A stretch of 64,000 nt of DNA. Source: a virus. Numbering within the stretch: position 1 is the first letter of the stretch; the number at the start of each line of letters is the position of its first letter. The position numbers were made by a program, and so were the translations under genes. The DNA lies in IMG/VR virus record IMGVR_UViG_3300035698_035366, positions 232,120 through 296,119 of that record. One strand, 5' to 3'. Shown in pieces: positions 1 through 64,000 of the stretch. The notes under the pieces were generated by a model. It searched no databases, had not been told where the DNA came from, and saw only the letters and a program-made list of their open reading frames with translations.

Positions 1-1
1 T

Positions 2-1348
2 ACAATTGATGTAGAAAATGATGACACTGTTCTTGATATTGATCCAGATTTAACACACATTGATGTTTTGGAAGATGGTTTATATTTCATTGGGTATTCA
101 ATGGATGTTGATTCGGGATCTAATGCAACCACACTTTCTGTCCATCTTAGAGATGTTGGTATAACTCCTATTGTTGACATTCCGGGAACCGTTCGAACCT
201 ATGCTGACGCAGAACACGGAATACTTGCTGCCAGCTCATTCGTTTACCTTGATGCAGGAAGTCGGCTCGAGATTGAAGCAAAAAGAATTGGATCCAATAC
301 GCCCACCATAGTTAATCCAACCATGTATGCTATGAAGGTTGAAGGTGCTAAGGGTGATCAAGGTCCTGCAGGGTCTGGATCAAGTATTCTTGTTAAAGAT
401 GAAGGCACGAATGTTGTAAATACCCCACATGATGCATTAAACTTTGTTGGTCCCAGCGTTACAGTCACAGACGGTGGTAGTGGAGTTGCAACGGTTACGA
501 TTTCTGCAACCCCAGACCAGGACTTATTTAAAACGGTAGCTACCGATTCTGGTAGCTCGGTTGCAGATAATTCAACTGATACCTTGACTCTCAATGGCGG
601 ATCAGGAATTTCAACATCAGCTTCTGGTGATACAATTACGATAACAAACGATTCGCCGAATATTGTCCAAGATGTATTTAAGACCGTATCTAGTGACTCG
701 GGTAGCTCGGTTGCAGATAATTCAACTGATACTTTGACAATTACGGGTGGATCAGGAATTTCAACATCAGCTTCCGGTGATACAATTACCATCTCTAATA
801 CATCTCCAAATATTGTTCAAGATGTATTTAAGACAATTGTTGTAAGTGGGCAATCTAATGTTGTAGCAGAAAGTTCCGCTGATACCCTAACATTGGTTGC
901 TGGAACTAATATGACTATTACTACTGATGCTGGATCAGATACTGTTACGTTTGCAGCATCAGGCGGCGCCGCATATGGCGCGGGATTTGAAGAATCGTCA
1001 AGTGATTCGGAATCAAGCACTACATCATCATATAAACAAACGAAACTAAGCCATACAACCGCATCGTTAACAAGTGGACATAAATATAGAATTGGATATT
1101 CGTTTGAATGTAAAAACTCCAGTGATAGTGGCAAAGTTCTAGTTGATGTGGAAATTGATGGTACTGATATAGGCAATACCTATTATCAACCAGGCGAGGA
1201 TTGCTCAAATAACTATATTATGCAATCAGGTTTTTACTATTCCGATAGTTTGTCTGGTGCAGAAACTATTACAATAAAATTTAGTAACAGTGGTTATGGA
1301 ACAGCGTATATTAAGAAAGCTAGAATAGAAATTTGGAGAGTCTCATAA
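2..1348 (+). CDS. Tail fibre-like virion protein (5' end cut by window)
   Basis: The frame is open from base 2, so the gene starts upstream of the window. A short collagen-like stretch (GDQGPAG) lies about 120 residues in. It is followed by two almost identical ~50-residue repeats containing DSGSSVADNSTDTLT and a third, diverged copy starting DVFKT. The two close copies are also nearly identical in DNA (about 541-640 and 684-790). The C-terminal ~130 residues form a Ser/Gly-rich beta-type domain. Collagen-like spacers and glycine-rich beta repeats are typical of phage fibres. The exact fibre type and receptor cannot be told. Confidence 0.8.
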   Translation, partial: TIDVENDDTVLDIDPDLTHIDVLEDGLYFIGYSMDVDSGSNATTLSVHLRDVGITPIVDIPGTVRTYADAEHGILAASSFVYLDAGSRLEIEAKRIGSNTPTIVNPTMYAMKVEGAKGDQGPAGSGSSILVKDEGTNVVNTPHDALNFVGPSVTVTDGGSGVATVTISATPDQDLFKTVATDSGSSVADNSTDTLTLNGGSGISTSASGDTITITNDSPNIVQDVFKTVSSDSGSSVADNSTDTLTITGGSGISTSASGDTITISNTSPNIVQDVFKTIVVSGQSNVVAESSADTLTLVAGTNMTITTDAGSDTVTFAASGGAAYGAGFEESSSDSESSTTSSYKQTKLSHTTASLTSGHKYRIGYSFECKNSSDSGKVLVDVEIDGTDIGNTYYQPGEDCSNNYIMQSGFYYSDSLSGAETITIKFSNSGYGTAYIKKARIEIWRVS

Positions 1349-1369
1349 TATTATTGAGGATTATTAAAA

Positions 1370-2302
1370 ATGGCATTATATAACAAAAATAAAACTGGTT
1401 CAATTAAGACAAATCAGCTTCAAGTAGAAATTAACAATGATCTAACTATTGTTCCTTCTTGTACTTCTATATCAAGCAATGGGGATGATTTAATTATTGA
1501 ATTTGCTGATACTTTGACGGGTGCAGAGGAAACTCAGCTTGATACATTGGTTGAAAACCATGTACCAACCGCCGATTTGGTAAATGCTGCTATGTTCCCT
1601 ATATCAGATATTGATGGAATTAAATTAGCGGTTCATTCTTCCCCGAAACCTGATGTTCCCGGTGTAAAATCTATTGCAGTTTGGACTGGTGCTGGAGATG
1701 ATCCAATAACTGGCTCTATTGGAGGAGGTGAATTATTGGGTTTTGAGTGTACTCCAGGAACAGCACTGGTTGAAATTGATGTTAAGTTTTCACCAGTAAA
1801 CGGACGAATATGGATTCATGAAGGTTATTTGAAATTTGATAATGGTGGCGTTGGTGACTATATGGATTCATTGGTTATTTGCAATCCGACGCCATTGCAA
1901 ACATCAGTTAATTTGGATTTAGTTATTGACGGAGATTGGATTAAATATTCACTTAGTGGTCCAGGAACCGGAACTCATGGCTTCGCCGATCCTACTTTAA
2001 TTTCATTGGTGCCAAGACCCTTTTTAAAAGATGGTGATTGGGATTATGATGGGACAAATCTTACCCCTAATTTCGCAGGGGACGGAAATTCTAAAATTTC
2101 AGCTGTAGAGAAAGTTGTTAGCAAATTTCTAAATAAAATTCCTGTTAAGGGGACTTCATCGTTTTTCACAATGACTTCCGATGAAACTACTGAATTGCCT
2201 GCAAATTTCTTCCTTAGAATTCGTGCTCATAATGTATCAAATACGACATGGTCAGCAACGGCTATTATGGAAATTTATAGAGAAAAAACAGTCGACGATT
2301 AA
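1370..2302 (+). CDS. Probable virion structural protein, unknown
   Basis: A 310-residue protein that starts 21 bases after the fibre gene with GAGG ahead of the ATG. It is hydrophilic, glycine- and aspartate-rich and predicted beta-rich (for example GSIGGGELLGFECTPG), with no signal peptide or membrane segment. Its place directly behind the fibre gene on the same strand suggests a fibre partner or tail protein. I do not recognise a family. Confidence 0.7.
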   Translation: MALYNKNKTGSIKTNQLQVEINNDLTIVPSCTSISSNGDDLIIEFADTLTGAEETQLDTLVENHVPTADLVNAAMFPISDIDGIKLAVHSSPKPDVPGVKSIAVWTGAGDDPITGSIGGGELLGFECTPGTALVEIDVKFSPVNGRIWIHEGYLKFDNGGVGDYMDSLVICNPTPLQTSVNLDLVIDGDWIKYSLSGPGTGTHGFADPTLISLVPRPFLKDGDWDYDGTNLTPNFAGDGNSKISAVEKVVSKFLNKIPVKGTSSFFTMTSDETTELPANFFLRIRAHNVSNTTWSATAIMEIYREKTVDD

Positions 2303-2379
2303 AATTATTAAGAATATTGATATTCCTTCTATTATTTGTTATATTAAATTATAATATCATAATAAAAGGGTTATAATTT

Positions 2380-3312
2380 ATGGATAATCAATGCAGGACT
2401 ACGGAAGAATTATATGATGAATGTAATCGGATCGTTAAGGAATCTGAACATGTATCAATCACACCATCCAAATATGTAAATTTTGATCATGCGTTTGTGG
2501 AGAACCCAGAGCCAGTTTCAATGGTGTGGTACCTAAGTGAAGATACAGATGATCACCAACAGGCGTTTGGTGAATTTATAGTTTCTTCCGCCTTTAATGG
2601 TGGTTACTGGTATGATACAGATCCCGTAACACAATGGGAAGTAAATGGTTCCGGTAGCATGGCTATGGAAAAATGGATACGTGAGGAATTATTCAATAAC
2701 GGCCTTCATCCATATCATTGCCAAGACCGTCAAAAAGTTATAAAGAAGCTTTATCCAAGTCTTGATTTGCAGCCAAATGCAGCACATCGAAAAAGAATTA
2801 TATCTGAACTTGCGTTTAATAACCGTCGATTTGCAGAACCCATTATGCGTCAAAGACACACAAATCGAGAAGAATACACTTTCAATTGGCTCGATGTTTC
2901 ATTTTTAGCAGATTGCTTACCTGAATCATTTGGTGGAGATCCGTATTTGAAAAAGGCTTGTTTAGTATATCTCATATTTACGGGTTGGCTTCGATCAAAG
3001 GGTATTAAAGTTACTGCTGATTTCCCAATCCCAACCGATTATCAAATGCCACGAATTTTCCAATATGAAGGAGCAATTGATATTACAGTAGCTTTTGAAA
3101 ACGAATTGAATGCCGGGAAGCTTGTTGATGTAACATCACCAGAAGTAATGGCTTTTAGAGCAGCGGGAATTGTTGTCGCACATGAACTTGCTGAACGTTA
3201 TGGTCTCGATGATTACCAGATTGATAATGTACTGTTTAGTCTGTATCGCAAAGACGAAAACTTCATAAAAAACTCTGTAAAACCAATGCGTTGCATGAGC
3301 ATGTGGTTCTAA
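2380..3312 (+). CDS. Queuosine-salvage-like protein (DUF2419/Qng1-like)
   Basis: 310 residues. The second half resembles the queuosine salvage glycosylase family (DUF2419, human QNG1), which releases queuine from queuosine nucleosides: a helical segment with LPESFGGDPYLKKA, the motif TDYQMPRI where the family has FADYxxPQV, then an acidic-to-arginine helix (SPEVMAFRAAG) and a C-terminal PMRCMSMWF matching the family's FHRIRCIYY-type ending. The N-terminal half is less obvious. The window encodes G34 tRNAs (Asn, Asp, His, Tyr), which are the natural substrates of Q modification. The assignment comes from motif memory only; an unrelated helical enzyme is possible. Confidence 0.5.
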   Translation: MDNQCRTTEELYDECNRIVKESEHVSITPSKYVNFDHAFVENPEPVSMVWYLSEDTDDHQQAFGEFIVSSAFNGGYWYDTDPVTQWEVNGSGSMAMEKWIREELFNNGLHPYHCQDRQKVIKKLYPSLDLQPNAAHRKRIISELAFNNRRFAEPIMRQRHTNREEYTFNWLDVSFLADCLPESFGGDPYLKKACLVYLIFTGWLRSKGIKVTADFPIPTDYQMPRIFQYEGAIDITVAFENELNAGKLVDVTSPEVMAFRAAGIVVAHELAERYGLDDYQIDNVLFSLYRKDENFIKNSVKPMRCMSMWF

Positions 3313-3313
3313 C

Positions 3314-3559
3314 ATGCATATTGACACCCTAATACAAGAATATGTTGTAATTCGCGATAAAATGCGAAAAGCGCAGGAAATTGAGCAGGATTTGCGTTCC
3401 AAATGGTTTAATGAAGATGATTATCTAACAAACAAAGCCATTATGAAAATACGCAAGTCATGGTTGAGCCAACTTGATATTGTTAGTAATTTGTCTCAAA
3501 AAGCTAACAAGGCCAAGCGTTTGATTACTGAAGAGCTTGACAATCTCCCCAGTTCATAG
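3314..3559 (+). CDS. Small coiled-coil protein, unknown
   Basis: 81 residues, highly charged and helical (RDKMRKAQEIEQDLRSKW; LSQKANKAKRLITEELD). It starts one base after the stop of the Q-salvage-like gene, so it is likely translationally coupled. No catalytic motif is visible. It ends with TAG, which shows that TAG is a normal stop here. Confidence 0.65.
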   Translation: MHIDTLIQEYVVIRDKMRKAQEIEQDLRSKWFNEDDYLTNKAIMKIRKSWLSQLDIVSNLSQKANKAKRLITEELDNLPSS

Positions 3560-3570
3560 TATAATAAGCT

Positions 3571-4017
3571 ATGACAAACATTACAACAAACCGCCGCGCG
3601 AAATTTGACTACGAACTGGAACAATCCTACGAAGCGGGGATTGAGCTCGTTGGTTCAGAAGTTAAGACTCTTCGAACTCGTGGAGCCAGCATTGTCGAAT
3701 CATATGTAGAGGTCAAAGACGACGAATGTTGGTTAATTAATGCTAACATTGAACCATATGAACCAGCTAGGATTAATCATGAGCCAAAGCGTCGCCGGAA
3801 GCTTTTGTTGCACCGGCGTGAAATCGACCAGATGACAGTGAAAGTTCAACAGCGTGGATATACTATTGTCCCAGTAAAAATGTATTTTAATTCCAGAGGC
3901 CGAGTGAAGATTGAAATTGCTATCGGCAAGGGGAAGCATACATATGATAAGAAAAGGGCTATTCGTGATCGTATAGTTGATCGAGAAACCCAACGAGAGA
4001 TGAAGAATTTAGGTTAA
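3571..4017 (+). CDS. smpB: SsrA-binding protein SmpB
   Basis: 148 residues, close to the bacterial SmpB length (about 155). SmpB binds tmRNA and brings it to stalled ribosomes for trans-translation. Landmarks are in order: NRRAKFDYELE at the N-terminus, GSEVKTLR, a YVEV strand, ANIEPYEPA, RRRKLLLHRREID, VPVKMYFNSRGRVKIEIAIG and the basic tail KGKHTYDKKRAIRDR. The gene lies in a tight run of + strand genes. I found no tmRNA in the window, so it may act on host tmRNA or on one encoded elsewhere in the phage. Identification is secure; host-type acquisition is inferred. Confidence 0.96.
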   Translation: MTNITTNRRAKFDYELEQSYEAGIELVGSEVKTLRTRGASIVESYVEVKDDECWLINANIEPYEPARINHEPKRRRKLLLHRREIDQMTVKVQQRGYTIVPVKMYFNSRGRVKIEIAIGKGKHTYDKKRAIRDRIVDRETQREMKNLG

Positions 4018-4029
4018 CAGGCATATAAA

Positions 4030-4533
4030 ATGACTTTGATTTATTGTGATCCTGTAGAACTTATTAGACACCAAACAATACTCAAGCTATCGTCGGATAA
4101 CCCGATCCGAACATATGAGATCGAGAACGAATTCGTATTCTTACCATTTGCTCCATGTTTATATAACCGCCGAAAGAGGCGACAAGAGCAATATCGTGGT
4201 ATTATTGGTATGTGTCGAATCGATGTTAATGCATTTAATCAATTGCAAGAAGATTACACCGAAGAATTGGAGGGCTTACCGGATTGGAAGCACTGCGCCG
4301 CGACCCAAAAAAATGCTCTTGAATATGTATGGTACATAAATGGTCCAGTTGATTTCGATACTGATTTGGTCGATATTGAGGCAGATGATTATATAGCATT
4401 AAGAAACAATCTAAGAACTAATTGTCGTCAAAATTGGCGAGTTGCTAATCCTAATAAAATTTTCAGACGTAAGACCATTAATATCATGATGCGTCAATTC
4501 TTGATGACCCATTTGTCGGCGAGTGATTTTTAA
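4030..4533 (+). CDS. Unknown protein
   Basis: 167 residues, 12 bases downstream of smpB on the same strand. Basic patches (NRRKRRQEQYRG, NKIFRRKTIN) and aromatic residues are visible; there is no signal peptide, membrane segment or familiar motif. Confidence 0.65.
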   Translation: MTLIYCDPVELIRHQTILKLSSDNPIRTYEIENEFVFLPFAPCLYNRRKRRQEQYRGIIGMCRIDVNAFNQLQEDYTEELEGLPDWKHCAATQKNALEYVWYINGPVDFDTDLVDIEADDYIALRNNLRTNCRQNWRVANPNKIFRRKTINIMMRQFLMTHLSASDF

Positions 4534-4545
4534 CTAAATACTTAT

Positions 4546-4959
4546 ATGGTACAAGAAAATCAATTTTTAGAAACTACTGGCGAGCGTGAAATTTTACATG
4601 ATACTGTTCACGCAATCGAATTTGAATTACGGTCTGAAAAGGCTATAATTATTCGAGCAGCAATTACAACCGATGAAGAGGCTCAAGCTTATTCATTGAG
4701 GATGTGGATTTCTCGACAACCATTCTCTACATCTATTCCTGACGTTTATTCAAGCGTTAATATTATTGGTGTTTATCATGTACCTACGATCCTCCCGATC
4801 AAAGCAAAAGACGCTAAAATGTCGGTTGAAGGATATCATATTATCGAGCCAGCCGGAACGCTTTATGTAAACTTGCATAATCGCTCTGGGGCGAATGGAG
4901 CGTATGTTATTGATATCACTGAATTAGATAAGGACATATGTTTTAATCCTGATGAATAG
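4546..4959 (+). CDS. Unknown beta-rich protein
   Basis: 137 residues starting at the ATG 12 bases after the previous stop. Alternating hydrophobic residues suggest a beta-sandwich (IIIRAAITTDEEAQAYSLRMW, TLYVNLHNRSGANGAYVIDI). It could be a small virion decoration or tail protein, but nothing specific is recognised. It ends with TAG. Confidence 0.65.
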   Translation: MVQENQFLETTGEREILHDTVHAIEFELRSEKAIIIRAAITTDEEAQAYSLRMWISRQPFSTSIPDVYSSVNIIGVYHVPTILPIKAKDAKMSVEGYHIIEPAGTLYVNLHNRSGANGAYVIDITELDKDICFNPDE

Positions 4960-4997
4960 CAACTAAATACTATAGTTAATAACATCAGGAGAAAGTT

Positions 4998-5261
4998 GTG
5001 GAAGCGATCGAAACACTAATAAATTTAATACTGGCCGGCGGACCACAAGCAGTAGCAGCAATTTTGATTTTAGTAGTATTTTTCTGCATCTATACTATTA
5101 GATCTCTAAATGCAAGAATAAAAGAAAAAGATATACTTTTGAAGAATCGGGAAGAGAGAAATGAGCAATTAATGGAGCGTTATCATGATGCTACTTTAAC
5201 AGTAGTTGGGGCATTGAATAATGTCGAGAAAGCTATTGTAGAAATTAAGGCGAAACTATAA
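4998..5261 (+). CDS. Small membrane protein with coiled coil
   Basis: 87 residues from a GTG start 6 bases after GGAG. One transmembrane helix (AVAAILILVVFFCIYTI, residues ~17-35) is followed by a basic, heptad-rich helix (ARIKEKDILLKNREERNEQL). The topology would suit a holin- or spanin-like role or a membrane anchor, but there is no family match. Confidence 0.6.
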   Translation: MEAIETLINLILAGGPQAVAAILILVVFFCIYTIRSLNARIKEKDILLKNREERNEQLMERYHDATLTVVGALNNVEKAIVEIKAKL

Positions 5262-5279
5262 CAACTGGAGCAAATTGAA

Positions 5280-6221
5280 GTGGATTGGTTAAACTACCTG
5301 TACCATAAAAATCCCGATTTAGCGAAGAAAGAAATACTTCAAGTTAAGTCTGAAGAGAAATTTTTAGAACAAAGCTATAATCTTCTTGCGAATGCCGTAA
5401 AAAACACTTCAAACGCGGTCGATGATCTTATATCAGGTGATAATGATCCATTATTTAAAACCAAGCGTAGAATTAATGCTATGGGACATTTAATACATGA
5501 TGTAATTGCGGTGACATCCAAAGATGGAACGATTGATACAATATCAAATAAATGCAATGCAATGTTTGGCCATGACGAAGAATATTACATTGGGGAAAAC
5601 ATCAGTGAACTTTTTGCTATTAGTGTTAGAGAACAACATTTTGGCTATTTTAATGGTGATATGCCATATGACCATGATACGAACCCAACCATTGAAACAA
5701 TTATGTGTCGTGGTGATCATTCAGAATTTTATGCTGAATTTACAATAGAAAAATTTGAGGAAGACGATGAATGTATGTTTATGATAATAATACGTGATAT
5801 CACTTCTAGAAAAGATGATGAAGGAAAACTTCAAGAAGCCAAAAGAAATGAAAACTTCCACCGAATGTTAGCAACCTGTCTAGATCACATTGACGATATG
5901 GTAATCCTGGTTAATGCGGAAAAAAACGCGGTATATGTTAATAAAGCATTCACTGATCATTATGGATTTTGCCTCGATGATATCGTTGGAAAAAGACCAC
6001 GGGATGTCATCGGAGAACTCCCAATTAATCCAGAATTATATGAAAATATATATAGTGATTATTTGGATAACGGCCTTATATGGACAGGGCAATTACCTAA
6101 TAAAACTAAAAATGGTAATGGTGTTATTGACGATATTAAAATTATTCCTATAATGGGTGATGATAACAAGCCACAATTTTATCTTTCCATCCATAAATTA
6201 GTGGTTGACAATTCTGTATAA
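5280..6221 (+). CDS. Two-PAS-domain protein without output domain
   Basis: 313 residues from a GTG start preceded by GGAG. After a helical N-terminus, PAS domain 1 (about residues 70-175) contains DVIAVTSKDGTIDTISNKC and ends in MIIIRDITSRK, the usual PAS/PAC boundary. PAS domain 2 (about 195-305) contains DDMVILVNAEKNAVYVNKAF, a YGFCLDDIVGK turn and a closing sheet (FYLSIHKL). No histidine kinase, GGDEF or HTH output follows. PAS domains sense ligands or mediate protein contacts, so it may rewire a host sensor or work with the preceding membrane protein. Function is inferred only. Confidence 0.75.
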   Translation: MDWLNYLYHKNPDLAKKEILQVKSEEKFLEQSYNLLANAVKNTSNAVDDLISGDNDPLFKTKRRINAMGHLIHDVIAVTSKDGTIDTISNKCNAMFGHDEEYYIGENISELFAISVREQHFGYFNGDMPYDHDTNPTIETIMCRGDHSEFYAEFTIEKFEEDDECMFMIIIRDITSRKDDEGKLQEAKRNENFHRMLATCLDHIDDMVILVNAEKNAVYVNKAFTDHYGFCLDDIVGKRPRDVIGELPINPELYENIYSDYLDNGLIWTGQLPNKTKNGNGVIDDIKIIPIMGDDNKPQFYLSIHKLVVDNSV

Positions 6222-6257
6222 TGTAATATAATATGCATGTAACTTAAAGGAAGCAAC

Positions 6258-8525
6258 ATGACTGTATATGCATATAAGACAGAATTCGAAGACGAACAAG
6301 TCCTTGCGATCGTTGCCGGCGATACAATTTCTGAAATGAATGGCTGGTGGAAAAAGAACGAATCCCGAGACGATGTTTATATTACTGATATTTTAATGGA
6401 TCATGTATCCGACGACGAACTGCGGAAGTTTAAACGACCCGTTGTCATGCTCAAGCTAAACGGCGCGACGCCTGAAAGTAAAGCAAGCGCCGAAAGTATT
6501 GAGCTAGTGCCTGGGCCCAATGCTGCAAAGTCATGTCAGGAGAATATGGTCGCCGAAGAAAATGATGTCGATGAGTATTCTGCTTCAACTGGTGACCGAC
6601 GAACTATTGGTGAAGTAACTGGTACTGCCCACGCTGATAAATGGGATAAGGCACCAACTGATGCAAAAACTATGAAGGCACCAGATGGCGTTACTGGTCA
6701 AGATGGGCAGGGCGGCACAGCCGGCAAGCTAAAGAAGACCGAAGAGCAGATTGAAGAAGAGCGTGGAAAAATCGTCGAACGCAAAACAAACAAAATCCTT
6801 ATTGCTGTACGAGAAGGTCGGTGTTCAACGCACGCTGTTCACACTCTTGCAGATGAAATGCTCGGCGAAGAAAAGATTTCCGAAATCGTTGCAAACTCAA
6901 TCAGGTCTTCAATTCCCAAGCTAAATGATGCAAAGAAGGAAGTTAAGCGCGTTGCACTTGCGGAAATGCGCGGATATATTGAAGAACTAAATTCCGCCAT
7001 TATCAATCCAGCACAAGAAGTTGTTGATGCTGATCGTAACTCAATTGGTGTTATCCGCAACGAACAGGACGCCCACGGAAACATTAACATTACGGCCATC
7101 CATCGCTCATCTGAAGAGCGTGCCGAAGCACTTCGTCATATTACCGAAGCACGTGAGTCGGCCCGGAAACAGGACGAGAAGAATAAGGTTGCAGTCCAGA
7201 CCGCCGCAGCCAAAGTTGGCATGGATCCGATGAAGCCTGGCACTGCAACTTCGATTCTTCCTGATGGTCGTGTTGCTCAGGAGCATGGAACGGCCAAGGT
7301 TGTGAAGATTGTTGATGTCGATGGTCAAAATGCAAAACATTACAGCGTAACTGAGCAGGGCGAAATTACAGCCGAAGAGTATGAAGAGAAAGTTTCAAAG
7401 GCTGATGCGGTTATCCAGCGCGACCTAACTGACGGTGAAGAATTTGCCGATGCTGTTGATTCGTTGAAGGCCGCCGTTGACACGCTCGGAGAAGCTGTTG
7501 AGGATTTGAATGGTGCTATCACAGGACCAGTAAATATGGATGACATTGATTTAGTCGTCGAATGCACTGAGATTGCAGAACCAGAGACAGTTGTAGAGTC
7601 GGACCCCATAGAAAACCCCGAAAATTGGGTGTTCGCGGTTGCTGGTGATGTTGACTACGAAGAGCTTGTTATTATTTATCGGGAGGTTTGGGAAAAGACT
7701 GGTAAGACAGAACAGCCCAATGCCGCTGATGTTGATTGGCTAAACATCAACAATTATCGTTACAAGGGAAACGGTCGCTGGACATATTTGACAGGTTCAG
7801 TAACCGATGGCCGTAACCGCCTCATTAGTTATGGTTGTGAAGAACTTCCGGCTCTTACTAACGAACTTGATGAAAAATATGATTGGAAAGTTGGTAAGCG
7901 TGGTCAGCGTCTTTTCAAAGATGAAGAAAAGGCAAAGGATTATTACTTTGCCATTTGCCCGCCAGGGTTTCATGCGGAAGAAGAAACGATCTTTGGTCAC
8001 CGCACCTGGGTTGTCATGTTCCCACGCAAACGGTTTGATGATGGTGAAAATCCAGGCGAGCAGGAAGACTCAATCAGCGAAAAGACATTGAAAAAGTATG
8101 GTTGGGAAAGTCACGGGAACAATGTGTTCTCTGTTGAAACCCCCGCTGGTCAGGTTTCAGTTGGGCTTCTTGCACAGGATGCAAAAGAAAATGGTCAGTT
8201 GCTTTACCGTATGGGTCTCGACCCCAACACGGTACCATATGATTGGCCTTTCCATTACCGAGATTCTGGTACGCGAAAGAGTTCAAATGATTTCCGCCAG
8301 GAAGCGATTCGGATCCTAGAAATTGCCCGTAAGCAGGGAATTGTTCTAGAAGATGATAACGGAGTTGTCGAACACTCGGCTCCAGTTGGCGTCAACCAAG
8401 AAGTGGTTGGTGATGAGAGTGGTGATGATATCACCGAAGACGTTCTTAAAACACTTGGCACTTCACTAGATGAAGTCAACGCGAAGAAGAATAAGGACAA
8501 AGACAAAGAAGACGATAAAGAGTAG
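6258..8525 (+). CDS. Large acidic hydrophilic protein, unknown
   Basis: 755 residues, strongly acidic, with long helical segments (KKTEEQIEEERGKIVERKTN; AVDSLKAAVDTLGEAVEDLN) and a C-terminal tail made almost only of K/D/E. Codon choice is more GC-rich than in its neighbours, which in phages often goes with heavy expression. AAAGGAAG lies 7 bases before the ATG. It has no transmembrane or catalytic motif. It could be an internal virion or scaffold-like protein. Confidence 0.7.
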   Translation: MTVYAYKTEFEDEQVLAIVAGDTISEMNGWWKKNESRDDVYITDILMDHVSDDELRKFKRPVVMLKLNGATPESKASAESIELVPGPNAAKSCQENMVAEENDVDEYSASTGDRRTIGEVTGTAHADKWDKAPTDAKTMKAPDGVTGQDGQGGTAGKLKKTEEQIEEERGKIVERKTNKILIAVREGRCSTHAVHTLADEMLGEEKISEIVANSIRSSIPKLNDAKKEVKRVALAEMRGYIEELNSAIINPAQEVVDADRNSIGVIRNEQDAHGNINITAIHRSSEERAEALRHITEARESARKQDEKNKVAVQTAAAKVGMDPMKPGTATSILPDGRVAQEHGTAKVVKIVDVDGQNAKHYSVTEQGEITAEEYEEKVSKADAVIQRDLTDGEEFADAVDSLKAAVDTLGEAVEDLNGAITGPVNMDDIDLVVECTEIAEPETVVESDPIENPENWVFAVAGDVDYEELVIIYREVWEKTGKTEQPNAADVDWLNINNYRYKGNGRWTYLTGSVTDGRNRLISYGCEELPALTNELDEKYDWKVGKRGQRLFKDEEKAKDYYFAICPPGFHAEEETIFGHRTWVVMFPRKRFDDGENPGEQEDSISEKTLKKYGWESHGNNVFSVETPAGQVSVGLLAQDAKENGQLLYRMGLDPNTVPYDWPFHYRDSGTRKSSNDFRQEAIRILEIARKQGIVLEDDNGVVEHSAPVGVNQEVVGDESGDDITEDVLKTLGTSLDEVNAKKNKDKDKEDDKE

Positions 8526-8573
8526 ACATATTTTTTCAAGAGAATTGGGCGCCGTGTGCGTCCATTTCTTTGA

Positions 8574-9023
8574 TTACTTGATTAGTTTTTTATAAATTTT
8601 TAATAAATCCGTCTTTTTCTCTTTACCGGTTAATTCTTGCTCGTGTTCTTCAATGAGAATTTTTACCTGTTCGGTTTTATTTAATCGTCTAAATTTCTTC
8701 CAACGATCCGACATGAGACTTGGATGCTCATAAGTTGTATGCTCTTTTTTCAAGTAAACTAAAAGTTGCTCAACCCATTCAACATAATCAGTTCCTCGAC
8801 CAACATGACCAGATCGTTTGAATCGATAGAGCATTGTACCTTCGAGGAGGTTGCATTTTTGGCATAAAACTGAACGGATCATTCCTGTTTCGTGATCGTG
8901 ATCTACGTGTTGATTTGACCCGGATTCATCTCTTAAATCAAGTTTACAAATACCACATTTATAATCTTGTTTCTCTAATAATTCTTTTCGAACTGCTGGT
9001 AAATCTTTGTTTGTAAGCCTCAT
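8574..9023 (-). CDS. Endonuclease VII-type HNH nuclease
   Basis: 149 residues from the ATG at 9023. The core DYKCGICKLDL, then HVDHDHETGMIRSVLCQKCN, then YRFKRSG fits the T4 gp49 / recombination endonuclease VII family: two CxxC zinc pairs around the catalytic DHDH. In T4 this enzyme resolves branched DNA before packaging; related proteins also behave as free-standing endonucleases. The gene stands alone on the minus strand, convergent with the upstream gene and divergent from the next one, a placement that also suits a mobile nuclease. Confidence 0.9.
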   Translation of the reverse strand: MRLTNKDLPAVRKELLEKQDYKCGICKLDLRDESGSNQHVDHDHETGMIRSVLCQKCNLLEGTMLYRFKRSGHVGRGTDYVEWVEQLLVYLKKEHTTYEHPSLMSDRWKKFRRLNKTEQVKILIEEHEQELTGKEKKTDLLKIYKKLIK

Positions 9024-9039
9024 GCTACTATTTATAAGG

Positions 9040-9067
9040 TTGACAAAAGTGCGATCTGTGTTATAAT
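9040..9067 (+). promoter_or_regulatory. Sigma70-type promoter
   Basis: TTGACA (9040-9045), 16-bp spacer, TATAAT (9062-9067) preceded by TGT. It drives the winged-helix-like gene at 9097. Confidence 0.85.
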
Positions 9068-9096
9068 AATGACATAACGCAAACAGGAGATACAAA

Positions 9097-9375
9097 ATGA
9101 AAATTTCAGATCGTCATTTAGAAATCTTAAACTTTGTTGCTGCCAATCCCGATTGTTCCACTAACAAAGTGTATATTGGCACCAGCCCCATTTGTCAGAG
9201 TACTGGTCGAACAAGATCGATGGGAACGTCGGGGTGGACTATCCCGGATACTCTCAAACGCAAAGGTTTGATTACAATTAAAAAGATCATGCCCAAAAAT
9301 ACGTCTTATCACAACACTCATTTGGTTCGTTATTACTGGAACCTCACCAAAAAGGGTCGCAATGCAATTGCGTAA
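9097..9375 (+). CDS. Small winged-helix-like protein
   Basis: 92 residues. The pattern DRHLEILNFVAANPDCSTNKV, TLKRKGLITI and YYWNLTKKGRNAIA is that of a winged-helix DNA-binding domain (recognition helix followed by a beta wing with K-rich loop). AGGAG lies 7 bases before the ATG. It could be a phage transcriptional regulator of the adjacent minus-strand or downstream genes. Confidence 0.6.
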   Translation: MKISDRHLEILNFVAANPDCSTNKVYIGTSPICQSTGRTRSMGTSGWTIPDTLKRKGLITIKKIMPKNTSYHNTHLVRYYWNLTKKGRNAIA

Positions 9376-9381
9376 TTAAAA

Positions 9382-9687
9382 ATGAAGAATTGGACCGAGC
9401 ATCACCAAATTAGTCAATCAATCAAGCACACTTGCGTGGTTAAAACCAATGAGGATTGGTATCCAACAGTCAATGGTGAATTGAAGATGTCGGTGATGAA
9501 ATACAATGCCGGTAAAGCAAACAAACTAAATCGAATTTGTATCTGGGGTGGGGATGATTTTGGAATGGATCGAGATTTCGAAGATTTCGACTCGATAACG
9601 TTTGACGAAATGAAAGAGATTGCGGATAATATCCCAGAACCAATAACTGTTAAATGGCTATTAGCAAATGGTTTCATTTATGCATAA
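9382..9687 (+). CDS. Unknown protein
   Basis: 101 residues, 6 bases after the winged-helix gene, likely in the same unit. The C-terminal half is acidic (GMDRDFEDFDSITFDEMKEI) and ends in ITVKWLLANGFIYA. No family is recognised. Confidence 0.6.
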   Translation: MKNWTEHHQISQSIKHTCVVKTNEDWYPTVNGELKMSVMKYNAGKANKLNRICIWGGDDFGMDRDFEDFDSITFDEMKEIADNIPEPITVKWLLANGFIYA

Positions 9688-9689
9688 GG

Positions 9690-9717
9690 TTGACATCTCC
9701 CAGTTCTATGTTATAAT
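9690..9717 (+). promoter_or_regulatory. Sigma70-type promoter
   Basis: TTGACA (9690-9695), 16-bp spacer, TGT then TATAAT (9712-9717). It drives the gene at 9749. Confidence 0.85.
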
Positions 9718-9748
9718 TATAACATAAGCAAACAACAGGAGAAGATCG

Positions 9749-10153
9749 ATGGAAAAGTTGGTAATCAGTTATCAAGTAGGTGACGACACCTATTCGAATG
9801 AAGTAATCGAATGCGTGCATTGTGAATCGAAAGATCATTTCGGTGTCATGTTCATCGAAGAGGTAGAGAAATTTTACAAATCGGAAGATCGGGGCCAGAC
9901 ACTGTGGTCAACCGTTGAAGCTGCAACCTCTGCCGGTAACACTGACAAGGCTAATAATGCTTTCGAAGAATATCTCGAATGGCAAACATCTAGACCACGT
10001 TCTGTTATCGTATGCGGTAAGGATTTTGGTAGTTTCCAGGATATGACGTTTGATATAAAAGGCAAGATGACGTCATTTGAACTTCCGGAAATCCAGACCT
10101 TGGAAGAATGGTTCGATAGTCGAATCCCATACATGGAGAATGAAAATGAATAA
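9749..10153 (+). CDS. Unknown acidic protein
   Basis: 134 residues with a CVHCESKDHF segment near residue 22 and an acidic C-terminus. AGGAG sits 8 bases before the ATG. Its stop overlaps the start of the next gene (ATGAATAA), so translation is probably coupled. Confidence 0.65.
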   Translation: MEKLVISYQVGDDTYSNEVIECVHCESKDHFGVMFIEEVEKFYKSEDRGQTLWSTVEAATSAGNTDKANNAFEEYLEWQTSRPRSVIVCGKDFGSFQDMTFDIKGKMTSFELPEIQTLEEWFDSRIPYMENENE

Positions 10154-10523
10154 GTCGATTAGGAATATTCTTATCACATGCTCAATTCTTGTGATCCCGG
10201 CATTTCTTACGGTCCAACACATCAGGAAACAGAATGCCGAAATTGTTTCCTTGAAGAATCAGGTTGGTGTTTTGTCGGCTCTAACATGGACAACAAGCAC
10301 CGCACGAATGAAACCCTCAACGGGAATAAAATCATCCAAACCCCGAACTAATACGAGAAGTATATCACATGCAACGGGTCGGTGGTTGCGACCCGGATAC
10401 ACGCACAAACCCACCTACCGCTCCTTCACGTCAAAGCCTCCAAATTCGATGCATAAAATAAATTATTCAAGAACGGTTGGTCCCGCTACCCCGTGCGGTA
10501 AAACTACAAAGGGAAGGCAATAA
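10146..10523 (+). CDS. Signal-anchor protein, possibly frameshifted
   Basis: 125 residues overlapping the previous stop by 8 bases. An N-terminal membrane anchor (NILITCSILVIPAFLTV) is followed by a short coiled coil (KQNAEIVSLKNQVGVL). From about residue 50 the sequence becomes unusually rich in T, S, P and R, unlike its neighbours, so the true frame may be lost near 10280. The front half resembles an inner-membrane spanin or anchor. Confidence 0.45.
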   Translation: MNKSIRNILITCSILVIPAFLTVQHIRKQNAEIVSLKNQVGVLSALTWTTSTARMKPSTGIKSSKPRTNTRSISHATGRWLRPGYTHKPTYRSFTSKPPNSMHKINYSRTVGPATPCGKTTKGRQ

Positions 10524-10527
10524 CACA

Positions 10528-10695
10528 ATGTATCAGAAACTTTTTTACACAGTAACGTCGCCCAATAACGAAGGGTTTCCTGATTGGCAATCCGCCTTGT
10601 TCGCAACAGTCGTTAATTTGGTTATCATCCCTGCCCAGATTTATGGTTTGGTGTTCTTAGTTACGACTGCTATCAAGCACGCTTGGAATTTTTAG
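10528..10695 (+). CDS. Small membrane protein
   Basis: 55 residues from the ATG 9 bases after GGGAAGG. The C-terminal two thirds are hydrophobic (LFATVVNLVIIPAQIYGLVFLVTTAI, written in two helices), consistent with one or two transmembrane spans. Function unknown. Confidence 0.55.
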   Translation: MYQKLFYTVTSPNNEGFPDWQSALFATVVNLVIIPAQIYGLVFLVTTAIKHAWNF

Positions 10696-10701
10696 AAACA
10701 A

Positions 10702-11037
10702 ATGAAAAACCTTTTCCAATGGATTAATGGTCGGCAATTAGATTGTGAATATCAAAAATTTACAATCTGGTTCTTCTCCATCGGAAATTTCGGAACCGAC
10801 TGTTACATATTGCACTATCTACCAAACACAAATCTTCCGGAGCATACGGATCCAGTAAAAGGAAAGAATCATTATCGTTTAAATATCAACTTGTTTGGCG
10901 GTGGCGGATTTATATGTAAGAATGTAATTTTTAAATTTGGGACAATCGTTTTGTTTCGACCAGACAATGAACCACATTCAGTTATCAATAGTAATCATAA
11001 TCGTTGGATTTTAAGCATCGGATGGGTAAAGAAATGA
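10702..11037 (+). CDS. 2OG-Fe(II) oxygenase-like protein
   Basis: 111 residues. The iron-binding triad of the 2-oxoglutarate oxygenase jelly roll is visible: H48-T-D50 in LPEHTDPV, H92 in DNEPHSV and an arginine at 101 before WILSIGW. Glycine-rich NLFGGGGF lies between. The protein is short for a full enzyme, so it may be a minimal version of the aspartyl/prolyl hydroxylase group. Substrate unknown. Confidence 0.65.
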   Translation: MKNLFQWINGRQLDCEYQKFTIWFFSIGNFGTDCYILHYLPNTNLPEHTDPVKGKNHYRLNINLFGGGGFICKNVIFKFGTIVLFRPDNEPHSVINSNHNRWILSIGWVKK

Positions 11038-11279
11038 ATCACCGTAAAGCAATTAGATCGCATGTATTGAAAAAGCTGTCAACTCGAATTGATGTTCATG
11101 ATGGAACGACTGTTATCACTGAACTAAAAAGGCAAATCCGTGAGGGCGAAGCAATCAAGTTGCGTAAATCAGATTTTCTAAAGAAACGTCATAGCAAATG
11201 GCGATGTTTTTATGATAACAACAACGTCGTTGTTGTATTCGACGAGTTACATTCAACTATTATGACTGTATATCTTTAA
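11034..11279 (+). CDS. Unknown basic protein
   Basis: 81 residues with the ATG overlapping the preceding TGA (ATGA), so probably coupled to the oxygenase-like gene. Basic N-terminal half (HRKAIRSHVLKKLSTR), hydrophobic strand NNVVVVFDE near the end. Confidence 0.55.
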   Translation: MNHRKAIRSHVLKKLSTRIDVHDGTTVITELKRQIREGEAIKLRKSDFLKKRHSKWRCFYDNNNVVVVFDELHSTIMTVYL

Positions 11280-11289
11280 GGAATATATT

Positions 11290-11751
11290 ATGGGACGCCG
11301 TAGGAAACGTCGGGAACGAGCATACGATTCCCAGGAAAAGGTGACGCCAATCATCGTTGAATATTGGGGTAACTACCCAGTTGGCGGAAGTGGATTGAGT
11401 ACATCTATCCAAATCACATTACAAGGTATGGCTCTACGAATTGTTGACTTAGAAGAAGAGATCGATGTTAGCTTGTCAATCATTCCTGGATATCACAATG
11501 AAGATAACGAAGTCGGGTATGGTGAAATATTAGCATCTCTACCATATACAATCGAGATTACCAAACATAACTGGAACGGCTTCAAAGACTCGAATTATAA
11601 GCTAAACTTCTCCATTAAGTTGAAGGATTTCGAAACCCTTAAAACATTAATGGAATGGTATGATGACAATGTACCAGAGTTTACCGGCATTGATGAAATT
11701 AATATGGATTTTTCTAGTCGAAGGGTGCAAGCTATTGACCTTCTAGTATAA
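11290..11751 (+). CDS. Unknown protein with basic N-terminus
   Basis: 153 residues, AAGGA 8 bases upstream of the ATG. It begins GRRRKRRERAYDSQEK, then a soluble alpha/beta region with no known motif. It is the last gene before the RNA-rich region. Confidence 0.6.
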   Translation: MGRRRKRRERAYDSQEKVTPIIVEYWGNYPVGGSGLSTSIQITLQGMALRIVDLEEEIDVSLSIIPGYHNEDNEVGYGEILASLPYTIEITKHNWNGFKDSNYKLNFSIKLKDFETLKTLMEWYDDNVPEFTGIDEINMDFSSRRVQAIDLLV

Positions 11752-11806
11752 ATAAACTTAACAGGAGTACAGAGAGCGGAACCTTCCCAGAAGATTCCAA
11801 AGAATT

Positions 11807-11878
11807 ATATTTTAGCAGATGTTTATCTGTGCATGTAGCAAAAGCGAAGCTAGTAAACAAAAAAGTTTGCTAAAATAT
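11807..11878 (+). ncRNA. Cloverleaf-like structured RNA, not a tRNA
   Basis: An 11-bp perfect closing helix (11807-11817 with 11868-11878) encloses three small hairpins: CAGAT/ATCTG with loop GTTT, TAGC/GCTA with a 9-nt loop, and AAAC/GTTT with an A6 loop. The shape is four-armed, but there is no T-loop consensus or CCA. Function unknown; strand inferred from neighbours. Confidence 0.4.
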
Positions 11879-11941
11879 ATAGTAGTTACAACAACCTAGA
11901 AAAAGGATTGTGGATTTTTCCAATTTTTTTCAAAATAAAGG

Positions 11942-11970
11942 TTGACGTAACTACGAACCCACTGTATACT
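11942..11970 (+). promoter_or_regulatory. Sigma70-type promoter
   Basis: TTGACG (11942-11947), 17-bp spacer, TATACT (11965-11970). Downstream to 12050 there is only a 26-codon frame at 11994, too weak to call. Confidence 0.6.
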
Positions 11971-12048
11971 CCTAAAACTAAGCAAAGGAAACGATGCTTG
12001 GTGGGATTAACCTCCCAAAATTATTTTCAACTTTTTTAAAAAAAGGAG

Positions 12049-12077
12049 TTGACAATAGATCGAAGTTAGTGTAGTAT
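12049..12077 (+). promoter_or_regulatory. Sigma70-type promoter
   Basis: TTGACA (12049-12054), 17-bp spacer, TAGTAT (12072-12077). It drives the small gene at 12147 and perhaps the RNA array behind it. Confidence 0.7.
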
Positions 12078-12146
12078 ATAAAAACATTAACAAGCGTTAA
12101 CGGGCAATGGTGCCCAAGCAATTTTAAGGACTTAGGACAAACGAAA

Positions 12147-12368
12147 ATGTTTATCGAGACCAGACATATACAGACAGCGATTGCAAATGGCGTAAGCCAT
12201 ATTGTCGAGCTGTTGACTGGTGGGCTAGAAACATTATCACCTTGGTCAAACGGTGGAATCGGCTCAATGCAACTGGTCCAAATATGTGAAGATGATACAC
12301 GACCAGTAAAGAACCCTGAATATCGTTTTATTAATATTAAGGGTGGAGGTTCAAGTATGTTGCGGTAA
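12147..12368 (+). CDS. Small unknown protein
   Basis: 73 residues (begins MFIETRHIQTAIANGV), bracketed by a promoter at 12049 and a strong terminator at 12402, which supports an independent transcription unit. A hairpin (GGGC/GCCC, near 12103-12117) lies in its leader. No family recognised. Confidence 0.5.
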   Translation: MFIETRHIQTAIANGVSHIVELLTGGLETLSPWSNGGIGSMQLVQICEDDTRPVKNPEYRFINIKGGGSSMLR

Positions 12369-12401
12369 AGAGCACATACATAGCGCACACGGCGCAAATT
12401 G

Positions 12402-12437
12402 AACCTTCCAAGCAAAACGGCTTAGGAAGGTTTTTTT
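12402..12437 (+). terminator. Rho-independent terminator
   Basis: AACCTTCC (12402-12409) pairs with GGAAGGTT (12425-12432), followed by a run of T. Confidence 0.85.
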
Positions 12438-12439
12438 GT

Positions 12440-12760
12440 ACCTAAGCGTTAAGATCGGAGAAGCGGAAGAGTGAAACAGTTGGAGTTAATGAATGGAAAA
12501 TGTGACTTAGAGATTACTTAAAGAATTACCAAATTGGCATCGAGGTGTCAAGGAGGTGAGTGGGATACGCGGAACGAGGCTGCGGGATTAACCACTATAA
12601 ATAAGATCCAAACGGGCGGCGGCGCGGAGTAACACAAAGCGTCGGTAGACACAGTCGTAGTTGACAGAGTCTACGGTGGTGTAGCCGTATGCGGCAACAT
12701 AACGCCACCAAAAAATAAGCAGAATTTGGGGGTGGGTTCACCGTCCGTGGCCCACCCCAT
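12440..12760 (+). other. Gap with hairpins only; leader hairpin of tRNA-Glu
   Basis: No gene is visible. A GTAGAC/GTCTAC hairpin and a GCCG/CGGC hairpin occur around 12640-12700. A GC-rich hairpin (GGGGGTGGG with CCCACCCC, 12728-12759) sits directly before the first tRNA-Glu. A comparable hairpin precedes the second tRNA-Glu at 13774. Confidence 0.4.
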
Positions 12761-12763
12761 AAC

Positions 12764-12834
12764 GCCCCATAGTTTATCGGTTTAGAATTCCGGTTTTTCA
12801 CACCGGCGAGCGGGGTTCGATTCCCCGTGGGGCG
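12764..12834 (+). tRNA. tRNA-Glu (TTC)
   Basis: Acceptor GCCCCAT/GTGGGGC, anticodon arm CCGGT-TTTTCAC-ACCGG with TTC, D-loop with GG, T-loop TTCGATT, discriminator G. Shares its first ~25 bases with the CTC isoacceptor at 13774, so the two are duplicates. Confidence 0.88.
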
Positions 12835-12852
12835 ACCCAGTTAAAATTTATA

Positions 12853-12923
12853 GCGGGTTGGAGAAGTAGTTATCTCGACGTCCTCATAAGGCGTAGGTCG
12901 GCAGTGCAATTCTGTCACCCGCA
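12853..12923 (+). tRNA. tRNA-Met (CAT), atypical T-loop
   Basis: Acceptor GCGGGTT/CACCCGC (six pairs), anticodon loop CTCATAA, discriminator A. T-loop is TGCAATT (G at position 55) and the D-loop lacks the usual GG. It could also be tRNA-Ile2 with a modified C34. Confidence 0.7.
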
Positions 12924-12928
12924 ACAAA

Positions 12929-13033
12929 ACTTGGCTCTCGACTGACCGTCCCGATATTAAGAGCAAAGGTCATATGATATTTAATTATCTGCCACAAGCA
13001 GATATGAAGGTCATTAAAAAATTGCCGCCAAGT
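12929..13033 (+). ncRNA. Structured RNA with possible H-type pseudoknot
   Basis: Closing helix ACTTGGC (12929-12935)/GCCAAGT (13027-13033). Inside, GCTCT (12934)/AGAGC (12960) and TGACC (12943)/GGTCA (12968) interleave as a pseudoknot, followed by hairpin TATCTGC/GCAGATA. No T-arm. Function unknown. Confidence 0.4.
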
Positions 13034-13040
13034 ATTTTAT

Positions 13041-13112
13041 GCTCCGTTAGCTCATTGGTGGAGCGGGACACTGAAGATGTCCGCGTAGGTAGTTCGATTC
13101 TATCACGGAGCA
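13041..13112 (+). tRNA. tRNA-Phe (GAA)
   Basis: Acceptor GCTCCGT/ACGGAGC, anticodon loop CTGAAGA, T-loop TTCGATT, D-loop with GG, discriminator A and CCA encoded at 13113-13115. Confidence 0.92.
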
Positions 13113-13121
13113 CCAATTTAT

Positions 13122-13194
13122 GCCTTTCAAGCTAATCTAGAGAAAGCGACGGATTGAAGACCCGTAGAGCCTGGAGCGTAACCAGGGAAAGGCA
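13122..13194 (+). tRNA. tRNA-Phe-like (GAA), atypical T-loop
   Basis: Acceptor GCCTTTC/GAAAGGC, discriminator A, CCA encoded. Anticodon loop TTGAAGA gives GAA, but the last stem pair is A-C. T-stem CCTGG/CCAGG carries loop AGCGTAA and the D-loop has no GG. All arms are present, so it is a tRNA gene, but the elbow would be non-canonical. Confidence 0.6.
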
Positions 13195-13196
13195 CC

Positions 13197-13298
13197 AAAC
13201 ATTATTTGGTCACTGCAAAGTGTGTTAGCGACGGCTAATAGTTTAGGTGAGTATAGCACTCTTAAAGGGTACAGAACCGTCGCCTAATGCCAATGTTT
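13197..13298 (+). ncRNA. Structured RNA, unknown
   Basis: Closing helix AAACATT/AATGTTT (13197-13203 with 13292-13298). Inside are a CACT-GCAA-AGTG hairpin and a 7-bp GCGACGG/CCGTCGC helix extended by TTA/TAA across a bulge. Not a tRNA. Confidence 0.4.
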
Positions 13299-13301
13299 TA
13301 T

Positions 13302-13387
13302 AAGGGTTGATCCTGCCCGCGGTATCAAACCCGTGGTCTTGAATAAGGCAGGAAGCAGGACGAGGGGAGCGTTACCTCCAACCTTTG
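13302..13387 (+). tRNA. tRNA-like element with AGCGTTA T-loop
   Basis: AAGGGTT/AACCTTT acceptor-like helix and a T-arm with loop AGCGTTA, as in the Val gene at 14765. Between them TCCTGC/GCAGGA encloses a hairpin CCGCGG/CCGTGG with an 8-nt loop TATCAAAC; there is no D-arm. Anticodon cannot be assigned. No CCA. Confidence 0.4.
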
Positions 13388-13396
13388 CTAATTTAT

Positions 13397-13473
13397 AGGG
13401 GTGCCTGTATCGGTGAACTAAGCCGTCTCCAAAACGGTGCTTCGGCCTGGGAGTTCGAATCTCTCCACCCCTG
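13397..13473 (+). tRNA. tRNA-Trp (CCA)
   Basis: Acceptor AGGGGTG/CACCCCT, anticodon loop CTCCAAA, T-loop TTCGAAT, discriminator G, CCA at 13474-13476. Confidence 0.92.
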
Positions 13474-13485
13474 CCAATATAATAT

Positions 13486-13567
13486 GGGAAGGTAAAGCTA
13501 GTGGCTCTAGCAAGTGGTCTGTAAAACCACTCTCTTCGGGGGCGAGGATCGATACCTCACTTTCCCA
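13486..13567 (+). tRNA. tRNA-Tyr (GTA)
   Basis: Acceptor GGGAAGG/CTTTCCC, anticodon loop CTGTAAA, long type II variable arm, T-loop ATCGATA, discriminator A, CCA at 13568-13570. A G34 tRNA, so a natural queuosine substrate. Confidence 0.9.
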
Positions 13568-13576
13568 CCAATTAAA

Positions 13577-13690
13577 GCAGATACAGTCAATAAACATTCT
13601 GCCGTAGACACCATGTGTTGGGCGCAACTCATGTTGAAAACGGGTGACCCTGTTGAGACTATATGAAGGACTTGGTCTCCTTTAATCTGC
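13577..13690 (+). ncRNA. Structured RNA, unknown
   Basis: GCAGAT (13577-13582) pairs with ATCTGC (13685-13690). Internal hairpins include CAAC-TCAT-GTTG and GAGAC/GTCTC. No tRNA arms recognised. A 51-nt hairpin GGTGGC/GCCACC (13718-13768) follows and precedes tRNA-Glu. Confidence 0.35.
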
Positions 13691-13773
13691 ACATGGCCAG
13701 AGAATATCGAACGAGGTGGTGGCTGATCCTGTCCGGGATGGGCCGTATGTTTCATACCGGGGGCCACCCTAAC

Positions 13774-13846
13774 GCCCCATAGTTTATCGGTTTTAGAACG
13801 CCGGGTTCTCAACCCGGAAAGCGCGGGTTCAACTCCCCGTGGGGCG
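13774..13846 (+). tRNA. tRNA-Glu (CTC)
   Basis: Acceptor GCCCCAT/GTGGGGC, anticodon loop TTCTCAA, T-loop TTCAACT, discriminator G. Near-identical 5' half to the TTC isoacceptor at 12764. Confidence 0.88.
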
Positions 13847-13859
13847 ACCAAAATAATAC

Positions 13860-13887
13860 TTGACAATAAATTGGATGTTGTTATAAT
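13860..13887 (+). promoter_or_regulatory. Sigma70-type promoter inside the tRNA array
   Basis: TTGACA (13860-13865), 16-bp spacer ending TGT, TATAAT (13882-13887). It reads into the structured RNA at 13894 and tRNA-Cys. Confidence 0.85.
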
Positions 13888-13893
13888 ACTTAA

Positions 13894-14130
13894 ATACTGT
13901 TCGTTAATTGGACAGATTTACAACCGGGGAACTAGTCCACTACGACGCCGGAAACATTGTAAATCCCGAAAGACGATTTAGTGTGATGGTTATAAGGTTA
14001 GACGGTGTCGGTATGTGGTCAACCCGCCCGTGACGTTATAATCACAGCGCAGGCTGGAGGCCTTAATGCGGGACGCAGGTACCCGAGGTGAGATGATAGG
14101 CCGTTAGTGGATAGGATGGGATCCATTTAT
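13894..14130 (+). ncRNA. Promoter-driven structured RNA, unknown
   Basis: Starts about 7 bases behind a consensus promoter. GATTTACAA near 13917 pairs perfectly with TTGTAAATC near 13960, and TGTGAT plus TTATAA pair with TTATAATCACA around 14035-14046 across a 2-nt bulge. No conserved RNase P, 6S or tmRNA landmarks were found. It contains no long reading frame. Function unknown. Confidence 0.5.
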
Positions 14131-14136
14131 TTTTAT

Positions 14137-14208
14137 GTTCCTGATGCCGACGAAGTGAGGCCTTGGATTGCAAATCCAAAGTACCGGATGCAAGCGCCGG
14201 CGGGAACT
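14137..14208 (+). tRNA. tRNA-Cys (GCA), atypical T-loop
   Basis: Acceptor GTTCCTG/CGGGAAC, anticodon loop TTGCAAA, discriminator T (usual for Cys), CCA at 14209-14211. T-loop TGCAAGC has G at position 55, the T-stem has four pairs and the D-loop lacks GG. Confidence 0.75.
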
Positions 14209-14220
14209 CCAAAACAATAC

Positions 14221-14249
14221 TTGACACTTATAAATAGATGTGTTAGTAT
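14221..14249 (+). promoter_or_regulatory. Sigma70-type promoter
   Basis: TTGACA (14221-14226), 17-bp spacer, TAGTAT (14244-14249). Drives the gene at 14312. Confidence 0.75.
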
Positions 14250-14311
14250 TACAGAATAAGCATTGCGCTTATAACGCCATAATGGCAGTCAACATGATAA
14301 AGGAAAAGACA

Positions 14312-14650
14312 ATGGAATTAACAACTCAACATCAAGCTTCGATTTATAAAGGCATTGGTCACGTAATTGGGGCCATCCCAACCAAAGCATTTAGACTTCA
14401 TAACAATTTGCGGAATGTCAACCGATCAGTTCGGTTTTATGACAAATATGGAAACTCCATGTTATTTTCCGGTAATGAAATCTGCACCAACGATACTCTT
14501 AATCAACAAGGTGCTAGGTTGAATGTCGGTGAAGCAGGCCAAAAATACTCCTTGATTTGGCCAGATGACTTGGAAAAATTCAGGGAGATGTTCCAATACG
14601 ACGTTTCAAAGAAAAATGAAGTATTAATCGAAATCGTATCAATATTCTAA
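14312..14650 (+). CDS. Unknown protein within the tRNA array
   Basis: 112 residues from the ATG 6 bases after AAAGGAAA (longer frame upstream is leader). MELTTQHQASIYKGIGHVIG at the start, a mixed alpha/beta body ending NEVLIEIVSIF. It is driven by its own promoter at 14221. No family recognised. Confidence 0.6.
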   Translation: MELTTQHQASIYKGIGHVIGAIPTKAFRLHNNLRNVNRSVRFYDKYGNSMLFSGNEICTNDTLNQQGARLNVGEAGQKYSLIWPDDLEKFREMFQYDVSKKNEVLIEIVSIF

Positions 14651-14658
14651 TTCAACAA

Positions 14659-14756
14659 TTTGCATTACAGTCCACAGCGTTCAAGAGCTTAGGCATTAGG
14701 TGGCTACTGTGGTTGAACCCGTTCAAATCGGGTTAAGAGACTCTTGATAATGCAAA
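14659..14756 (+). ncRNA. Pseudoknotted RNA with a CAA anticodon-like arm
   Basis: 9-bp closing helix TTTGCATTA/TAATGCAAA. Inside, CCACAG (14672)/CTGTGG (14707) and TCAAGAG (14681)/CTCTTGA (14741) interleave. A hairpin ACCCG-TTCAAAT-CGGGT (14717-14733) could be read as a T-arm or as an anticodon arm with CAA. It does not complete a cloverleaf. Confidence 0.45.
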
Positions 14757-14764
14757 GATTTTAT

Positions 14765-14837
14765 GGACCATGACTCAGCAAGGAACGAGACCTGCTTTAC
14801 ATGCAGGATTTGCGGGGAGCGTTACCTCGATGGTCCA
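14765..14837 (+). tRNA. tRNA-Val (TAC), AGCGTTA T-loop
   Basis: Acceptor GGACCAT/ATGGTCC, anticodon arm CCTGC-TTTACAT-GCAGG, D-arm CTC/GAG, discriminator A, CCA at 14838-14840. T-stem CGGGG/CCTCG holds loop AGCGTTA in place of TTCGAAT. Confidence 0.75.
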
Positions 14838-14846
14838 CCAAATTAT

Positions 14847-14979
14847 GAGGTAGTTGGCTAGGTTGGCGGTTCGACTCCGTCGTTCCTGATGGTCAGGTGT
14901 GGTTCGAGTCCACGTTAAATTAAGCGGAAAACAAATAGGGTAGCACCCGCCTATTAAGGTTCAACTCCTTAATACCTCA
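14847..14979 (+). tRNA. Expanded tRNA-like gene with three T-arm modules
   Basis: Acceptor GAGGTAG/ATACCTC (six pairs), T-arm TAAGG-TTCAACT-CCTTA, discriminator A and encoded CCA (14980-14982) mark the ends, but the body is 133 nt. Two further T-arm-like hairpins (loops TTCGACT near 14871 and TTCGAGT near 14903) lie inside. Anticodon not assignable; looks like an insertion or a mosaic of tRNA 3' halves. Confidence 0.45.
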
Positions 14980-14990
14980 CCAATATAGTG

Positions 14991-15051
14991 TGCGCCAAAT
15001 GGCGAAGGCTCGGTCGCTCCGAGCATCTTGCGGGCCAAATTGGCCCGCATT
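14991..15051 (+). ncRNA. Three tandem hairpins
   Basis: CGCC-AAAT-GGCG, GCTCGG/CCGAGC and GCGGGCC/GGCCCGC follow one another directly before tRNA-Pro. They may be a processing or termination element; no T-run follows. Confidence 0.4.
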
Positions 15052-15053
15052 AT

Positions 15054-15129
15054 CCGGGTGTGGGAAAGTCTGGCTTAATCCGTTCGCTTTGGGAGCGAAA
15101 GACCGCAGGTTCAAATCCTGCCCCCCGGA
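15054..15129 (+). tRNA. tRNA-Pro (TGG)
   Basis: Acceptor CCGGGTG/CCCCCGG (one T-C mismatch), anticodon loop TTTGGGA, T-loop TTCAAAT, discriminator A, no CCA encoded. Confidence 0.88.
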
Positions 15130-15149
15130 CAGAGAAATTATAAACATAA

Positions 15150-15222
15150 CAGGGTATAGCTCAATCTGGTAGAGTAGGGGCCTCGGAAGCTTCGGGTGCC
15201 GGTTCGAATCCGGCTATCCTGA
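15150..15222 (+). tRNA. tRNA-Pro (CGG)
   Basis: Acceptor CAGGGTA/TATCCTG, anticodon loop CTCGGAA, T-loop TTCGAAT, discriminator A, CCA encoded. Confidence 0.85.
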
Positions 15223-15235
15223 CCAATAAAACAAT

Positions 15236-15317
15236 GGGTGGCGCAGCTAATGCGATGTCTGGGACCGACGCGGGCTCTTAATCCGTGAACCAAGGGGTTC
15301 AATTCCCTCGCCACCCG
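15236..15317 (+). tRNA. tRNA-Lys (CTT), extended D-region
   Basis: Acceptor GGGTGGC/GCCACCC, anticodon loop CTCTTAA, T-loop TTCAATT, discriminator G, CCA encoded. The D-region is ~27 nt instead of ~19, as in the Lys gene at 31205. Confidence 0.8.
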
Positions 15318-15326
15318 CCAATTTAT

Positions 15327-15405
15327 CCCTGAGTGGCGGAACGGTATACGTAGCGAGCTTAAACCTCGTGGCTTCGGCATGTGAGTTCGACTCTCACCTT
15401 AGGGA
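15327..15405 (+). tRNA. tRNA-Leu (TAA)
   Basis: Acceptor CCCTGAG/CTTAGGG, anticodon loop CTTAAAC, type II variable arm, T-loop TTCGACT, discriminator A, CCA encoded. Confidence 0.9.
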
Positions 15406-15418
15406 CCAATAAAATAAT

Positions 15419-15491
15419 GGACCGGTAGCTCAGAGGCAGTAGCGACGGGCTCTTAACCCGTAGGTCGAGATTTCGAAATTCTCCCGGTTCA
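15419..15491 (+). tRNA. tRNA-Lys (CTT)
   Basis: Acceptor GGACCGG/CCGGTTC, anticodon arm ACGGG-CTCTTAA-CCCGT, T-loop TTCGAAA, discriminator A, CCA encoded. Uninterrupted paralogue of the insertion-bearing tRNA at 31395. Confidence 0.9.
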
Positions 15492-15545
15492 CCAAAAATA
15501 TTGACATTAAACATAGATATGTGTATAGTTTATAAATACAAAATT

Positions 15546-15628
15546 GCCTGAGTGGCGGAACCGGTATACGCGAAGGTCTCAAAAACCTTTGTCCTTGCGG
15601 CATGTGAGTTCGAATCTCACCTCAGGCA
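15546..15628 (+). tRNA. tRNA-Leu (CAA)
   Basis: Acceptor GCCTGAG/CTCAGGC, anticodon loop CTCAAAA, type II variable arm, T-loop TTCGAAT, discriminator A, CCA encoded. Confidence 0.9.
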
Positions 15629-15674
15629 CCAATATATAAATTTAGGCAGGATTAATCCGTAAGTCCTATTTTAT

Positions 15675-15750
15675 GCCCGAGTGGTCAAATTGGTAAAGAC
15701 GTCCGCCTAAGAAGCGGAAGATTTTGTGGGTTCGAGTCCCACCTTGGGCA
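15675..15750 (+). tRNA. tRNA-Leu (AAG)
   Basis: Acceptor GCCCGAG/CTTGGGC, anticodon loop CTAAGAA, T-loop TTCGAGT, discriminator A, CCA encoded. Short variable region for a bacterial Leu tRNA, as in the TAG isoacceptor at 17661. Confidence 0.85.
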
Positions 15751-15766
15751 CCAATAGATTTTTGTT

Positions 15767-15830
15767 CGATTGTGCGGCTGGTCCCAAACAATCGTTCAAG
15801 AGAAGACCAGTTGAACGCAAACTGACCAGA
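15767..15830 (+). ncRNA. Pseudoknotted RNA
   Basis: CTGGTC (15778-15783)/GACCAG (15805-15810) and GTTCAA (15794-15799)/TTGAAC (15811-15816) interleave perfectly as an H-type pseudoknot. A third helix, CGATTGT (15767-15773)/ACAATCG (15788-15794), competes with part of it. Function unknown. Confidence 0.5.
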
Positions 15831-15849
15831 GTGCGTTATTAAACTGGAG

Positions 15850-15913
15850 GCCGTCGTCTAAAAGAAAGGACGCCCCCGTTGAGGGGGAAATGGTGGGTGC
15901 GAGTCCCCTCGGC
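15850..15913 (+). tRNA. Degenerate tRNA-Gln-like element
   Basis: GCCG/CGGC acceptor remnant, D-arm GTC/GAC, anticodon-like arm CCCC-CGTTGAG-GGGG (TTG, but G at 33), T-loop TGCGAGT. Pairing is too poor for a confident functional tRNA. Confidence 0.35.
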
Positions 15914-15939
15914 AAAGTGCTTCTTACATAAATAGTTAT

Positions 15940-16164
15940 ATGAGATACGAACACATCATACAAGAAGAACCAGTTATATCAAGTTGGATTTCAGATCTAA
16001 CGTATGATGATGGTGACGTGATCATGGCATTAAATTCAGGGCGTGAATATCAAATACAAGATGTTCCGTTAGATGTTTATGAATCATGGATGGAATATGG
16101 TTCAAAAGGTCAATTTTGGCACGGGTATATCCGTGGTATGTACCAAGTTTGGCGAATTGCTTAA
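15940..16164 (+). CDS. KTSC-domain protein
   Basis: 74 residues. ISSWISDLTYDDGDVIMALN, then a GREYQIQDVPLDVYESWM segment and SKGQFWHGYIRGMYQVWRI match the KTSC domain (small domain also found at the C-terminus of some lysyl-tRNA synthetases and in stand-alone phage proteins). Its role is unknown; the location between tRNAs may be meaningful or chance. Confidence 0.8.
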   Translation: MRYEHIIQEEPVISSWISDLTYDDGDVIMALNSGREYQIQDVPLDVYESWMEYGSKGQFWHGYIRGMYQVWRIA

Positions 16165-16192
16165 ATTTACAATACAATTATACTTATACTGA

Positions 16193-16266
16193 TCCTAGCG
16201 GTCCCTGTCGGCAAGGGAGCGGCGCTGTTAACGCCGTTGTTCCAGGTTCGAGCCCTGGGCTAGGAG
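16193..16266 (+). tRNA. tRNA-Asn (GTT)
   Basis: Acceptor TCCTAGC/GCTAGGA, anticodon arm CGGCG-CTGTTAA-CGCCG, T-loop TTCGAGC, discriminator G, CCA encoded. G34, a queuosine-type tRNA. Confidence 0.9.
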
Positions 16267-16271
16267 CCAAA

Positions 16272-16400
16272 TTTGTTCAGACCTGATTTGCAAGTCAACT
16301 GAACATCGCTCGGACGATGGGCTTCATGAGCTTATCACATGCGAATTAAAATGGCTTTAACTGCGGCCGCGGTTGACTCCAGGAGATTTGCTTCCGAGCA
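16272..16400 (+). ncRNA. Hairpin-rich segment, unknown
   Basis: GTTCAG/CTGAAC encloses TGA/TCA with a GCA-like loop; CATCG/CGATG, GCTCGG/CCGAGC (long range) and TTGCT-TCCG-AGCAA follow. No complete tRNA fold. Confidence 0.35.
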
Positions 16401-16409
16401 ACCAATTAT

Positions 16410-16490
16410 GCGACGCGTAGGCGAGAAGGTTCTGCCGCTGGGCTTCCACCCCAGTCCGAAAGGTGTAGGGTTCGATTCCCTCGCGTCGCT
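16410..16490 (+). tRNA. tRNA-Gly (TCC)
   Basis: Acceptor GCGACGC/GCGTCGC, anticodon arm CTGGG-CTTCCAC-CCCAG, T-loop TTCGATT, discriminator T, CCA encoded. Variable region is longer than usual. Confidence 0.85.
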
Positions 16491-16501
16491 CCAATATAAT
16501 T

Positions 16502-16661
16502 TTCTCTGTAGCTTAATGATCTTCATTGATGACGGTTCCGACGGGAACGGAATGAAGGCCGCAAGGCGTTGCAATGGTCTAGAACATTGTGTTAGTCGCC
16601 GATAAAAGGGCAGAGCGCCACCCGCGGAGGTTGGAGGTAGGGTTCAATTCCCTTAGAGAAT
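16502..16661 (+). tRNA. tRNA-like gene with ~83-nt insertion and a CTA loop
   Basis: TTCTCTG/TAGAGAA acceptor, D-stem GCTT/GAGC and T-loop TTCAATT frame a 160-nt element. About 83 nt are inserted in the D-loop, bounded by GAT at both ends (16518 and 16601). The insert folds into CTTCATT/AATGAAG, GCC-GCAA-GGC and CAATG-GTCTAGAA-CATTG (16572-16589); the last displays CTA after T in an 8-nt loop, like an amber-reading anticodon. The alternative anticodon arm (16618-16634) lacks T33. Confidence 0.45.
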
Positions 16662-16668
16662 TTAGTTT

Positions 16669-16739
16669 GCTCCTGTGATGTTCTGGGAACATATCCGGCT
16701 GTCTACCGGACGAGGTGGGTTCAATTCCCATCAGGAGCG
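16669..16739 (+). tRNA. tRNA-Asp (GTC)
   Basis: Acceptor GCTCCTG/CAGGAGC, anticodon arm TCCGG-CTGTCTA-CCGGA, T-loop TTCAATT, discriminator G, CCA encoded. Confidence 0.9.
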
Positions 16740-16745
16740 CCAATT

Positions 16746-16818
16746 GGGCGTGTGGTGAAGCGGTTAACACAGTGGATTGTCTATCCACCATTCGCAGGTT
16801 CAAGTCCTGTCACGCTCG
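16746..16818 (+). tRNA. tRNA-Asp (GTC), second copy
   Basis: Acceptor GGGCGTG/CACGCTC, anticodon arm GTGGA-TTGTCTA-TCCAC, T-loop TTCAAGT, discriminator G, no CCA (CAA follows). Confidence 0.88.
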
Positions 16819-16868
16819 CAAAGCTTAAATACTAAATAGTATATAATAATATTATTGAGGTTTAAATT

Positions 16869-17537
16869 ATGCGATTAAATGAAATAGACGCAAAACGTCC
16901 AGATCAAAGACATCCTGATGTAGAATACGAAGAGGTTCCAAAAAAGAAATCAGAACCTGATGTGATCGACAGCGTTATCGCATACCTTTCTGGCGGAGAA
17001 TCAGGAGCATACACAAAGCTTGCAAAAAGATTCAAAGATATAAAGGACGCTGAGGCGCAACTTATCGAGAATAAAAATAAATTAAATGCAGAACTAAAAG
17101 AAAACGTTGATAATTTATTTCCAGAAGCCGACGATATTTTTACAAGAGTTGTTGATACCGCGTCATTAGTTATTAAAATTGGGAAAGCAGAAAAAGCTCA
17201 CCAGATTGATAGATTTGATGCAGAAGGTTATATCAAAGAAATTGAAAAAATGTTTCCGGAGTTAACTGAATCTTTTAAAACAGTCCGTGAAAAATTTACC
17301 ACAGTTCAAGAGATTGCTGCAAAATCTCCCAAGCTTTTAACTCCCAAGTTGAAAGATAAAGGTGACGACAAGATTAAGAAAACAACAAAAACCGAAACCG
17401 TTATTTACGAAGGAATCGGCGAAAGATTTTCTCAGTATCTTCAAGCAGTTGCTAATAAAATCGGAAGGCTTCTTAGTAATTGGGACAAGAAATATGCAGA
17501 TATCAATTCAAGATTAGAATCTGCTATTGCAAATTAA
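16869..17537 (+). CDS. Unknown helical protein
   Basis: 222 residues, mostly helical and charged, with a predicted coiled coil around residues 60-85 (DAEAQLIENKNKLNAELKEN). Starts MRLNEIDAKRPDQRHPD with GAGG upstream. Flanked by tRNAs on both sides. No catalytic motif. Confidence 0.65.
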   Translation: MRLNEIDAKRPDQRHPDVEYEEVPKKKSEPDVIDSVIAYLSGGESGAYTKLAKRFKDIKDAEAQLIENKNKLNAELKENVDNLFPEADDIFTRVVDTASLVIKIGKAEKAHQIDRFDAEGYIKEIEKMFPELTESFKTVREKFTTVQEIAAKSPKLLTPKLKDKGDDKIKKTTKTETVIYEGIGERFSQYLQAVANKIGRLLSNWDKKYADINSRLESAIAN

Positions 17538-17560
17538 TCAAATACATATTATAATATTAT

Positions 17561-17651
17561 ACTTGGCGTAGCTCAGGGATGCTTGATAAGCAGGGTAGAG
17601 CAGCCGCGCGAGAACAGCGGTGTGACGGTGGTTCGAAACCATCCCCAAGTA
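17561..17651 (+). tRNA. tRNA-like gene with D-loop hairpin insertion
   Basis: Acceptor ACTTGGC/CCCAAGT, D-stem GCTC/GAGC, T-loop TTCGAAA. The D-loop carries an extra hairpin TGCTT-GAT-AAGCA. The anticodon stem GCCGC/GCGGT holds a 9-nt loop without a clear T33, so identity is unassigned. Discriminator A. Confidence 0.5.
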
Positions 17652-17660
17652 CAAAATAAT

Positions 17661-17736
17661 GCCCTTGTGGTCAAATTGGAAAAGGCGCTCGGTTTAGGTC
17701 CGAGAGATTTTGCAGGTTCGAGTCCTGCCAGGGGCA
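17661..17736 (+). tRNA. tRNA-Leu (TAG)
   Basis: Acceptor GCCCTTG/CAGGGGC, anticodon loop TTTAGGT, T-loop TTCGAGT, discriminator A, CCA encoded; short variable region. Confidence 0.88.
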
Positions 17737-17747
17737 CCAGAAATTAT

Positions 17748-17818
17748 ATCCTTGAGGTCCAGGGAATGGACACCTCCTTGTCCGGGAGGAGATCACCACT
17801 TCGATGTGGTCAAGGATG
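17748..17818 (+). tRNA. tRNA-Asp-like (GTC)
   Basis: Acceptor ATCCTTG/CAAGGAT, D-stem GTCC/GGAC, anticodon arm CCTCC-TTGTCCG-GGAGG, T-arm ACCAC/GTGGT with a 6-nt loop TTCGAT, discriminator G, CCA encoded. Position 37 is C and the T-loop is one base short. Confidence 0.6.
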
Positions 17819-17822
17819 CCAA

Positions 17823-17893
17823 GCTTAGAAGTGGATGGGAATTGACACCTTGTTACTCTCCCAGGTAATGTAGGATGCAAGCCACGCTAGGCG
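17823..17893 (+). ncRNA. tRNA-sized structured element, unassigned
   Basis: GCTTAG/CTAGGC outer helix, TGGGA (17836)/TCCCA (17859) and ACC/GGT interleaving inside, plus a GATGCAAGC stretch like the atypical T-loops. No clear anticodon arm. Confidence 0.3.
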
Positions 17894-17902
17894 TAAAATT
17901 AT

Positions 17903-17977
17903 GCATCTGTATCCCTGTCCGCTGCGAACGGATTGAAAGGTAATTGGATCATGCACGTTCGAATCGTGTCAGGTGCG
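17903..17977 (+). tRNA. tRNA-Arg (GCG), no D-arm
   Basis: Acceptor GCATCTG/CAGGTGC, anticodon arm GTCCG-CTGCGAA-CGGAT, T-arm GCACG-TTCGAAT-CGTGT, discriminator G, CCA encoded. Only 7 nt separate the acceptor from the anticodon stem, so there is no D-arm. The variable region is 19 nt and contains TAATTGGAT, which resembles a D-loop. Confidence 0.75.
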
Positions 17978-18014
17978 CCAAAACAAATAGGTGAACGGTA
18001 GTAGCCTTTGATGT

Positions 18015-18058
18015 GCGGATGGAGTTCGATTCTCCTACTGGATGGGTTCGACTCCCAC
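18015..18058 (+). other. Two orphan T-arm-like hairpins
   Basis: GGAG-TTCGATT-CTCC and TGGG-TTCGACT-CCCA follow each other with no matching 5' tRNA halves. They are probably tRNA remnants. Confidence 0.35.
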
Positions 18059-18063
18059 CCGGG

Positions 18064-18132
18064 CTTGGTTTAGCAAAACATCATACGCGAGAGCGTGTCG
18101 CGTCAACATTGGTCGATCCAACGGAAACCAAG
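18064..18132 (+). ncRNA. Structured RNA, unknown
   Basis: CTTGGTTT (18064-18071)/AAACCAAG (18125-18132) encloses ACGCGA-GAGCGTG-TCGCGT and TTGG-TCGAT-CCAA. Three-way junction without tRNA consensus loops. Confidence 0.35.
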
Positions 18133-18158
18133 GATTGAATGGCGCACTTTTATTTTAT

Positions 18159-18234
18159 GCGTCTGTATGCCGCCGGTTTTCGAGACCGGAGAAAGCTAAC
18201 TGGACACATGCGGGTTCGACTCCTGCCAGGCGCG
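18159..18234 (+). tRNA. tRNA-Arg (TCG), no D-arm
   Basis: Acceptor GCGTCTG/CAGGCGC, anticodon arm CCGGT-TTTCGAG-ACCGG, T-arm GCGGG-TTCGACT-CCTGC, discriminator G, CCA encoded. As in the GCG gene at 17903, only 7 nt (18166-18172) precede the anticodon stem. A 20-nt variable region includes GCTAACTGGAC, like a D-loop with GG. Confidence 0.75.
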
Positions 18235-18253
18235 CCAAGTTATAAATACTTAC

Positions 18254-18922
18254 ATGATATATAATGAATTATTAGAAGGCCGCGACGCATCACTTTGGCA
18301 TGGTATACAAATGAAGTATGCCCATGAGATTCTATCTAATATGAAAATAGAAGGTCGAACAACTCAAAGATATTGGCCTGACGGAATGCGGAGAAGAGAA
18401 GATGATCCAGACTATGAAGATAGCTTTTGGATGAAAGGCATTTCAACAACTCGTGATCCGTTATATGCATCTAGTTGGGGAAGCTTAGTTTTAGAATTAG
18501 ATCAAGCAGCGATAACACGGAATTACAAAATTGTTCCGTATAGCTGGGGATTCCATATGAAGGGTGCCAGCACTAAGAGAGAACGAGAAGAATTTATTAT
18601 TCTGTCGATGACTGGCAAGTCTATGAAAGATTATGAAAAAATATCAAATGATTCCATGCAAACTGATAACCCAACAAGTGCAATGAATTTATGGTATGCC
18701 CCAGAAGGAAAAGCATTAGATTTGAACAAATGCTTAAAAGGTGTATACATATCGGATTCAACATTTGAAATATATGGCGAAGATAATGATGAGATACAAT
18801 ACATCATGAAACATCCAAAATTCAAAGGATTGCTTCCAAGCACTATTCGTTCGGACAATCCAGAAAAGAAAGCTGCACGTAAAGAATTACGTGACCGAAT
18901 TAATAGTCAAATCAAAAATTAA
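18254..18922 (+). CDS. ADP-ribosyltransferase-like protein
   Basis: 222 residues. Three landmarks of the ADP-ribosyltransferase fold appear in order: LWHG at residues 14-17, the STT motif in MKGISTTRDPLYA (residues ~60-72) and an ExE pair in KREREEFII (residues 108-116). The fold transfers ADP-ribose from NAD to a target; phages such as T4 use such enzymes to modify host proteins. Similarity is at motif level only and the C-terminal 70 residues are unassigned. Located between tRNA-Arg and tRNA-His. Confidence 0.5.
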   Translation: MIYNELLEGRDASLWHGIQMKYAHEILSNMKIEGRTTQRYWPDGMRRREDDPDYEDSFWMKGISTTRDPLYASSWGSLVLELDQAAITRNYKIVPYSWGFHMKGASTKREREEFIILSMTGKSMKDYEKISNDSMQTDNPTSAMNLWYAPEGKALDLNKCLKGVYISDSTFEIYGEDNDEIQYIMKHPKFKGLLPSTIRSDNPEKKAARKELRDRINSQIKN

Positions 18923-18934
18923 ATTCTATATTAT

Positions 18935-19008
18935 GGTGAGCATGGTGTAGTGGTTGCACAACAGACTGTGACTCTGTTAGAGTTGGGTTCGATTCCCACT
19001 GTTCACCC
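18935..19008 (+). tRNA. tRNA-His (GTG)
   Basis: Acceptor GGTGAGC/GTTCACC, anticodon arm ACAGA-CTGTGAC-TCTGT, T-loop TTCGATT, discriminator C, CCA encoded. The base before position 1 is T, so the usual G-1 is not encoded. Confidence 0.9.
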
Positions 19009-19068
19009 CCACAGTTTGACAACATGACAAATATACTGTATATTTATTTTGTAATTATATGGGATTGA

Positions 19069-19581
19069 ATGATGTCTACTGTTATTTGGTATAAAGGAAA
19101 ATTATATTCCGATAGTCGGGTTACGAATGACTTATTAAATACGGAAACAGGTGATCTAGTAGATAGAATAATTGGAAAAGGTAAGAAACTTTTCCGCCAT
19201 CCCAAGAAAAATAAAATTTATGGTGTTACTGGTACGCTTGAAGGATTCGCTGATTTCAAAAGTCGTGGATATAAAGGATCATTGCGCTGGGGTACTGAAT
19301 CTTCATCGAAAACTTTGGTCATTGAATGGGATGGCGAACATTTGATTGGATGGGTTTACAAGGAAAAATATATCAAATGGCTTAGGATTTACATTTCCAA
19401 GTTTGTAAAAACAAAATATAATTGGAAGGATGCTCCAGAATTCAAGATATCAATGGGATCTGGTACCGAATATGCTAGTGAAATGTTAGATTACGGGTGT
19501 TCAATTAGAGAAGCAATTCAATATGCATCGGATCGAGATGAATATACCGACGATGAAGTTGTTACGTTAGAATTAGAATAA
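19069..19581 (+). CDS. Ntn-hydrolase (proteasome/HslV-like) protein
   Basis: 170 residues. The N-terminus (STVIWYKGKLYSDSRVT), KLFRHPKKNKIYGVTGTLEG and the C-terminal helix SMGSGTEYASEMLDYGCSIREA follow the proteasome-beta/HslV-like pattern seen in phage proteins: a strand bearing D-S-R near residue 15, a glycine-rich turn and the GSG-x-Y-A helix. Such proteins may be peptidases, but the nucleophile is not clear here. A second ATG at 19072 could also be the start. Confidence 0.7.
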   Translation: MMSTVIWYKGKLYSDSRVTNDLLNTETGDLVDRIIGKGKKLFRHPKKNKIYGVTGTLEGFADFKSRGYKGSLRWGTESSSKTLVIEWDGEHLIGWVYKEKYIKWLRIYISKFVKTKYNWKDAPEFKISMGSGTEYASEMLDYGCSIREAIQYASDRDEYTDDEVVTLELE

Positions 19582-19582
19582 T

Positions 19583-19654
19583 GGTCTGTTAGTACAGTGG
19601 CTAGTACCCCCGCCTGATGAGCGGGTAACTCCAGTTCGAATCTGGAACGGACCA
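19583..19654 (+). tRNA. tRNA-Ile (GAT)
   Basis: Acceptor GGTCTGT/ACGGACC, anticodon arm CCCGC-CTGATGA-GCGGG, T-loop TTCGAAT, discriminator A, CCA encoded. Begins one base after the upstream stop codon. Confidence 0.92.
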
Positions 19655-19681
19655 CCAAAAAGGTTTGTAAGATAATCCTAT

Positions 19682-19749
19682 AGCGAGTTGGCCTGGGGCC
19701 GCGCAGTGTTTTGAGCTCTGCTGGGAGGGATCGTAACCTTCACCCGCTG
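19682..19749 (+). tRNA. Small tRNA-like gene, ATCGTAA T-loop
   Basis: Acceptor AGCGAGT/ACCCGCT (six pairs), compact D-arm GGCC-TGG-GGCC, GCAG/CTGC anticodon-like arm with an 11-nt loop, T-stem GAGGG/CCTTC with loop ATCGTAA. Identity unassigned. Confidence 0.4.
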
Positions 19750-19760
19750 CTAAAATTTAT

Positions 19761-19834
19761 GGGCTTGTAGCTTAGTTGGCTAAAGCATTCGGTTGATAAC
19801 CGAAAGACCGCTGGTTCGAGTCCAGCCAGGCCCA
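19761..19834 (+). tRNA. tRNA-Ile (GAT), second copy
   Basis: Acceptor GGGCTTG/CAGGCCC, anticodon arm TTCGG-TTGATAA-CCGAA, T-loop TTCGAGT, discriminator A; CCC follows instead of CCA. Confidence 0.92.
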
Positions 19835-19851
19835 CCCAATTTTTTAATCAT

Positions 19852-19924
19852 GGTCTTGTAGTGTTAGCGGCAAGCACGCTGGTTTTGTATTCCAGTAGCC
19901 GGAGTTCGAATCTCCGCGGGACCT
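19852..19924 (+). tRNA. tRNA-Thr (TGT)
   Basis: Acceptor GGTCTTG/CGGGACC, anticodon loop TTTGTAT (one T-T mismatch above it), T-loop TTCGAAT, discriminator T, CCA encoded. Confidence 0.8.
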
Positions 19925-19939
19925 CCAATTAGAAGCTTT

Positions 19940-20011
19940 GCCCTTAAAGCATATAAGGTGATGCACGGCTCCCGTAAAGCTGTGAACCACGTTCGAGTCG
20001 TGGTAAGGGCA
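19940..20011 (+). tRNA. tRNA-Thr (CGT), C33
   Basis: Acceptor GCCCTTA/TAAGGGC, D-arm GCAT/ATGC with GG in the loop, anticodon stem CGGCT/AGCTG, T-arm CCACG-TTCGAGT-CGTGG, CCA encoded. The anticodon loop CCCGTAA has C instead of the near-universal T33. Confidence 0.7.
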
Positions 20012-20020
20012 CCAATTTAT

Positions 20021-20094
20021 TGCGGAGTGGAGCAGTGGTCAGCTCGTCGGTCTCATAAGCCGAAGGTCGAAGGTTCGAATCCTTCCTCACGCAA
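20021..20094 (+). tRNA. tRNA-fMet-like (CAT)
   Basis: Body TGGAGCAGTGG and loop CTCATAA resemble initiator tRNA. Position 1 is T facing A72, so the 1-72 pair is formed, and a bulged A lies in the 3' acceptor strand. The three G-C anticodon pairs of initiators are not intact. CCA encoded. Confidence 0.65.
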
Positions 20095-20106
20095 CCAAAC
20101 AAAAAT

Positions 20107-20184
20107 CCTCCGGCCGCTGGGACGGGTTGTGGTCTTCTAAGCCCTTGTCTTTGAACTAGCTAGGTTCGATTCCTAGACGGAGGA
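20107..20184 (+). tRNA. D-armless tRNA-like gene, anticodon unclear
   Basis: Acceptor CCTCCGG/ACGGAGG (six pairs), GGGTT/AGCCC arm with an 11-nt loop, T-arm CTAGG-TTCGATT-CCTAG, discriminator A, CCA encoded. Only 10 nt separate acceptor and anticodon stem, so it may share the D-armless layout of the Arg genes. Confidence 0.5.
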
Positions 20185-20248
20185 CCAACAATTTGTTGAT
20201 TATTTTTCTATCATGTTGTATAGTAAATTCTTACTATAAGGAAATAAA

Positions 20249-20869
20249 ATGGCCAAGACTATCGACGTACAGAAAATTGTAACAAATTTTCCACAATCAA
20301 GTTTAACATTATATCCAAGGACTAGAACACCTGGATATGATAATGATTCAAGCGAACAATTAATTACAATATTATGTGCTGGCCCCTGGGTTCCTGCTAG
20401 ACAGAACCAGGTTAAAGCTCAAGCGTTGGAATGGTATCGATCGAATAATGTTTCCGACCTGCGCGAACTAAACTTGGTTAATGTTAAGGCTGAAAATCCT
20501 TATCCGTTATTTTGGCAAAAGAAGTTGTTATATAATATAATTGCAACTTGCCAAACATCATTTTATACGTTCAACCAACACGTTGAAAAATGGCGATCAG
20601 ACCAAATACCAAAAAGAGCTATTCTAGATTTTTTCGATTTTTGTGGTGTTGGTGAATCCGGAACAAAAATTTCTTGGTCATTCGTCAGGGACCATTTAGA
20701 TCATGATGGTTTTCCGATTGATAGATGGGTGCGTCGTGGTTTGAAATATTTTGATTTGCCTATTGACGCCCATTATATCATCGAAGCGTGTAATGAAGGC
20801 GGTGTTAACGTTTCGAAATTTAACTACGATATCAAAGCTTTTGCTAGGATGAACAAATTAACTGGATAA
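20249..20869 (+). CDS. Possible HhH-type DNA glycosylase-like protein
   Basis: 206 residues. The segment FCGVGESGTKISWSFVRDHL followed by GFPIDRWVRRGLKYFDLP has the layout of helix-hairpin-helix base-excision glycosylases: a glycine hairpin, a lysine (K140) and an aspartate (D158). Overall similarity is weak. Its neighbour at 21004 is a DNA-repair glycosylase, which makes a repair role plausible. Confidence 0.4.
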   Translation: MAKTIDVQKIVTNFPQSSLTLYPRTRTPGYDNDSSEQLITILCAGPWVPARQNQVKAQALEWYRSNNVSDLRELNLVNVKAENPYPLFWQKKLLYNIIATCQTSFYTFNQHVEKWRSDQIPKRAILDFFDFCGVGESGTKISWSFVRDHLDHDGFPIDRWVRRGLKYFDLPIDAHYIIEACNEGGVNVSKFNYDIKAFARMNKLTG

Positions 20870-20870
20870 T

Positions 20871-20940
20871 GCCTTGACCGACTGGACCGGAGTTTGGCCT
20901 CCTAAGCTAAAACCTGCAGGTTCGAATCCTGCTCAGGGCA
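20871..20940 (+). tRNA. tRNA-Arg (CCT)
   Basis: Acceptor GCCTTGA/TCAGGGC, anticodon arm TTGGC-CTCCTAA-GCTAA, T-arm GCAGG-TTCGAAT-CCTGC, discriminator A, no CCA encoded. Confidence 0.85.
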
Positions 20941-21003
20941 CGAAAAATAACATTTGATAATGAAATAATAATATGTTAAATTATGTTTTGATAGGAGAAC
21001 AAA

Positions 21004-21417
21004 TTGACACGTATTAACATCGTTCCACCCACCGAACTTACTGACCAGCATCTTGTTGCTGAGTACAGAGAAATTTTTATGGTGGGTCCTTCCTTACAAA
21101 GAAGTATTAAAAGCAAGGCTGGGGTGCATGGTATACCGAATCGCTATACCTTAAACAAAGGGCATGTTAAGTTCTTCTATAATAAGGGAAAATATCTGCA
21201 TAACCGGTATTTATCCTTAATAGCAGAAATGAGAGATCGCGGAATGAATCCAAATCCAGATCGTGTTTTTTCGGTTGATCATTTTCCAGATCCATATTAT
21301 AATGACTGGTGTCCAGAAGACGGTGATTTCGACATTGTCCGAGATAGGATTCGGCTTCGGATTTCGGAACGACCCGGGTGGTATAAACGTAACGGAAAAA
21401 AGATTGAGAAGGTGTAA
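21004..21417 (+). CDS. denV: Pyrimidine-dimer DNA glycosylase (endonuclease V)
   Basis: 137 residues from a TTG start preceded by AGGAG. It aligns along its length with T4 endonuclease V: MTRINIVPPTELTDQHLVAE at the start, with catalytic Thr2 and Glu23 in place (AEYRE), then GHVKFFYNKGKYLHNRYLSL and the C-terminal RPGWYKRNGKKI. The enzyme cuts the glycosyl bond at UV-induced cyclobutane dimers and nicks the strand, protecting phage DNA. Confidence 0.95.
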   Translation: MTRINIVPPTELTDQHLVAEYREIFMVGPSLQRSIKSKAGVHGIPNRYTLNKGHVKFFYNKGKYLHNRYLSLIAEMRDRGMNPNPDRVFSVDHFPDPYYNDWCPEDGDFDIVRDRIRLRISERPGWYKRNGKKIEKV

Positions 21418-21418
21418 A

Positions 21419-21832
21419 ATGGCTGTTTTCAAATTAACCGGAACTGATGCAACTGATGACGAGCAGAAAAGAGGATCATTTATTAATGCCATAGCTCGCA
21501 GTTTGGAGGCTGTTAAGGAACACCCGGCTCTTAACGAATCAGCCCACCAAGCGAATGTTCAAGATATTCAAGATGAAGTTGTTGCGTTTACCGGGTTTAA
21601 GATTAAGACGACAAATCGAAAATCGAATTATTACGAGACTCATCGATTTGATATTAAGGGATTTAATGTCCCCGGAACGTCTCTAAAGTTTGATTGTTGT
21701 TACCAGATGAATTTTACCCAAAAGAACGCTATTGCGTTGGAAAGCCATTTGGTGGCAGTATTTCCGAATCTTAAGATTAACGTTAGTTTTGGTGATGGTA
21801 AGGCACGTTTTGTTGTTCATGTTTGCCTGTAA
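21419..21832 (+). CDS. Unknown protein downstream of denV
   Basis: 137 residues from the ATG overlapping just past the denV stop. Contains FTGFKIKTTNRKSNYYETHR and a C-terminal strand pair (INVSFGDGKARFVVHVC). No recognised family. Confidence 0.6.
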   Translation: MAVFKLTGTDATDDEQKRGSFINAIARSLEAVKEHPALNESAHQANVQDIQDEVVAFTGFKIKTTNRKSNYYETHRFDIKGFNVPGTSLKFDCCYQMNFTQKNAIALESHLVAVFPNLKINVSFGDGKARFVVHVCL

Positions 21833-21835
21833 AGG

Positions 21836-21863
21836 TTGACATTGATCTATATGATGTTAAAAT
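21836..21863 (+). promoter_or_regulatory. Sigma70-type promoter
   Basis: TTGACA (21836-21841), 16-bp spacer ending TGT, TAAAAT (21858-21863). Drives the gene at 21920. Confidence 0.7.
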
Positions 21864-21919
21864 AATACATAACGAATAACGTTTACGAATTGTTATAATT
21901 TTTGGAAAGGATGATGGTT

Positions 21920-22132
21920 ATGAGTCTTGAGATCGTCGACGTTTATCAGACGTCAGTTGGTTATTTTCGAACTCTTGAAGAGGCATCTCGGAAGAAGAAT
22001 TGTCCAAAAACCACGGGTGGTGGATGGCGTGAACCCAACGTCAGAGAGATGCCCAAAATGGTATCAGCGTTGATTGATATCGATACCCAAAGGGTATTCC
22101 GATTGGAGAATATTGATCTAATAGTCGAATAA
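21920..22132 (+). CDS. Small unknown protein
   Basis: 70 residues from the ATG 9 bases after GGAAAGG (two earlier ATGs are too close to the ribosome site). Begins MSLEIVDVYQTSVGYFRTL. No motif recognised. Confidence 0.55.
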   Translation: MSLEIVDVYQTSVGYFRTLEEASRKKNCPKTTGGGWREPNVREMPKMVSALIDIDTQRVFRLENIDLIVE

Positions 22133-22157
22133 TATTCGACAATTTTCTGAGATAAGG

Positions 22158-22185
22158 TTGACAGCCTGTCAATTTATGCTATAAT
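22158..22185 (+). promoter_or_regulatory. Sigma70-type promoter
   Basis: TTGACA (22158-22163), 16-bp spacer ending TGC, TATAAT (22180-22185). Drives the AAA ATPase gene. Confidence 0.88.
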
Positions 22186-22217
22186 TATGGCATAAGCAAA
22201 CAACAGGAGATCGAAAC

Positions 22218-29409: not shown

Positions 29410-30519
29410 ATGCGTATTGGAGAAATCGTAACGGTAGTTGTTTTTGTGTTTTTCATGTGTATCTCATATGGAGCAAACGCAACTGTAATCGGACAGAGCG
29501 AAGGCTTGTCTTTTATCAAAGCCGCCAATAACGCTCGCAGCGGGACGACAATGGATTTCCGCCAGCTTCAGAATTTTTTTAGCCCGACACAGGGAAACGA
29601 TAACCAGATTTTGAGCCGCACCGAAGCTCTTCTGGCGGAACTTGATGACGATGACAGCATCAAGCGGATATCGGTGATCGCAACCTTAATGCTTGAATCA
29701 GGAAAGGTTTATGAAGCCAACATTACAAACGGCTATCAGCTTTCCGTTGATAGCACGGGTTGGGATTTTGGTCCCAACGGTTCGCCTGTTCATAAGGATT
29801 TCCGTAAAGTAACTGAACATGATGTGGTATCTAGCGGATACGCTGTAAGCGATAACGATCTCGTTGACGGTCTTTCTGGAGTTCGAAATTTCTCAGATCG
29901 CGCAATCAACGGTGTTTATACTGTAACAGTCGTGTTTACTGGTCGGGATACGAAATTCGATACATTTGAAATTAATGGGTCTAACGTGATCGTTCGAAAC
30001 GTTAGTGAGATATCTAACCGTTTGGATATGACGAAACCAGGAGATGAGAAACTGCACAAGTCAATTGCAATTCGAACTTGGACAGTTGTAACTGAAAATC
30101 AGCTTAATGTTGCTTTCCCGAAGTTTCCTGAAAATTCCGTATTGTCGGCAATCATTATTACTCCAGTCAACATGCTACAGGTAATTGACCGTCGAGTTGA
30201 GGATTTGATCGACTCTCGCAAGCCGTTCGTGTACAATGCTGGTGGGTTTGGATCACGTAATGGATTTGATTATGGCATATCCCGATATTTTGCATACTCT
30301 AAGGATGGGTTCATCTCTACCCGAGGCCATGGTGGTTGCTGTAGTATCCCAGGCGATGATGGGCCATACGACGTACCGGTGTTTGTTCCTGGCGGAGACG
30401 GTGACCCAACCGATGTTCCAGGTATTACCATTCCAGGTACCGTTCCGGAACCCGGTGCGCTTGCACTATTCGGAATCGGCATTATTGGATTATTAATTAC
30501 TCGTCGTAGGAAAAAATAA
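29410..30519 (+). CDS. PEP-CTERM secreted protein
   Basis: 369 residues. Signal peptide MRIGEIVTVVVFVFFMCISY...ANA at the start, a Ser/Asp-rich extracellular body, a glycine-rich stretch (GGCCSIPGDDG) and a C-terminal PEP-CTERM signal: VPEPGALALFGIGIIGLLIT plus RRRKK. In bacteria this tail is recognised by exosortase EpsH/XrtA-type systems, which anchor proteins in exopolysaccharide-producing Gram-negatives. Codons are GC-richer than in neighbours. Presence in a phage suggests a host with an exosortase and a recent host origin. Confidence 0.9.
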   Translation: MRIGEIVTVVVFVFFMCISYGANATVIGQSEGLSFIKAANNARSGTTMDFRQLQNFFSPTQGNDNQILSRTEALLAELDDDDSIKRISVIATLMLESGKVYEANITNGYQLSVDSTGWDFGPNGSPVHKDFRKVTEHDVVSSGYAVSDNDLVDGLSGVRNFSDRAINGVYTVTVVFTGRDTKFDTFEINGSNVIVRNVSEISNRLDMTKPGDEKLHKSIAIRTWTVVTENQLNVAFPKFPENSVLSAIIITPVNMLQVIDRRVEDLIDSRKPFVYNAGGFGSRNGFDYGISRYFAYSKDGFISTRGHGGCCSIPGDDGPYDVPVFVPGGDGDPTDVPGITIPGTVPEPGALALFGIGIIGLLITRRRKK

Positions 30520-30794
30520 TGTTTTACCTTTATTATGAAATATTTATAGGGCTCAAATCCGAACCTGAATATTATGTTGATAGCCATGAAGGTCCTGGGC
30601 TGTTTACTTTTACTAGAAAACGTGGTTCACTCAATACTACACAAATGGCTCATCGTATATGGGAACAGAACAGTGAAGATGGCTCTGTGAGATATCTAAA
30701 AAATAAATTAACAGAAGATCTAATTGTTGATATTGAAGAATTTAAAATAGTAAAATTATCAGCGTCAGAAGTATCACACGATTCTTTCAGGTAA
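30519..30794 (+). CDS. Unknown protein, tandem paralogue A
   Basis: 91 residues whose ATG overlaps the last base of the PEP-CTERM gene. The C-terminus VDIEEFKIVKLSASEV is nearly identical to that of the next gene, so the two are a tandem duplication. Confidence 0.65.
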   Translation: MFYLYYEIFIGLKSEPEYYVDSHEGPGLFTFTRKRGSLNTTQMAHRIWEQNSEDGSVRYLKNKLTEDLIVDIEEFKIVKLSASEVSHDSFR

Positions 30795-30800
30795 AAATAA

Positions 30801-31058
30801 ATGATAACATTATATTTTGAGATGCCAACAACTTGGGGTAGAGATCATATTGATTTCCTATATTACTATAAGGAAACTTCTAAATATTTAATTGAACCAT
30901 TACATTCTGTCCCGTTGGGTTATTCATATAAATCAACCCGTATATGGTTACAAAAAGAAGATGGTTCAATAATGTTTCTAAAGAATAGACATTCCGGACA
31001 CCAAACGGTTGATATTGAAGAATTTAAGATAATAAAATTATCAGCATCAGAAATTTAA
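30801..31058 (+). CDS. Unknown protein, tandem paralogue B
   Basis: 85 residues, 6 bases after its paralogue. Shares the RIW...EDGS...LKN frame and VDIEEFKIIKLSASEI ending. Function unknown. Confidence 0.65.
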   Translation: MITLYFEMPTTWGRDHIDFLYYYKETSKYLIEPLHSVPLGYSYKSTRIWLQKEDGSIMFLKNRHSGHQTVDIEEFKIIKLSASEI

Positions 31059-31066
31059 TTTATTAC

Positions 31067-31095
31067 TTGACATTATCTAACAACTCTGTTAGTAT
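31067..31095 (+). promoter_or_regulatory. Promoter with inverted repeat over the -10
   Basis: TTGACA (31067-31072), 17-bp spacer, TAGTAT (31090-31095). CTAAC (31078) and GTTAG (31088) form an inverted repeat overlapping the -10, a possible operator. Confidence 0.65.
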
Positions 31096-31127
31096 AAATA
31101 ATACAAACAAACAAGGAGATTATTATC

Positions 31128-31157
31128 ATGTTTAAGAGACTCAAACACAAACGATAA
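31128..31157 (+). CDS. Nine-residue micro-ORF MFKRLKHKR
   Basis: A full gene in miniature: promoter at 31067, AAGGAG at 31113-31118 with 9-base spacing, ATG to TAA coding MFKRLKHKR (five or six positive charges), then a 9-bp hairpin with GTTGTTG after it. No longer frame overlaps. It may make a cationic peptide or serve as a leader/attenuator for the following tRNA-Lys cluster (three of nine residues are Lys). Confidence 0.5.
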   Translation: MFKRLKHKR

Positions 31158-31158
31158 T

Positions 31159-31190
31159 AACTCTAGGCCCGCGATCCTAGAGTTGTTGTT
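31159..31190 (+). terminator. Hairpin terminator or attenuator
   Basis: AACTCTAGG (31159-31167)/CCTAGAGTT (31176-31184), 9 bp, followed by GTTGTTG. It begins one base after the micro-ORF stop. Confidence 0.6.
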
Positions 31191-31204
31191 GAATAGCAAT
31201 TTTA

Positions 31205-31287
31205 GGATCATGCAGCATAATCGGCAGGCTGGGCCGCCAAGGGACTTTTAACCCCTCGCTTAAAAGGTTCGATTCCTTCTTGATCCT
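31205..31287 (+). tRNA. tRNA-Lys (TTT), extended D-region
   Basis: Acceptor GGATCAT/TTGATCC (six pairs), anticodon loop CTTTTAA, T-loop TTCGATT, discriminator T, CCA encoded. D-region of ~27 nt as in the Lys gene at 15236. Confidence 0.75.
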
Positions 31288-31301
31288 CCAGATTAAATTC
31301 T

Positions 31302-31381
31302 GGACGGGTGACCCGAGTGGCGATGGGCCTGGACTCTTAATCCAGTATTATACACCGTGGGTTCGAATCCCACCTCGTCCA
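31302..31381 (+). tRNA. tRNA-Lys (CTT)
   Basis: Acceptor GGACGGG/CTCGTCC, anticodon arm CTGGA-CTCTTAA-TCCAG, T-loop TTCGAAT, discriminator A, CCA encoded; 13-nt variable region. Confidence 0.88.
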
Positions 31382-31394
31382 CCAGATATGTTAT

Positions 31395-31517
31395 GGACCG
31401 GTAGCTCAGAGGCAGAGCAGCGGGCTTTGGTAGAAAGGGTTTCAAGCCCATTAGAGTGCAAATCTCAAATCTACAAACCTAATCCGCGTGTCGAGATTTC
31501 GAAATTCTCCCGGTCTA
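31395..31517 (+). tRNA. tRNA-Lys with 51-nt anticodon-loop insertion
   Basis: Paralogue of 15419: acceptor GGACCGG/CCGGTCT, D-arm GCTC/GAGC, T-arm GAGAT-TTCGAAA-TTCTC. The anticodon stem GCGGG (31420-31424)/TCCGC (31483-31487) is intact, but the loop is 58 nt. Removing 31429-31479 leaves CTTTTAA, a standard Lys loop with TTT. The insert has GTAGA/TCTAC ends, a GGG/CCC hairpin and a GAG-TGCAAAT-CTC hairpin. CTA stands where CCA would be. Confidence 0.7.
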
Positions 31518-31543
31518 CTAAATTTATATTGAATTCTGCTTAA

Positions 31544-31867
31544 TTAAAAATCGTCGTTGTATCGTGGATCGAGTCTTCTGTTGATTTCATTCATTAAGCG
31601 ATGCTCTAATTCATTTGCATCATTTAGACCAAATCTTGGTTTATCAATGAAGTTCTGTTGTAATTTTTCGATTGCATCCGAATTTTTCTCAATCTGTCTT
31701 CGATCTGTACTCGCACTTGTAACCAACGATTCCGTTCTTAATGATTCAGATCGAACTGTTTCGTCGATCGAATGTAACAAAGAATAAACGGTTTGAAATG
31801 CCCAACCAGCGGCGCTTATTCCTGCAATAATGATTGCTATAGAAATCTTGTTTAATATTTTACCAAT
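31544..31867 (-). CDS. Small membrane protein with coiled coil
   Basis: The frame, read from about 31867 (no ATG; ATT or a TTG at 31780 are the only starts), gives a transmembrane helix (ISIAIIIAGISAAGWAFQTV) and then a charged helix (SASTDRRQIEKNSDAIEKLQ) ending RRLDPRYNDDF. The coherent topology supports a real gene, but the start is uncertain. It runs opposite to its neighbours. Confidence 0.5.
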   Translation of the reverse strand: MGKILNKISIAIIIAGISAAGWAFQTVYSLLHSIDETVRSESLRTESLVTSASTDRRQIEKNSDAIEKLQQNFIDKPRFGLNDANELEHRLMNEINRRLDPRYNDDF

Positions 31868-31873
31868 TTCAGG

Positions 31874-31902
31874 TTGACTTTATCAATAAACTTAGTTATA
31901 AT
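31874..31902 (+). promoter_or_regulatory. Promoter of tRNA-Arg
   Basis: TTGACT (31874-31879), 17-bp spacer, TATAAT (31897-31902), 22 bases ahead of the tRNA. Confidence 0.75.
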
Positions 31903-31924
31903 CTAGAAATTGGTGTATAGAAAT

Positions 31925-31998
31925 GCGCCCGTAGCTCAGCTGGATAGAGCAACAGATTTCTAATCTGTGGGTCGCAGGTTCAAATCCTGCCGGGCGCA
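31925..31998 (+). tRNA. tRNA-Arg (TCT)
   Basis: Fully canonical: acceptor GCGCCCG/CGGGCGC, D-arm GCTC/GAGC with GG, anticodon arm ACAGA-TTTCTAA-TCTGT, T-loop TTCAAAT, A and CCA encoded. Looks host-derived. Confidence 0.95.
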
Positions 31999-32030
31999 CC
32001 AAAAACTATATAAAAAATGAAAATAAAAGG

Positions 32031-32058
32031 TTGACATTATTTCATTTTCTGCTATATT
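32031..32058 (+). promoter_or_regulatory. Sigma70-type promoter for a short RNA
   Basis: TTGACA (32031-32036), 16-bp spacer ending TGC, TATATT (32053-32058). Confidence 0.75.
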
Positions 32059-32064
32059 AAATAC

Positions 32065-32200
32065 AGTTGTTGACCGAAACGCTGGCGAACGCGGCAAAGT
32101 AGAAAGCAACTGTTAAGCAAACCTATAGAGAATGATTTAGTAAAAATATTGAGAAACTGGGCCCCGGGACAATGTTCCGGGGTTCAGCGTATCTGGGTCT
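32065..32200 (+). ncRNA. Short structured transcript, unknown
   Basis: ACAGTTG near 32068 pairs with CAACTGT near 32108, and CCCCGG/CCGGGG with a 9-nt loop forms a strong hairpin near 32165. No reading frame with a ribosome site. It lies between two consensus promoters. Confidence 0.45.
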
Positions 32201-32250
32201 TTAAAAAATATAAAAAATATAAAAAATCTAAAAATAATTGGTGATAAAGG

Positions 32251-32278
32251 TTGACACTGTACCATTTCCTGCTATAAT
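32251..32278 (+). promoter_or_regulatory. Sigma70-type promoter
   Basis: TTGACA (32251-32256), 16-bp spacer ending TGC, TATAAT (32273-32278). Confidence 0.85.
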
Positions 32279-32340
32279 ACACGGACAAACAAAGACACAC
32301 TAACACGTTAAAGGTGTTTTAAAATTAAAGGATATGAAAA

Positions 32341-32505
32341 TGGCTGATAATAGACTTACTAAGGATGAAACTGTTGCATTGAAACAAATGTTGTTGGTGG
32401 CTTGTAACAGTCTGGACTATTCACAAATTTCCCGTCTTGTTGGACGATTTAACAAGTTAACGGACGAAAGTGTTGCAAAGTTAATCGAGAAACACAATAA
32501 TTGAG
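32341..32505 (+). CDS. Small helical protein
   Basis: 54 residues (MADNRLTKDETVALKQMLLV start; FNKLTDESVAKLIEKHNN end), with AAAGGA upstream and its own promoter. An earlier in-frame ATG lies 6 bases upstream. Function unknown. Confidence 0.6.
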
Positions 32506-32700
32506 GAGTGAAATCTAACGCGGGAGAACAACTCCGTAAGTCGTGAGTAACTGCCAGTTGACGCTCACACGTTGTAGATGCTCCTGGCCTTTTTATTATG
32601 GTGCAAACGGCCCGCGATGTTGTCCACCCTAAAGGACCCGGGTACGAGTTGAATGGTGTATACACGGTAAGTCCTAGTGCCCCAGCCAGCGTTTTAAAGA
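32505..32700 (+). ncRNA. Structured leader/RNA region
   Basis: AGGAG near 32503 pairs with CTCCT near 32580, followed by CTTTTTATT, a terminator-like end. Beyond it GTCC/GGAC and GTGTATACAC hairpins occur. No gene visible. Confidence 0.4.
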
Positions 32701-32724
32701 GATGACCAATTTATACAGAATTAT

Positions 32725-32810
32725 GCCAGTGAAGCTGTAGGTCAGCGGCCGGGTAAGACCCGGTGACAAACAAACCCTGATCAGGTATGGGTTCAATTCC
32801 CAAGCTGGCA
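32725..32810 (+). tRNA. tRNA-Leu (AAG)
   Basis: Acceptor GCCAGTG/AGCTGGC, D-arm GCTG/CAGC, anticodon arm GCCGG-GTAAGAC-CCGGT, variable arm CCTG/CAGG, T-loop TTCAATT, discriminator A. CCT follows. Confidence 0.75.
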
Positions 32811-32819
32811 CCTAATTAT

Positions 32820-32897
32820 GTCCTGTCAACGTGAGATGCGTTGCTCCGGAGGTGATATCACCGGAGTAGGAGTGCGGTGCAATACCGACGCAGGACT
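32820..32897 (+). tRNA. tRNA-like gene with GCAATA-type T-loop
   Basis: Acceptor GTCCTGT/GCAGGAC, discriminator T and CCA encoded (as in tRNA-Cys). First arm CAACG-TGAGATG-CGTTG, second arm CTCCGG/CCGGAG with an 11-nt loop containing TGATATCA, T-loop TGCAATA with three T-stem pairs. Anticodon unassigned. Confidence 0.45.
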
Positions 32898-32951
32898 CCA
32901 AAATTTGCGGCTGTGAAAACCGGTAAGTAGCAGTTGCGAGATCATCGTGTC

Positions 32952-33060
32952 GTGTTATCCTCCTTCCTTTAACGGTAGGTTCGGTGGTTCGACTCCAAAT
33001 AGACACGGTGTGTAATAGAAAGAGCGTGGTGGCGAGGCTTTGAATAGCACGGGATAACAC
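32952..33060 (+). ncRNA. Possible third permuted tRNA or structured RNA
   Basis: Perfect 9-bp outer helix GTGTTATCC/GGATAACAC. Inside, a TGG-TTCGACT-CCA T-arm is followed by TAGACAC and then GTGTGTA (6 of 7 pairs), and a D-like segment with GG. The linker is only one base and the T-stem is weak, so this is less convincing than the loci at 23838 and 25258. Confidence 0.35.
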
Positions 33061-33075
33061 AACTTTTTAAGAATT

Positions 33076-33365
33076 ATGGACTGAAGGTGGACGTATGCCC
33101 TGGGATTGAGTTATCATCAATTAAATCGACGCGTAGGTTTGTTGTTAGTTAGCCAATCAAAATCGGACAGAACCTGGCTTAACAGCCGAAAGGACTTAGG
33201 GGCATATTTTAGAGGCATCGGCGGGCGACTATCTTAAACGTGATAGCAAGTGCTGATCGAGCCCATCGCGCTCGATGGGGCCGGAAGCTAAAAGAGTCGG
33301 CAAAATGGAGCCAAGCTGTGGGAGTTAAATCTCACAGCCCAGATTCGTCCGAATGGACATGTTTT
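33076..33365 (+). ncRNA. Large structured RNA, unknown
   Basis: ~290 nt without a reading frame. Long-range ATGCCC/GGGCAT, ATCGAGC-7 nt-GCTCGAT, CTATC/GATAG, GCTGTG/ACAGC-type and GTCC-GAAT-GGAC hairpins; the last is followed by ATGTTTT, a weak terminator. No RNase P, tmRNA or group I signature recognised. Confidence 0.45.
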
Positions 33366-33381
33366 AACAAGGAGAGAAGAA

Positions 33382-33609
33382 ATGGGAAAGAAAACGCTTA
33401 AAGATAAAGTTGTCGACGTAAACGACCCAGCGTATCTAAAAGAGCTCCTTCAAAAGGCTCTTCCGTTCCTCGAAAGTTATGATCTAATGGGAACTGGTGG
33501 TCTTGTTGATCGCTCTGAATATGGCGAAATGAATATGTTGGAGAAGGAAATTGCCGAGGCTATCGGTGAAAACTCCAACGATTATGGTTTTCATAACTCG
33601 AGTGGTTAA
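33382..33609 (+). CDS. Small unknown protein
   Basis: 75 residues, AAGGAG 8 bases upstream. Helical (PAYLKELLQKALPFLESYDL; MNMLEKEIAEAIGEN). The next gene starts one base after its stop. Function unknown. Confidence 0.65.
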   Translation: MGKKTLKDKVVDVNDPAYLKELLQKALPFLESYDLMGTGGLVDRSEYGEMNMLEKEIAEAIGENSNDYGFHNSSG

Positions 33610-33610
33610 A

Positions 33611-33841
33611 ATGGCTAAAATGGTTGCAGTAAAATGTGAAAATTGCCCTACGGTATTTGAAGCGCGAGTTGCTGATCGCAAGCGCGGCTGGGGTAAATTT
33701 TGTTCTAAATCATGTAAAGCAAAAAAACAAGAAAAGCGCACTGGTCAATATAAAAGGTTTATGGACCGTCAAGATTCAATGGATGAGCAGTATGAACCGC
33801 ACCCGTTTAGTTCCGAAGCTTTAGGACAATGGGATGATTAG
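33611..33841 (+). CDS. Small zinc-knuckle protein
   Basis: 76 residues from the ATG one base after the previous stop. VKCENCPTVFEARVADRKRG then KFCSKSCKAKK forms a four-cysteine zinc knuckle, a type common in phage accessory proteins. Ends EALGQWDD. Confidence 0.7.
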   Translation: MAKMVAVKCENCPTVFEARVADRKRGWGKFCSKSCKAKKQEKRTGQYKRFMDRQDSMDEQYEPHPFSSEALGQWDD

Positions 33842-33847
33842 CAAAGG

Positions 33848-33875
33848 TTGACATCTCCTTGGTTGGTGTTATAAT
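33848..33875 (+). promoter_or_regulatory. Sigma70-type promoter
   Basis: TTGACA (33848-33853), 16-bp spacer ending TGT, TATAAT (33870-33875). Confidence 0.85.
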
Positions 33876-33903
33876 AAGGTATAACGCAACAAGGGGATTT
33901 GAT

Positions 33904-34065
33904 ATGCAGGACTTAGTCACAGAGTTATATGAATCGGACAAAACGTCAGAACTTACGAACCGCGCCGCTCGAGAAATTGAACGCCTGCGTGTAGAAAATG
34001 AACGTCTGCGTGTAGAAAATGAACGCCTGGAGTTTGAATCAAATATTGTTACCTTTGGTTTCTAA
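33904..34065 (+). CDS. Small leucine-zipper-like protein
   Basis: 53 residues. Tandem heptads ERLRVENERLRVENERLEFE predict a tight coiled coil, hence dimerisation. The repeat is also exact at DNA level (GAACGYCTGCGTGTAGAAAAT-like units). Own promoter. Confidence 0.65.
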   Translation: MQDLVTELYESDKTSELTNRAAREIERLRVENERLRVENERLEFESNIVTFGF

Positions 34066-34072
34066 GCAAAGG

Positions 34073-34100
34073 TTGACAGCTTAACAAATTATGTTATAAT
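34073..34100 (+). promoter_or_regulatory. Sigma70-type promoter
   Basis: TTGACA (34073-34078), 16-bp spacer ending TGT, TATAAT (34095-34100). Almost identical to the promoter at 34336. Confidence 0.85.
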
Positions 34101-34149
34101 AAATGTACAAGTAAGCAATAACGCTTAACAAACACAAGGGAAAAGATCG

Positions 34150-34317
34150 ATGGATTACGAAACGTGGAAAGAATTGAGCATTGAACAACGGCTTGAAGCC
34201 GATGCAAAAGCAGCGAGCACGCGCGAAGAGCCCAGTTTCCCTTCAGCTGAAGAATGGGAATTGCTTGAGTTCAAACAGAAGAGTATTATGGAGTTCGTTT
34301 CCGCGCAAAAAATTTAA
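34150..34317 (+). CDS. Small unknown protein
   Basis: 55 residues (MDYETWKELSIEQRLEADAK start; ELLEFKQKSIMEFVSAQKI end), AAGGGA upstream, own promoter. No family recognised. Confidence 0.6.
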   Translation: MDYETWKELSIEQRLEADAKAASTREEPSFPSAEEWELLEFKQKSIMEFVSAQKI

Positions 34318-34335
34318 AAAGTTGACAAGAAAAGG

Positions 34336-34363
34336 TTGACAGCTTAACAAATTATGTTATAAT
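34336..34363 (+). promoter_or_regulatory. Sigma70-type promoter
   Basis: TTGACA (34336-34341), 16-bp spacer ending TGT, TATAAT (34358-34363). Duplicate of the promoter at 34073. Confidence 0.85.
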
Positions 34364-34408
34364 ATAGGAACAGTTAAGCAATAACACTTAGATAGAGGAG
34401 AAATGGAT

Positions 34409-34624
34409 ATGGCTATTAGAACCGCAAAGAAGGAAGGTTACTAGCGTGGTCATTGGTGGGTCCGCTTGTTTGAGGATGGTAAACCGGTTGACTACATAGG
34501 ATTCCCAGTAAAGGGATTTGACGGTAGTGATTTTGACACTGAATATCGCAAGGCCCGAAGGTCCCGAGATTCTTGGATTAAAAAATGGTTAAAGCATGAA
34601 ATAGATCTTGACGATTCCATATAA
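34409..34624 (+). pseudogene. Small gene with in-frame TAG (readthrough or nonsense)
   Basis: ATG 8 bases after GAGGAG and behind a consensus promoter. MAIRTAKKEGY is followed by TAG (34442-34444), then the same frame continues for 59 codons with a plausible protein (RGHWWVRLFEDGKPVDYIGF...WIKKWLKHEI) to TAA. Either a nonsense mutation or amber readthrough. A promoter -35 (TTGACG, 34608) lies inside its last codons. Confidence 0.6.
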
Positions 34625-34635
34625 TATGCTATAAT
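34608..34635 (+). promoter_or_regulatory. Sigma70-type promoter for the tandem RNAs
   Basis: TTGACG (34608-34613), 16-bp spacer ending TGC, TATAAT (34630-34635), overlapping the 3' end of the upstream gene. Confidence 0.75.
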
Positions 34636-34669
34636 ATAGGAACAGTTAGGGAATACAGTTTAGTGAAAC

Positions 34670-34740
34670 TTGGGGTATTATGCCCCGCCCTAACGGAGTG
34701 CTAGAGCAAAGATCGTTAGCTCGCCCCGTTAGGTTTTTAT
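34670..34740 (+). ncRNA. Tandem structured RNA, copy 1 (with terminator)
   Basis: GGGG/CCCC hairpin, then CCTAACGG (34689-34696)/CCGTTAGG (34726-34733) and inner GCTA/TAGC, apical loop GAGCAAAGATCGT, then T5. Copy 2 at 34864 has compensatory changes in both helices, so the fold is real. Confidence 0.7.
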
Positions 34741-34863
34741 TAGCCCGAATGGGCAAAGGTTAAGGTCGGTGGATTAGACTCCCGCCGCTAAGTTGAGGGG
34801 AAGATGAGACCCTTAAACCGTAGAAACAACGGCAGGAGCGCAACTTAACTCCGTAAGCCCGAT

Positions 34864-34937
34864 GAACTTGGGGCTTGTTCCCCGCCCTAGTGGAGTGCTT
34901 GAGCAAAGATCGTAAGCTCGCCCCACTAGGTTTTTAT
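34864..34937 (+). ncRNA. Tandem structured RNA, copy 2 (with terminator)
   Basis: GGGG/CCCC hairpin, CCTAGTGG (34886-34893)/CCACTAGG (34923-34930), inner GCTT/AAGC, the same apical loop GAGCAAAGATCGT, then T5. Between the copies lie further hairpins (GCCC-GAAT-GGGC) but no gene. Confidence 0.7.
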
Positions 34938-34989
34938 TTACCCGTGATAACCAGCGGGCCATGGTTGGATAGTGCCGGGGCAGGCAAAA

Positions 34990-35090
34990 AAGCGATTTCG
35001 ATATCGTAGCTGTAATGGTTAGCAGTTCAGGTTGGATAATAGTTGTGCCATAAAACGGTTCGAATCCGTCGAATTTTAAGAGTTTGTAGT
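34990..35090 (+). tRNA. tRNA-like remnant
   Basis: A D-arm-like GCT/AGC hairpin with GG (near 35012), and a T-arm AACGG-TTCGAAT-CCGTC (near 35055-35071). Acceptor pairing GATTTCG/CGAATTT is 6 of 7 but spacing is irregular; anticodon not found. Confidence 0.3.
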
Positions 35091-35226
35091 AGCATAATAA
35101 TCCTGGGTCGCACTTGGGATAATGCCCCGGCGTTAAACCGGAAGATGAGTGTAGAAATGTTGGGTCGACACGACAAAGTAAGCTGGGTTAAATTACCATC
35201 CTACAAAGCCATTTTTGGAGTCCAAG

Positions 35227-35529
35227 ATGAAATACTGGTACACAGATCTTTACAAAAAGAAAAATTGGTTAGAAACCGACGAGACCGATCCTCTGAAAAT
35301 TATTAAGCGTTACTATAATGCTGAATGCATAGTCCATGACGCAGATGTTTGCGGAGATGAAGAAATTTTCTTTATTTTTGACACCAATATTGCATATTGT
35401 TTATCATACAATTGGTGGATCGAATACGATCCAGAATGGGAAATATTCAATGAACATTATATCAAAGAAGTACCTTTATTAGCATTCAAATATCCAGAAA
35501 ATCGGGATTGGTTAGACCTAAAACGTTGA
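35227..35529 (+). CDS. Unknown aromatic-rich acidic protein
   Basis: 100 residues from the ATG 6 bases after GGAG. Rich in W, Y, D and E (CLSYNWWIEYDPEWEIFNEH). Its TGA stop lies within the -35 of the next promoter. No family recognised. Confidence 0.6.
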   Translation: MKYWYTDLYKKKNWLETDETDPLKIIKRYYNAECIVHDADVCGDEEIFFIFDTNIAYCLSYNWWIEYDPEWEIFNEHYIKEVPLLAFKYPENRDWLDLKR

Positions 35530-35553
35530 CATGCAATTTGATTGTGTTATAAT
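35526..35553 (+). promoter_or_regulatory. Sigma70-type promoter overlapping a stop codon
   Basis: TTGACA (35526-35531), 16-bp spacer ending TGT, TATAAT (35548-35553). The upstream gene's TGA (35527-35529) is inside the -35. Confidence 0.85.
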
Positions 35554-35583
35554 AATATTATAACGCAAACAAAGGAATATTTA

Positions 35584-35877
35584 ATGAGGATCTTTTCTTA
35601 TATATTCGCATCGGTCTTATTGATAGTATCGGTATTGGATATTGCTTCGACCAATACGGGACTTGCTGTCGGCGCTGTTGAAGTAAACCCAGTAATGAGT
35701 TTTTTCCAAGATGTATTCGGCGGCTATTGGTATATTCCGAAGATGGTGCTTATTGGTTGTGCAATTTACATTATGATCCTGCATCCAAGCACACCTGTTT
35801 TTGTTGCAATGAGTGTTGTAATATTATATACTTGCGTGATAGTATATGGAAATTTTAGTTTAGCTGGTGTAATATAA
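35584..35877 (+). CDS. DUF5658-like membrane protein
   Basis: 97 residues with three or four transmembrane helices. SVLDIASTNTGLAVGAVEVNPVM, then YIPKMVLIGCAIYIMI, matches the DUF5658 pattern (D...T, then G-x-E-x-N-P). AAAGGA lies 8 bases upstream of the ATG. Role unknown. Confidence 0.65.
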   Translation: MRIFSYIFASVLLIVSVLDIASTNTGLAVGAVEVNPVMSFFQDVFGGYWYIPKMVLIGCAIYIMILHPSTPVFVAMSVVILYTCVIVYGNFSLAGVI

Positions 35878-35949
35878 GCCCTGTTAGTTCAACGGCAGAA
35901 CGGCGCCCTCATAAGGCGACAGTTGGGGGTTCGAATCCCTCACGGGGCA
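35878..35949 (+). tRNA. tRNA-Met (CAT)
   Basis: Acceptor GCCCTGT/ACGGGGC, anticodon loop CTCATAA on a CGCC/GGCG stem, T-loop TTCGAAT, discriminator A, CCA encoded. Starts at the base after the upstream stop codon. Confidence 0.88.
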
Positions 35950-36003
35950 CCAACACAAGTAAATAATGTTGTGTCAATACAAGTTTTAATGCGGAGAAAT
36001 GTT

Positions 36004-36264
36004 ATGCAGAGAAATAAAAGTATTCAAACCCATAATCTCATGGAGGATATTATGGATGACCGTGATAACATTTCGACCACCGAAAAGTCTTCTCGAAATA
36101 TAGCTTGGGAAAACAATCGACCAACTAATACTAAGATTAGTAAATCAATGAAAGGACGGCGCTTAACGAGTCGAGAAATGTCAGTCCTTCGTCGTTTGGA
36201 ACAAATCTACCCTGGAGATATTCAAGCCGATGCCGATTCGCTGCGCGGATTTAATGTTTCATAA
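36004..36264 (+). CDS. Small unknown protein
   Basis: 86 residues from the ATG 8 bases after GGAG. Polar; C-terminal helix with TSREMSVLRRLEQIYPGDIQ. No family recognised. Confidence 0.6.
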   Translation: MQRNKSIQTHNLMEDIMDDRDNISTTEKSSRNIAWENNRPTNTKISKSMKGRRLTSREMSVLRRLEQIYPGDIQADADSLRGFNVS

Positions 36265-36365
36265 TTGTTACAAGTAATAGGATCGAGAAGATGCATAGCA
36301 ACGTTGAAGTGTAGGTATTTCTAGTAGCAGCATAAATATATGCGGAGTAGTTTTGAGGATAACGA

Positions 36366-37424
36366 ATGAAAATAAGTATCATCGGTGGCGGCATTATTGG
36401 ATGGAGTACAGCCTATCATATTGGTTCACAAGCTGATGTCACTGTTTATGAGAAAGACCCAAGTTATTCTTTAAGCAGCTTTGCCCGTAGCTGCGGTGGT
36501 TTACGATTCCAATATTTTACCAAAACAAACATTGAAATGAGCCGATGGTCAATCGACTTTATCAAAACACAAACAGATGTTGATTTTACGCCAAATGGCT
36601 ATTTGATGCTATTTGGTAATGATCAAAAGGAAAATCACGATCATAGTTTAGCGGTACAAACTGCTCACGGTGCTACAACGATAAGTATGTCGCCCGATAT
36701 ACTTTTGCCCTACTATCCCTATATAAACATTGGTGATTTATATCGTGGAAGCGTAACTAGGGATGGATCTGAGGGATGGATAGATCCTGTAATACTGCAT
36801 TCATGGTTCAAAACAAACGCACAATCATTTGGTGTAAAATCAATAATTGCTGATGGCACATTGGTCAATCATGATGATGTAGACGCGGTAATTATTTGCT
36901 CTGGCTGTTGGTCTGATGAAGTTGGAAAACACTTCGGTTTGAACATACCAGTGAAAGGTCATAAACACACTGTATTCAATGTTGATACACAAGCGTCACA
37001 TATTCCAGACATGCCGTTGATAGCTGATCTAATAACAGGAATTTATCTTCGACCTGAGGGAAACGGTTATATCGTTGGTTATGATGGCAATGGCGAATGG
37101 GGATCAGATGATTTAGAGCCCAATTACGAAAGTTGGGAGAAGGTATGGGAATTATTATACCATCGTTTCCCAACAATCTTCGATGCAGCAAAAATGACTG
37201 GTGCATGGAGTGGATATTATGATACTTCGACGATTGACAATAACGCCATAATCGATCAAGACGGTAAGTTTTTCTTTGCAACTGGTTTTACGGGTCGAGG
37301 CTTAATGCATTCACCTGCGGTTGGTTTAACAATGAGCGAATTGGTTTTAGATAATGAATTAACATTCAATATCGATAGCTATCGTTTAAATAGATCTCCT
37401 AATATTGAAAAATATGTAATTTAA
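36366..37424 (+). CDS. FAD-dependent (D-amino-acid oxidase-type) oxidoreductase
   Basis: 352 residues. Rossmann start MKISIIGGGIIGWSTAYHIG (GxGxxG), then FARSCGGLRFQYFTKTNIEM, the sarcosine/glycine oxidase-type signature near residue 40, and the C-terminal ATGFTGRGLMHSPAVGLTMS that closes the FAD site. Members oxidise amines (glycine, D-amino acids, sarcosine) and one group, the MnmC C-domain, trims tRNA wobble modifications. Substrate here is not clear. Unusual cargo for a phage. Confidence 0.85.
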   Translation: MKISIIGGGIIGWSTAYHIGSQADVTVYEKDPSYSLSSFARSCGGLRFQYFTKTNIEMSRWSIDFIKTQTDVDFTPNGYLMLFGNDQKENHDHSLAVQTAHGATTISMSPDILLPYYPYINIGDLYRGSVTRDGSEGWIDPVILHSWFKTNAQSFGVKSIIADGTLVNHDDVDAVIICSGCWSDEVGKHFGLNIPVKGHKHTVFNVDTQASHIPDMPLIADLITGIYLRPEGNGYIVGYDGNGEWGSDDLEPNYESWEKVWELLYHRFPTIFDAAKMTGAWSGYYDTSTIDNNAIIDQDGKFFFATGFTGRGLMHSPAVGLTMSELVLDNELTFNIDSYRLNRSPNIEKYVI

Positions 37425-37477
37425 TTATTGACATTATGTTTCTTGTATAATATTGTATATATGCAAAGGAGAGTATT

Positions 37478-38086
37478 ATGGGCGGATGCGTTAATGTGTT
37501 TCTAAGAGACAAGGATCGAAACTTCCATCAGATGACGCGTTGGACAAATATATTGCCATCTTTTCTAGATTGCATTGGTAACGTAGAAGACGAAGATGAA
37601 CATCTCCAGGAATATATGGAGACCTGGTTTGAAATGAAAGAAGATTGGGAGAAGAATCGTCAGACCGCAGATTTCGAACACCCGATGACGTCGATGTATT
37701 TTCCCAGTCCAACAAAAATATGTCAATCAGAATATGGCTTGGTATTTGTTGATTATATAACGAAGACAATTGTTTCCTATCAGGATTATACTTCTATTGG
37801 GATTGTTAGCATAGCGGCAATTATGGTTTCGTATGACAATGATGAACGTGATCGCATTCTTAAAATTGCTGATGCTGGTAGAATATCTTACCAACCATTT
37901 ACTCTTGATATATCGAGTAGACGAAAGGTCGAAGACACTGCTCATATGGAACAATTGATTAAAGACCGAGAAGGTGACTTGCCACAATTTATTGTTGATA
38001 ATAGTCCTTGGAATATAATTGATTGTGATAAATGCGTAAGATTTACAAAGATAAAGTCCGGTATAAATCAAATTTTAGCGAAATAA
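37478..38086 (+). CDS. Unknown protein
   Basis: 202 residues, GGAG upstream. Alpha/beta, with GLVFVDYITKTIVSYQDYTS and a basic C-terminus. No family recognised. Confidence 0.6.
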   Translation: MGGCVNVFLRDKDRNFHQMTRWTNILPSFLDCIGNVEDEDEHLQEYMETWFEMKEDWEKNRQTADFEHPMTSMYFPSPTKICQSEYGLVFVDYITKTIVSYQDYTSIGIVSIAAIMVSYDNDERDRILKIADAGRISYQPFTLDISSRRKVEDTAHMEQLIKDREGDLPQFIVDNSPWNIIDCDKCVRFTKIKSGINQILAK

Positions 38087-38088
38087 GG

Positions 38089-38117
38089 TTGACAAATTAT
38101 TTAAATTGTATTATACT
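38089..38117 (+). promoter_or_regulatory. Promoter of tRNA-Arg
   Basis: TTGACA (38089-38094), 17-bp spacer, TATACT (38112-38117), about 11 bases before the tRNA. Confidence 0.75.
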
Positions 38118-38128
38118 GTAAAAACTAA

Positions 38129-38203
38129 GCCCTTTTAGCTCAATGGATTTAGAGCGTATCCCTCCGAAGGATAAGGTCGCGGGTTCGATCCCCGCCAAGG
38201 GCT
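38129..38203 (+). tRNA. tRNA-Arg (CCG)
   Basis: Acceptor GCCCTTT/CAAGGGC (six pairs), D-arm GCTC/GAGC, anticodon arm TATCC-CTCCGAA-GGATA, T-loop TTCGATC. The next gene's ATG begins two bases after its end. Confidence 0.85.
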
Positions 38204-38204
38204 C

Positions 38205-38471
38205 ATGAAAAGCGAAAAGGAAATAAGTGTACCTGAAAAAACACTAGAGGATTTCTATGCTAAGTGCGGAAAAATCCTTGAAATAGAGCATACTTGGGTA
38301 ACACCACATGTTCGAAAAGGCGGGCGTTGGAATCGCAAACTTGGTAATGGTCGTTTCTCAGGATACGGAGTAATTCGTCCCTGGGGATCAGGTTATCAAG
38401 TTATGAGTCGATCCAATGGTACCAAATTGTTTAACACTCAACAAGAGGTTTATGAGTTCCTCGAAAGATAA
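38205..38471 (+). CDS. Small unknown basic protein
   Basis: 88 residues starting directly after tRNA-Arg, so tRNA processing and translation initiation may interfere. Glycine/arginine-rich middle (VRKGGRWNRKLGNGRFSGYG). No family recognised. Confidence 0.55.
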   Translation: MKSEKEISVPEKTLEDFYAKCGKILEIEHTWVTPHVRKGGRWNRKLGNGRFSGYGVIRPWGSGYQVMSRSNGTKLFNTQQEVYEFLER

Positions 38472-38490
38472 AACTCTTTTTAGATCGAAT

Positions 38491-38685
38491 TTAATATCCC
38501 ATATTTTGACCAGTTTTGAAACGGACAATTTGTTCCTGTTCCAACTGCTTGAAATCAAGGTGATCATCTTCCGGAATAAGTACCGTTGCCAGTGTCGACC
38601 ATGTTCCAGCGTCGACGACGCATTCAATGCCAAACAAGCGCATTGCAACAACCAGGCCAATCGTTCCAACTTGTTCTTCAATCAT
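38491..38685 (-). CDS. Small unknown protein
   Basis: 64 residues from the ATG behind GGAG on the minus strand (MIEEQVGTIGLVVAMRLFGI). Follows the amber-containing gene in the same minus-strand unit. Confidence 0.6.
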   Translation of the reverse strand: MIEEQVGTIGLVVAMRLFGIECVVDAGTWSTLATVLIPEDDHLDFKQLEQEQIVRFKTGQNMGY

Positions 38686-38706
38686 TTTATTCTCCAGTTC
38701 CAAAAT

Positions 38707-39090
38707 TTAGTTGCAAAATTCTTCAAAACGGTGGGCTTCGCTGTAGCTGAGACCTAGTGTGTAACAGATGTAATCACCGCCATACATGCGGTCATCTTCG
38801 TTAAGGTCCATGCTGTCCAAGATCCAGCGAATTGCTGTCTTCTCGTCGCCAGCGCCCAGGTCGATAGTTTCTTTAACCTGGGCTGTGAAATCCGCCAGGG
38901 CGGCGGCTTCATTCCGTTTGTCTTCTTCCATTGCCGCGTCCATTGCCCTGAGGAGCTAATCCCAAATATTCTGCTTTTCATCGTCGGATACTTCGTTCCA
39001 ATTTTCAAACCAGGCGCAGGTCGGACGGAAGCCATAAGCGTCTTTGTGGAGGTCCGAAACAATCTGGGAATCAAAAGTGAAAGTAGACAT
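38707..39090 (-). pseudogene. Gene with in-frame TAG at codon 45
   Basis: From the ATG at 39090 (GGAG 7 bases upstream) the frame codes MSTFTFDSQIVSDLHKDAYG...DDEKQNIWD, then TAG (38958-38956), then LLRAMDAAMEEDKRNEAAAL...SYSEAHRFEEFCN to 38707 in the same frame. Both parts read as one continuous protein of about 127 codons, with the TAG where Gln or a similar residue would fit (WD-x-LLRAM). Either a nonsense allele or amber readthrough. Confidence 0.7.
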
Positions 39091-39132
39091 TTAAGTAACT
39101 CCGATCTATGTTTGCGTTTTGCTTATGTCCTT

Positions 39133-39160
39133 ATTATAACATTAAATTGGAGACTGTCAA
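39133..39160 (-). promoter_or_regulatory. Sigma70-type promoter (minus strand)
   Basis: On the minus strand TTGACA (39160-39155), 16-bp spacer ending TGT, TATAAT (39138-39133). Drives the amber-containing gene. Confidence 0.85.
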
Positions 39161-39192
39161 CCTTTACACCGTATAATAAATTCTGCATATTT

Positions 39193-39486
39193 TTATAATC
39201 TTTGGTCATTCCCATAACGGATGATGCCAAATTTTACTTCAGCGATTGCATCTTCGGATGATAGCCTAAACCATTCACCCTTCTCACGATGATGACTGAT
39301 TTCTCTATGTATCGCTTTCTCAACTAATCTCACACGTTCATCTGCAACTTCTTCGATGTGATAGATTTTAAGATTTTCGATATTTCCTGTTTGTAATGAA
39401 CTCAAACGCTTCTTAGGATCCTGGCTAAATCCTATTTTCATAAAACCATTTTCGTTCTCTGGGCCTATGACATAAATGTAATTCAT
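39193..39486 (-). CDS. GIY-YIG / T5orf172-type nuclease-like protein
   Basis: 97 residues. NYIYVIGPENENGFMKIGFS then KKRLSSLQTGNIENLKIYHI, and the helix with RLVEKAIHREI, match the T5orf172/MUG113 branch of the GIY-YIG superfamily (Y-V-I, K-I-G, R, E). These small nuclease-like proteins are frequent in phages; their targets are unknown. Confidence 0.75.
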   Translation of the reverse strand: MNYIYVIGPENENGFMKIGFSQDPKKRLSSLQTGNIENLKIYHIEEVADERVRLVEKAIHREISHHREKGEWFRLSSEDAIAEVKFGIIRYGNDQRL

Positions 39487-39507
39487 ACATATATTTAATG
39501 TAAAAAG

Positions 39508-39535
39508 TTGACAGCTTTCCTAATTGTGTTATAAT
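39508..39535 (+). promoter_or_regulatory. Sigma70-type promoter
   Basis: TTGACA (39508-39513), 16-bp spacer ending TGT, TATAAT (39530-39535). Confidence 0.85.
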
Positions 39536-39558
39536 AATGGTATACAACGGAAAACAAG

Positions 39559-40044
39559 ATGAACAAGATGAACAAGACAATTGCAGAGCTTTTAATTTAT
39601 ATCGGAACCGATGAGGGAATCGTGCTTGATAAGAACGAATTCAATATCATCATTAACCAGCTTACTGATATCCAGAAGCAGGCGATTAAGGACCAGTGCG
39701 GAGGATCTGCACCGGTAGTCGTTGATATCACATTAACGAATCCGAAAGTGAGCACGTTCATCAGTTGGAGTATTTACGAAGACACATCTGCGGAAGATCC
39801 GGATGATTGGGTTGAAGACTATAGCATCGCCGCTCCGGATGGCGTCTACACTGTTCGTTTCGATTATCTCGATAAACAATTTGGAGAGCGACATGGTGTC
39901 CAGGTTAAGGACGGTATGGTTGTAAATCCCGAAGAAACGCTCGAACTGGTCGGCCAGGCTCGAAATGAAGCTGGTTACTGGGGAACATTTTTAGAGAGAC
40001 TAGAATTCGACGGTAAGAAGATCACCGCCCGCATCGGTAGTTAA
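39559..40044 (+). CDS. Unknown protein
   Basis: 161 residues; a second ATG six bases on is also possible. Acidic, with a predicted beta core (VVVDITLTNPKVSTFISWSI). GC-rich codons. No family recognised. Confidence 0.6.
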   Translation: MNKMNKTIAELLIYIGTDEGIVLDKNEFNIIINQLTDIQKQAIKDQCGGSAPVVVDITLTNPKVSTFISWSIYEDTSAEDPDDWVEDYSIAAPDGVYTVRFDYLDKQFGERHGVQVKDGMVVNPEETLELVGQARNEAGYWGTFLERLEFDGKKITARIGS

Positions 40045-40046
40045 GG

Positions 40047-40074
40047 TTGACAAGTTACCGATTTGTGCTATAAT
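40047..40074 (+). promoter_or_regulatory. Sigma70-type promoter
   Basis: TTGACA (40047-40052), 16-bp spacer ending TGC, TATAAT (40069-40074), starting three bases after the upstream stop. Confidence 0.85.
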
Positions 40075-40098
40075 ATTGGTACGAAAGGAAGTTAAGCA

Positions 40099-40329
40099 AT
40101 GACTTTTGAACAGGATATGCAGATCTTTTTTGGAAAACCAAGTACCGCAGTAGATTGGGAAATTGGTGGAACGAAAATACAAACAAACCGCCGCTGGGTT
40201 AAGGCAATCGGAACATTTACCAATCGAGCCAGTGCGGAAAGAACCATTGGTATGCTGGATAAAAGTCAAAAGTATCGTATCGCCAGAGAAGGCGATGGTT
40301 TTATCATTCAAACATTCAAGGTGGAATAA
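40099..40329 (+). CDS. Small unknown protein
   Basis: 76 residues (MTFEQDMQIFFGKPSTAVDW start). First of a run of four closely spaced small genes behind one promoter. Confidence 0.6.
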   Translation: MTFEQDMQIFFGKPSTAVDWEIGGTKIQTNRRWVKAIGTFTNRASAERTIGMLDKSQKYRIAREGDGFIIQTFKVE

Positions 40330-40333
40330 AACA

Positions 40334-40651
40334 ATGACCAACACAAAAATGATTTACCGTAGTCGTACATTCGGAGATGATGTCCTTACACTCGATACAG
40401 CCAAGGGCTATTTCCCGGATCCAGATCGAACGGTGTTCCGCGTAATGTATGCTGAATTCATCGGATTTGGCGACCTGGACAACAAGGAATTCAACTCAGT
40501 AAACATGGAACTATTCACAGATCGCGATACTGCAATCCGCGCCTATGAAATTCGACTGAAATCGGATAATCCGGTAGCAGAATCGGGCGTAACAAATGAT
40601 CGCCTGGAAAAAGAGTCTTTAGCCGATATCCTCGCAAAAGCACTGGGGTAA
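40334..40651 (+). CDS. Small unknown protein
   Basis: 105 residues from the ATG four bases after the previous stop. Contains YFPDPDRTVFRVMYAEFIGF. No family recognised. Confidence 0.6.
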   Translation: MTNTKMIYRSRTFGDDVLTLDTAKGYFPDPDRTVFRVMYAEFIGFGDLDNKEFNSVNMELFTDRDTAIRAYEIRLKSDNPVAESGVTNDRLEKESLADILAKALG

Positions 40652-40655
40652 ACCA

Positions 40656-40925
40656 ATGAAAATTAGCATCAAATTATCTATCGCCGGTCTTATTGTGTGG
40701 ATTGGACTTGGGTTTCTAATGCATATCCTTTTCCTTGGGACTGCAATTGATTGGTCAAGTGCCCTGTCTTGGTTCGTGATCTTGCTTTGGCCGGCGTATA
40801 TTGTTTTCAAACTGTTCATAATTTTCCTATATGCGGCAGCAATTGTGGCAATCATCGCCGTTACATATCTTGTGGGCGAATGGCTCTATACCAATTACCT
40901 AAAATCATGGATTGAAAAGGAATAA
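40656..40925 (+). CDS. Small membrane protein
   Basis: 89 residues, four bases after the previous stop. Three hydrophobic helices (LSIAGLIVWIGLGFLMHILF; WFVILLWPAYIVFKLFIIF; AAAIVAIIAVTYLVGEWLY). Function unknown; holin-like topology is possible. Confidence 0.65.
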   Translation: MKISIKLSIAGLIVWIGLGFLMHILFLGTAIDWSSALSWFVILLWPAYIVFKLFIIFLYAAAIVAIIAVTYLVGEWLYTNYLKSWIEKE

Positions 40926-40929
40926 CAAT

Positions 40930-41196
40930 ATGCCATCTGCTGAACAGAAGTCTGCTCACGAAATTATTCGAAATGCTATAAACGAAATTAGGCAAGAATT
41001 TATGCCTGTTTTTGAAGAAGATAGCGAAATGGTCGATATGGTTATTTCATCGGCATTGATGGCAACCGCAGAGAAGATGCTCGTTGATATGCATGGAACT
41101 TTGCATACAAGCGAAATGCTTTATGCGGCTGCGGATGATATGCAGACTCGACATGCTGTTGAGATTCTCGAACGGGACGAACGGGACGAAGACTAA
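40930..41196 (+). CDS. Small helical protein
   Basis: 88 residues from the ATG four bases after the previous stop. Helical and acidic, ending ILERDERDED. No family recognised. Confidence 0.6.
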   Translation: MPSAEQKSAHEIIRNAINEIRQEFMPVFEEDSEMVDMVISSALMATAEKMLVDMHGTLHTSEMLYAAADDMQTRHAVEILERDERDED

Positions 41197-41214
41197 CAAT
41201 TATCGTTCCTAACA

Positions 41215-41243
41215 TTGACAGACCTGAAAAACCATGTTACAAT
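41215..41243 (+). promoter_or_regulatory. Sigma70-type promoter
   Basis: TTGACA (41215-41220), 17-bp spacer ending TGT, TACAAT (41238-41243). Confidence 0.75.
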
Positions 41244-41270
41244 AAGTAACTAAATTGAAAGGAGAGATCG

Positions 41271-41495
41271 ATGCGTAAATTTTATATCCAAGGTGTTGAT
41301 GTTTACACTGAAGTCGATGAATATGGTGTTGAACAATTCCGTCAGACTATTGTATGCGACGTAAAGACACTGGTAATTTTTTCCTGTGCTAATGTCGTTG
41401 GATTTGTTAAATCACCATCCTTTGCCCGGATAGTCTTCCAGACATTTTTTGGCACTGCCATGTTTATGGCAGGATTTTTTTACGCAACACTGTGA
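41271..41495 (+). CDS. Small membrane protein
   Basis: 74 residues, GGAG upstream. Soluble N-terminal half, then hydrophobic C-terminal helix (QTFFGTAMFMAGFFYATL). Function unknown. Confidence 0.6.
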   Translation: MRKFYIQGVDVYTEVDEYGVEQFRQTIVCDVKTLVIFSCANVVGFVKSPSFARIVFQTFFGTAMFMAGFFYATL

Positions 41496-41512
41496 AAGAA
41501 AGGAACAGACCA

Positions 41513-41710
41513 ATGAAGTATCGTGCAGTTCTAAAGTTTTACGATGAATCAGGCCTGACCAAGACAGTCCCGGTTCCGGACGCGAAGTGGCGTTCAGCGC
41601 GTGAACAGGCCGTTGATGATCTCGTTCAGTTTGTTCTTTCCGGTGAAACAGTTGATGTTCCGGAAAAGTGGTCTCCGGCAGGGAACGACGTTCAGAAACG
41701 TTCTAATTAA
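41513..41710 (+). CDS. Small unknown protein
   Basis: 65 residues from the ATG 9 bases after AAAGGA. Its TAA overlaps the next ATG (TAATG), so coupling is likely. Confidence 0.6.
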   Translation: MKYRAVLKFYDESGLTKTVPVPDAKWRSAREQAVDDLVQFVLSGETVDVPEKWSPAGNDVQKRSN

Positions 41711-42177
41711 TGTCATCGGACATACGGTATACGCCATTCAAACACCGGATCAACCTACATCCGAAATTCGTAGATGAACCAACTCCGCATTGGAGACAGT
41801 GTACTCATGAATTTATTGTTGCGAAGGTTAGCGCATTATGGAAGATGTATGTTCGTTTAGAAATTGAAAAAGACAAGGATTCGTATTACACGGATCAAGA
41901 ATTGGCTGCAAATTTCAAAGTACGAGCAAACATCAATACGAAGATGAATATTGCATCTGTTAAACTTTCAAACCAACAAGCATTGAGTTTTACTTTATGG
42001 GTTGAACAAGATGATTCAGGCAGTAGAACTATAATGTTCCCTGGAAATATTAAATGGGCGGGCGGATCAATTCCCAATCTATCTCTTTCTCCCAATGCTA
42101 TGGATATGTTCGTTTTTACTACTTGGAATTCAGGCGCTGTTTGGTATGGCGCTATTGGTGGAATGGATTTTGATTAA
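41710..42177 (+). CDS. Probable tail-fibre-associated protein
   Basis: 155 residues. The C-terminal part FPGNIKWAGGSIPNLSLSPN then MDMFVFTTWNSGAVWYGA is a pattern common in phage fibre or receptor-binding proteins (I-x-W-A-x-G-x-I-P...D-x-F-x-F-T-T). Overlaps both neighbours by start/stop sharing, so it is coupled with the adhesin gene behind it. Confidence 0.65.
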   Translation: MSSDIRYTPFKHRINLHPKFVDEPTPHWRQCTHEFIVAKVSALWKMYVRLEIEKDKDSYYTDQELAANFKVRANINTKMNIASVKLSNQQALSFTLWVEQDDSGSRTIMFPGNIKWAGGSIPNLSLSPNAMDMFVFTTWNSGAVWYGAIGGMDFD

Positions 42178-43703
42178 TGCTCAATAGACAATTAGCAATA
42201 AGTGCATCCAATATGATAATTGCAACCAGTGATTCTATTAATGTTTTTGAATTTGCCGTAGCAAATATTCCAATTTCAAAATTATTATCCAATGACATCG
42301 ATCTAACTAAATCACCACCTTTAACTATTACAGAAGTCTGTAATGTTGTGGGTGGTAGAGCAGCAATTAGCGGGGGTAGTATTCTTTTTAATTGCCTTGT
42401 TAGAGCAGGAGAAACAGCGTCCTTCAAATATCGAGTGAAAAACAAAATAGGTAAAGCTGCTCTTGGAACAGTAAATTTAACAGTTTTACCAACACCAAGT
42501 ATTGTCGCCCGCGATACATCAGTTGAAATAAAACAAGATTCAAGCTTCATTATTTCTAATGAAGAGTTATTAAAGAATGTTAAAACTAAAAATCTTCCGG
42601 TAACAATATCATCGATTGATTCACCAGTTGGCGGAACATTAAATGTAATTGGTAATGGAGTTGAGTTCACACCTAATGTTCAGTGTGGAAAATCAGCATC
42701 GTTTAGATATACAGTACAGGACTCGATGTCAAACAATGCTGCTGGTAATATGTGGGTTAACCTTAGCCACCTTCCTGATACCGAAGCCTTCATTTTCAAC
42801 AATACATCTAGATTCAATAATTTCATAAAGTCATATGCCCCTCCTTCTAGACCCAATACACTGGCCAAATGGAATAGAATTGAAAACAATGAATTATTCC
42901 AATTTGCTAACGGCACCAGTGAAAATGCATCTGGGTGGAAAGGTAATCATAATCTTGACCGAATCGAAACAACAAAGGGGTCATCATCCTTCATTGGTCT
43001 TATAGACCCATCCAATTCATCTGACAATTTTACATTTGAAGCAGATCTTGGATCCACTTGCGTTCATCGCAATCTTGTTGGTGTTATTGTTGCATTTAGA
43101 AGAATGAATAATATTAATCATTACATTGCAGCTATTCGAACAACTAACGGATTTGAAAATATTGGCTACCCGTCGGTTCATAATTGGTCTCTAGTTTATA
43201 ATCTCAAAGGTCTCCAATCTTCATTCTTTCCTGGCTCAGTTGTTCTTGAAAATAAACCTTTAACACAACTCGACCCGCCAGTAAATGATTGGCATACTTG
43301 TGGAACCACAAGAGTTAAAGTAATTCGCCGAGGAAATATTATCGAATGTTTTTCATCACCATTTGGAAGCAACGTAATTGATGCAGATTCAAAAATTGTT
43401 ATTGATTTAGAAAAAGATGCCCGCCTTGATTGGGCTAAAGATACACAATTACCACATGGTTATTGCTCAATGGGTCAAACAAATGCTATCTTTTCAAATC
43501 CCAATACGTCATCTGGTATTGATACCAGTAAAGCGTTTGATGCTGTTAATAATTTGGTATATGAATTCAAAGATAATAAATGGCAAATTGTTGCAAATAA
43601 AACAATAGCTGAAATAATTGGATATCCAAGAACAGTAACTAATCCAGATACTGGTCTAACATTTAACATTGATTATTCTGGTAATATTAAACTTTCTCTA
43701 TAA
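42177..43703 (+). CDS. Adhesin / tail-fibre protein with Ig-like repeats
   Basis: 508 residues. Two cadherin/Ig-like tandem domains (about 20-105 and 110-200) share the pattern ...ISGGSILFNCLVRAGETASFKY / ...GNGVEFTPNVQCGKSASFRY, written here in part only. A LamG-like beta sandwich follows (NFTFEADLG, GVIVAFRRMNNINHYIAAIR, TRVKVIRRGNIIECF). This is the usual make-up of surface-binding phage proteins. No catalytic residues are evident. Confidence 0.8.
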   Translation: MLNRQLAISASNMIIATSDSINVFEFAVANIPISKLLSNDIDLTKSPPLTITEVCNVVGGRAAISGGSILFNCLVRAGETASFKYRVKNKIGKAALGTVNLTVLPTPSIVARDTSVEIKQDSSFIISNEELLKNVKTKNLPVTISSIDSPVGGTLNVIGNGVEFTPNVQCGKSASFRYTVQDSMSNNAAGNMWVNLSHLPDTEAFIFNNTSRFNNFIKSYAPPSRPNTLAKWNRIENNELFQFANGTSENASGWKGNHNLDRIETTKGSSSFIGLIDPSNSSDNFTFEADLGSTCVHRNLVGVIVAFRRMNNINHYIAAIRTTNGFENIGYPSVHNWSLVYNLKGLQSSFFPGSVVLENKPLTQLDPPVNDWHTCGTTRVKVIRRGNIIECFSSPFGSNVIDADSKIVIDLEKDARLDWAKDTQLPHGYCSMGQTNAIFSNPNTSSGIDTSKAFDAVNNLVYEFKDNKWQIVANKTIAEIIGYPRTVTNPDTGLTFNIDYSGNIKLSL

Positions 43704-43760
43704 TAAAATTGACTTAGCATTTCCGATAATATAAATTAAATAAAAACAACGGAGAACAAA

Positions 43761-44087
43761 ATGAACTACCCCGAAATTACCGTCGAATGCCCCTCATCTA
43801 TAAACGAATTTTTGGGACTTTCTTTTGAGCATCAAGCAATAATCAAAGAACAAAATCAAAAAATCGCGCAGGAAAACACACAATTAATTGAAGACCAAAT
43901 TTTCATCGCAATTGACGATGAAGCAAAGAAAGTTTTAACTGAACTAAAAATTAAAGAACTACGTTATATTGTTGACCAACGTGTAATATTTCCCTGGAAC
44001 GAGCGTGATATAGCTGCTCGAGAATTGTATATTATGGGGTATGATGTTCATAATCATTACATTTTAGAAAAATATAACGAACGATAA
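43761..44087 (+). CDS. Unknown helical protein
   Basis: 108 residues, GGAG upstream. Long helix (HQAIIKEQNQKIAQENTQL), basic C-terminus. No family recognised. Confidence 0.6.
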   Translation: MNYPEITVECPSSINEFLGLSFEHQAIIKEQNQKIAQENTQLIEDQIFIAIDDEAKKVLTELKIKELRYIVDQRVIFPWNERDIAARELYIMGYDVHNHYILEKYNER

Positions 44088-44089
44088 GG

Positions 44090-44117
44090 TTGACGCCTTT
44101 CCATTTTGTGTTATAAT
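44090..44117 (+). promoter_or_regulatory. Sigma70-type promoter
   Basis: TTGACG (44090-44095), 16-bp spacer ending TGT, TATAAT (44112-44117). Confidence 0.8.
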
Positions 44118-44152
44118 AATGACATAACGCAAGCAGCAACACGGAGATCGAA

Positions 44153-44503
44153 ATGCTTATTAATGTTTATCACAAGGATATGAGCAACGAAAAGACCGCA
44201 GTTTTTGAACAGGTTGCAACTGTTAAAACTGACATCGTTGGTGTTATGAACGCTTTGGAATATGCATACCGTTGGACAAACAACGTTGAAGGCTCTTGGA
44301 GTAGTAAAGAAGCAATCCTCGAGTATGATGGTGAAACTTATCCCAATGGCGACTTGAACGACAATGTTGAAGTTACTGCACCGCTCCCCACGCATTTGGG
44401 TAGGACAATGGGACATCGAAGTACATCAAGGTTCGACGAGATGGAAATTGTTGAGACAGGCGAACGCTTCCGTGTTGCAATGTGTGGCTTTGAAAAGGTT
44501 TAA
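44153..44503 (+). CDS. Unknown protein
   Basis: 116 residues, GGAG upstream. Contains MNALEYAYRWTNNVEGSWSS, typical of uncharacterised phage proteins. A 32-codon frame with a TTG start follows directly (44504-44602) and may be a remnant. Confidence 0.65.
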   Translation: MLINVYHKDMSNEKTAVFEQVATVKTDIVGVMNALEYAYRWTNNVEGSWSSKEAILEYDGETYPNGDLNDNVEVTAPLPTHLGRTMGHRSTSRFDEMEIVETGERFRVAMCGFEKV

Positions 44504-44688
44504 TTGAGATCGATAAAGAATAAGCTTCATGATGCGCCAGGCCCAACAAACCCGGACGACATTATCTCCAAGGATCCTACCACTGTTTACACCGTGGTGT
44601 AATTAAGCGGGATCCACCTTACACTAAGGTTCGGAGTATCAAGGGTACAGCGGTCAATGAGGCTTTAATTTTTTAATTGGAGAAGACA

Positions 44689-44970
44689 ATGGGCGACGCA
44701 TTTAAATGGGAATTAACATATATCGATAAAGATCATATCGGTGTATCATGCAATGGGCGCATCTTTGTTTTGCGTGAGCGCGGAGAAGATGGTCAAATTT
44801 GGTGGGATATTTTTTATATCGACGAATACAGAATAGTTGATAGTGATGTTGATGCCCCTTATTGGCAAGACAGTATTGGTAGCTTTGAAGCCGCGCTTGA
44901 ATGTATCCCGGATATGATTGGAAATTGGACCGACGAAGAACTAGAAGAATTGGGTGAAAGCGATGACTAA
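44689..44970 (+). CDS. Small acidic protein
   Basis: 93 residues from the ATG behind GGAG. Begins MGDAFKWELTYIDKDHIGVS; very acidic C-terminus (WTDEELEELGESDD). Overlaps the next gene by 8 bases. Confidence 0.6.
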   Translation: MGDAFKWELTYIDKDHIGVSCNGRIFVLRERGEDGQIWWDIFYIDEYRIVDSDVDAPYWQDSIGSFEAALECIPDMIGNWTDEELEELGESDD

Positions 44971-45154
44971 ATTCAAAGACGTTACGATCTCGGCCGAAGA
45001 TTTTGAGAAGTTGACAAATCTTTTGACTCTTGCTAATGTTGGTAAGGAGTCATGCCAGGATCAAAAGGACGTTATTTGGCCCATCTCAAATGAAACTATG
45101 GATGATGCGGTTGAGTTTGGATACGACATTGTTTCTGCAATGGTTGGAAGTTAA
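44963..45154 (+). CDS. Small unknown protein
   Basis: 63 residues, ATG inside the end of the previous gene. Begins MTKFKDVTISAEDFEKLTNL. Followed by a terminator at 45169. Confidence 0.6.
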   Translation: MTKFKDVTISAEDFEKLTNLLTLANVGKESCQDQKDVIWPISNETMDDAVEFGYDIVSAMVGS

Positions 45155-45168
45155 ATATTTTTGGAACT

Positions 45169-45229
45169 GGCCCGGCGAAAACGAATAGCCCACTATGGAA
45201 ATGGGGTGAAAGAATTTCCGGGTCTTTTT
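45169..45229 (+). terminator. Terminator with internal hairpin
   Basis: GGCCCGG (45169-45175)/CCGGGTC (45218-45224) then T5. A CCCA/TGGG hairpin sits in the loop. Confidence 0.7.
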
Positions 45230-45239
45230 CATTTTTTTG

Positions 45240-45268
45240 TTGACACTTAAAAAACAATCTGTTATTAT
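45240..45268 (+). promoter_or_regulatory. Promoter of tRNA-Ala
   Basis: TTGACA (45240-45245), 17-bp spacer ending TGT, TATTAT (45263-45268). Confidence 0.75.
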
Positions 45269-45301
45269 GTATAAATAATAACGTTAAACCCAGTAAGAAA
45301 T

Positions 45302-45374
45302 GGGGCCTTAGCTCATCTGGGAGAGCGACGCCTTTGCAAGGCGTAGGTGGTCGGTTCGAGTCCGACAGGCTCCA
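45302..45374 (+). tRNA. tRNA-Ala (TGC)
   Basis: Canonical: acceptor GGGGCCT/AGGCTCC, anticodon arm CGCC-TTTGCAA-GGCG, T-arm GTCGG-TTCGAGT-CCGAC, discriminator A, no CCA. Confidence 0.93.
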
Positions 45375-45379
45375 CAAAT

Positions 45380-45520
45380 GTGAAAAGGGGTATTTCCCTT
45401 GTGATGCGGTTGACTGTGTTTACACAGGTATCCTGGAAGGTGAATCTTCTAGAACGCATGAGGGGGTTCGACCGAGACTCTTAATGATCGCGATAACCAG
45501 GCCTTTTGGCATTAAGAGAA
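45380..45520 (+). other. Hairpin-rich spacer between tRNAs
   Basis: AAGGG/CCCTT, CTGTG-TTTA-CACAG and a perfect 9-bp CTCTTAATG (45477)/CATTAAGAG (45510) hairpin. A GGGGGTTCGACC stretch resembles a T-arm, but no tRNA can be built. Confidence 0.35.
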
Positions 45521-45529
45521 ACAGTATAT

Positions 45530-45600
45530 GCGGCTATAGCTCAATGGTAGAGCGGTTCGTTGCCAACGAACATACCAGGGTTCGATTCCCTGTAGCCGCT
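45530..45600 (+). tRNA. tRNA-Gly (GCC)
   Basis: Canonical: acceptor GCGGCTA/TAGCCGC, anticodon arm GTTCG-TTGCCAA-CGAAC, T-loop TTCGATT, discriminator T. Confidence 0.93.
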
Positions 45601-45618
45601 CCGAAGAAAGAAGATGAT

Positions 45619-45840
45619 ATGAAATGGCTTGAAAAAAATAAAGTCGATGTTACTGAAATGTCTGTTGAAGTGCTCGCTAGAGTCGGCATTCCAATTATCG
45701 CTATTGTTGTTCTTGTTCTTTGTTTCCTTCCTGGATTTGCTAAGAGTCTACATGCGGATGATAGTTCTCAAAAATTAAGTAATCATATCGAACGACAATT
45801 GCAATGTTTCTGTAGTGTTTGTTATAAAGGAATTGATTAA
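45619..45840 (+). CDS. Small single-pass membrane protein
   Basis: 73 residues from the ATG at 45619. One transmembrane helix (GIPIIAIVVLVLCFLPGFA) and a cysteine pair near the end (CFCSVC). Function unknown. Confidence 0.6.
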   Translation: MKWLEKNKVDVTEMSVEVLARVGIPIIAIVVLVLCFLPGFAKSLHADDSSQKLSNHIERQLQCFCSVCYKGID

Positions 45841-45888
45841 TGTACACTATTGATAGAAAGAAAGTAGTTTTCGAAACAATTTTAGATA

Positions 45889-45917
45889 TTGACATTTAAC
45901 CAATTTTAATATATTAT
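45889..45917 (+). promoter_or_regulatory. Promoter of free-standing ncRNA
   Basis: TTGACA (45889-45894), 17-bp spacer, TATTAT (45912-45917). Confidence 0.75.
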
Positions 45918-45924
45918 AAATAAT

Positions 45925-46099
45925 AATACGGTTTGCCCATGAACCGCCTAATTCGTTAGGTTCCCAACTCAGGGAAGAAGCATATGACAAGGATGGTAAC
46001 CCAGTTAGTAGCAATATGCGAAAAGAACAGAGGCCAAGGGTGAGCCATCCGGTGAGATGGACAGGGAGCCAGGCCCCTTAAGATCTGGCGAATATACCG
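45925..46099 (+). ncRNA. Free-standing structured ncRNA
   Basis: Between a promoter (45889) and a terminator (46099). CGGT (45929)/ACCG (46096) and TTGCC (45933)/GGCGA (46087) close the molecule across a 4-nt bulge. CCTAA-TTCG-TTAGG, GCATAT/ATATGC and CCATC/GATGG hairpins lie inside. No reading frame. No family recognised. Confidence 0.6.
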
Positions 46100-46127
46100 G
46101 GGTGGGTCTATTGGCCCACCCCATTTT
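46099..46127 (+). terminator. Rho-independent terminator of the ncRNA
   Basis: GGGGTGGG (46099-46106)/CCCACCCC (46115-46122), then ATTTTAAT. Could also serve the minus-strand gene ending at 46126. Confidence 0.75.
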
Positions 46128-46827
46128 AATATTTCCAATTATTAATTCTGTCAAGCAATACACTATACGACATATTACTATTATCATTTTTTCTTTTATT
46201 ATCTAAATGAATCATTAATTTGCAATTGGCAGGATGTGCAAGATTTTTTGGATTGTAATCGTTTTTAAATCCTTCCGAAATTGATATTATATGATCACGT
46301 GAAACCCCATTGATATTTTTAGGAAGGTTACTTCTCTTTTGTCCTGGACAAGTATACCATCCATGTTTTTCAATTAATGATAAATTGAAATAATCAGGGA
46401 AATCGAAAACATTAAATTTAAAACGTGATAACTCGTAATATTTTTCTTTTTCTGTTTTAATATAAGGAGACTGTTGTCTCCTGCCACCGCCTGGTCCAAT
46501 GGAACAATATATCTTTCCAGTAATATCGCATTTAATAAAATCGACTTTTCTAAACGGAAAAATTGTTTTTTCTGGGCCACTTTTTAATCGGGGTATTAAA
46601 TTTGTAACTGTAGCCGAGCACGAATGAGAACAATATTTATTTCTTCTTTTTTCATATACCAGTGGTATATTACAATTATTACAAAATTTTGGTTTAGTAT
46701 TATATTTTTCTACACGTGATAATTTTAATTGATTGTTTCGATGTGTTATTTGACAAGACAGGGAACAAAATTTTGGATTTTTTGTCAATTCGTTACAATT
46801 AAGGCACTTTTTCATTTGCTTTTCCAT
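46126..46827 (-). CDS. HNH homing endonuclease with zinc fingers
   Basis: 233 residues from the ATG at 46827; the longer frame runs through a structured leader. Two CxxC...CSxxC zinc ribbons at the N-terminus (CLNCNELTKNPKFCSLSC; CNNCNIPLVYEKRRNKYC), then the HNH core VSRDHIISISEGFKN, ...NLAHPANCKLMIHLDNKRKN. Inserted between a tRNA/ncRNA region and tRNA-Gly on the opposite strand, typical of a mobile endonuclease. Confidence 0.85.
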   Translation of the reverse strand: MEKQMKKCLNCNELTKNPKFCSLSCQITHRNNQLKLSRVEKYNTKPKFCNNCNIPLVYEKRRNKYCSHSCSATVTNLIPRLKSGPEKTIFPFRKVDFIKCDITGKIYCSIGPGGGRRQQSPYIKTEKEKYYELSRFKFNVFDFPDYFNLSLIEKHGWYTCPGQKRSNLPKNINGVSRDHIISISEGFKNDYNPKNLAHPANCKLMIHLDNKRKNDNSNMSYSVLLDRINNWKY

Positions 46828-46855
46828 GGTCGTTGTGTTATTATAAACTATAAAT

Positions 46856-46921
46856 AATGGAGCGGGACAGCCCCTCTCCATGGTGGGTTTTTGTTGTTAG
46901 AGCAACAAATTACCGCCAATA
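46856..46921 (-). promoter_or_regulatory. Conserved structured leader of the HNH gene
   Basis: On the minus strand: GGTAATT, hairpin TTGTTGCTCTAACAA, CCCACCATGGAG, GGGGCTGTCCCG, CTCCAT. The GIY-YIG gene at 58084 has the same order of elements (58829-58898) with different helix sequences, so it is a shared regulatory or mobility element. Confidence 0.5.
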
Positions 46922-46944
46922 TTATTTAGTATAAATATTAATAT

Positions 46945-47015
46945 GCGAGTGTCGTCCAGTGATAGGGCCTTAGATTTCCAATCTAAAGACGAGGGTTTGA
47001 TTCCCTCCACCCGCT
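46945..47015 (+). tRNA. tRNA-Gly (TCC), T-loop TTTGATT
   Basis: Acceptor GCGAGTG/CACCCGC (one A-C mismatch), anticodon arm TTAGA-TTTCCAA-TCTAA, T-arm GAGGG/CCCTC with loop TTTGATT (C56 replaced by T), discriminator T, CCA encoded. Confidence 0.8.
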
Positions 47016-47037
47016 CCAACTTTTAGTATAGGATAAA

Positions 47038-47220
47038 ATGTCCAAACTTAAAATATATCCCACCATACAAGAACAATTAGATTTATTGCTAGAAAATTAT
47101 CAAACAGCCAAAACTAAAAAAAATGCTGACCGTTGTTTTAGAGAATATCAAGAATTTTCTACATTTGTCGATGATTGTTATTTGGGAAGTGGCATAAAAC
47201 CTCCACATTCTCCAAAATAA
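47038..47220 (+). CDS. Small helical protein
   Basis: 60 residues (MSKLKIYPTIQEQLDLLLEN start), behind AGGATAAA. No family recognised. Confidence 0.55.
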   Translation: MSKLKIYPTIQEQLDLLLENYQTAKTKKNADRCFREYQEFSTFVDDCYLGSGIKPPHSPK

Positions 47221-47235
47221 AAGGTTAATCAAAAA

Positions 47236-47700
47236 ATGATTATATCAAAACCACCTAAATACCTAAAAAATACAAAGGGTAAGAGTATTTTTCTTGCTGG
47301 ATCCATCGAGATGGGCAAAGCAATTGATTGGCAATCTAAAATCCAAAAAGCCTTAAAAGATTATAATGTTACCATCTTCAATCCGCGGCGTGATGATTGG
47401 GATAGTTCATGGGAACAGTCAATTGATAATAAAGAATTTAAGACCCAAGTAACATGGGAATTGGATCATATTGACAAGGCCGACATTGTCGTTGTATATT
47501 TTGACAAAGATACACAATCACCAATTACTTTATTAGAATTGGGCCTCGGTGCTGCCAAGTATCCAGAAAAATTTATTGTTTGTTGCCCAGATGGGTTCTG
47601 GAGAAAAGGCAATGTTGATATTGTCTGTGAACGTTATGCCGTGCGACAAGTTGATTCGACCGAAGAATTGATACAGGTATTGGAAATCTTAATTCAATAA
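47236..47700 (+). CDS. Nucleoside 2-deoxyribosyltransferase-like protein
   Basis: 154 residues. KSIFLAGSIEMGKAIDWQSK, then TIFNPRRDDWDSS, DHIDKADIVVVYFDKDTQSP and LLELGLGAAKYPEKFIVCC follow the deoxyribosyltransferase fold: AGS glycine loop, N-P-R-R-D-D and the E-x-G helix that carries the catalytic glutamate. Such enzymes exchange bases between deoxynucleosides or strip bases from modified nucleotides. Confidence 0.85.
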   Translation: MIISKPPKYLKNTKGKSIFLAGSIEMGKAIDWQSKIQKALKDYNVTIFNPRRDDWDSSWEQSIDNKEFKTQVTWELDHIDKADIVVVYFDKDTQSPITLLELGLGAAKYPEKFIVCCPDGFWRKGNVDIVCERYAVRQVDSTEELIQVLEILIQ

Positions 47701-47756
47701 CTTGATTACACGGATAAATAAAATGGTACTATTACTATTTTAACCGAGGATCAAAT

Positions 47757-48965
47757 ATGAAATTTAGAAATTTGGTGTTTATCACCGCATTAATTGCATT
47801 TATTGCACCAGCGGGCGCTCAACCACATAATCCTGATACCACAACATCAATCGAAACCATTGATGAATCTTCAAAAGATTATCAACAGCGTATCTTGTTC
47901 AATTACATACTTGATTATATCCAAAAAAATCATTACAAAAAAGCCACAACCGAGGAATTGGTTCAAGCAGCTATTCAAGGTATGATGCGATCTCTTGACG
48001 CTCATTCGTCATATACCGCTCCAAAGGATGCAGAAAAACAACGAAATGATTTACGCGGTGAAATATCTGGTATCGGCGCTACTTTAACAATTGATAAAGA
48101 ACGTGGAAATAGTCTTACTATTGTTGACGTTCTACCTGGAGGACCAGCAGACAAAGCTGGTATAAAAGCCGGTGACATAATTGATGAAGTGGATGGTCAT
48201 CCTACTAGTTTAGTTGATCTTCAGGGAGCAATTGAAAAAATCACAGGACCAGTTGGCACAGAGGTTAAATTAAAAATTATTCATAAAGGTAAAAAGGAAT
48301 GGTTTACGCTTACAAGAGCAGTTATTAAAAAGCCAATTGTTCGGTTTGAAATATTACAAGATGATATTGCATTTGTACGTTTAGAGCAATTTACACCAAA
48401 TGCAAGTGAACAGATTCGTAAAGCATGGAAAAATATGACAGCTATTACTCCAGCAACGAATATAAAGGGGATTATCTTAGACCTTCGATATAACCCAGGC
48501 GGTTTACTTGATCAAGCAGCAACCATCGTTGATATGTTTTCTTCCCATGGAACAGCGGTAATAGTTAAGGATGGAAACGGTGTTGAGACAGAACGATTTG
48601 ATGTTAGTAAGGAAGTGTTCTTCCCAGAAAATATACCATTAGTTATTCTTATTAATCGTTATTCGGCCTCGGCCTCAGAAATTGTTTCCGGCAGTTTAAA
48701 ACAAATGGGACGAGCATTTCTTATTGGAGAAAAGACTTATGGAAAGGGATCAGTACAAACAGTTTCACCAGTATATAATGGTGGGTTGTTAAGATTAACC
48801 ATGCAGCATTATTTTACGCATAATGATACTAGCCCACACGATGTGGGAATTGAGCCCAACTTGGCAATTATTAACGATGTTAAAAAAACAATCCGCCGCA
48901 CTGGAAAAATACCATTCGATGATCAATTACGGGCAGCTATTAATCATATCAATGCATCTAAATAA
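47757..48965 (+). CDS. ctpA: S41 carboxy-terminal processing protease
   Basis: 402 residues. Signal peptide (NLVFITALIAFIAPAGA), N-terminal helical part, PDZ domain (about 95-175; VLPGGPADKAGIKAGDIIDE), then the S41 core with the catalytic Ser in NRYSASASEIVSG (about 305) and Lys in GEKTYGKGSVQ (about 328). The enzyme would act in the periplasm and trim C-termini, as bacterial CtpA/Prc does. Length and order match bacterial enzymes, so it looks host-derived. Confidence 0.95.
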   Translation: MKFRNLVFITALIAFIAPAGAQPHNPDTTTSIETIDESSKDYQQRILFNYILDYIQKNHYKKATTEELVQAAIQGMMRSLDAHSSYTAPKDAEKQRNDLRGEISGIGATLTIDKERGNSLTIVDVLPGGPADKAGIKAGDIIDEVDGHPTSLVDLQGAIEKITGPVGTEVKLKIIHKGKKEWFTLTRAVIKKPIVRFEILQDDIAFVRLEQFTPNASEQIRKAWKNMTAITPATNIKGIILDLRYNPGGLLDQAATIVDMFSSHGTAVIVKDGNGVETERFDVSKEVFFPENIPLVILINRYSASASEIVSGSLKQMGRAFLIGEKTYGKGSVQTVSPVYNGGLLRLTMQHYFTHNDTSPHDVGIEPNLAIINDVKKTIRRTGKIPFDDQLRAAINHINASK

Positions 48966-48986
48966 TAGGCATAAGGAGTTAATATT

Positions 48987-49160
48987 ATGAATGAACTTTC
49001 CACCGATGCGTTAAAAATCGAAATTAATGAAATTCAAGTTAAGACTGAAAAATTAATGAAGAAAGCCGACGATGATGGTATGACTGTACCAAAAATCATT
49101 ATGGATGGTCTTAAAGCTCAATATGCCTCTCTTAATGCTGAATTAGATTCTAGGAGATAA
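48987..49160 (+). CDS. Small helical protein
   Basis: 57 residues (MNELSTDALKIEINEIQVKT start; LKAQYASLNAELDSRR end), AAGGAG upstream, 21 bases after the protease. No family recognised. Confidence 0.6.
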   Translation: MNELSTDALKIEINEIQVKTEKLMKKADDDGMTVPKIIMDGLKAQYASLNAELDSRR

Positions 49161-49164
49161 CACG

Positions 49165-49632
49165 GTGGTCGGCAACCCACAAAATATGCGTAAGTTTGTT
49201 AATTTATTGGAAAATAAGAAACAGATCAAAGAAGATCAGGTTTCTCTTCGTGATCAAATGGTTGAACGGTTGAAAACAGCCGATAAGAATGATTTTTGGA
49301 GTATTGTTCATGCTATTGGTTGGGGATCAGAGACAACCGATTCCGATTTAATTAAGTCTGCATTACGTGAAGTTTTTACACCAACCCAAATCGAAAGATT
49401 GGATAATAAAGCTGTCGAGTTTAGAAAAGCTCTTCAAACTAGAATTTGGCAATATGAAAAAGAACATGGAATCGTCAATCTTTATGGTGTTGGCGACGAT
49501 GGGTTCTGGGACGTCACGGCTCATGTCGTTGGTTTGGGAAAAGATTTCTATAGCCAAGTTATGAAAGATCCTGGTAGCTATTCGGGAAGAGGGGCGGTTG
49601 AAAATTTTGAATATTCCTTTAGCAAATATTAA
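49165..49632 (+). CDS. DUF4240-like protein
   Basis: 155 residues from a GTG start, GGAG upstream. NDFWSIVHAIGWGSETTDSD and GVGDDGFWDVTAHVVGLGKD followed by VMKDPGSYSG fit the DUF4240 layout (FW at the start; DDGF, an L-x-G helix and DP-x-S near the end). Function unknown. Confidence 0.5.
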   Translation: MVGNPQNMRKFVNLLENKKQIKEDQVSLRDQMVERLKTADKNDFWSIVHAIGWGSETTDSDLIKSALREVFTPTQIERLDNKAVEFRKALQTRIWQYEKEHGIVNLYGVGDDGFWDVTAHVVGLGKDFYSQVMKDPGSYSGRGAVENFEYSFSKY

Positions 49633-49687
49633 AAACAACTTGACATTGCATATATAATATTGTTAAATTAAGTTTGGGATTTAAATT

Positions 49688-49852
49688 ATGAATATCGCAT
49701 TTAATGAATTTTTCTTAGTAATAATTGTCGCAGTCTGGTTATTTACTGGACAACGAATATATCACATTGTTTCAAATTTCTTGCTGGCTTATCCATTGTT
49801 CATTTCTTCTTCAAGTGAGGAAATACCTGAACGCAATCGTAAAACCAAATAA
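49688..49852 (+). CDS. Small membrane protein
   Basis: 54 residues (FFLVIIVAVWLFTGQ helix, polar ERNRKTK tail). TTGACA (49640) lies upstream. Function unknown. Confidence 0.5.
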   Translation: MNIAFNEFFLVIIVAVWLFTGQRIYHIVSNFLLAYPLFISSSSEEIPERNRKTK

Positions 49853-49916
49853 TAAGCATTCTATTGGGATTTTTCACTCCGCCATTGGTTATTGGTATTA
49901 TCTTTTGTTTATTTGA

Positions 49917-50285
49917 CTAATTTGCTGGATGAATAATCGTATTTTTCAAAGCATTTCGGCCAAGGATAAATGGATAGGTCATATTTGATCTATCAGCCAA
50001 GGAAACTTTGATATTCTTTATGATACCATTTACGCTGACTTTCATACGAACAATATAACTTTCTCTGGAACCATTTGCATTTCTAATCGTTTTTGTTCCT
50101 ACCAACGGGAAAGATAATTCAGTACCATTGTGATCAAAGGTAACTATTTCGTTTTTAATCTTGATGTTGTCAGCATGGATTGAAGACGTAGTCGCGCCTG
50201 TATCTATTCTAGCATCCAATTTACCGATTTTTGGTATCTTAACAACTGTTTTATATCCGAAGATTTCAATCGTTTTCAGAGACAT
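49917..50285 (-). CDS. Retropepsin-like aspartic protease (RimK-associated type)
   Basis: 122 residues. IGKLDARIDTGATTSSIHAD contains the D-T-G-A catalytic turn of the PF05618 family, followed by the RNANGSRESYIVRMKVSVNG strands and DRSNMTYPFILGRNALKNTI, with the R-x-x-M...L-G-R-x-x-L signature. The family is often linked to RimK-type ligases; no ligase is seen here. Confidence 0.85.
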   Translation of the reverse strand: MSLKTIEIFGYKTVVKIPKIGKLDARIDTGATTSSIHADNIKIKNEIVTFDHNGTELSFPLVGTKTIRNANGSRESYIVRMKVSVNGIIKNIKVSLADRSNMTYPFILGRNALKNTIIHPAN

Positions 50286-50454
50286 TTACTTGTTCTTCTG
50301 AATCTTCATCTTGTAATGATTCTTTATTTTCATCTAATGTTGGATCTGATTTTCTATTTGGATCCATTTCCGCGTCGTTTTCAGCTGTCAAATCAGCTAT
50401 TTGCTTGATTGGCGCATTAGTTTGCCATTCAGCTATAACTTCTTTCCATCTCAT
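50266..50454 (-). CDS. Small acidic protein
   Basis: 62 residues, overlapping the start of the aspartic protease gene by 20 bases, so the two are coupled. Acidic second half (DEDSEEQVNVSEND). Function unknown. Confidence 0.5.
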   Translation of the reverse strand: MRWKEVIAEWQTNAPIKQIADLTAENDAEMDPNRKSDPTLDENKESLQDEDSEEQVNVSEND

Positions 50455-50500
50455 ATTACAATACTCATTATTAAACGTATACTATTTATACCCATTATTG

Positions 50501-50528
50501 TTGACAAGAAGTCAAATCGTGTTATAAT
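50501..50528 (+). promoter_or_regulatory. Sigma70-type promoter
   Basis: TTGACA (50501-50506), 16-bp spacer ending TGT, TATAAT (50523-50528). Confidence 0.85.
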
Positions 50529-50559
50529 AATATTATAAACAACTTATAAGGTGATTTAA

Positions 50560-50739
50560 ATGTCTACAATATTTAAAGGTTTAGCGTGGGTTTGGTTAAT
50601 TATCGTTACGCTTATCCTGATGACATTTGTTATTGACACCAATGAACAAAGTTATATTGGGGTAGCGGTTGTGTGGATGATATTCAATATCCCGACTGTT
50701 ATCACATATGGCTTTGGTGCGGTTTTGAAAAGAATCTAA
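50560..50739 (+). CDS. Small two-helix membrane protein
   Basis: 59 residues with two transmembrane helices (WVWLIIVTLILMTFVI; IGVAVVWMIFNIPTVITYG) and a KRI end. AAGG 8 bases upstream. Function unknown. Confidence 0.6.
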   Translation: MSTIFKGLAWVWLIIVTLILMTFVIDTNEQSYIGVAVVWMIFNIPTVITYGFGAVLKRI

Positions 50740-50937
50740 AAACATATAAATCTGTATTGTGTTTTGGTTAAATATAGTATAATATACAAAGTAGCCAATA
50801 CATGATAGTAAATTAGTGGTTTAATACATAAAAGCGATAAATTTTCGTAAATAAATCAAGGTGTTATAAATGCTATTGTGTGAGAGATGCGTGTTGCTAC
50901 ACAACTAGCATATTGTTAACTATTAAGGGGATTATAA

Positions 50938-51551
50938 TGCCATTAGATCCAGGAACTGAAGAAGAATTAACCAACGCTTATCGCAAAATGATGATCCGCA
51001 CCGACAAGATGTATAATCACCCAGGGGATCGATCATACAGAGTTTATAATTTCTCTTTGCGTGGAAATGCCATATTTAATTATGCTGTGCCTCCATCTGC
51101 CGGATGTCATTATCCTGATGCCGAAAAGCGTCAAATATCTGAAGATCATTATATTGAGCAGTTCGATAAGAAAAATAGTAATTTCTATGCAAATCTTGAA
51201 CAAGATGTTTTAAAGAATGGTTTTCGTAATCCAATCTTAATTACGCGCGGCTGGGCTCCAGATAGTGCAAAAAAGCGAATTGATCAGGGATTTCCTGATA
51301 TGGATTATGAAAATACCATGTTTTGTTGCACATTCGGGGGAAGCCGTCTCTGGGTTGCAACAAAGCATAAAATGCTTATTCCGTGTATTGTGGTTGATTA
51401 TACCAATGGTCCATTAATATCTTCTAGAATTGACTATGTCGGTGATTTATATCGTTTATTTAATGATATGCCTGGTCCAATTATGTTCAATGATGATTCA
51501 TTGCGCATCACACCACCCAAATTTTCTCCAACGAATTATCCACTAGCATAA
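50938..51551 (+). CDS. ParB-like protein, paralogue of 28951
   Basis: 204 residues, AAGGGG upstream. EQDVLKNGFRNPILITRGW and TFGGSRLWVATKHKMLIPCI form the ParB/Srx-type core found in the 28951 gene; the N-terminal 80 residues and the C-terminal tail are extra. No HTH. Function unknown. Confidence 0.6.
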
Positions 51552-51579
51552 TTATCTCGGTTCAACACTTAAATACTGG

Positions 51580-52275
51580 ATGAAAAGAATAATGTATGAA
51601 CTAGTAGAAATCAAGCGATCGCATAATATTTTGTGTGCATTTATGAAACAGGATCCAATTCATCCTCTTCATGGTGCTGCAAATCTTAGTCACAGGTTTT
51701 CTGCATCACATCGCAATTATGCATATGTTAATGAGAATAATGATCCGGTAATGATTTGTTGCATCAAACTATCCCATAAACCAATTGGCAAAATGGATGA
51801 TATTTTTAATACCGTCGACGATTATAATGACAAGGACGCCAAAATTAGAAATGTCCTAACATTTTATAGTATATTTAGGACAAAGGTTGAAAGTGTAGAT
51901 ATTGGAAAAGATTTGGGTTTATCGTTAATGATGGATGTAACAAAATTGATTCACAGCGAATTTGATGAAATCAAGGTTATAAGAACACTAAGTCCGATAC
52001 CCACATTATCTGAACATTGCGCAAACCTCGTTGGAGAAGAAGCTGTTAGCAATTATATAAAAAGCAAACGAGATCCTGTTGCTAAATTCCATCTGCGTAA
52101 TAAGGCGAAAATGTCGGGAGTTATATTTAATGCAGATTGCAGCAAACTACGCCAGGAACAAAGTTATGGGTGGATGGTAGCATATGATTATTCTGATTGT
52201 TCATTATTTAAAAAAGATGAAGAAGTTGCTGAAGAACTCAAGGAAGTAATACCAAGTAAAGTAGAAGGTAAGTAA
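51580..52275 (+). CDS. Malonyl-CoA decarboxylase-like (GNAT-fold) protein
   Basis: 231 residues. HPLHGAANLSHRFSASHRNY, an AYVNENNDPVMICCIKLSHK strand pair, NVLTFYSIFRTK, GLSLMMDVTKLIHSEF and TLSPIPTLSEHC reproduce the order of the catalytic domain of malonyl-CoA decarboxylase (conserved YS-I and TLSPIP). The usual N-terminal oligomerisation domain is missing. It could decarboxylate or acylate another substrate. Confidence 0.65.
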   Translation: MKRIMYELVEIKRSHNILCAFMKQDPIHPLHGAANLSHRFSASHRNYAYVNENNDPVMICCIKLSHKPIGKMDDIFNTVDDYNDKDAKIRNVLTFYSIFRTKVESVDIGKDLGLSLMMDVTKLIHSEFDEIKVIRTLSPIPTLSEHCANLVGEEAVSNYIKSKRDPVAKFHLRNKAKMSGVIFNADCSKLRQEQSYGWMVAYDYSDCSLFKKDEEVAEELKEVIPSKVEGK

Positions 52276-52336
52276 TATAGACATCCAAGTAATAATCCTT
52301 TATTATTGTATTTTTACTAATAAAGGATTAATAAAA

Positions 52337-53314
52337 ATGTCCAATTACAAATATATTGTTTATTTCGCTGGTCCCATAACAGGCCTCTCTTACGGTTCTG
52401 CTACAGACTGGAGAGATTATGCTAAGTCCAAATTAGACGCAAGTATTGTTGGAATGAGTCCATTGCGTGGTAAGTCATATCTAAGTCAAATTGAAAATAT
52501 TCAAAACACACATGAAGATATCGCATTAAGTTGCGCAAAGGGAATTACCGCCCGGGACTTCAATGATTGCAAACGCGCCGATATGGTAATTGCTAATTTT
52601 GTTGAATCCAACATTCAAGATGAATTCGCAAAACAACATGGTTATGCCGGCATGGCAGATCTACTCGATGAAGCATTCATTCTTAATAATACCCTTCCCA
52701 ATACGCTCAACGAAGAAAAGTTACGCAATCTTCCATACGGTATTGTTTATATCAATGCTGATATTTGGGGAAAGTTGAGACAAAAAGCGGCAGATATTTT
52801 ACGGGTAAACACAATGGCTTGGGCCCGTCTCCGCCTTCCATTTAAAGATGATATAGCAATCGATCAAGTGACACTTGTTAACACATGGGTTGAAAACTTT
52901 ATTATATGCATTGAAGAAAAAGTTAAAATGGATAAACTAATGTCGATTTCTGGTCACGGTTTTAAGACAGATGACTTTGATACCAGTAGAGAACTATGGA
53001 TTAGACATGATTCATGGTGTTCATACGCGACACGAGTTTTGTCAAATTGGAGCGAATTTTGCAAGTTATATTCGTTAGAATCATATTTTTCTATCGCCAA
53101 GAAACAGGCATTAAACAATGATAAACAGGGATTAGTGGAATTTTTCAATGGTCTGTTTGAATTACTGTTGATTAACATGGCATTATGGAAAGTTAGAGAA
53201 AATTGGTGTCCAAAGCCTTCACCGCAGGATTATTCAATTTCAAGCTTCCACGATGACATGGCTGCAGAAGTAGCCAAACGATTTCTTAATGAACGAGATA
53301 AAGATGATTATTAA
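52337..53314 (+). CDS. Deoxyribosyltransferase-like N-domain fused to unknown C-domain
   Basis: 325 residues. The first ~90 (YIVYFAGPITGLSYGSATDW, VGMSPLRGKS, CKRADMVIANFVES) match the nucleoside deoxyribosyltransferase glycine loop and second strand, but the E-x-G helix that should follow is absent. Instead a ~230-residue helical domain (ADILRVNTMAWARLRLPFKD; IRHDSWCSYATRVLSNWSEF) continues. It looks like a domain swap of the enzyme type encoded at 47236. Confidence 0.65.
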   Translation: MSNYKYIVYFAGPITGLSYGSATDWRDYAKSKLDASIVGMSPLRGKSYLSQIENIQNTHEDIALSCAKGITARDFNDCKRADMVIANFVESNIQDEFAKQHGYAGMADLLDEAFILNNTLPNTLNEEKLRNLPYGIVYINADIWGKLRQKAADILRVNTMAWARLRLPFKDDIAIDQVTLVNTWVENFIICIEEKVKMDKLMSISGHGFKTDDFDTSRELWIRHDSWCSYATRVLSNWSEFCKLYSLESYFSIAKKQALNNDKQGLVEFFNGLFELLLINMALWKVRENWCPKPSPQDYSISSFHDDMAAEVAKRFLNERDKDDY

Positions 53315-53316
53315 GC

Positions 53317-53344
53317 TTGACATTTAATTTAGATATGTTATCAT
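53317..53344 (+). promoter_or_regulatory. Sigma70-type promoter
   Basis: TTGACA (53317-53322), 16-bp spacer ending TGT, TATCAT (53339-53344). Confidence 0.7.
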
Positions 53345-53378
53345 TAGTTATTGAAATTATAGCAAATGGAATGAGAAT

Positions 53379-53633
53379 ATGTCTCTACTGAAGCGCAAAT
53401 TGGTTATAAAGGCCTGCAGAGTATGGGCTAAGACTGATAATCGAACATTCAGATTACAAATGCGCCCCATTGCCGAAATGGCGCGAGGATTTGTTATCGT
53501 TGAATCAATCAACACCCTCGAATTTGGCATTCCCGGAGATGAGCTACTTCGAGAAGAAATTGATAATATTCTGAAGAATAACGCCCTTGACATTCGGAAT
53601 GGAACGTTGACGATTGATATTATCAAAGGCTAA
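53379..53633 (+). CDS. Small unknown protein
   Basis: 84 residues (MSLLKRKLVIKACRVWAKTD start). Basic N-terminus, acidic middle. No family recognised. Confidence 0.6.
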   Translation: MSLLKRKLVIKACRVWAKTDNRTFRLQMRPIAEMARGFVIVESINTLEFGIPGDELLREEIDNILKNNALDIRNGTLTIDIIKG

Positions 53634-53674
53634 ACCACCAGCAAATAATGTAATTATTGATAGAAAGAATTATT

Positions 53675-54046
53675 ATGAACCCCTCCGCAGAATGGCTACA
53701 AGGTCGGAATTATCTCGCAACTTTTTACGGTGAGCGATTCGCTGATGCCTCGATAGCTTCTGCAAAAGTACAGATGCTGAAAAATAACGCAAACTTTAAG
53801 CGCATGGATGACCTCCGATGGAAATCGGTTCATTTCAAAAGCGGGATGATCGGTCGCCTGGTTGCTAAGATCGCGTATTATTTCCTCAATGTGTGTTATC
53901 CATATCGTTTGTACGAAGAAGAACAAATCGCCCTCGCTGAGCGCATGATCCGAATCGGTGAGGCCATTGTTTTTGTTACCCCTCCCAATAGTTCTTGCAT
54001 GTTTCCAAGCAACTGGTATCAAGCTAAACACCGTTCCAAAGGTTGA
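53675..54046 (+). CDS. Unknown protein
   Basis: 123 residues from the ATG behind GAAAGAA. Helical (IGRLVAKIAYYFLNVCYPYR). Its TGA stop is part of the next promoter's TTGACA. Confidence 0.6.
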   Translation: MNPSAEWLQGRNYLATFYGERFADASIASAKVQMLKNNANFKRMDDLRWKSVHFKSGMIGRLVAKIAYYFLNVCYPYRLYEEEQIALAERMIRIGEAIVFVTPPNSSCMFPSNWYQAKHRSKG

Positions 54047-54070
54047 CAAGCTTCAAACCTATGCTATAAT
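54043..54070 (+). promoter_or_regulatory. Sigma70-type promoter overlapping a stop codon
   Basis: TTGACA (54043-54048), 16-bp spacer ending TGC, TATAAT (54065-54070). The upstream TGA (54044-54046) is inside the -35. Confidence 0.85.
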
Positions 54071-54107
54071 AGTGGAACAAGCAAACAACTTACATGGAGA
54101 TCGAAAA

Positions 54108-54404
54108 ATGGTAAAGCATGATTTTAAGGTTGGTGATGGTGTGTCCTACAGCGCAGGAAGCGATCGTTATCCCGGTACCGTGATTCGAGTTACGAATACT
54201 CGGATTTTTGTTCAGGACGACAAATATGAATGCACAAGCCCCGCAAGCGCATACGGCGCAGATGATGCCGTTTTCAAATTCACGCCCAACACTGAAGGCG
54301 GCGTCCGGATGTACAGCGTGAAGAATAACGGTCGAATTAGCGGCAAGGGTGGTTATGGCGGCATTGGCCATGGTCGGCGCTATTACCAGGATCCAAGTTT
54401 TTAA
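54108..54404 (+). CDS. Small protein with SH3-like beta barrel
   Basis: 98 residues. FKVGDGVSYSAGSDRYPGTV and RVTNTRIFVQDDKYEC suggest a small SH3-type barrel; the tail is glycine-rich (GRISGKGGYGGIGHGRRYY). Own promoter. Function unknown. Confidence 0.6.
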   Translation: MVKHDFKVGDGVSYSAGSDRYPGTVIRVTNTRIFVQDDKYECTSPASAYGADDAVFKFTPNTEGGVRMYSVKNNGRISGKGGYGGIGHGRRYYQDPSF

Positions 54405-54557
54405 GGTAGGAACAATCTCCTTTCAAACGGCGATTAGTAACGTCAGTTAAAAAGATTTCTTGACAGTGGCATGTTCCTACCGAGGGTGTGAGTGGCCCAA
54501 AGAAATCATTTACTAAACACAGAACCCGGACAATCCGGGTTTTGTTGTGAATAGTGG

Positions 54558-54586
54558 TTGACACCCAGACAAGTGTGTTATATTAT
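54558..54586 (+). promoter_or_regulatory. Sigma70-type promoter
   Basis: TTGACA (54558-54563), 17-bp spacer, TATTAT (54581-54586). Confidence 0.65.
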
Positions 54587-54613
54587 ATTGTTGAATAATA
54601 ATTGGAGCATGTA

Positions 54614-55144
54614 ATGAAGATTAATGTTATCAAAAAAGAAATACATCGCCTAAACGGAATTATGTCTTTAGCGAAATTGATCGAACGGCCGCAAGAACGT
54701 ATTCAATATTCAGGAAAAACTAATCGGTTATTGAATGTTACGGATACCGATAATATCCTGGGAGACGCTGTACAAAAATTTGCAATCTTTTTTGTTAACG
54801 ATGTGGGGATACGATTCCAAACAGTCTTATCAAAAAATAGGTTTATTCGAAACGACGTAGTTCTTGCTTCGGTTCGAAAAGCTGATATACCAGTTTATCA
54901 AAAACTAGCCCAGATCAAAATTGACCCAAATACCGTTATCGAAGGAAAACTCTATATTTCACCAGAGCTTGTTCGATTTAACGATTTTGAATTAAACATG
55001 AGTTCATTCCAAAAAGCTACGAAGTCGAGATACGCACCATACGATGTCGCCGGAGCCTTCCAGAACTCTTATGGATGGTCTTGGAATATTGTTATGGTTC
55101 CCGCAATTAAAGAGTGGCTTGAAAAGAATAACATTGAACTTTAG
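54614..55144 (+). CDS. Unknown protein
   Basis: 176 residues from the ATG 8 bases after GGAG. Begins MKINVIKKEIHRLNGIMSLA and ends PAIKEWLEKNNIEL, a helix like that of the 24909 family. No other match. Confidence 0.6.
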   Translation: MKINVIKKEIHRLNGIMSLAKLIERPQERIQYSGKTNRLLNVTDTDNILGDAVQKFAIFFVNDVGIRFQTVLSKNRFIRNDVVLASVRKADIPVYQKLAQIKIDPNTVIEGKLYISPELVRFNDFELNMSSFQKATKSRYAPYDVAGAFQNSYGWSWNIVMVPAIKEWLEKNNIEL

Positions 55145-55147
55145 GGG

Positions 55148-55175
55148 TTGACATCAACATTTATTATGTTATACT
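55148..55175 (+). promoter_or_regulatory. Promoter of the RIIA-like gene
   Basis: TTGACA (55148-55153), 16-bp spacer ending TGT, TATACT (55170-55175). Confidence 0.8.
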
Positions 55176-55203
55176 TTACAAAATTATAACTATGGAGATC
55201 TAG

Positions 55204-57576
55204 ATGCGCCTGAGCAATAATATTGAAAACGTAGAGACCACTGGTGTTAGTGACCAGGTAAATTTCTCAATTACCGCTAGTGCGAAAGCCTTCCAGATTC
55301 TTTCGGATGGACTTTATTCTGATAAGATTCGAGCAATTATTCGTGAGCTGGCATGCAATGCACATGATGCTCATGTTGCCGCTGGATGCCCAGATCGCAA
55401 ATTCGATGTACAGTTCCCAACGGCGATGGAACCTGAATTCGTTATTCGGGATTACGGAATTGGGTTGAGTTATGATGACGTAATGCATCTGTACACCACA
55501 TATTTTGACAGCACAAAAACCCAGTCAAATGATTTCACCGGCGCACTTGGTCTTGGCTCAAAGAGTCCATTCAGTTACACCAAATCCTTTACCGTCATCA
55601 GCTATCATGGTGGTAAGAAGATGACGTTTACGTCGTTTATTGGTGAGAATGGCACGCCGCAATGTGCTCATATGTTCACCGAGCCAAGCACGGAAGAAGT
55701 TGGTCTTGAAGTCCGCTTCGGTGTTAATGATAGCGACTTTTATCAATTCGAAAATCGAGCCCAGCGCGTTTTCCGCTTTTTCAATAATGTTCCGAATATT
55801 ACTGGGATAGAATTTATCCAAGAGGAACAGACCATTATCGCCAGCGGTGAAGGCTGGCGGATTATCCGAAATGGTCGGCACCATAATGGTCGTGTTTTTG
55901 TTGTTCAAGGAAATGTTGGTTATCCCGTTAACGCAGATAGTATCAAGTTTGCAGACAATGAAACACCAATCCACAAGTTCCTGTCTCTTTCCAATGCCAC
56001 TGTTGAAATTGATTTCCCAATCGGTGAGCTCCAGTTTGCTGCTAGTCGCGAAGAACTTGGGTATGATGACGGGACACAGAAAAATCTCAAGGATCGTACC
56101 CGTGAAATTATGGCGGAAATCGCTGCAATGGTTAGCGATGATATTAAGGACGCCAAGACGCTTTGGGAAGCCCATATCAAACTTCATGATATTACTGAAA
56201 ATTATGGTCAATCATTGCTTGACTCATTGTCGGATGACTTTGCTCCAACCTGGCAAGGTCGACCGGTTCATAAAGAGAAATTAATGGTTGACTTGGATGA
56301 ATTTTCAGTAAGCCGTGGATATACTAAGTGGGGTGGCGGGAAATTCGACGAAGATGAAAACACTTTGGACTTGATGGTTAGCAAGTTTATCGAACCGTCA
56401 GAAGGTATTAATTGGAAAAAGATCAACGATGATCGTACATATGGTCGCGGCGCATATACAACACACATTTTTGACCGAACAGGATCCAAAATTACCATCC
56501 GTCCGGCATCACGTGTAACAATCATCGTTGATGATGTTCGCAAGCGCGGCATTTACAGCCGTATCAATAATGCGCTGCAAGATGCTCAATGGCGGAAGGC
56601 GAATAATGTACAGAGGCAAACCCTTGCGCTGTTTGAATTCTCAAACGACAATGATCAAGAAGCACTTCTAAACGAACTTGGAAATCCACCGGTTATCAAG
56701 GTTAGTGAACTACCTGCAAAGGTTGTTGGAAATAGCCGCGGCGATCATAATATCTTTCAATGCTCGTTCAAAGGACATAATGTTCGTGACCGTTGGACCC
56801 CAGAAACAGAGATTGGTCTAGAAGATGGTGGCATTTATGTGGAATTAAAGGCATTTATTCCGTATAAAGCAAATAGGGACAAATGGGACAATTCATTGTT
56901 TCGTAATATTATTAATGACGCAGTAGCATTGGGACTTCTCAAAGATGTATCTGATGTTAAGGGTTTCCGTGTTGCCCAGGTTAAAGAATACGAATTGGAT
57001 AAAAACCCAGATTGGATTGAATTTGGTGATTTCATGCGGGCTGAGATTTTGAAGAAATTGAAATGGACGCGCCTAGGTAAAAAGACGGTCCAGTCTTCTT
57101 CGAATCGGTTCGGCAATCGAGAGTATAAAATTGATAGCTTAAATGCAAAAAACAAGAATTGGGATCTTCTTGATAAGGAAACTGATCTCTGGAAGTTTAT
57201 TGAAAAAATACGCGATGTTAACCGAGACGAAATTAAACTTCGAGTACCAAAGTCTTTTGAAAAATATAACAAAGCCAATAATAACCGTTATAACGTAACA
57301 TGGGATATCAAGCTTGTTGAGATGGCTCGCATTATGCATATTAATATTCACGACGAGTTTGTTCTTGAACAGGATAATTTGAGCAAACAATACGATGAAA
57401 TTGCAACCAAATATCCAATGGTTTGTGCAATTGAACTAGATAGCTATGAACATAAACGAGCCGATCTATCCAACCCCAAACCCGTGATATCACAAGAGCC
57501 TGGCAACTATCGAACAGACATCAATGATGTTATGGCATGGCAATTGTGGGATGCAGTTGTTAATATCAAAGATTGA
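55204..57576 (+). CDS. rIIA: RIIA-like GHKL ATPase
   Basis: 790 residues. The N-terminal GHKL ATP-binding module is clear: N-box RELACNAHDAH (~residue 48), G1 box RDYGIGLSYDD (~82), G2 box TGALGLGSKSPF (~107), followed by a transducer-like region and a long C-terminal domain. It matches T4 RIIA in order and length. RIIA with RIIB protects infected cells against lambda Rex-type exclusion and related host defences; the partner is at 59570. Own promoter at 55148. Confidence 0.9.
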   Translation: MRLSNNIENVETTGVSDQVNFSITASAKAFQILSDGLYSDKIRAIIRELACNAHDAHVAAGCPDRKFDVQFPTAMEPEFVIRDYGIGLSYDDVMHLYTTYFDSTKTQSNDFTGALGLGSKSPFSYTKSFTVISYHGGKKMTFTSFIGENGTPQCAHMFTEPSTEEVGLEVRFGVNDSDFYQFENRAQRVFRFFNNVPNITGIEFIQEEQTIIASGEGWRIIRNGRHHNGRVFVVQGNVGYPVNADSIKFADNETPIHKFLSLSNATVEIDFPIGELQFAASREELGYDDGTQKNLKDRTREIMAEIAAMVSDDIKDAKTLWEAHIKLHDITENYGQSLLDSLSDDFAPTWQGRPVHKEKLMVDLDEFSVSRGYTKWGGGKFDEDENTLDLMVSKFIEPSEGINWKKINDDRTYGRGAYTTHIFDRTGSKITIRPASRVTIIVDDVRKRGIYSRINNALQDAQWRKANNVQRQTLALFEFSNDNDQEALLNELGNPPVIKVSELPAKVVGNSRGDHNIFQCSFKGHNVRDRWTPETEIGLEDGGIYVELKAFIPYKANRDKWDNSLFRNIINDAVALGLLKDVSDVKGFRVAQVKEYELDKNPDWIEFGDFMRAEILKKLKWTRLGKKTVQSSSNRFGNREYKIDSLNAKNKNWDLLDKETDLWKFIEKIRDVNRDEIKLRVPKSFEKYNKANNNRYNVTWDIKLVEMARIMHINIHDEFVLEQDNLSKQYDEIATKYPMVCAIELDSYEHKRADLSNPKPVISQEPGNYRTDINDVMAWQLWDAVVNIKD

Positions 57577-57600
57577 CAGTCCTGAATAACGTGTTATAAT
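57573..57600 (+). promoter_or_regulatory. Sigma70-type promoter overlapping the rIIA stop
   Basis: TTGACA (57573-57578), 16-bp spacer ending TGT, TATAAT (57595-57600). The rIIA TGA (57574-57576) is inside the -35. The next ATG at 57606 is very close, so the mRNA may be nearly leaderless. Confidence 0.8.
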
Positions 57601-57605
57601 ACATT

Positions 57606-58094
57606 ATGACTGAAACTTGGTATAAATCTTCGGGAACGATTGTTTATGATCCCCCGCGTCCGAAGCTTCGAAAGCGACCGGACCATTGGGTTGTAATCAA
57701 TGCTGATTATGAAATCGCCCGTTATTTCCGCTATTGGGTGGATAAGGAAGTCTTGAACCCTCTTGGTTTTGAGAAGGGTGGTCTCGCTGAGCCCAGCTGG
57801 GGAGCCCATATTAGTATCATTCGCGGCCTTAACGATATACGCAATTGTCCGTTTGATTGGAAGACTATCTGGAAGCGTTATCACGGACAGAAAGTTGAGT
57901 TTGAATATAGCAATAAGGTCCGTTATACTGGCGATACTACTGGGCACGATCGTCCGGGAGATTATTGGTTCGTTGAGGTTCGTTGCCCGTTAGCGGAACA
58001 GATACGCGACGAATTCAAGTTGATCCGTGATTGGTCGCTACATCTTACGATTGGTCGGACTTGGCCTGATCGCGTTGTAAAGCTCAAGAAGTAG
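57606..58094 (+). CDS. 2H phosphoesterase
   Basis: 162 residues. Two H-x-S/T motifs at the expected distance, H68-I-S70 (WGAHISII) and H146-L-T148 (SLHLTIGR), define the 2H phosphoesterase superfamily (LigT, 2',5' RNA ligase-like, cyclic phosphodiesterases). Known phage members include Acb1, which cleaves cyclic nucleotide alarms of CBASS, and RNA-end processing enzymes. Either defence evasion or processing of 2',3'-cyclic ends of the odd tRNAs is possible. Only ~5 bases separate the -10 from the ATG. Confidence 0.8.
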   Translation: MTETWYKSSGTIVYDPPRPKLRKRPDHWVVINADYEIARYFRYWVDKEVLNPLGFEKGGLAEPSWGAHISIIRGLNDIRNCPFDWKTIWKRYHGQKVEFEYSNKVRYTGDTTGHDRPGDYWFVEVRCPLAEQIRDEFKLIRDWSLHLTIGRTWPDRVVKLKK

Positions 58095-58797
58095 TATCGA
58101 GGTGCTTCCAGGTTCGTCCAGCAATGATGTCCTGGATAGTGCCTTGAGCTACGCCATATTCCTTACACCAAGCATTTAATATTTTACCACGGTGACCTAT
58201 CGGAGTTGTTTTATATGTTTGAGCAGAAGCCTTAATAATGCGGACAGCTTGCTCTGTCATCTTGGCAAGATAGCAATTTTCACCTTGGACTTTCTTTCTA
58301 CCTTCATAATATTTGGCAGTTTGTTTTTTGCCATACATTGGATTGCCAGATCCTTTTCTTTGATCACTTATTTCTTTCTTTCTTTCTTTGGAAAATTTAC
58401 AACCTTGTCTATTTTGCAAAGCGTTACCTTTCATTCGTTTCCGGAATTCGTCGCGTCTTTTTTCAGCCCCGTCAAGAAGCCAAGGATTAGGAGGATTGAC
58501 TCCTAAGGCAATATTCATCAAACAACCTTGAGGTTCGATTTCACGCCTTCCAAAGAATAATATCAATTCTTCCTCTATCCTGATCGCCTCATTTTCTTCT
58601 AATCCTGTATGGACTAATCGAATTATTGGTTGCTGCCCAGAGCGGAGTATCTTTTGGAGTTTTCGATATTTACGTTCGTTAATAGTTGTATCAACAGTTT
58701 CGTTTAGATGAGCCTGCCAGCGTTTATTACATCCTTTTCCGATGTAGAATGGTTTAAGATCTGTCGGATCTATATAGACATATACATAATATTTCAT
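58084..58797 (-). CDS. GIY-YIG homing endonuclease
   Basis: 237 residues. GIY-YIG domain YYVYVYIDPTDLKPFYIGKG with a following R and a conserved E (RIEEELILFFG), then NUMOD3-type repeats (SGNPMYGKKQT) and a C-terminal helix-turn-helix (EYGVAQGTIQDIIAGRTW) for DNA recognition. AAGGAG 5 bases upstream of the start. Overlaps the convergent 2H gene by 11 bases. Confidence 0.92.
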   Translation of the reverse strand: MKYYVYVYIDPTDLKPFYIGKGCNKRWQAHLNETVDTTINERKYRKLQKILRSGQQPIIRLVHTGLEENEAIRIEEELILFFGRREIEPQGCLMNIALGVNPPNPWLLDGAEKRRDEFRKRMKGNALQNRQGCKFSKERKKEISDQRKGSGNPMYGKKQTAKYYEGRKKVQGENCYLAKMTEQAVRIIKASAQTYKTTPIGHRGKILNAWCKEYGVAQGTIQDIIAGRTWKHLDTTS

Positions 58798-58828
58798 ATT
58801 GATTCTCCTTGGTTTTTCGTGTTATAAA

Positions 58829-58898
58829 TAACCAAGTAACGGGACAACCCGCCTCCTTGGTGGGCCTTGATTGCTCAAACAATCAATTACCGTTACTA
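58829..58898 (-). promoter_or_regulatory. Conserved structured leader of the GIY-YIG gene
   Basis: Minus strand: AGTAACGG, TAATT, hairpin TTGATTGTTTGAGCAATCAA, CCCACCAAGGAGG, CGGGTTGTCCCG, TTACT, CTTGG. AGTAACGG pairs with CCGTTACT, and CCAAG with CTTGG. Same layout as the leader at 46856. Confidence 0.5.
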
Positions 58899-59037
58899 TT
58901 TAGCAGTTTTTTTGACAGGATCGATCCTTTTCTTTCGAAGTAATGGATCGCGCTCAGCCTTTAACTCTTCGAGCTCTTTCATATCACGCTTCTTCTTGTG
59001 GTGGGCTATCTCTTTGTATCTCATACTCATATTTAGC

Positions 59038-59065
59038 TTGACAATCGCGTAGAATGTGTTATTAT
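59038..59065 (+). promoter_or_regulatory. Sigma70-type promoter
   Basis: TTGACA (59038-59043), 16-bp spacer ending TGT, TATTAT (59060-59065). Confidence 0.75.
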
Positions 59066-59100
59066 GCTATAATTGGATATAGTGAAAACGGGATAATTTG

Positions 59101-59469
59101 ATGAAAAAATTACTTTTAGCCGTTGTAATATTGGTAATGGCTGTGAATGTTTCTAAAGCTTCGGAATTAACGAATGAAGAAATAATTAAAATGAATGAAT
59201 ATTGCGCCACTGTTAGAAATAGCAAATATGAAATACTGCTAAAAATGTATGAAAAGAACAAGTTGAAACTGTCGAAGGGGAAGTGGAAAAACCCAAAACT
59301 ACAACAAATGCTTCTAGATCAAAATAACCAATTTATAGATAAACACCGCGCGCAAAATCGAAACACGAAAGATATTGATTGGTGGGCCTATATGAATCGA
59401 CGTTCTAAAGCGAGTAATTGGAAAAAAGACACCATGAAGTGTTATTATTTTTATCTTAAAATACAATAG
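59101..59469 (+). CDS. Secreted basic protein
   Basis: 122 residues from the ATG. Signal peptide MKKLLLAVVILVMAVNVSKA, then a basic, helical mature part (LKMYEKNKLKLSKGKWKNPK) with two cysteines. Probably periplasmic. Function unknown. Confidence 0.65.
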   Translation: MKKLLLAVVILVMAVNVSKASELTNEEIIKMNEYCATVRNSKYEILLKMYEKNKLKLSKGKWKNPKLQQMLLDQNNQFIDKHRAQNRNTKDIDWWAYMNRRSKASNWKKDTMKCYYFYLKIQ

Positions 59470-59501
59470 AGGACCGAAAGGTTAAGATTCGAAAATAAAT
59501 G

Positions 59502-59530
59502 TTGACAATAGCGTTTCAACGTGTTACCAT
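59502..59530 (+). promoter_or_regulatory. Promoter of the RIIB-like gene
   Basis: TTGACA (59502-59507), 17-bp spacer ending TGT, TACCAT (59525-59530). Confidence 0.65.
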
Positions 59531-59569
59531 TTATGTTAACTGTACTAAACTTTGATGGAGTAGAAACCA

Positions 59570-61201
59570 ATGAGCAAGCTTGATGCTGCAATCGCTGGTA
59601 GCGATTATATCACCGTGACAATCGATGGTGTGACACATTCACTCACCGAATCACACCCAAATTACGAAAAAGCTCGAGAAGCTCTAAAGATTCGGGATGC
59701 TGATCTGCTCTCGACCCTCGTTGATATTCCAAAATCCATTAATACGTTCAGTGGTGGTAAGGTCACCGTTGAAGGTGGTGTGATTATGTTTTCGGGGAAA
59801 GCCATTCATAACAGCCTAACACGGCGTATGATTGAGATGATGAAGGAAGGTTTTGACATCACATCTCTTGCCAATTTCTTGAAAAACATCCAGGGCAATC
59901 CAAGCTTCCGGGCAGTGAATGAACTTTATACGTTTTTGGAAGAGAACAAGCTTCCAATTACGGATGACGGGCATTTCCTAGCTTACAAGCGTGTTCGATC
60001 CAACTTCACAGATATCTTTACTGGAACATTTGATAATAGCCCAGGTAAGACGTGCGCGATGCCTCGTAACCAGGTCAACGAAGATAAGGACCAAACTTGC
60101 TCGGAAGGTCTACACTTCTGCTCAATCGAATACCTACCGCACTTTGGTTCGTATGGCGGAAATGACAACATCGTCATCGTTAAGATTAACCCAAGGGACG
60201 TTGTTTCGATTCCTTCCGATTACAACAATGCCAAGGGTCGAACTTGTCGCTATGTGGTAGTTGACCAATGGATGGGTTGGGAAGAGTTCGTCAAGGAACA
60301 GAAGGACTTCTTCGACAAGAGCGTAGTTAATGATTATACACCACCGTCCACCAAGGGCTCTGATGGTGAGACGCTAATGGACTTTGATCAAGCCGCTGAT
60401 CTCATTTGTGGTCATACACAGAACCCAGCTTCGTCTCTCCGTAAGCGTATCAATCGCGGAACCATTCGTACGGTAAATGGTCAGGTTGTTGTTGACGGCT
60501 TTTATACGCCACCAGTAACCATTGACGAAACACCTTCTAAGGTCGATATGACCGATGACGAAAAGAAGGATACTCGCGCCTGGAAGAATGGTTGGACTGC
60601 TGGCCGCGATGCAGCCTTAAATGATGTTTATTCACCAACGAGTGGTGTTGAAGCCCACCTAACAGACGAGCAGCGGCAAAATCCAGGACTTTACACAGAA
60701 GGATTTAGGGCCGGCTATGAAGGTATACAACCCATTGAGGTCATTGACGATGTCATTGATGCAAAGACCGGTGAAGTTAATTCCATTGAATGGCATCGGG
60801 GATTTTCCGAGGGAATTGTTATGGCTGATAAAGACATTGTCGATAATGATGTTTACGGTGATGGGTATGATGATATTGCTGGAGAACCTGGTGATAGAAA
60901 CGCTGGTTTTATTGTTGGTTATGATGAAGCATATGAGGCTTGGGTCAAGAGCGGAAAGGGTCGTCGAGCAGGCGCATCAAACAGTGAAGATTCAAAGCAT
61001 ACCGACCGTTCTTGGATCCAAGGAATCACTGACGGTATGAGTTCAGGAAAGATGGATAAAGTGTCTGGAAAAACGAAAGATGGTTGGCATAGGCCACCTG
61101 ATAATGTTTCACGCACGGATTATTACACTGAAGCATATACTCTTGCATATGAGCGAGTGTGGGACAATAGTGGGTGGAACTGGTTTGACGGCGACCGGTA
61201 A
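59570..61201 (+). CDS. rIIB: RIIB-like protein
   Basis: 543 residues, longer than T4 RIIB (~312). The first ~220 match RIIB: GGVIMFSGKAIHNSLTRRMI, FLKNIQGNPSFRAVNELYTF, GHFLAYKRV, TCSEGLHFCSIEYL. An HTH-like segment (ADLICGHTQNPASSLRKRIN) follows, then three repeat-like units with G-x-x-A/E-G (WKNGWTAGRDAALNDV; YTEGFRAGYEG; WHRGFSEGIVMAD). Partner of the RIIA-like protein at 55204. Confidence 0.85.
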   Translation: MSKLDAAIAGSDYITVTIDGVTHSLTESHPNYEKAREALKIRDADLLSTLVDIPKSINTFSGGKVTVEGGVIMFSGKAIHNSLTRRMIEMMKEGFDITSLANFLKNIQGNPSFRAVNELYTFLEENKLPITDDGHFLAYKRVRSNFTDIFTGTFDNSPGKTCAMPRNQVNEDKDQTCSEGLHFCSIEYLPHFGSYGGNDNIVIVKINPRDVVSIPSDYNNAKGRTCRYVVVDQWMGWEEFVKEQKDFFDKSVVNDYTPPSTKGSDGETLMDFDQAADLICGHTQNPASSLRKRINRGTIRTVNGQVVVDGFYTPPVTIDETPSKVDMTDDEKKDTRAWKNGWTAGRDAALNDVYSPTSGVEAHLTDEQRQNPGLYTEGFRAGYEGIQPIEVIDDVIDAKTGEVNSIEWHRGFSEGIVMADKDIVDNDVYGDGYDDIAGEPGDRNAGFIVGYDEAYEAWVKSGKGRRAGASNSEDSKHTDRSWIQGITDGMSSGKMDKVSGKTKDGWHRPPDNVSRTDYYTEAYTLAYERVWDNSGWNWFDGDR

Positions 61202-61245
61202 TCACAAATGGAAATATAATGCACGTTTAGGACCCGGCGGGTCTA

Positions 61246-61276
61246 GGGGGCTCGGGGAAACTCGAGCCTCTTTTTT
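61246..61276 (+). terminator. Rho-independent terminator of rIIB
   Basis: GGCTCG (61249-61254)/CGAGCC (61263-61268), followed by T6. Confidence 0.85.
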
Positions 61277-61610
61277 ATGACAAATTAGCCTGATCTAATT
61301 CTTCCTTAACCTTGAAAACAATTTCAAGTTCATTTTGTGTACCAGGACGAACAAGATATTCATCAGATAGACCAGTTTTTTCTAAATGACTTAGTTGCTT
61401 AGTCGAATAACCATATACATTATCCTTAATTGTGACTATAGCTTCACGGTCATTATCTTCATCATAAATAACTCCAAAACCATCGGTCTCAATTGGTAAC
61501 CCGATTCTATCAAATGCGTAATGGATTAATTTCTGGATGTTTTCCTCACGAGTCATTAGAGCATCATCATCCTCTTCATTTTCCCGAACTATATCAACAA
61601 ATTTTTTCAT
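61275..61610 (-). CDS. Unknown acidic protein
   Basis: 111 residues on the minus strand (MKKFVDIVRENEEDDDALMT start). Ends inside the rIIB terminator. No family recognised. Confidence 0.6.
   Translation of the reverse strand: MKKFVDIVRENEEDDDALMTREENIQKLIHYAFDRIGLPIETDGFGVIYDEDNDREAIVTIKDNVYGYSTKQLSHLEKTGLSDEYLVRPGTQNELEIVFKVKEELDQANLS

Positions 61611-64000: not shown

What the first reader, a model, noticed from the sequence alone, without database searches (positions are those of the whole stretch)
17903..18234. Two tRNA-Arg genes without D-arm but with a D-loop-like variable region
Arg-GCG (17903) and Arg-TCG (18159) have perfect acceptor, anticodon and T-arms and encoded CCA, but only 7 nt between acceptor and anticodon stem. 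Their 19-20 nt variable regions contain TAATTGGAT or TAACTGGAC, like a D-loop with the GG that normally contacts the T-loop. Total length is normal (75-76 nt). This suggests the D-loop contact has moved behind the anticodon arm. D-armless tRNAs are known from animal mitochondria, not from phages.
Basis: partly seen in the sequence, partly recalled or inferred. Interest (0 to 1): 0.82.

Follow-up and report, generated by a model that had tools for sequence, protein, structure and literature searches.

The report
Segment-swapped tRNAs in many phages
Two odd tRNA genes in this giant phage belong to a large, overlooked phage family in which a core segment of the tRNA, D-loop included, sits behind the anticodon arm instead of before it, while the bases that normally hold a tRNA together are kept, so the textbook order of tRNA parts is apparently not obligatory.

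Summary
The genes at 17903 and 18159 read 1-9, 22-47, 10-21, 48-76 in standard tRNA numbering: residues 10-21 (D-stem 5' strand, D-loop) and 22-47 (D-stem 3' strand, anticodon arm, variable loop) have changed places. They are not D-armless: a short D-stem encloses the anticodon arm and the D-loop runs straight into residue 48. I collected 220 distinct relatives, nearly all from phages, including Felix O1 (unannotated there). In 132 genes chosen without regard to the D-stem, pairs 12-23 and 11-24 hold in 131 and 132, with compensatory changes; Levitt pair 15-48 covaries. Anticodons are only Arg, Ile, CAT and Val; base 20 is A in 100/100 Arg and U in 119/120 others, matching bacterial ArgRS and IleRS determinants. 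ARAGORN finds 0/105 as encoded, 104/105 once the blocks are swapped back. Rewired and canonical Arg anticodons avoid duplication within loci (3 overlaps, about 18 expected). Best reading: working translation tRNAs with a new strand topology. Expression, charging, decoding and 3D fold are inferred. No earlier description was found in the open-access papers searched; subscription journals and preprints were not searchable.

The parts
17903..17980 (+). rewired tRNA-Arg(GCG), whole gene with encoded CCA
   Evidence: covariance model R1 68.0 bits, E 1.2e-16; decomposition
17903..17909 (+). acceptor stem 5' strand GCATCTG (residues 1-7), pairs with 17970-17976
   Evidence: 7/7 pairs
17910..17911 (+). 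U8 A9
   Evidence: sequence
17912..17937 (+). swapped block '22-47': U22, D-stem 3' strand CCC (23-25), residue 26, anticodon arm with GCG at 17924-17926, variable loop TGAA
   Evidence: sequence; pair statistics over relatives
17938..17951 (+). swapped block '10-21': D-stem 5' strand AGG (10-12), U13, D-loop A14 A15 U U G18 G19 A20 .. A21
   Evidence: pairs 12-23 and 11-24 are G-C; A20 is the main bacterial Arg determinant (PMC9976931)
17952..17980 (+). U48, T-arm, acceptor 3' strand, G73, CCA
18159..18237 (+). rewired tRNA-Arg(TCG), whole gene with encoded CCA
   Evidence: covariance model R1 76.6 bits, E 4.6e-19; Rfam tRNA 31.2 bits with the D-arm left out of the alignment
18168..18193 (+). 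swapped block '22-47': U22, D-stem 3' strand GCC, residue 26, anticodon arm with TCG at 18180-18182, variable loop AGAA
18194..18208 (+). swapped block '10-21': AGC (10-12), U13, D-loop A14 A15 C U G18 G19 A20 CAC A21
   Evidence: pair 12-23 is C-G where the first gene has G-C, a compensatory change
18209..18237 (+). U48, T-arm, acceptor 3' strand, G73, CCA

Best explanation
Both genes encode arginine tRNAs with a new strand topology. Two neighbouring blocks of the tRNA core, residues 10-21 and residues 22-47, are exchanged, so the chain runs acceptor, U8 A9, D-stem 3' strand, anticodon arm, variable loop, D-stem 5' strand, D-loop, residue 48, T-arm, acceptor. Shown by comparison: the family exists in many phages, the swapped D-stem and the 15-48 pair covary, and identity bases follow the anticodon. 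Inferred: the RNA folds into a near-normal L because the three changed links (9 to 22, 47 to 10, 21 to 48) join residues that lie in the same or neighbouring base layers of the classical tRNA core; it is then matured, charged by ArgRS through A20 and the anticodon, and reads CGY (GCG) and CGA/CGG (TCG), completing the phage's own CCT, TCT and CCG tRNAs.
For: In 132 genes selected without using the D-stem, 12-23 pairs in 131, 11-24 in 132, 10-25 in 106, with all four Watson-Crick types. RNAalifold finds the same stem unaided; slid controls fall from 94.5% to at most 44.6% paired. In the third scan, which allowed A or G at 15 and T or C at 48, the pair is A-U 68, G-C 14, other 4. Base 20: A in 100/100 Arg, U in 119/120 Ile/CAT/Val; A73 in 120/120 of the latter; A20 for Arg and U20, A73 for Ile are listed bacterial determinants (PMC9976931). 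Swapping the blocks back turns 0/105 into 104/105 ARAGORN hits, 102 with the same anticodon. Rewired and canonical Arg anticodons avoid overlap: 3 observed, 18.3 expected, 3 vs 18.0 after deduplication. CGT, CGA and CGC are the commonest Arg codons of the window ORFs counted, and no canonical tRNA of this record reads them apart from CCG for CGG.
Against: No expression, charging or structural data. The D-stem of the window's two genes has only two Watson-Crick pairs plus C.A and U.U. Many relatives lack encoded CCA (147 of 220) and would need host CCA addition. Single-sequence folding energies are not better than shuffles. Block boundaries shifted by one base do almost as well in ARAGORN, so the exact boundary rests on the conserved core bases, some of which the search patterns fixed.
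Confidence: 0.87

Rival explanations
1. D-armless tRNAs comparable to some animal mitochondrial tRNAs: the D-arm is lost and the extra variable-region sequence is filler or a partial substitute.
For: Only 7 nt lie between acceptor and anticodon stem; standard tools see no D-arm.
Against: The two flanks of the anticodon arm pair with compensatory change in 131 and 132 of 132 genes not selected for it, and the D-loop segment keeps a covarying 15-48 pair and an isotype-specific base 20.
Confidence: 0.03
2. Rearranged or deletion pseudogenes of ordinary tRNA genes without function.
For: The surrounding 17562-18140 holds other tRNA-like sequences that look damaged.
Against: The same order recurs in phages of E. 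coli, Salmonella, Pectobacterium, Serratia, Agrobacterium, Vibrio, Bacteroides, Streptomyces and Microbacterium; the Felix O1 copy is kept at 95% or more identity in 116 phage records; stems and identity bases are under constraint.
Confidence: 0.02
3. tRNA-like RNAs that do not decode but act in infection, for example as decoys for tRNA-cutting defence nucleases.
For: Phage tRNAs are proposed to counter tRNA-depleting defences (PMC10264068, PMC11555353); an unusual core could change recognition by such enzymes. Colicin D, one of the nucleases named in PMC10264068, cuts tRNA-Arg (from memory).
Against: Anticodons complement the canonical Arg set of the same locus instead of repeating it; base 20 and base 73 follow the anticodon; CCA is encoded in 73 of 220.
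Confidence: 0.07
4. The gene is permuted but the RNA is cut and rejoined into a canonical tRNA, in the manner of permuted or split tRNA genes of archaea and algae.
For: Swapping the blocks back gives recognisable canonical tRNAs.
Against: No intervening sequence at any junction; the acceptor and T-arm are already contiguous at the gene's ends; no such internal RNA transposition is known in bacteria (general knowledge). The encoded order already allows the core contacts.
Confidence: 0.01

Closest known systems
Canonical tRNA (Rfam RF00005), bacterial tRNA-Arg in particular
   Same: Acceptor, anticodon and T-arms, anticodon loop with U33, G18 G19, A14, A21, R15-Y48, A20, length mostly 75-79 nt
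   Different: Residues 10-21 lie after residue 47; the D-stem encloses the anticodon arm and the D-loop joins residue 48 directly
D-armless mitochondrial tRNAs of animals (such as Ascaris suum tRNA-Ser UCU, PMC7609411)
   Same: No stem-loop between acceptor and anticodon arms
   Different: Those lack the D-arm; here the D-arm elements are kept in another place. That review has no mention of phages or viruses
Circularly permuted and split tRNA genes of archaea and algae (from memory)
   Same: Altered order of tRNA segments in the gene
   Different: Those put the 3' half before the 5' half or separate the halves, and are processed to canonical tRNA; here an internal block is moved and the ends stay normal
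Phage tRNAs proposed to evade tRNA-targeting defences (PMC10264068, PMC11555353)
   Same: Phage-encoded tRNAs that supplement the host pool
   Different: PMC10264068 deals with anticodon-loop changes and PMC11555353 with specific phage tRNAs against retrons; the term D-arm occurs in neither

Membership tests
canonical cloverleaf tRNA | 7-bp acceptor stem joining both ends | tested here: met
   6-7 of 7 pairs (selection criterion), with many compensatory pair types
canonical cloverleaf tRNA | 7-nt anticodon loop with U33 and a sense anticodon | tested here: met
   anticodons Arg, Ile, CAT, Val only, not selected for; A37 in 220/220; U33 was a selection criterion
canonical cloverleaf tRNA | T-arm with TTCRA loop | tested here: met
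   loop was a selection criterion; T-stem pairs covary
canonical cloverleaf tRNA | D-arm between acceptor and anticodon arms | tested here: not met
   7 nt only; ARAGORN finds 0 of 105 as encoded
canonical cloverleaf tRNA | core contacts: D-stem pairs and the 15-48 pair | tested here: met
   12-23 and 11-24 in 131 and 132 of 132 unselected genes; 15-48 A-U or G-C in 82 of 86 genes of the third scan; met in swapped order
canonical cloverleaf tRNA | aminoacylation and decoding on the ribosome | not testable with these tools
   supported indirectly by base 20, base 73 and anticodon complementarity
D-armless tRNA | absence of D-stem and D-loop | tested here: not met
   D-stem covariation and D-loop segment present
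circularly permuted tRNA gene | 3' half encoded upstream of 5' half with an intervening sequence | tested here: not met
   acceptor strands lie at the two ends of each gene, no intervening sequence
tRNA pseudogene | loss of constraint on stems and identity bases | tested here: not met

The most novel reading that the evidence does not exclude
A second natural strand topology of functional tRNA: an exact exchange of core blocks 10-21 and 22-47 that keeps the tertiary contacts, used by many phages for Arg, Ile, CAT and Val codons, largely missed by tRNA finders, and present even in a classic phage such as Felix O1.
Probability: 0.85. Interest if true: 0.95.

Novelty: new variant of a known kind. 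Interest (0 to 1): 0.93.

Why it matters
The order of the arms (acceptor, D, anticodon, variable, T) is treated as a fixed property of tRNA. A natural family that breaks it while keeping the core contacts would show that the fold, not the cloverleaf order, is what translation requires. It makes that rule directly testable in E. coli K-12 with existing phages, explains some unassigned 'tRNA-OTHER' calls in phage genomes, changes counts of phage tRNA repertoires, and offers a natural tRNA body that host enzymes acting on the D-arm might treat differently.

Tried and rejected
The flanking protein 18254-18922 found no relatives in viral contigs, so synteny could not be used. BLAST of the window stretch against phages gave mostly T-arm matches to ordinary tRNAs, but one led to the Microbacterium phage copy. 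BLAST of a consensus against E. coli genomes found nothing, and against plasmids only partial matches covering at most 48% of the query. Four of five bacterial-contig hits of the first pattern show no tRNA around the match and are taken as chance. An anticodon first read as an ochre suppressor (TTA) depended on where the stem was placed; read in the register of the other members it is TAC, Val. The anticodon AGA hit (L271) looks like an ordinary tRNA caught by the scanner. Four of the 70 model-searched loci of the third scan have no member and are chance pattern matches. Single-sequence folding was uninformative.

Full report
What is there. The window is the last 64 kb of a 296-kb viral record. 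It holds 34 tRNA genes called by ARAGORN. The two reported genes, 17903-17980 and 18159-18237, are not among them. Each has a 7-bp acceptor, U8 A9, then only five nucleotides before a full anticodon arm, then 19 or 20 nt, then a normal T-arm, discriminator G and CCA. The anticodons are GCG and TCG, both Arg. The Rfam tRNA model aligns 18159 only by leaving out the D-arm.

A family, not a curiosity. The DNA pattern TAAYTGGAYNNATGCNNGTTCGA, which says nothing about the anticodon, matched 68 viral contigs; around most of them lies a complete gene of the same build, and the complete genes carry Arg anticodons. Changing base 20 to not-A gave a second set of 92 contigs, where most genes again have this build but read GAT, TAT, CAT or TAC. 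Of 70 newly fetched loci searched with the covariance model R1, 66 contain a gene of at least 73 bits, while ordinary tRNAs in the same DNA stay at or below 33 bits; four loci have a second member. R1 was built from 54 aligned relatives. In the window it gives 76.6 and 68.0 bits for the two genes and at most 27.8 for anything else. In all, 220 distinct genes were used for isotype counts.

The architecture. Three nucleotides shortly after U8 A9 pair with the three just before U13 A14 R15, so a D-stem encloses the anticodon arm. In 132 genes chosen without using this stem the pairs 12-23, 11-24 and 10-25 hold in 131, 132 and 106, with four Watson-Crick types, and most other registers lose this. 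RNAalifold, without being told, draws the same stem, and slid controls fall from 94.5% to at most 44.6% paired over the whole structure. The D-loop segment reads U13 A14 R15 .. G18 G19 N20 ... A21 and runs straight into residue 48. In the third scan 15-48 is A-U in 68, G-C in 14 and otherwise in 4. In standard numbering the order is therefore 1-9, 22-47, 10-21, 48-76: two adjacent blocks have changed places. As a test I moved the blocks back in 105 diverse members: ARAGORN recognises none as encoded and 104 after the move, 102 with the same anticodon; boundary shifts of three to six bases do much worse in most cases, shifts of one base do not.

Why they are probably working tRNAs. Base 20 is A in 100 of 100 Arg genes and U in 119 of 120 Ile, CAT and Val genes; base 73 is A in all of the latter. 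A20 is the main bacterial arginine determinant, and U20 and A73 are isoleucine determinants (PMC9976931). Arg, Ile, Met and Val synthetases all belong to class Ia (general knowledge); why only these isotypes appear is open. CAT could be Met or Ile2. Within a locus, rewired and canonical Arg genes seldom share an anticodon: 3 overlaps against 18.3 expected when canonical sets are shuffled among loci, 3 against 18.0 after deduplication; for Ile 8 against 13.6. The window's phage has canonical CCT, TCT and CCG and rewired GCG and TCG, and CGT, CGA and CGC, which the rewired pair should read, are its commonest Arg codons in the ORFs counted.

Where they occur. Members lie in cultured phages of E. 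coli, Salmonella, Pectobacterium, Serratia, Agrobacterium, Vibrio, Bacteroides, Streptomyces and Microbacterium. In the records opened they are unannotated, called tRNA-OTHER, or covered by a hypothetical or HNH ORF. Mildred21 has four. Felix O1 (NC_005282) carries an unannotated Arg(TCT) member at 25951-26029 plus CCA, beside its canonical Arg(ACG); 118 phage records hold most of that sequence, and 116 match at 95% identity or more. Of 299 genomes from the phylum of the Mesorhizobium hit only that genome had a member, and a scan of one genome per species for the A20 pattern gave it as the only complete gene. The U20 form was not scanned in bacterial genomes.

How it could fold. This step is inference from the known layers of tRNA (8-14-21, 15-48, 13-22-46, 12-23-9, 10-25-45). 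The three altered links are 9 to 22, 47 to 10 and 21 to 48; each joins residues of the same or neighbouring layers, so the L shape should need little change. Position 13-22 is U.U in most members. No coordinates were examined.

Prior art. Ten searches of the open-access full-text library and look-ups in six papers gave no description of such tRNAs. Subscription journals and preprints are outside that library, so novelty is likely but not certain.

Limits. Selection used acceptor and T-stem pairing, the T-loop, U33, U8 A9, A or G at 14-15 and G18 G19, and the patterns fixed A21 in most members, so those features are not independent evidence. The 220-gene set also required the two inner D-stem pairs; D-stem statistics are therefore quoted from the 132-gene set, which did not, and the alignment is drawn from that set. 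Related sequences are not independent events. Loci are mostly parts of contigs, so canonical anticodon sets may be incomplete.

Noticed in passing
window 17562-18140: Several tRNA-like sequences that ARAGORN and Rfam do not call: 17562-17652 (D-loop insert), 17754-17826 (Asp-like GTC, short T-loop), 17985-18060 (two T-arm-like hairpins), 18063-18137 (8-bp stem enclosing hairpins).
   Followed up: partly
L244 (NC_005282, Felix O1) 25951-26032: Unannotated rewired tRNA-Arg(TCT) whose 3' end overlaps the annotated start of an HNH endonuclease ORF; AF320576 also lists a shorter start (26048) outside the tRNA.
   Followed up: yes
L083 2737-2811 (Mesorhizobium sp. Root552, NZ_LMFV01000010): The only complete member found in a bacterial genome, a few kb from Ppx/GppA-like and RlmE-like genes (named by eye) and a tRNA-Gln; prophage remnant or resident gene not settled.
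   Followed up: partly
window 27663-28526: ORF whose sequence looks by eye like the catalytic part of a glutamyl-tRNA synthetase; its PHROGs matches are of unknown function.
   Followed up: no
L062 and L088: ARAGORN reports tRNAs with 2- or 4-base anticodons (tRNA-???) in these tRNA-rich phages.
   Followed up: no
window 62469-63422, 55204-57576, 59570-61201, 19069-19581: PHROGs matches: ribose-phosphate pyrophosphokinase, RIIA-like, RIIB-like and HslV-like peptidase.
   Followed up: no

What the first reader, a model, noticed from the sequence alone, without database searches (positions are those of the whole stretch)
31395..31517. tRNA-Lys with a 51-nt anticodon-loop insertion
An uninterrupted paralogue at 15419 shows the expected gene. 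Here the anticodon stem is intact, but the loop is 58 nt. Deleting 31429-31479 restores CTTTTAA, a perfect Lys-TTT loop. 51 nt is far too short for a group I intron, and the insert has its own hairpins, one with a TGCAAAT T-loop-like sequence. It could be an archaeal-style small intron, a nested tRNA-like module, or a disrupted gene.
Basis: partly seen in the sequence, partly recalled or inferred. Interest (0 to 1): 0.82.

Follow-up and report, generated by a model that had tools for sequence, protein, structure and literature searches.

The report
tRNA-like insert inside phage tRNA-Lys
A phage tRNA gene for lysine is interrupted inside its anticodon by a small tRNA-shaped RNA, one of a family of such nested inserts in many phages that look like a new kind of tRNA intron, possibly cut out by ordinary tRNA-end processing and sealed by the phage's own RNA ligase.

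Summary
31395-31517 is a tRNA with 7/7 acceptor, 4/4 D, 5/5 anticodon-stem and 4/5 T-stem pairs and a 58-nt anticodon loop. Without 31429-31479 ARAGORN calls tRNA-Lys(UUU), 86% identical over 80 nt to the window's uninterrupted tRNA-Lys(CUU). The insert belongs to a family: its 16-nt core with a co-varying stem recurs in tRNA-Gln and tRNA-Leu anticodon loops of two other phages, one the isolate Caulobacter phage Cr30. More widely, 20 of 123 long-loop cloverleaves hold an insert running from tRNA-like nucleotide 1 to 76 whose removal restores a canonical loop; shuffles give 0.3, at most 2. Some inserts are whole tRNAs. No bulge-helix-bulge (0 of 24); no EndA or RtcB in this genome; no Rfam match at the site. 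An RNA ligase is encoded by 11 of 11 nested-tRNA records tested, against 9 of 19 controls, and by this phage. Best reading: a tRNA-like intron excised by tRNA end-processing enzymes and sealed by phage RNA ligase. The family and restored tRNAs are shown by sequence; excision and enzymes are inferred. The window's member is a reduced form without CCA.

The parts
31395..31428 (+). 5' exon of tRNA-Lys(UUU): acceptor 5' strand, D arm, anticodon stem 5' strand, loop nt 32-35 (CTTT)
31429..31479 (+). 51-nt tRNA-like insert (nt 1 to 76 of a reduced nested tRNA-like unit)
   Evidence: same frame as L142, L153 (Cr30), L133
31429..31435 (+). pseudo-acceptor 5' strand GGTAGAA; 5-bp core GTAGA (31430-31434)
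   Evidence: pairs with 31470-31474 TCTAC; pairing changes in concert in L142 (GGTGA/TCACC), L153 (GGAAC/GTTCC), L133 (GTCC/GGAC)
31437..31449 (+). middle hairpin GGG-TTTCAAG-CCC
   Evidence: predicted fold; similar hairpin GGGTATCAAAGCCC in L133
31454..31466 (+). pseudo T-arm GAG-TGCAAAT-CTC with T-loop-like heptaloop
   Evidence: GAGTGCAAATCTCAAA identical in L142 and Cr30
31469..31479 (+). pseudo-acceptor 3' strand ATCTACA, N73 = A (31476), then ACC in place of CCA
31480..31517 (+). 3' exon: loop nt 36-38 (TAA), anticodon stem 3' strand, variable loop, T arm, acceptor 3' strand, A73; no encoded CCA
31067..31095 (+). sigma-70-like promoter that could serve the small tRNA cluster
   Evidence: 10 of 12; 7 such sites found in the region against 3.9 in shuffles, so weak
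15419..15494 (+). uninterrupted paralogue tRNA-Lys(CUU)
31302..31384 (+). neighbouring uninterrupted tRNA-Lys(CUU)

Best explanation
31395-31517 is a tRNA-Lys(UUU) gene whose anticodon is split between nt 35 and 36 by a tRNA-like intron. The insert is a reduced nested tRNA: an acceptor-like stem closed onto a T-arm with a T-loop, framed from its nucleotide 1 to 76. Proposed mechanism: the cell's tRNA end-processing enzymes treat the insert as a tRNA. RNase P cuts before its nucleotide 1, and RNase Z or another 3'-processing nuclease cuts after its 3' end. This leaves the 5' exon with a 3'-OH and the 3' exon with a 5'-phosphate, held together by the tRNA fold. That is the kind of anticodon-loop nick that T4-type RNA ligase repairs, and the phage's RNA ligase (Rnl1-type, G000:11088-12380) seals it. 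Shown by sequence: the family, the nested frame, restored canonical tRNAs, co-varying stems, and ligase genes. Inferred: that excision happens, which enzymes do it, and that the window's member, lacking CCA and a full 7-bp stem, is still processed. I put about 0.75 on removable intron and about 0.5 on this route.
For: Joined exons are called as the expected tRNA in 23 of 23 members, and 0 of 23 unspliced genes are, window included. 20 of 123 long-loop cloverleaves have a 7/7 nested acceptor with a 4-nt tail; shuffles mean 0.3, max 2 in 200 rounds. Own acceptor strands pair at 6.64 of 7 positions, strands crossed between members at 3.31, n = 22. NCCA tails in 15 of 20, and in 11 of the 16 not picked by a CCA pattern. 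Whole tRNA-Phe and tRNA-Gly nested. In Cr30 and L142 the tRNA body (Leu, Gln) and the restored anticodon (CAA, UUG) agree (the Gln and Leu body features are recalled). Uninterrupted homologues across the join: window paralogue 86%/80 nt, L131 85.5%/76, L121 95%/59. RNA ligase in 11 of 11 nested records against 9 of 19 controls, one-sided p = 0.003. In this phage: Rnl1 and an RNA_ligase-family protein.
Against: No RNA evidence of excision exists here. The window's insert has only a 5-bp stem core with a G1-A72 mismatch, a 3-bp T-stem and ACC instead of CCA, so it is a poor RNase P or RNase Z substrate on paper. The outer T stem has a T-T mismatch where G53-C61 is usual, which could be decay. 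Several members lack CCA. The ligase association could reflect phage lineage. Of the 24 members, 10 were found with a T-loop motif taken from this insert.
Confidence: 0.5

Rival explanations
1. The insert is an intron removed by another route: a dedicated phage or host endonuclease that recognises the T-loop hairpin, or a small self-cleaving RNA, followed by ligation.
For: The reduced subclass (window, L142, Cr30, L133) replaces NCCA with A-A-A-N-N, and three of its four members share GAGTGCAAATCTCAAA, more sequence conservation than a plain RNase P substrate needs.
Against: The other three of these four were picked by the T-loop motif. Most members have a general tRNA-like geometry with free sequence and NCCA, including ordinary tRNAs. 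No Rfam family matched at the window site.
Confidence: 0.25
2. A disrupted tRNA pseudogene: a tRNA or fragment recombined into the anticodon loop, with no removal.
For: The outer T-stem mismatch; tRNA fragments are common in these phages (most of the 161 matches examined showed no outer 5' half).
Against: Frame from nt 1 to 76, anticodon loops restored without a base lost or gained, covariation across phages, 23 of 23 restored tRNAs called.
Confidence: 0.15
3. The unspliced RNA is the working form, for example a decoy for host anticodon nucleases (PrrC-like enzymes that cut tRNA-Lys) or a source of the inner tRNA-like RNA.
For: Lys(UUU) is the outer tRNA in 4 of the 24 members (window, L067, L131, L186); the inner unit of L022/L277 and L074 is itself a tRNA.
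Against: Six members are Ile(UAU), others Asn, Arg, Thr, Gln, Leu, Asp and Pro, so no single nuclease target explains them; the outer exons keep perfect decoding loops.
Confidence: 0.07
4. An archaeal or eukaryal bulge-helix-bulge intron cut by EndA and sealed by RtcB.
For: Short intron in the anticodon loop.
Against: 0 of 24 members have the motif at the junction; no PF01974 or PF01139 match in this genome; the sites are mainly 34/35 and 35/36, not 37/38.
Confidence: 0.02

Closest known systems
Archaeal and eukaryal tRNA introns (bulge-helix-bulge)
   Same: Short intervening sequence in the anticodon loop whose removal restores a canonical tRNA; needs a ligase.
   Different: No BHB motif, no EndA or RtcB in this genome, site inside the anticodon, the insert itself is tRNA-like.
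Group I introns in bacterial tRNA genes
   Same: Interrupt bacterial-type tRNAs in or next to the anticodon loop.
   Different: 44-116 nt here, no Rfam intron match at the window site. A 2014 review states that phage introns known then were all in protein-coding genes despite many phage tRNAs (passage of PMC3984707 seen).
T4 tRNA repair by Rnl1 (and polynucleotide kinase)
   Same: Phage RNA ligase sealing an anticodon-loop break; same ligase family (PF09511) in this phage.
   Different: Known role is repair of host-inflicted damage, not splicing of an intron; the biochemistry is recalled.
tRNA-snoRNA dicistronic transcripts freed by RNase Z or RNase P (recalled)
   Same: A tRNA unit serves as the processing signal that releases neighbouring RNA.
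   Different: There the flanking RNAs are not rejoined into one molecule.

Membership tests
tRNA gene (outer) | Cloverleaf with 7-nt anticodon loop after removal of the insert | tested here: met
   ARAGORN calls tRNA-Lys(ttt) on the joined exons, nothing on the unspliced gene
Nested tRNA-like insert family (defined here) | Insert framed from acceptor nt 1 to 76 with complementary strands and a contiguous T-arm | tested here: met
   Window: 5 of 7 acceptor and 4 of 5 T-stem positions paired, T-loop TGCAAAT, same frame as Cr30 and L142; a reduced form
Nested tRNA-like insert family (defined here) | NCCA at the 3' end of the insert (common, not universal) | tested here: not met
   Window has AACC; L142 AAGA, L153 AAAA, L133 AAAT. 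15 of the 20 found by the algorithm have NCCA
Bulge-helix-bulge tRNA intron | Two 3-nt bulges around a 4-bp helix at the splice sites | tested here: not met
   0 of 24
Bulge-helix-bulge tRNA intron | EndA-type endonuclease in the genome | tested here: not met
   No PF01974 match in G000; the host was not tested
Group I intron | Rfam group I covariance model match | tested here: not met
   No match at the site, gathering or permissive
RNase P substrate | Cleavage at nt 1 of the insert | not testable with these tools
   Needs an in vitro assay
Rnl1-sealed tRNA | Rnl1-type ligase encoded by the phage | tested here: met
   PF09511, E 2.5e-28; phrog_562, E 2.5e-70

The most novel reading that the evidence does not exclude
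Phages carry a further way of splicing tRNAs: a tRNA or tRNA-like RNA nested in another tRNA's anticodon serves as the intron, RNase P and tRNA 3'-processing enzymes act as the splicing endonuclease, and a phage RNA ligase joins the halves. In some phages one transcript would thus give two tRNAs. The nesting may have begun when a ligase repairing nuclease-cut anticodon loops sealed in a mature tRNA.
Probability: 0.4. Interest if true: 0.95.

Novelty: categorically new. Interest (0 to 1): 0.86.

Why it matters
Known tRNA introns are group I or II ribozymes or need the archaeal/eukaryal splicing endonuclease (recalled). A tRNA-shaped intron removed by universal tRNA-end processing would be a new and very simple route to tRNA splicing, would give phage RNA ligases a constructive role beyond repair, and would show that current tools miss phage tRNA genes. 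One member lies in a laboratory phage, Cr30 of Caulobacter crescentus, so it can be tested now.

Tried and rejected
Close relatives of the window phage: the protein at 29410 and rIIA gave none in viral contigs, an insert pattern gave none, megablast of 26-50 kb gave only a tRNA. Folding energy of the insert is not significant. EndA and RtcB searches were negative. Matches that I set aside: of the 30 stretches, 11 parse as nested in the anticodon loop (L121 and L134 are the same element); 6 (L132, L136-L140) are near-identical tRNAs whose anticodon arm I could not parse; 6 (L143, L144, L145, L147, L154, L157) look like ordinary tRNAs with the motif elsewhere; 4 (L141, L148-L150) stayed unparsed; 3 (L156, L158, L160) were seen only by the algorithm, which found nothing. 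Of the 5 stretches (L339-L341) show no tRNA and look like chance. L066 passes the nested test but looks like chance, and L155 fits a 4-nt tail only by a shift of register; L066 was dropped, and L155 and the duplicate L277. In one search other tail lengths also score (13 at tail 2, 4 at tail 6), which I read as register shifts of longer helices. Most, 49 matches (161 examined) are a tRNA followed by a 3' tRNA fragment without an outer 5' half in sight, not nested tRNAs. For four members (window, L133, L142, L146) I set the join by hand, and for L153; the statistic does not use them. Literature: searches found no report of tRNAs nested in tRNAs or of such introns in phages; the library holds open-licence papers only, and I saw listings and, for three papers, passages.

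Full report
What is there. The window is the last 64 kb of a 296,119-base virus record, with a T4-type major capsid protein, rIIA and rIIB, and all 31 of its Rfam tRNA matches in the window. At 31395-31517 lies a tRNA with 7/7 acceptor, 4/4 D-stem, 5/5 anticodon-stem and 4/5 T-stem pairs and a 58-nt anticodon loop. ARAGORN and Rfam miss it. With 31429-31479 left out, ARAGORN calls tRNA-Lys(ttt), and the joined exons match the uninterrupted tRNA-Lys(CUU) at 15417-15496 at 86% over 80 nt. The loop alone would allow other joins (Arg CCU, Arg UCU, Gln UUG; my reading). The paralogue, A73 and the family frame below favour Lys UUU.

How the family was found. Patterns built on the insert's T-loop gave 13 and 30 stretches, of which 11 of the 30 parse as inserts in an anticodon loop (my reading). 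The 16-nt core GAGTGCAAATCTCAAA plus 5 nt and A occurs in only 5 viral contigs stretches; 2 of them are interrupted tRNAs, L142 (tRNA-Gln) and L153 (tRNA-Leu), and 3 show no tRNA. L153 is Caulobacter phage Cr30, 100% identical; the tRNA lies between gp168 and gp169 and is not annotated.

The nested frame. In these inserts the two ends form an acceptor-like stem, followed 3' by four more nucleotides, and the T-loop hairpin sits where a T-arm would. A script that looks for outer cloverleaves with long loops (score at least 19 of 21), asks for a canonical joined 7-nt loop, and then tests nt 1-7 against 66-72 with a 4-nt tail found 20 of 123 with 7/7 pairs. Shuffled inserts gave a mean of 0.3 and a maximum of 2 in 200 rounds. 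17 of the 20 have a 5/5 T-stem contiguous with the acceptor strand, and 15 end in NCCA. Of the 16 that were not picked by a CCA pattern, 11 end in NCCA. One of the 20 (L066) is probably chance and one (L155) fits only by a register shift. Over 22 members the own acceptor strands pair at 6.64 of 7 positions and strands crossed between members at 3.31; every position shows four or more standard pair types. The window itself pairs at 5 of 7 and is not one of the 20.

What the inserts are. L022 and L277 hold a complete tRNA-Phe(GAA) inside tRNA-Arg(UCU), and L074 a complete tRNA-Gly(UCC) with CCA inside tRNA-Asn(GUU). L024, L169, one of the two in L034, L121 and L129 are acceptor plus T-arm minihelices of 44-49 nt. 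Others keep a D-arm and a shrunken anticodon arm. The window, L142, Cr30 and L133 form a reduced type: a 4-5-bp stem core, a short T-stem, and A-A-A-N-N in place of N-CCA. Joined exons are called as the expected tRNA in 23 of 23 members; none of the 23 unspliced genes is (ARAGORN without its intron option). The insertion point lies mostly after loop nucleotide 3 or 4, that is within the anticodon. Two members come from bacterial genome bins (L297, L305), which may be phage contigs.

How it most likely works. RNase P cuts at nt 1 of tRNA-like structures made of an acceptor stem, a T-arm and RCCA, and leaves a 3'-OH on the leader; RNase Z and similar enzymes leave a 5'-phosphate on the trailer (recalled). 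Applied to the nested unit this releases the insert and leaves an anticodon-loop nick with 3'-OH and 5'-phosphate, the substrate of T4-type RNA ligases (recalled; a review passage on such ligases in jumbo phages was seen in PMC7824862). This phage encodes an Rnl1-type ligase of 431 aa and an RNA_ligase-family protein of 219 aa. An RNA ligase was found in 11 of 11 nested-tRNA records of at least 80 kb and in 9 of 19 control records, whose tRNA counts are higher (median 25 against 14) (p = 0.003). In 8 of the 11 it is a strong phrog_968 match. For three of them (G004, G010, G011) the Pfam match alone was below the cut-off, and phrog_968 settled it. The controls were chosen by size and may hold nested tRNAs that I did not look for.

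What speaks against. Nothing here shows that the RNA is spliced. The window's own member is a weak RNase P substrate on paper, and its outer T-stem carries a mismatch. A dedicated nuclease acting on the conserved T-loop hairpin would explain the reduced subclass as well. Bulge-helix-bulge splicing is disfavoured as far as sequence can tell (0 of 24; no EndA, no RtcB in G000).

Novelty. Ten literature searches (listed in Tried and rejected) found no description of tRNAs nested in tRNA anticodon loops or of such introns in phages. A 2014 review says that phage introns known then all lay in protein-coding genes despite many phage tRNA genes (passage of PMC3984707). The searches cover open-licence papers only.

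Noticed in passing
L013, L019, L023, L027, L041, L048, L084, L087, L097, L104, L106, L127 and others (list): A second, different family of short inserts (about 40-54 nt) in phage tRNAs, in the 5' strand of the anticodon stem after nt 28 or 29: 26 of 78 pattern hits give a perfect stem and loop when joined there, against 0.25 in shuffles (max 2). 17 of the 26 have an ACWGCR-type motif, often ACAGCAA after a hairpin with a GNNN loop; others end in GRGTTAY. In the 12 loci scanned with Rfam only tRNA models cover them.
   Followed up: partly
L027, L062, L019, L055: Several tRNAs of 112-127 nt lie close together in one phage, as if the stem-type inserts had multiplied.
   Followed up: no
window 31210-31296: A further Lys-like tRNA with loop CTTTTAA but extra bases between D arm and anticodon arm; ARAGORN and Rfam do not call it. 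If functional it would be another Lys(UUU).
   Followed up: partly
window 33090-33350: About 250 bases without long ORFs that look like a structured RNA, between tRNA genes; no Rfam match in the permissive scan of 12000-36500.
   Followed up: no
L132, L136-L140: Near-identical tRNA-like genes with a long anticodon arm holding GGAGTGCAAATCTCC, whose arm I could not parse.
   Followed up: partly
loci: Many complete tRNAs with CCA are followed within 14-19 bases by a second T-arm and a 3' tRNA fragment without a 5' half; their origin is unclear.
   Followed up: partly
G000:C1:81447-82324: Extra short matches to the major capsid protein family downstream of the full gene, possibly a broken second copy.
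   Followed up: no
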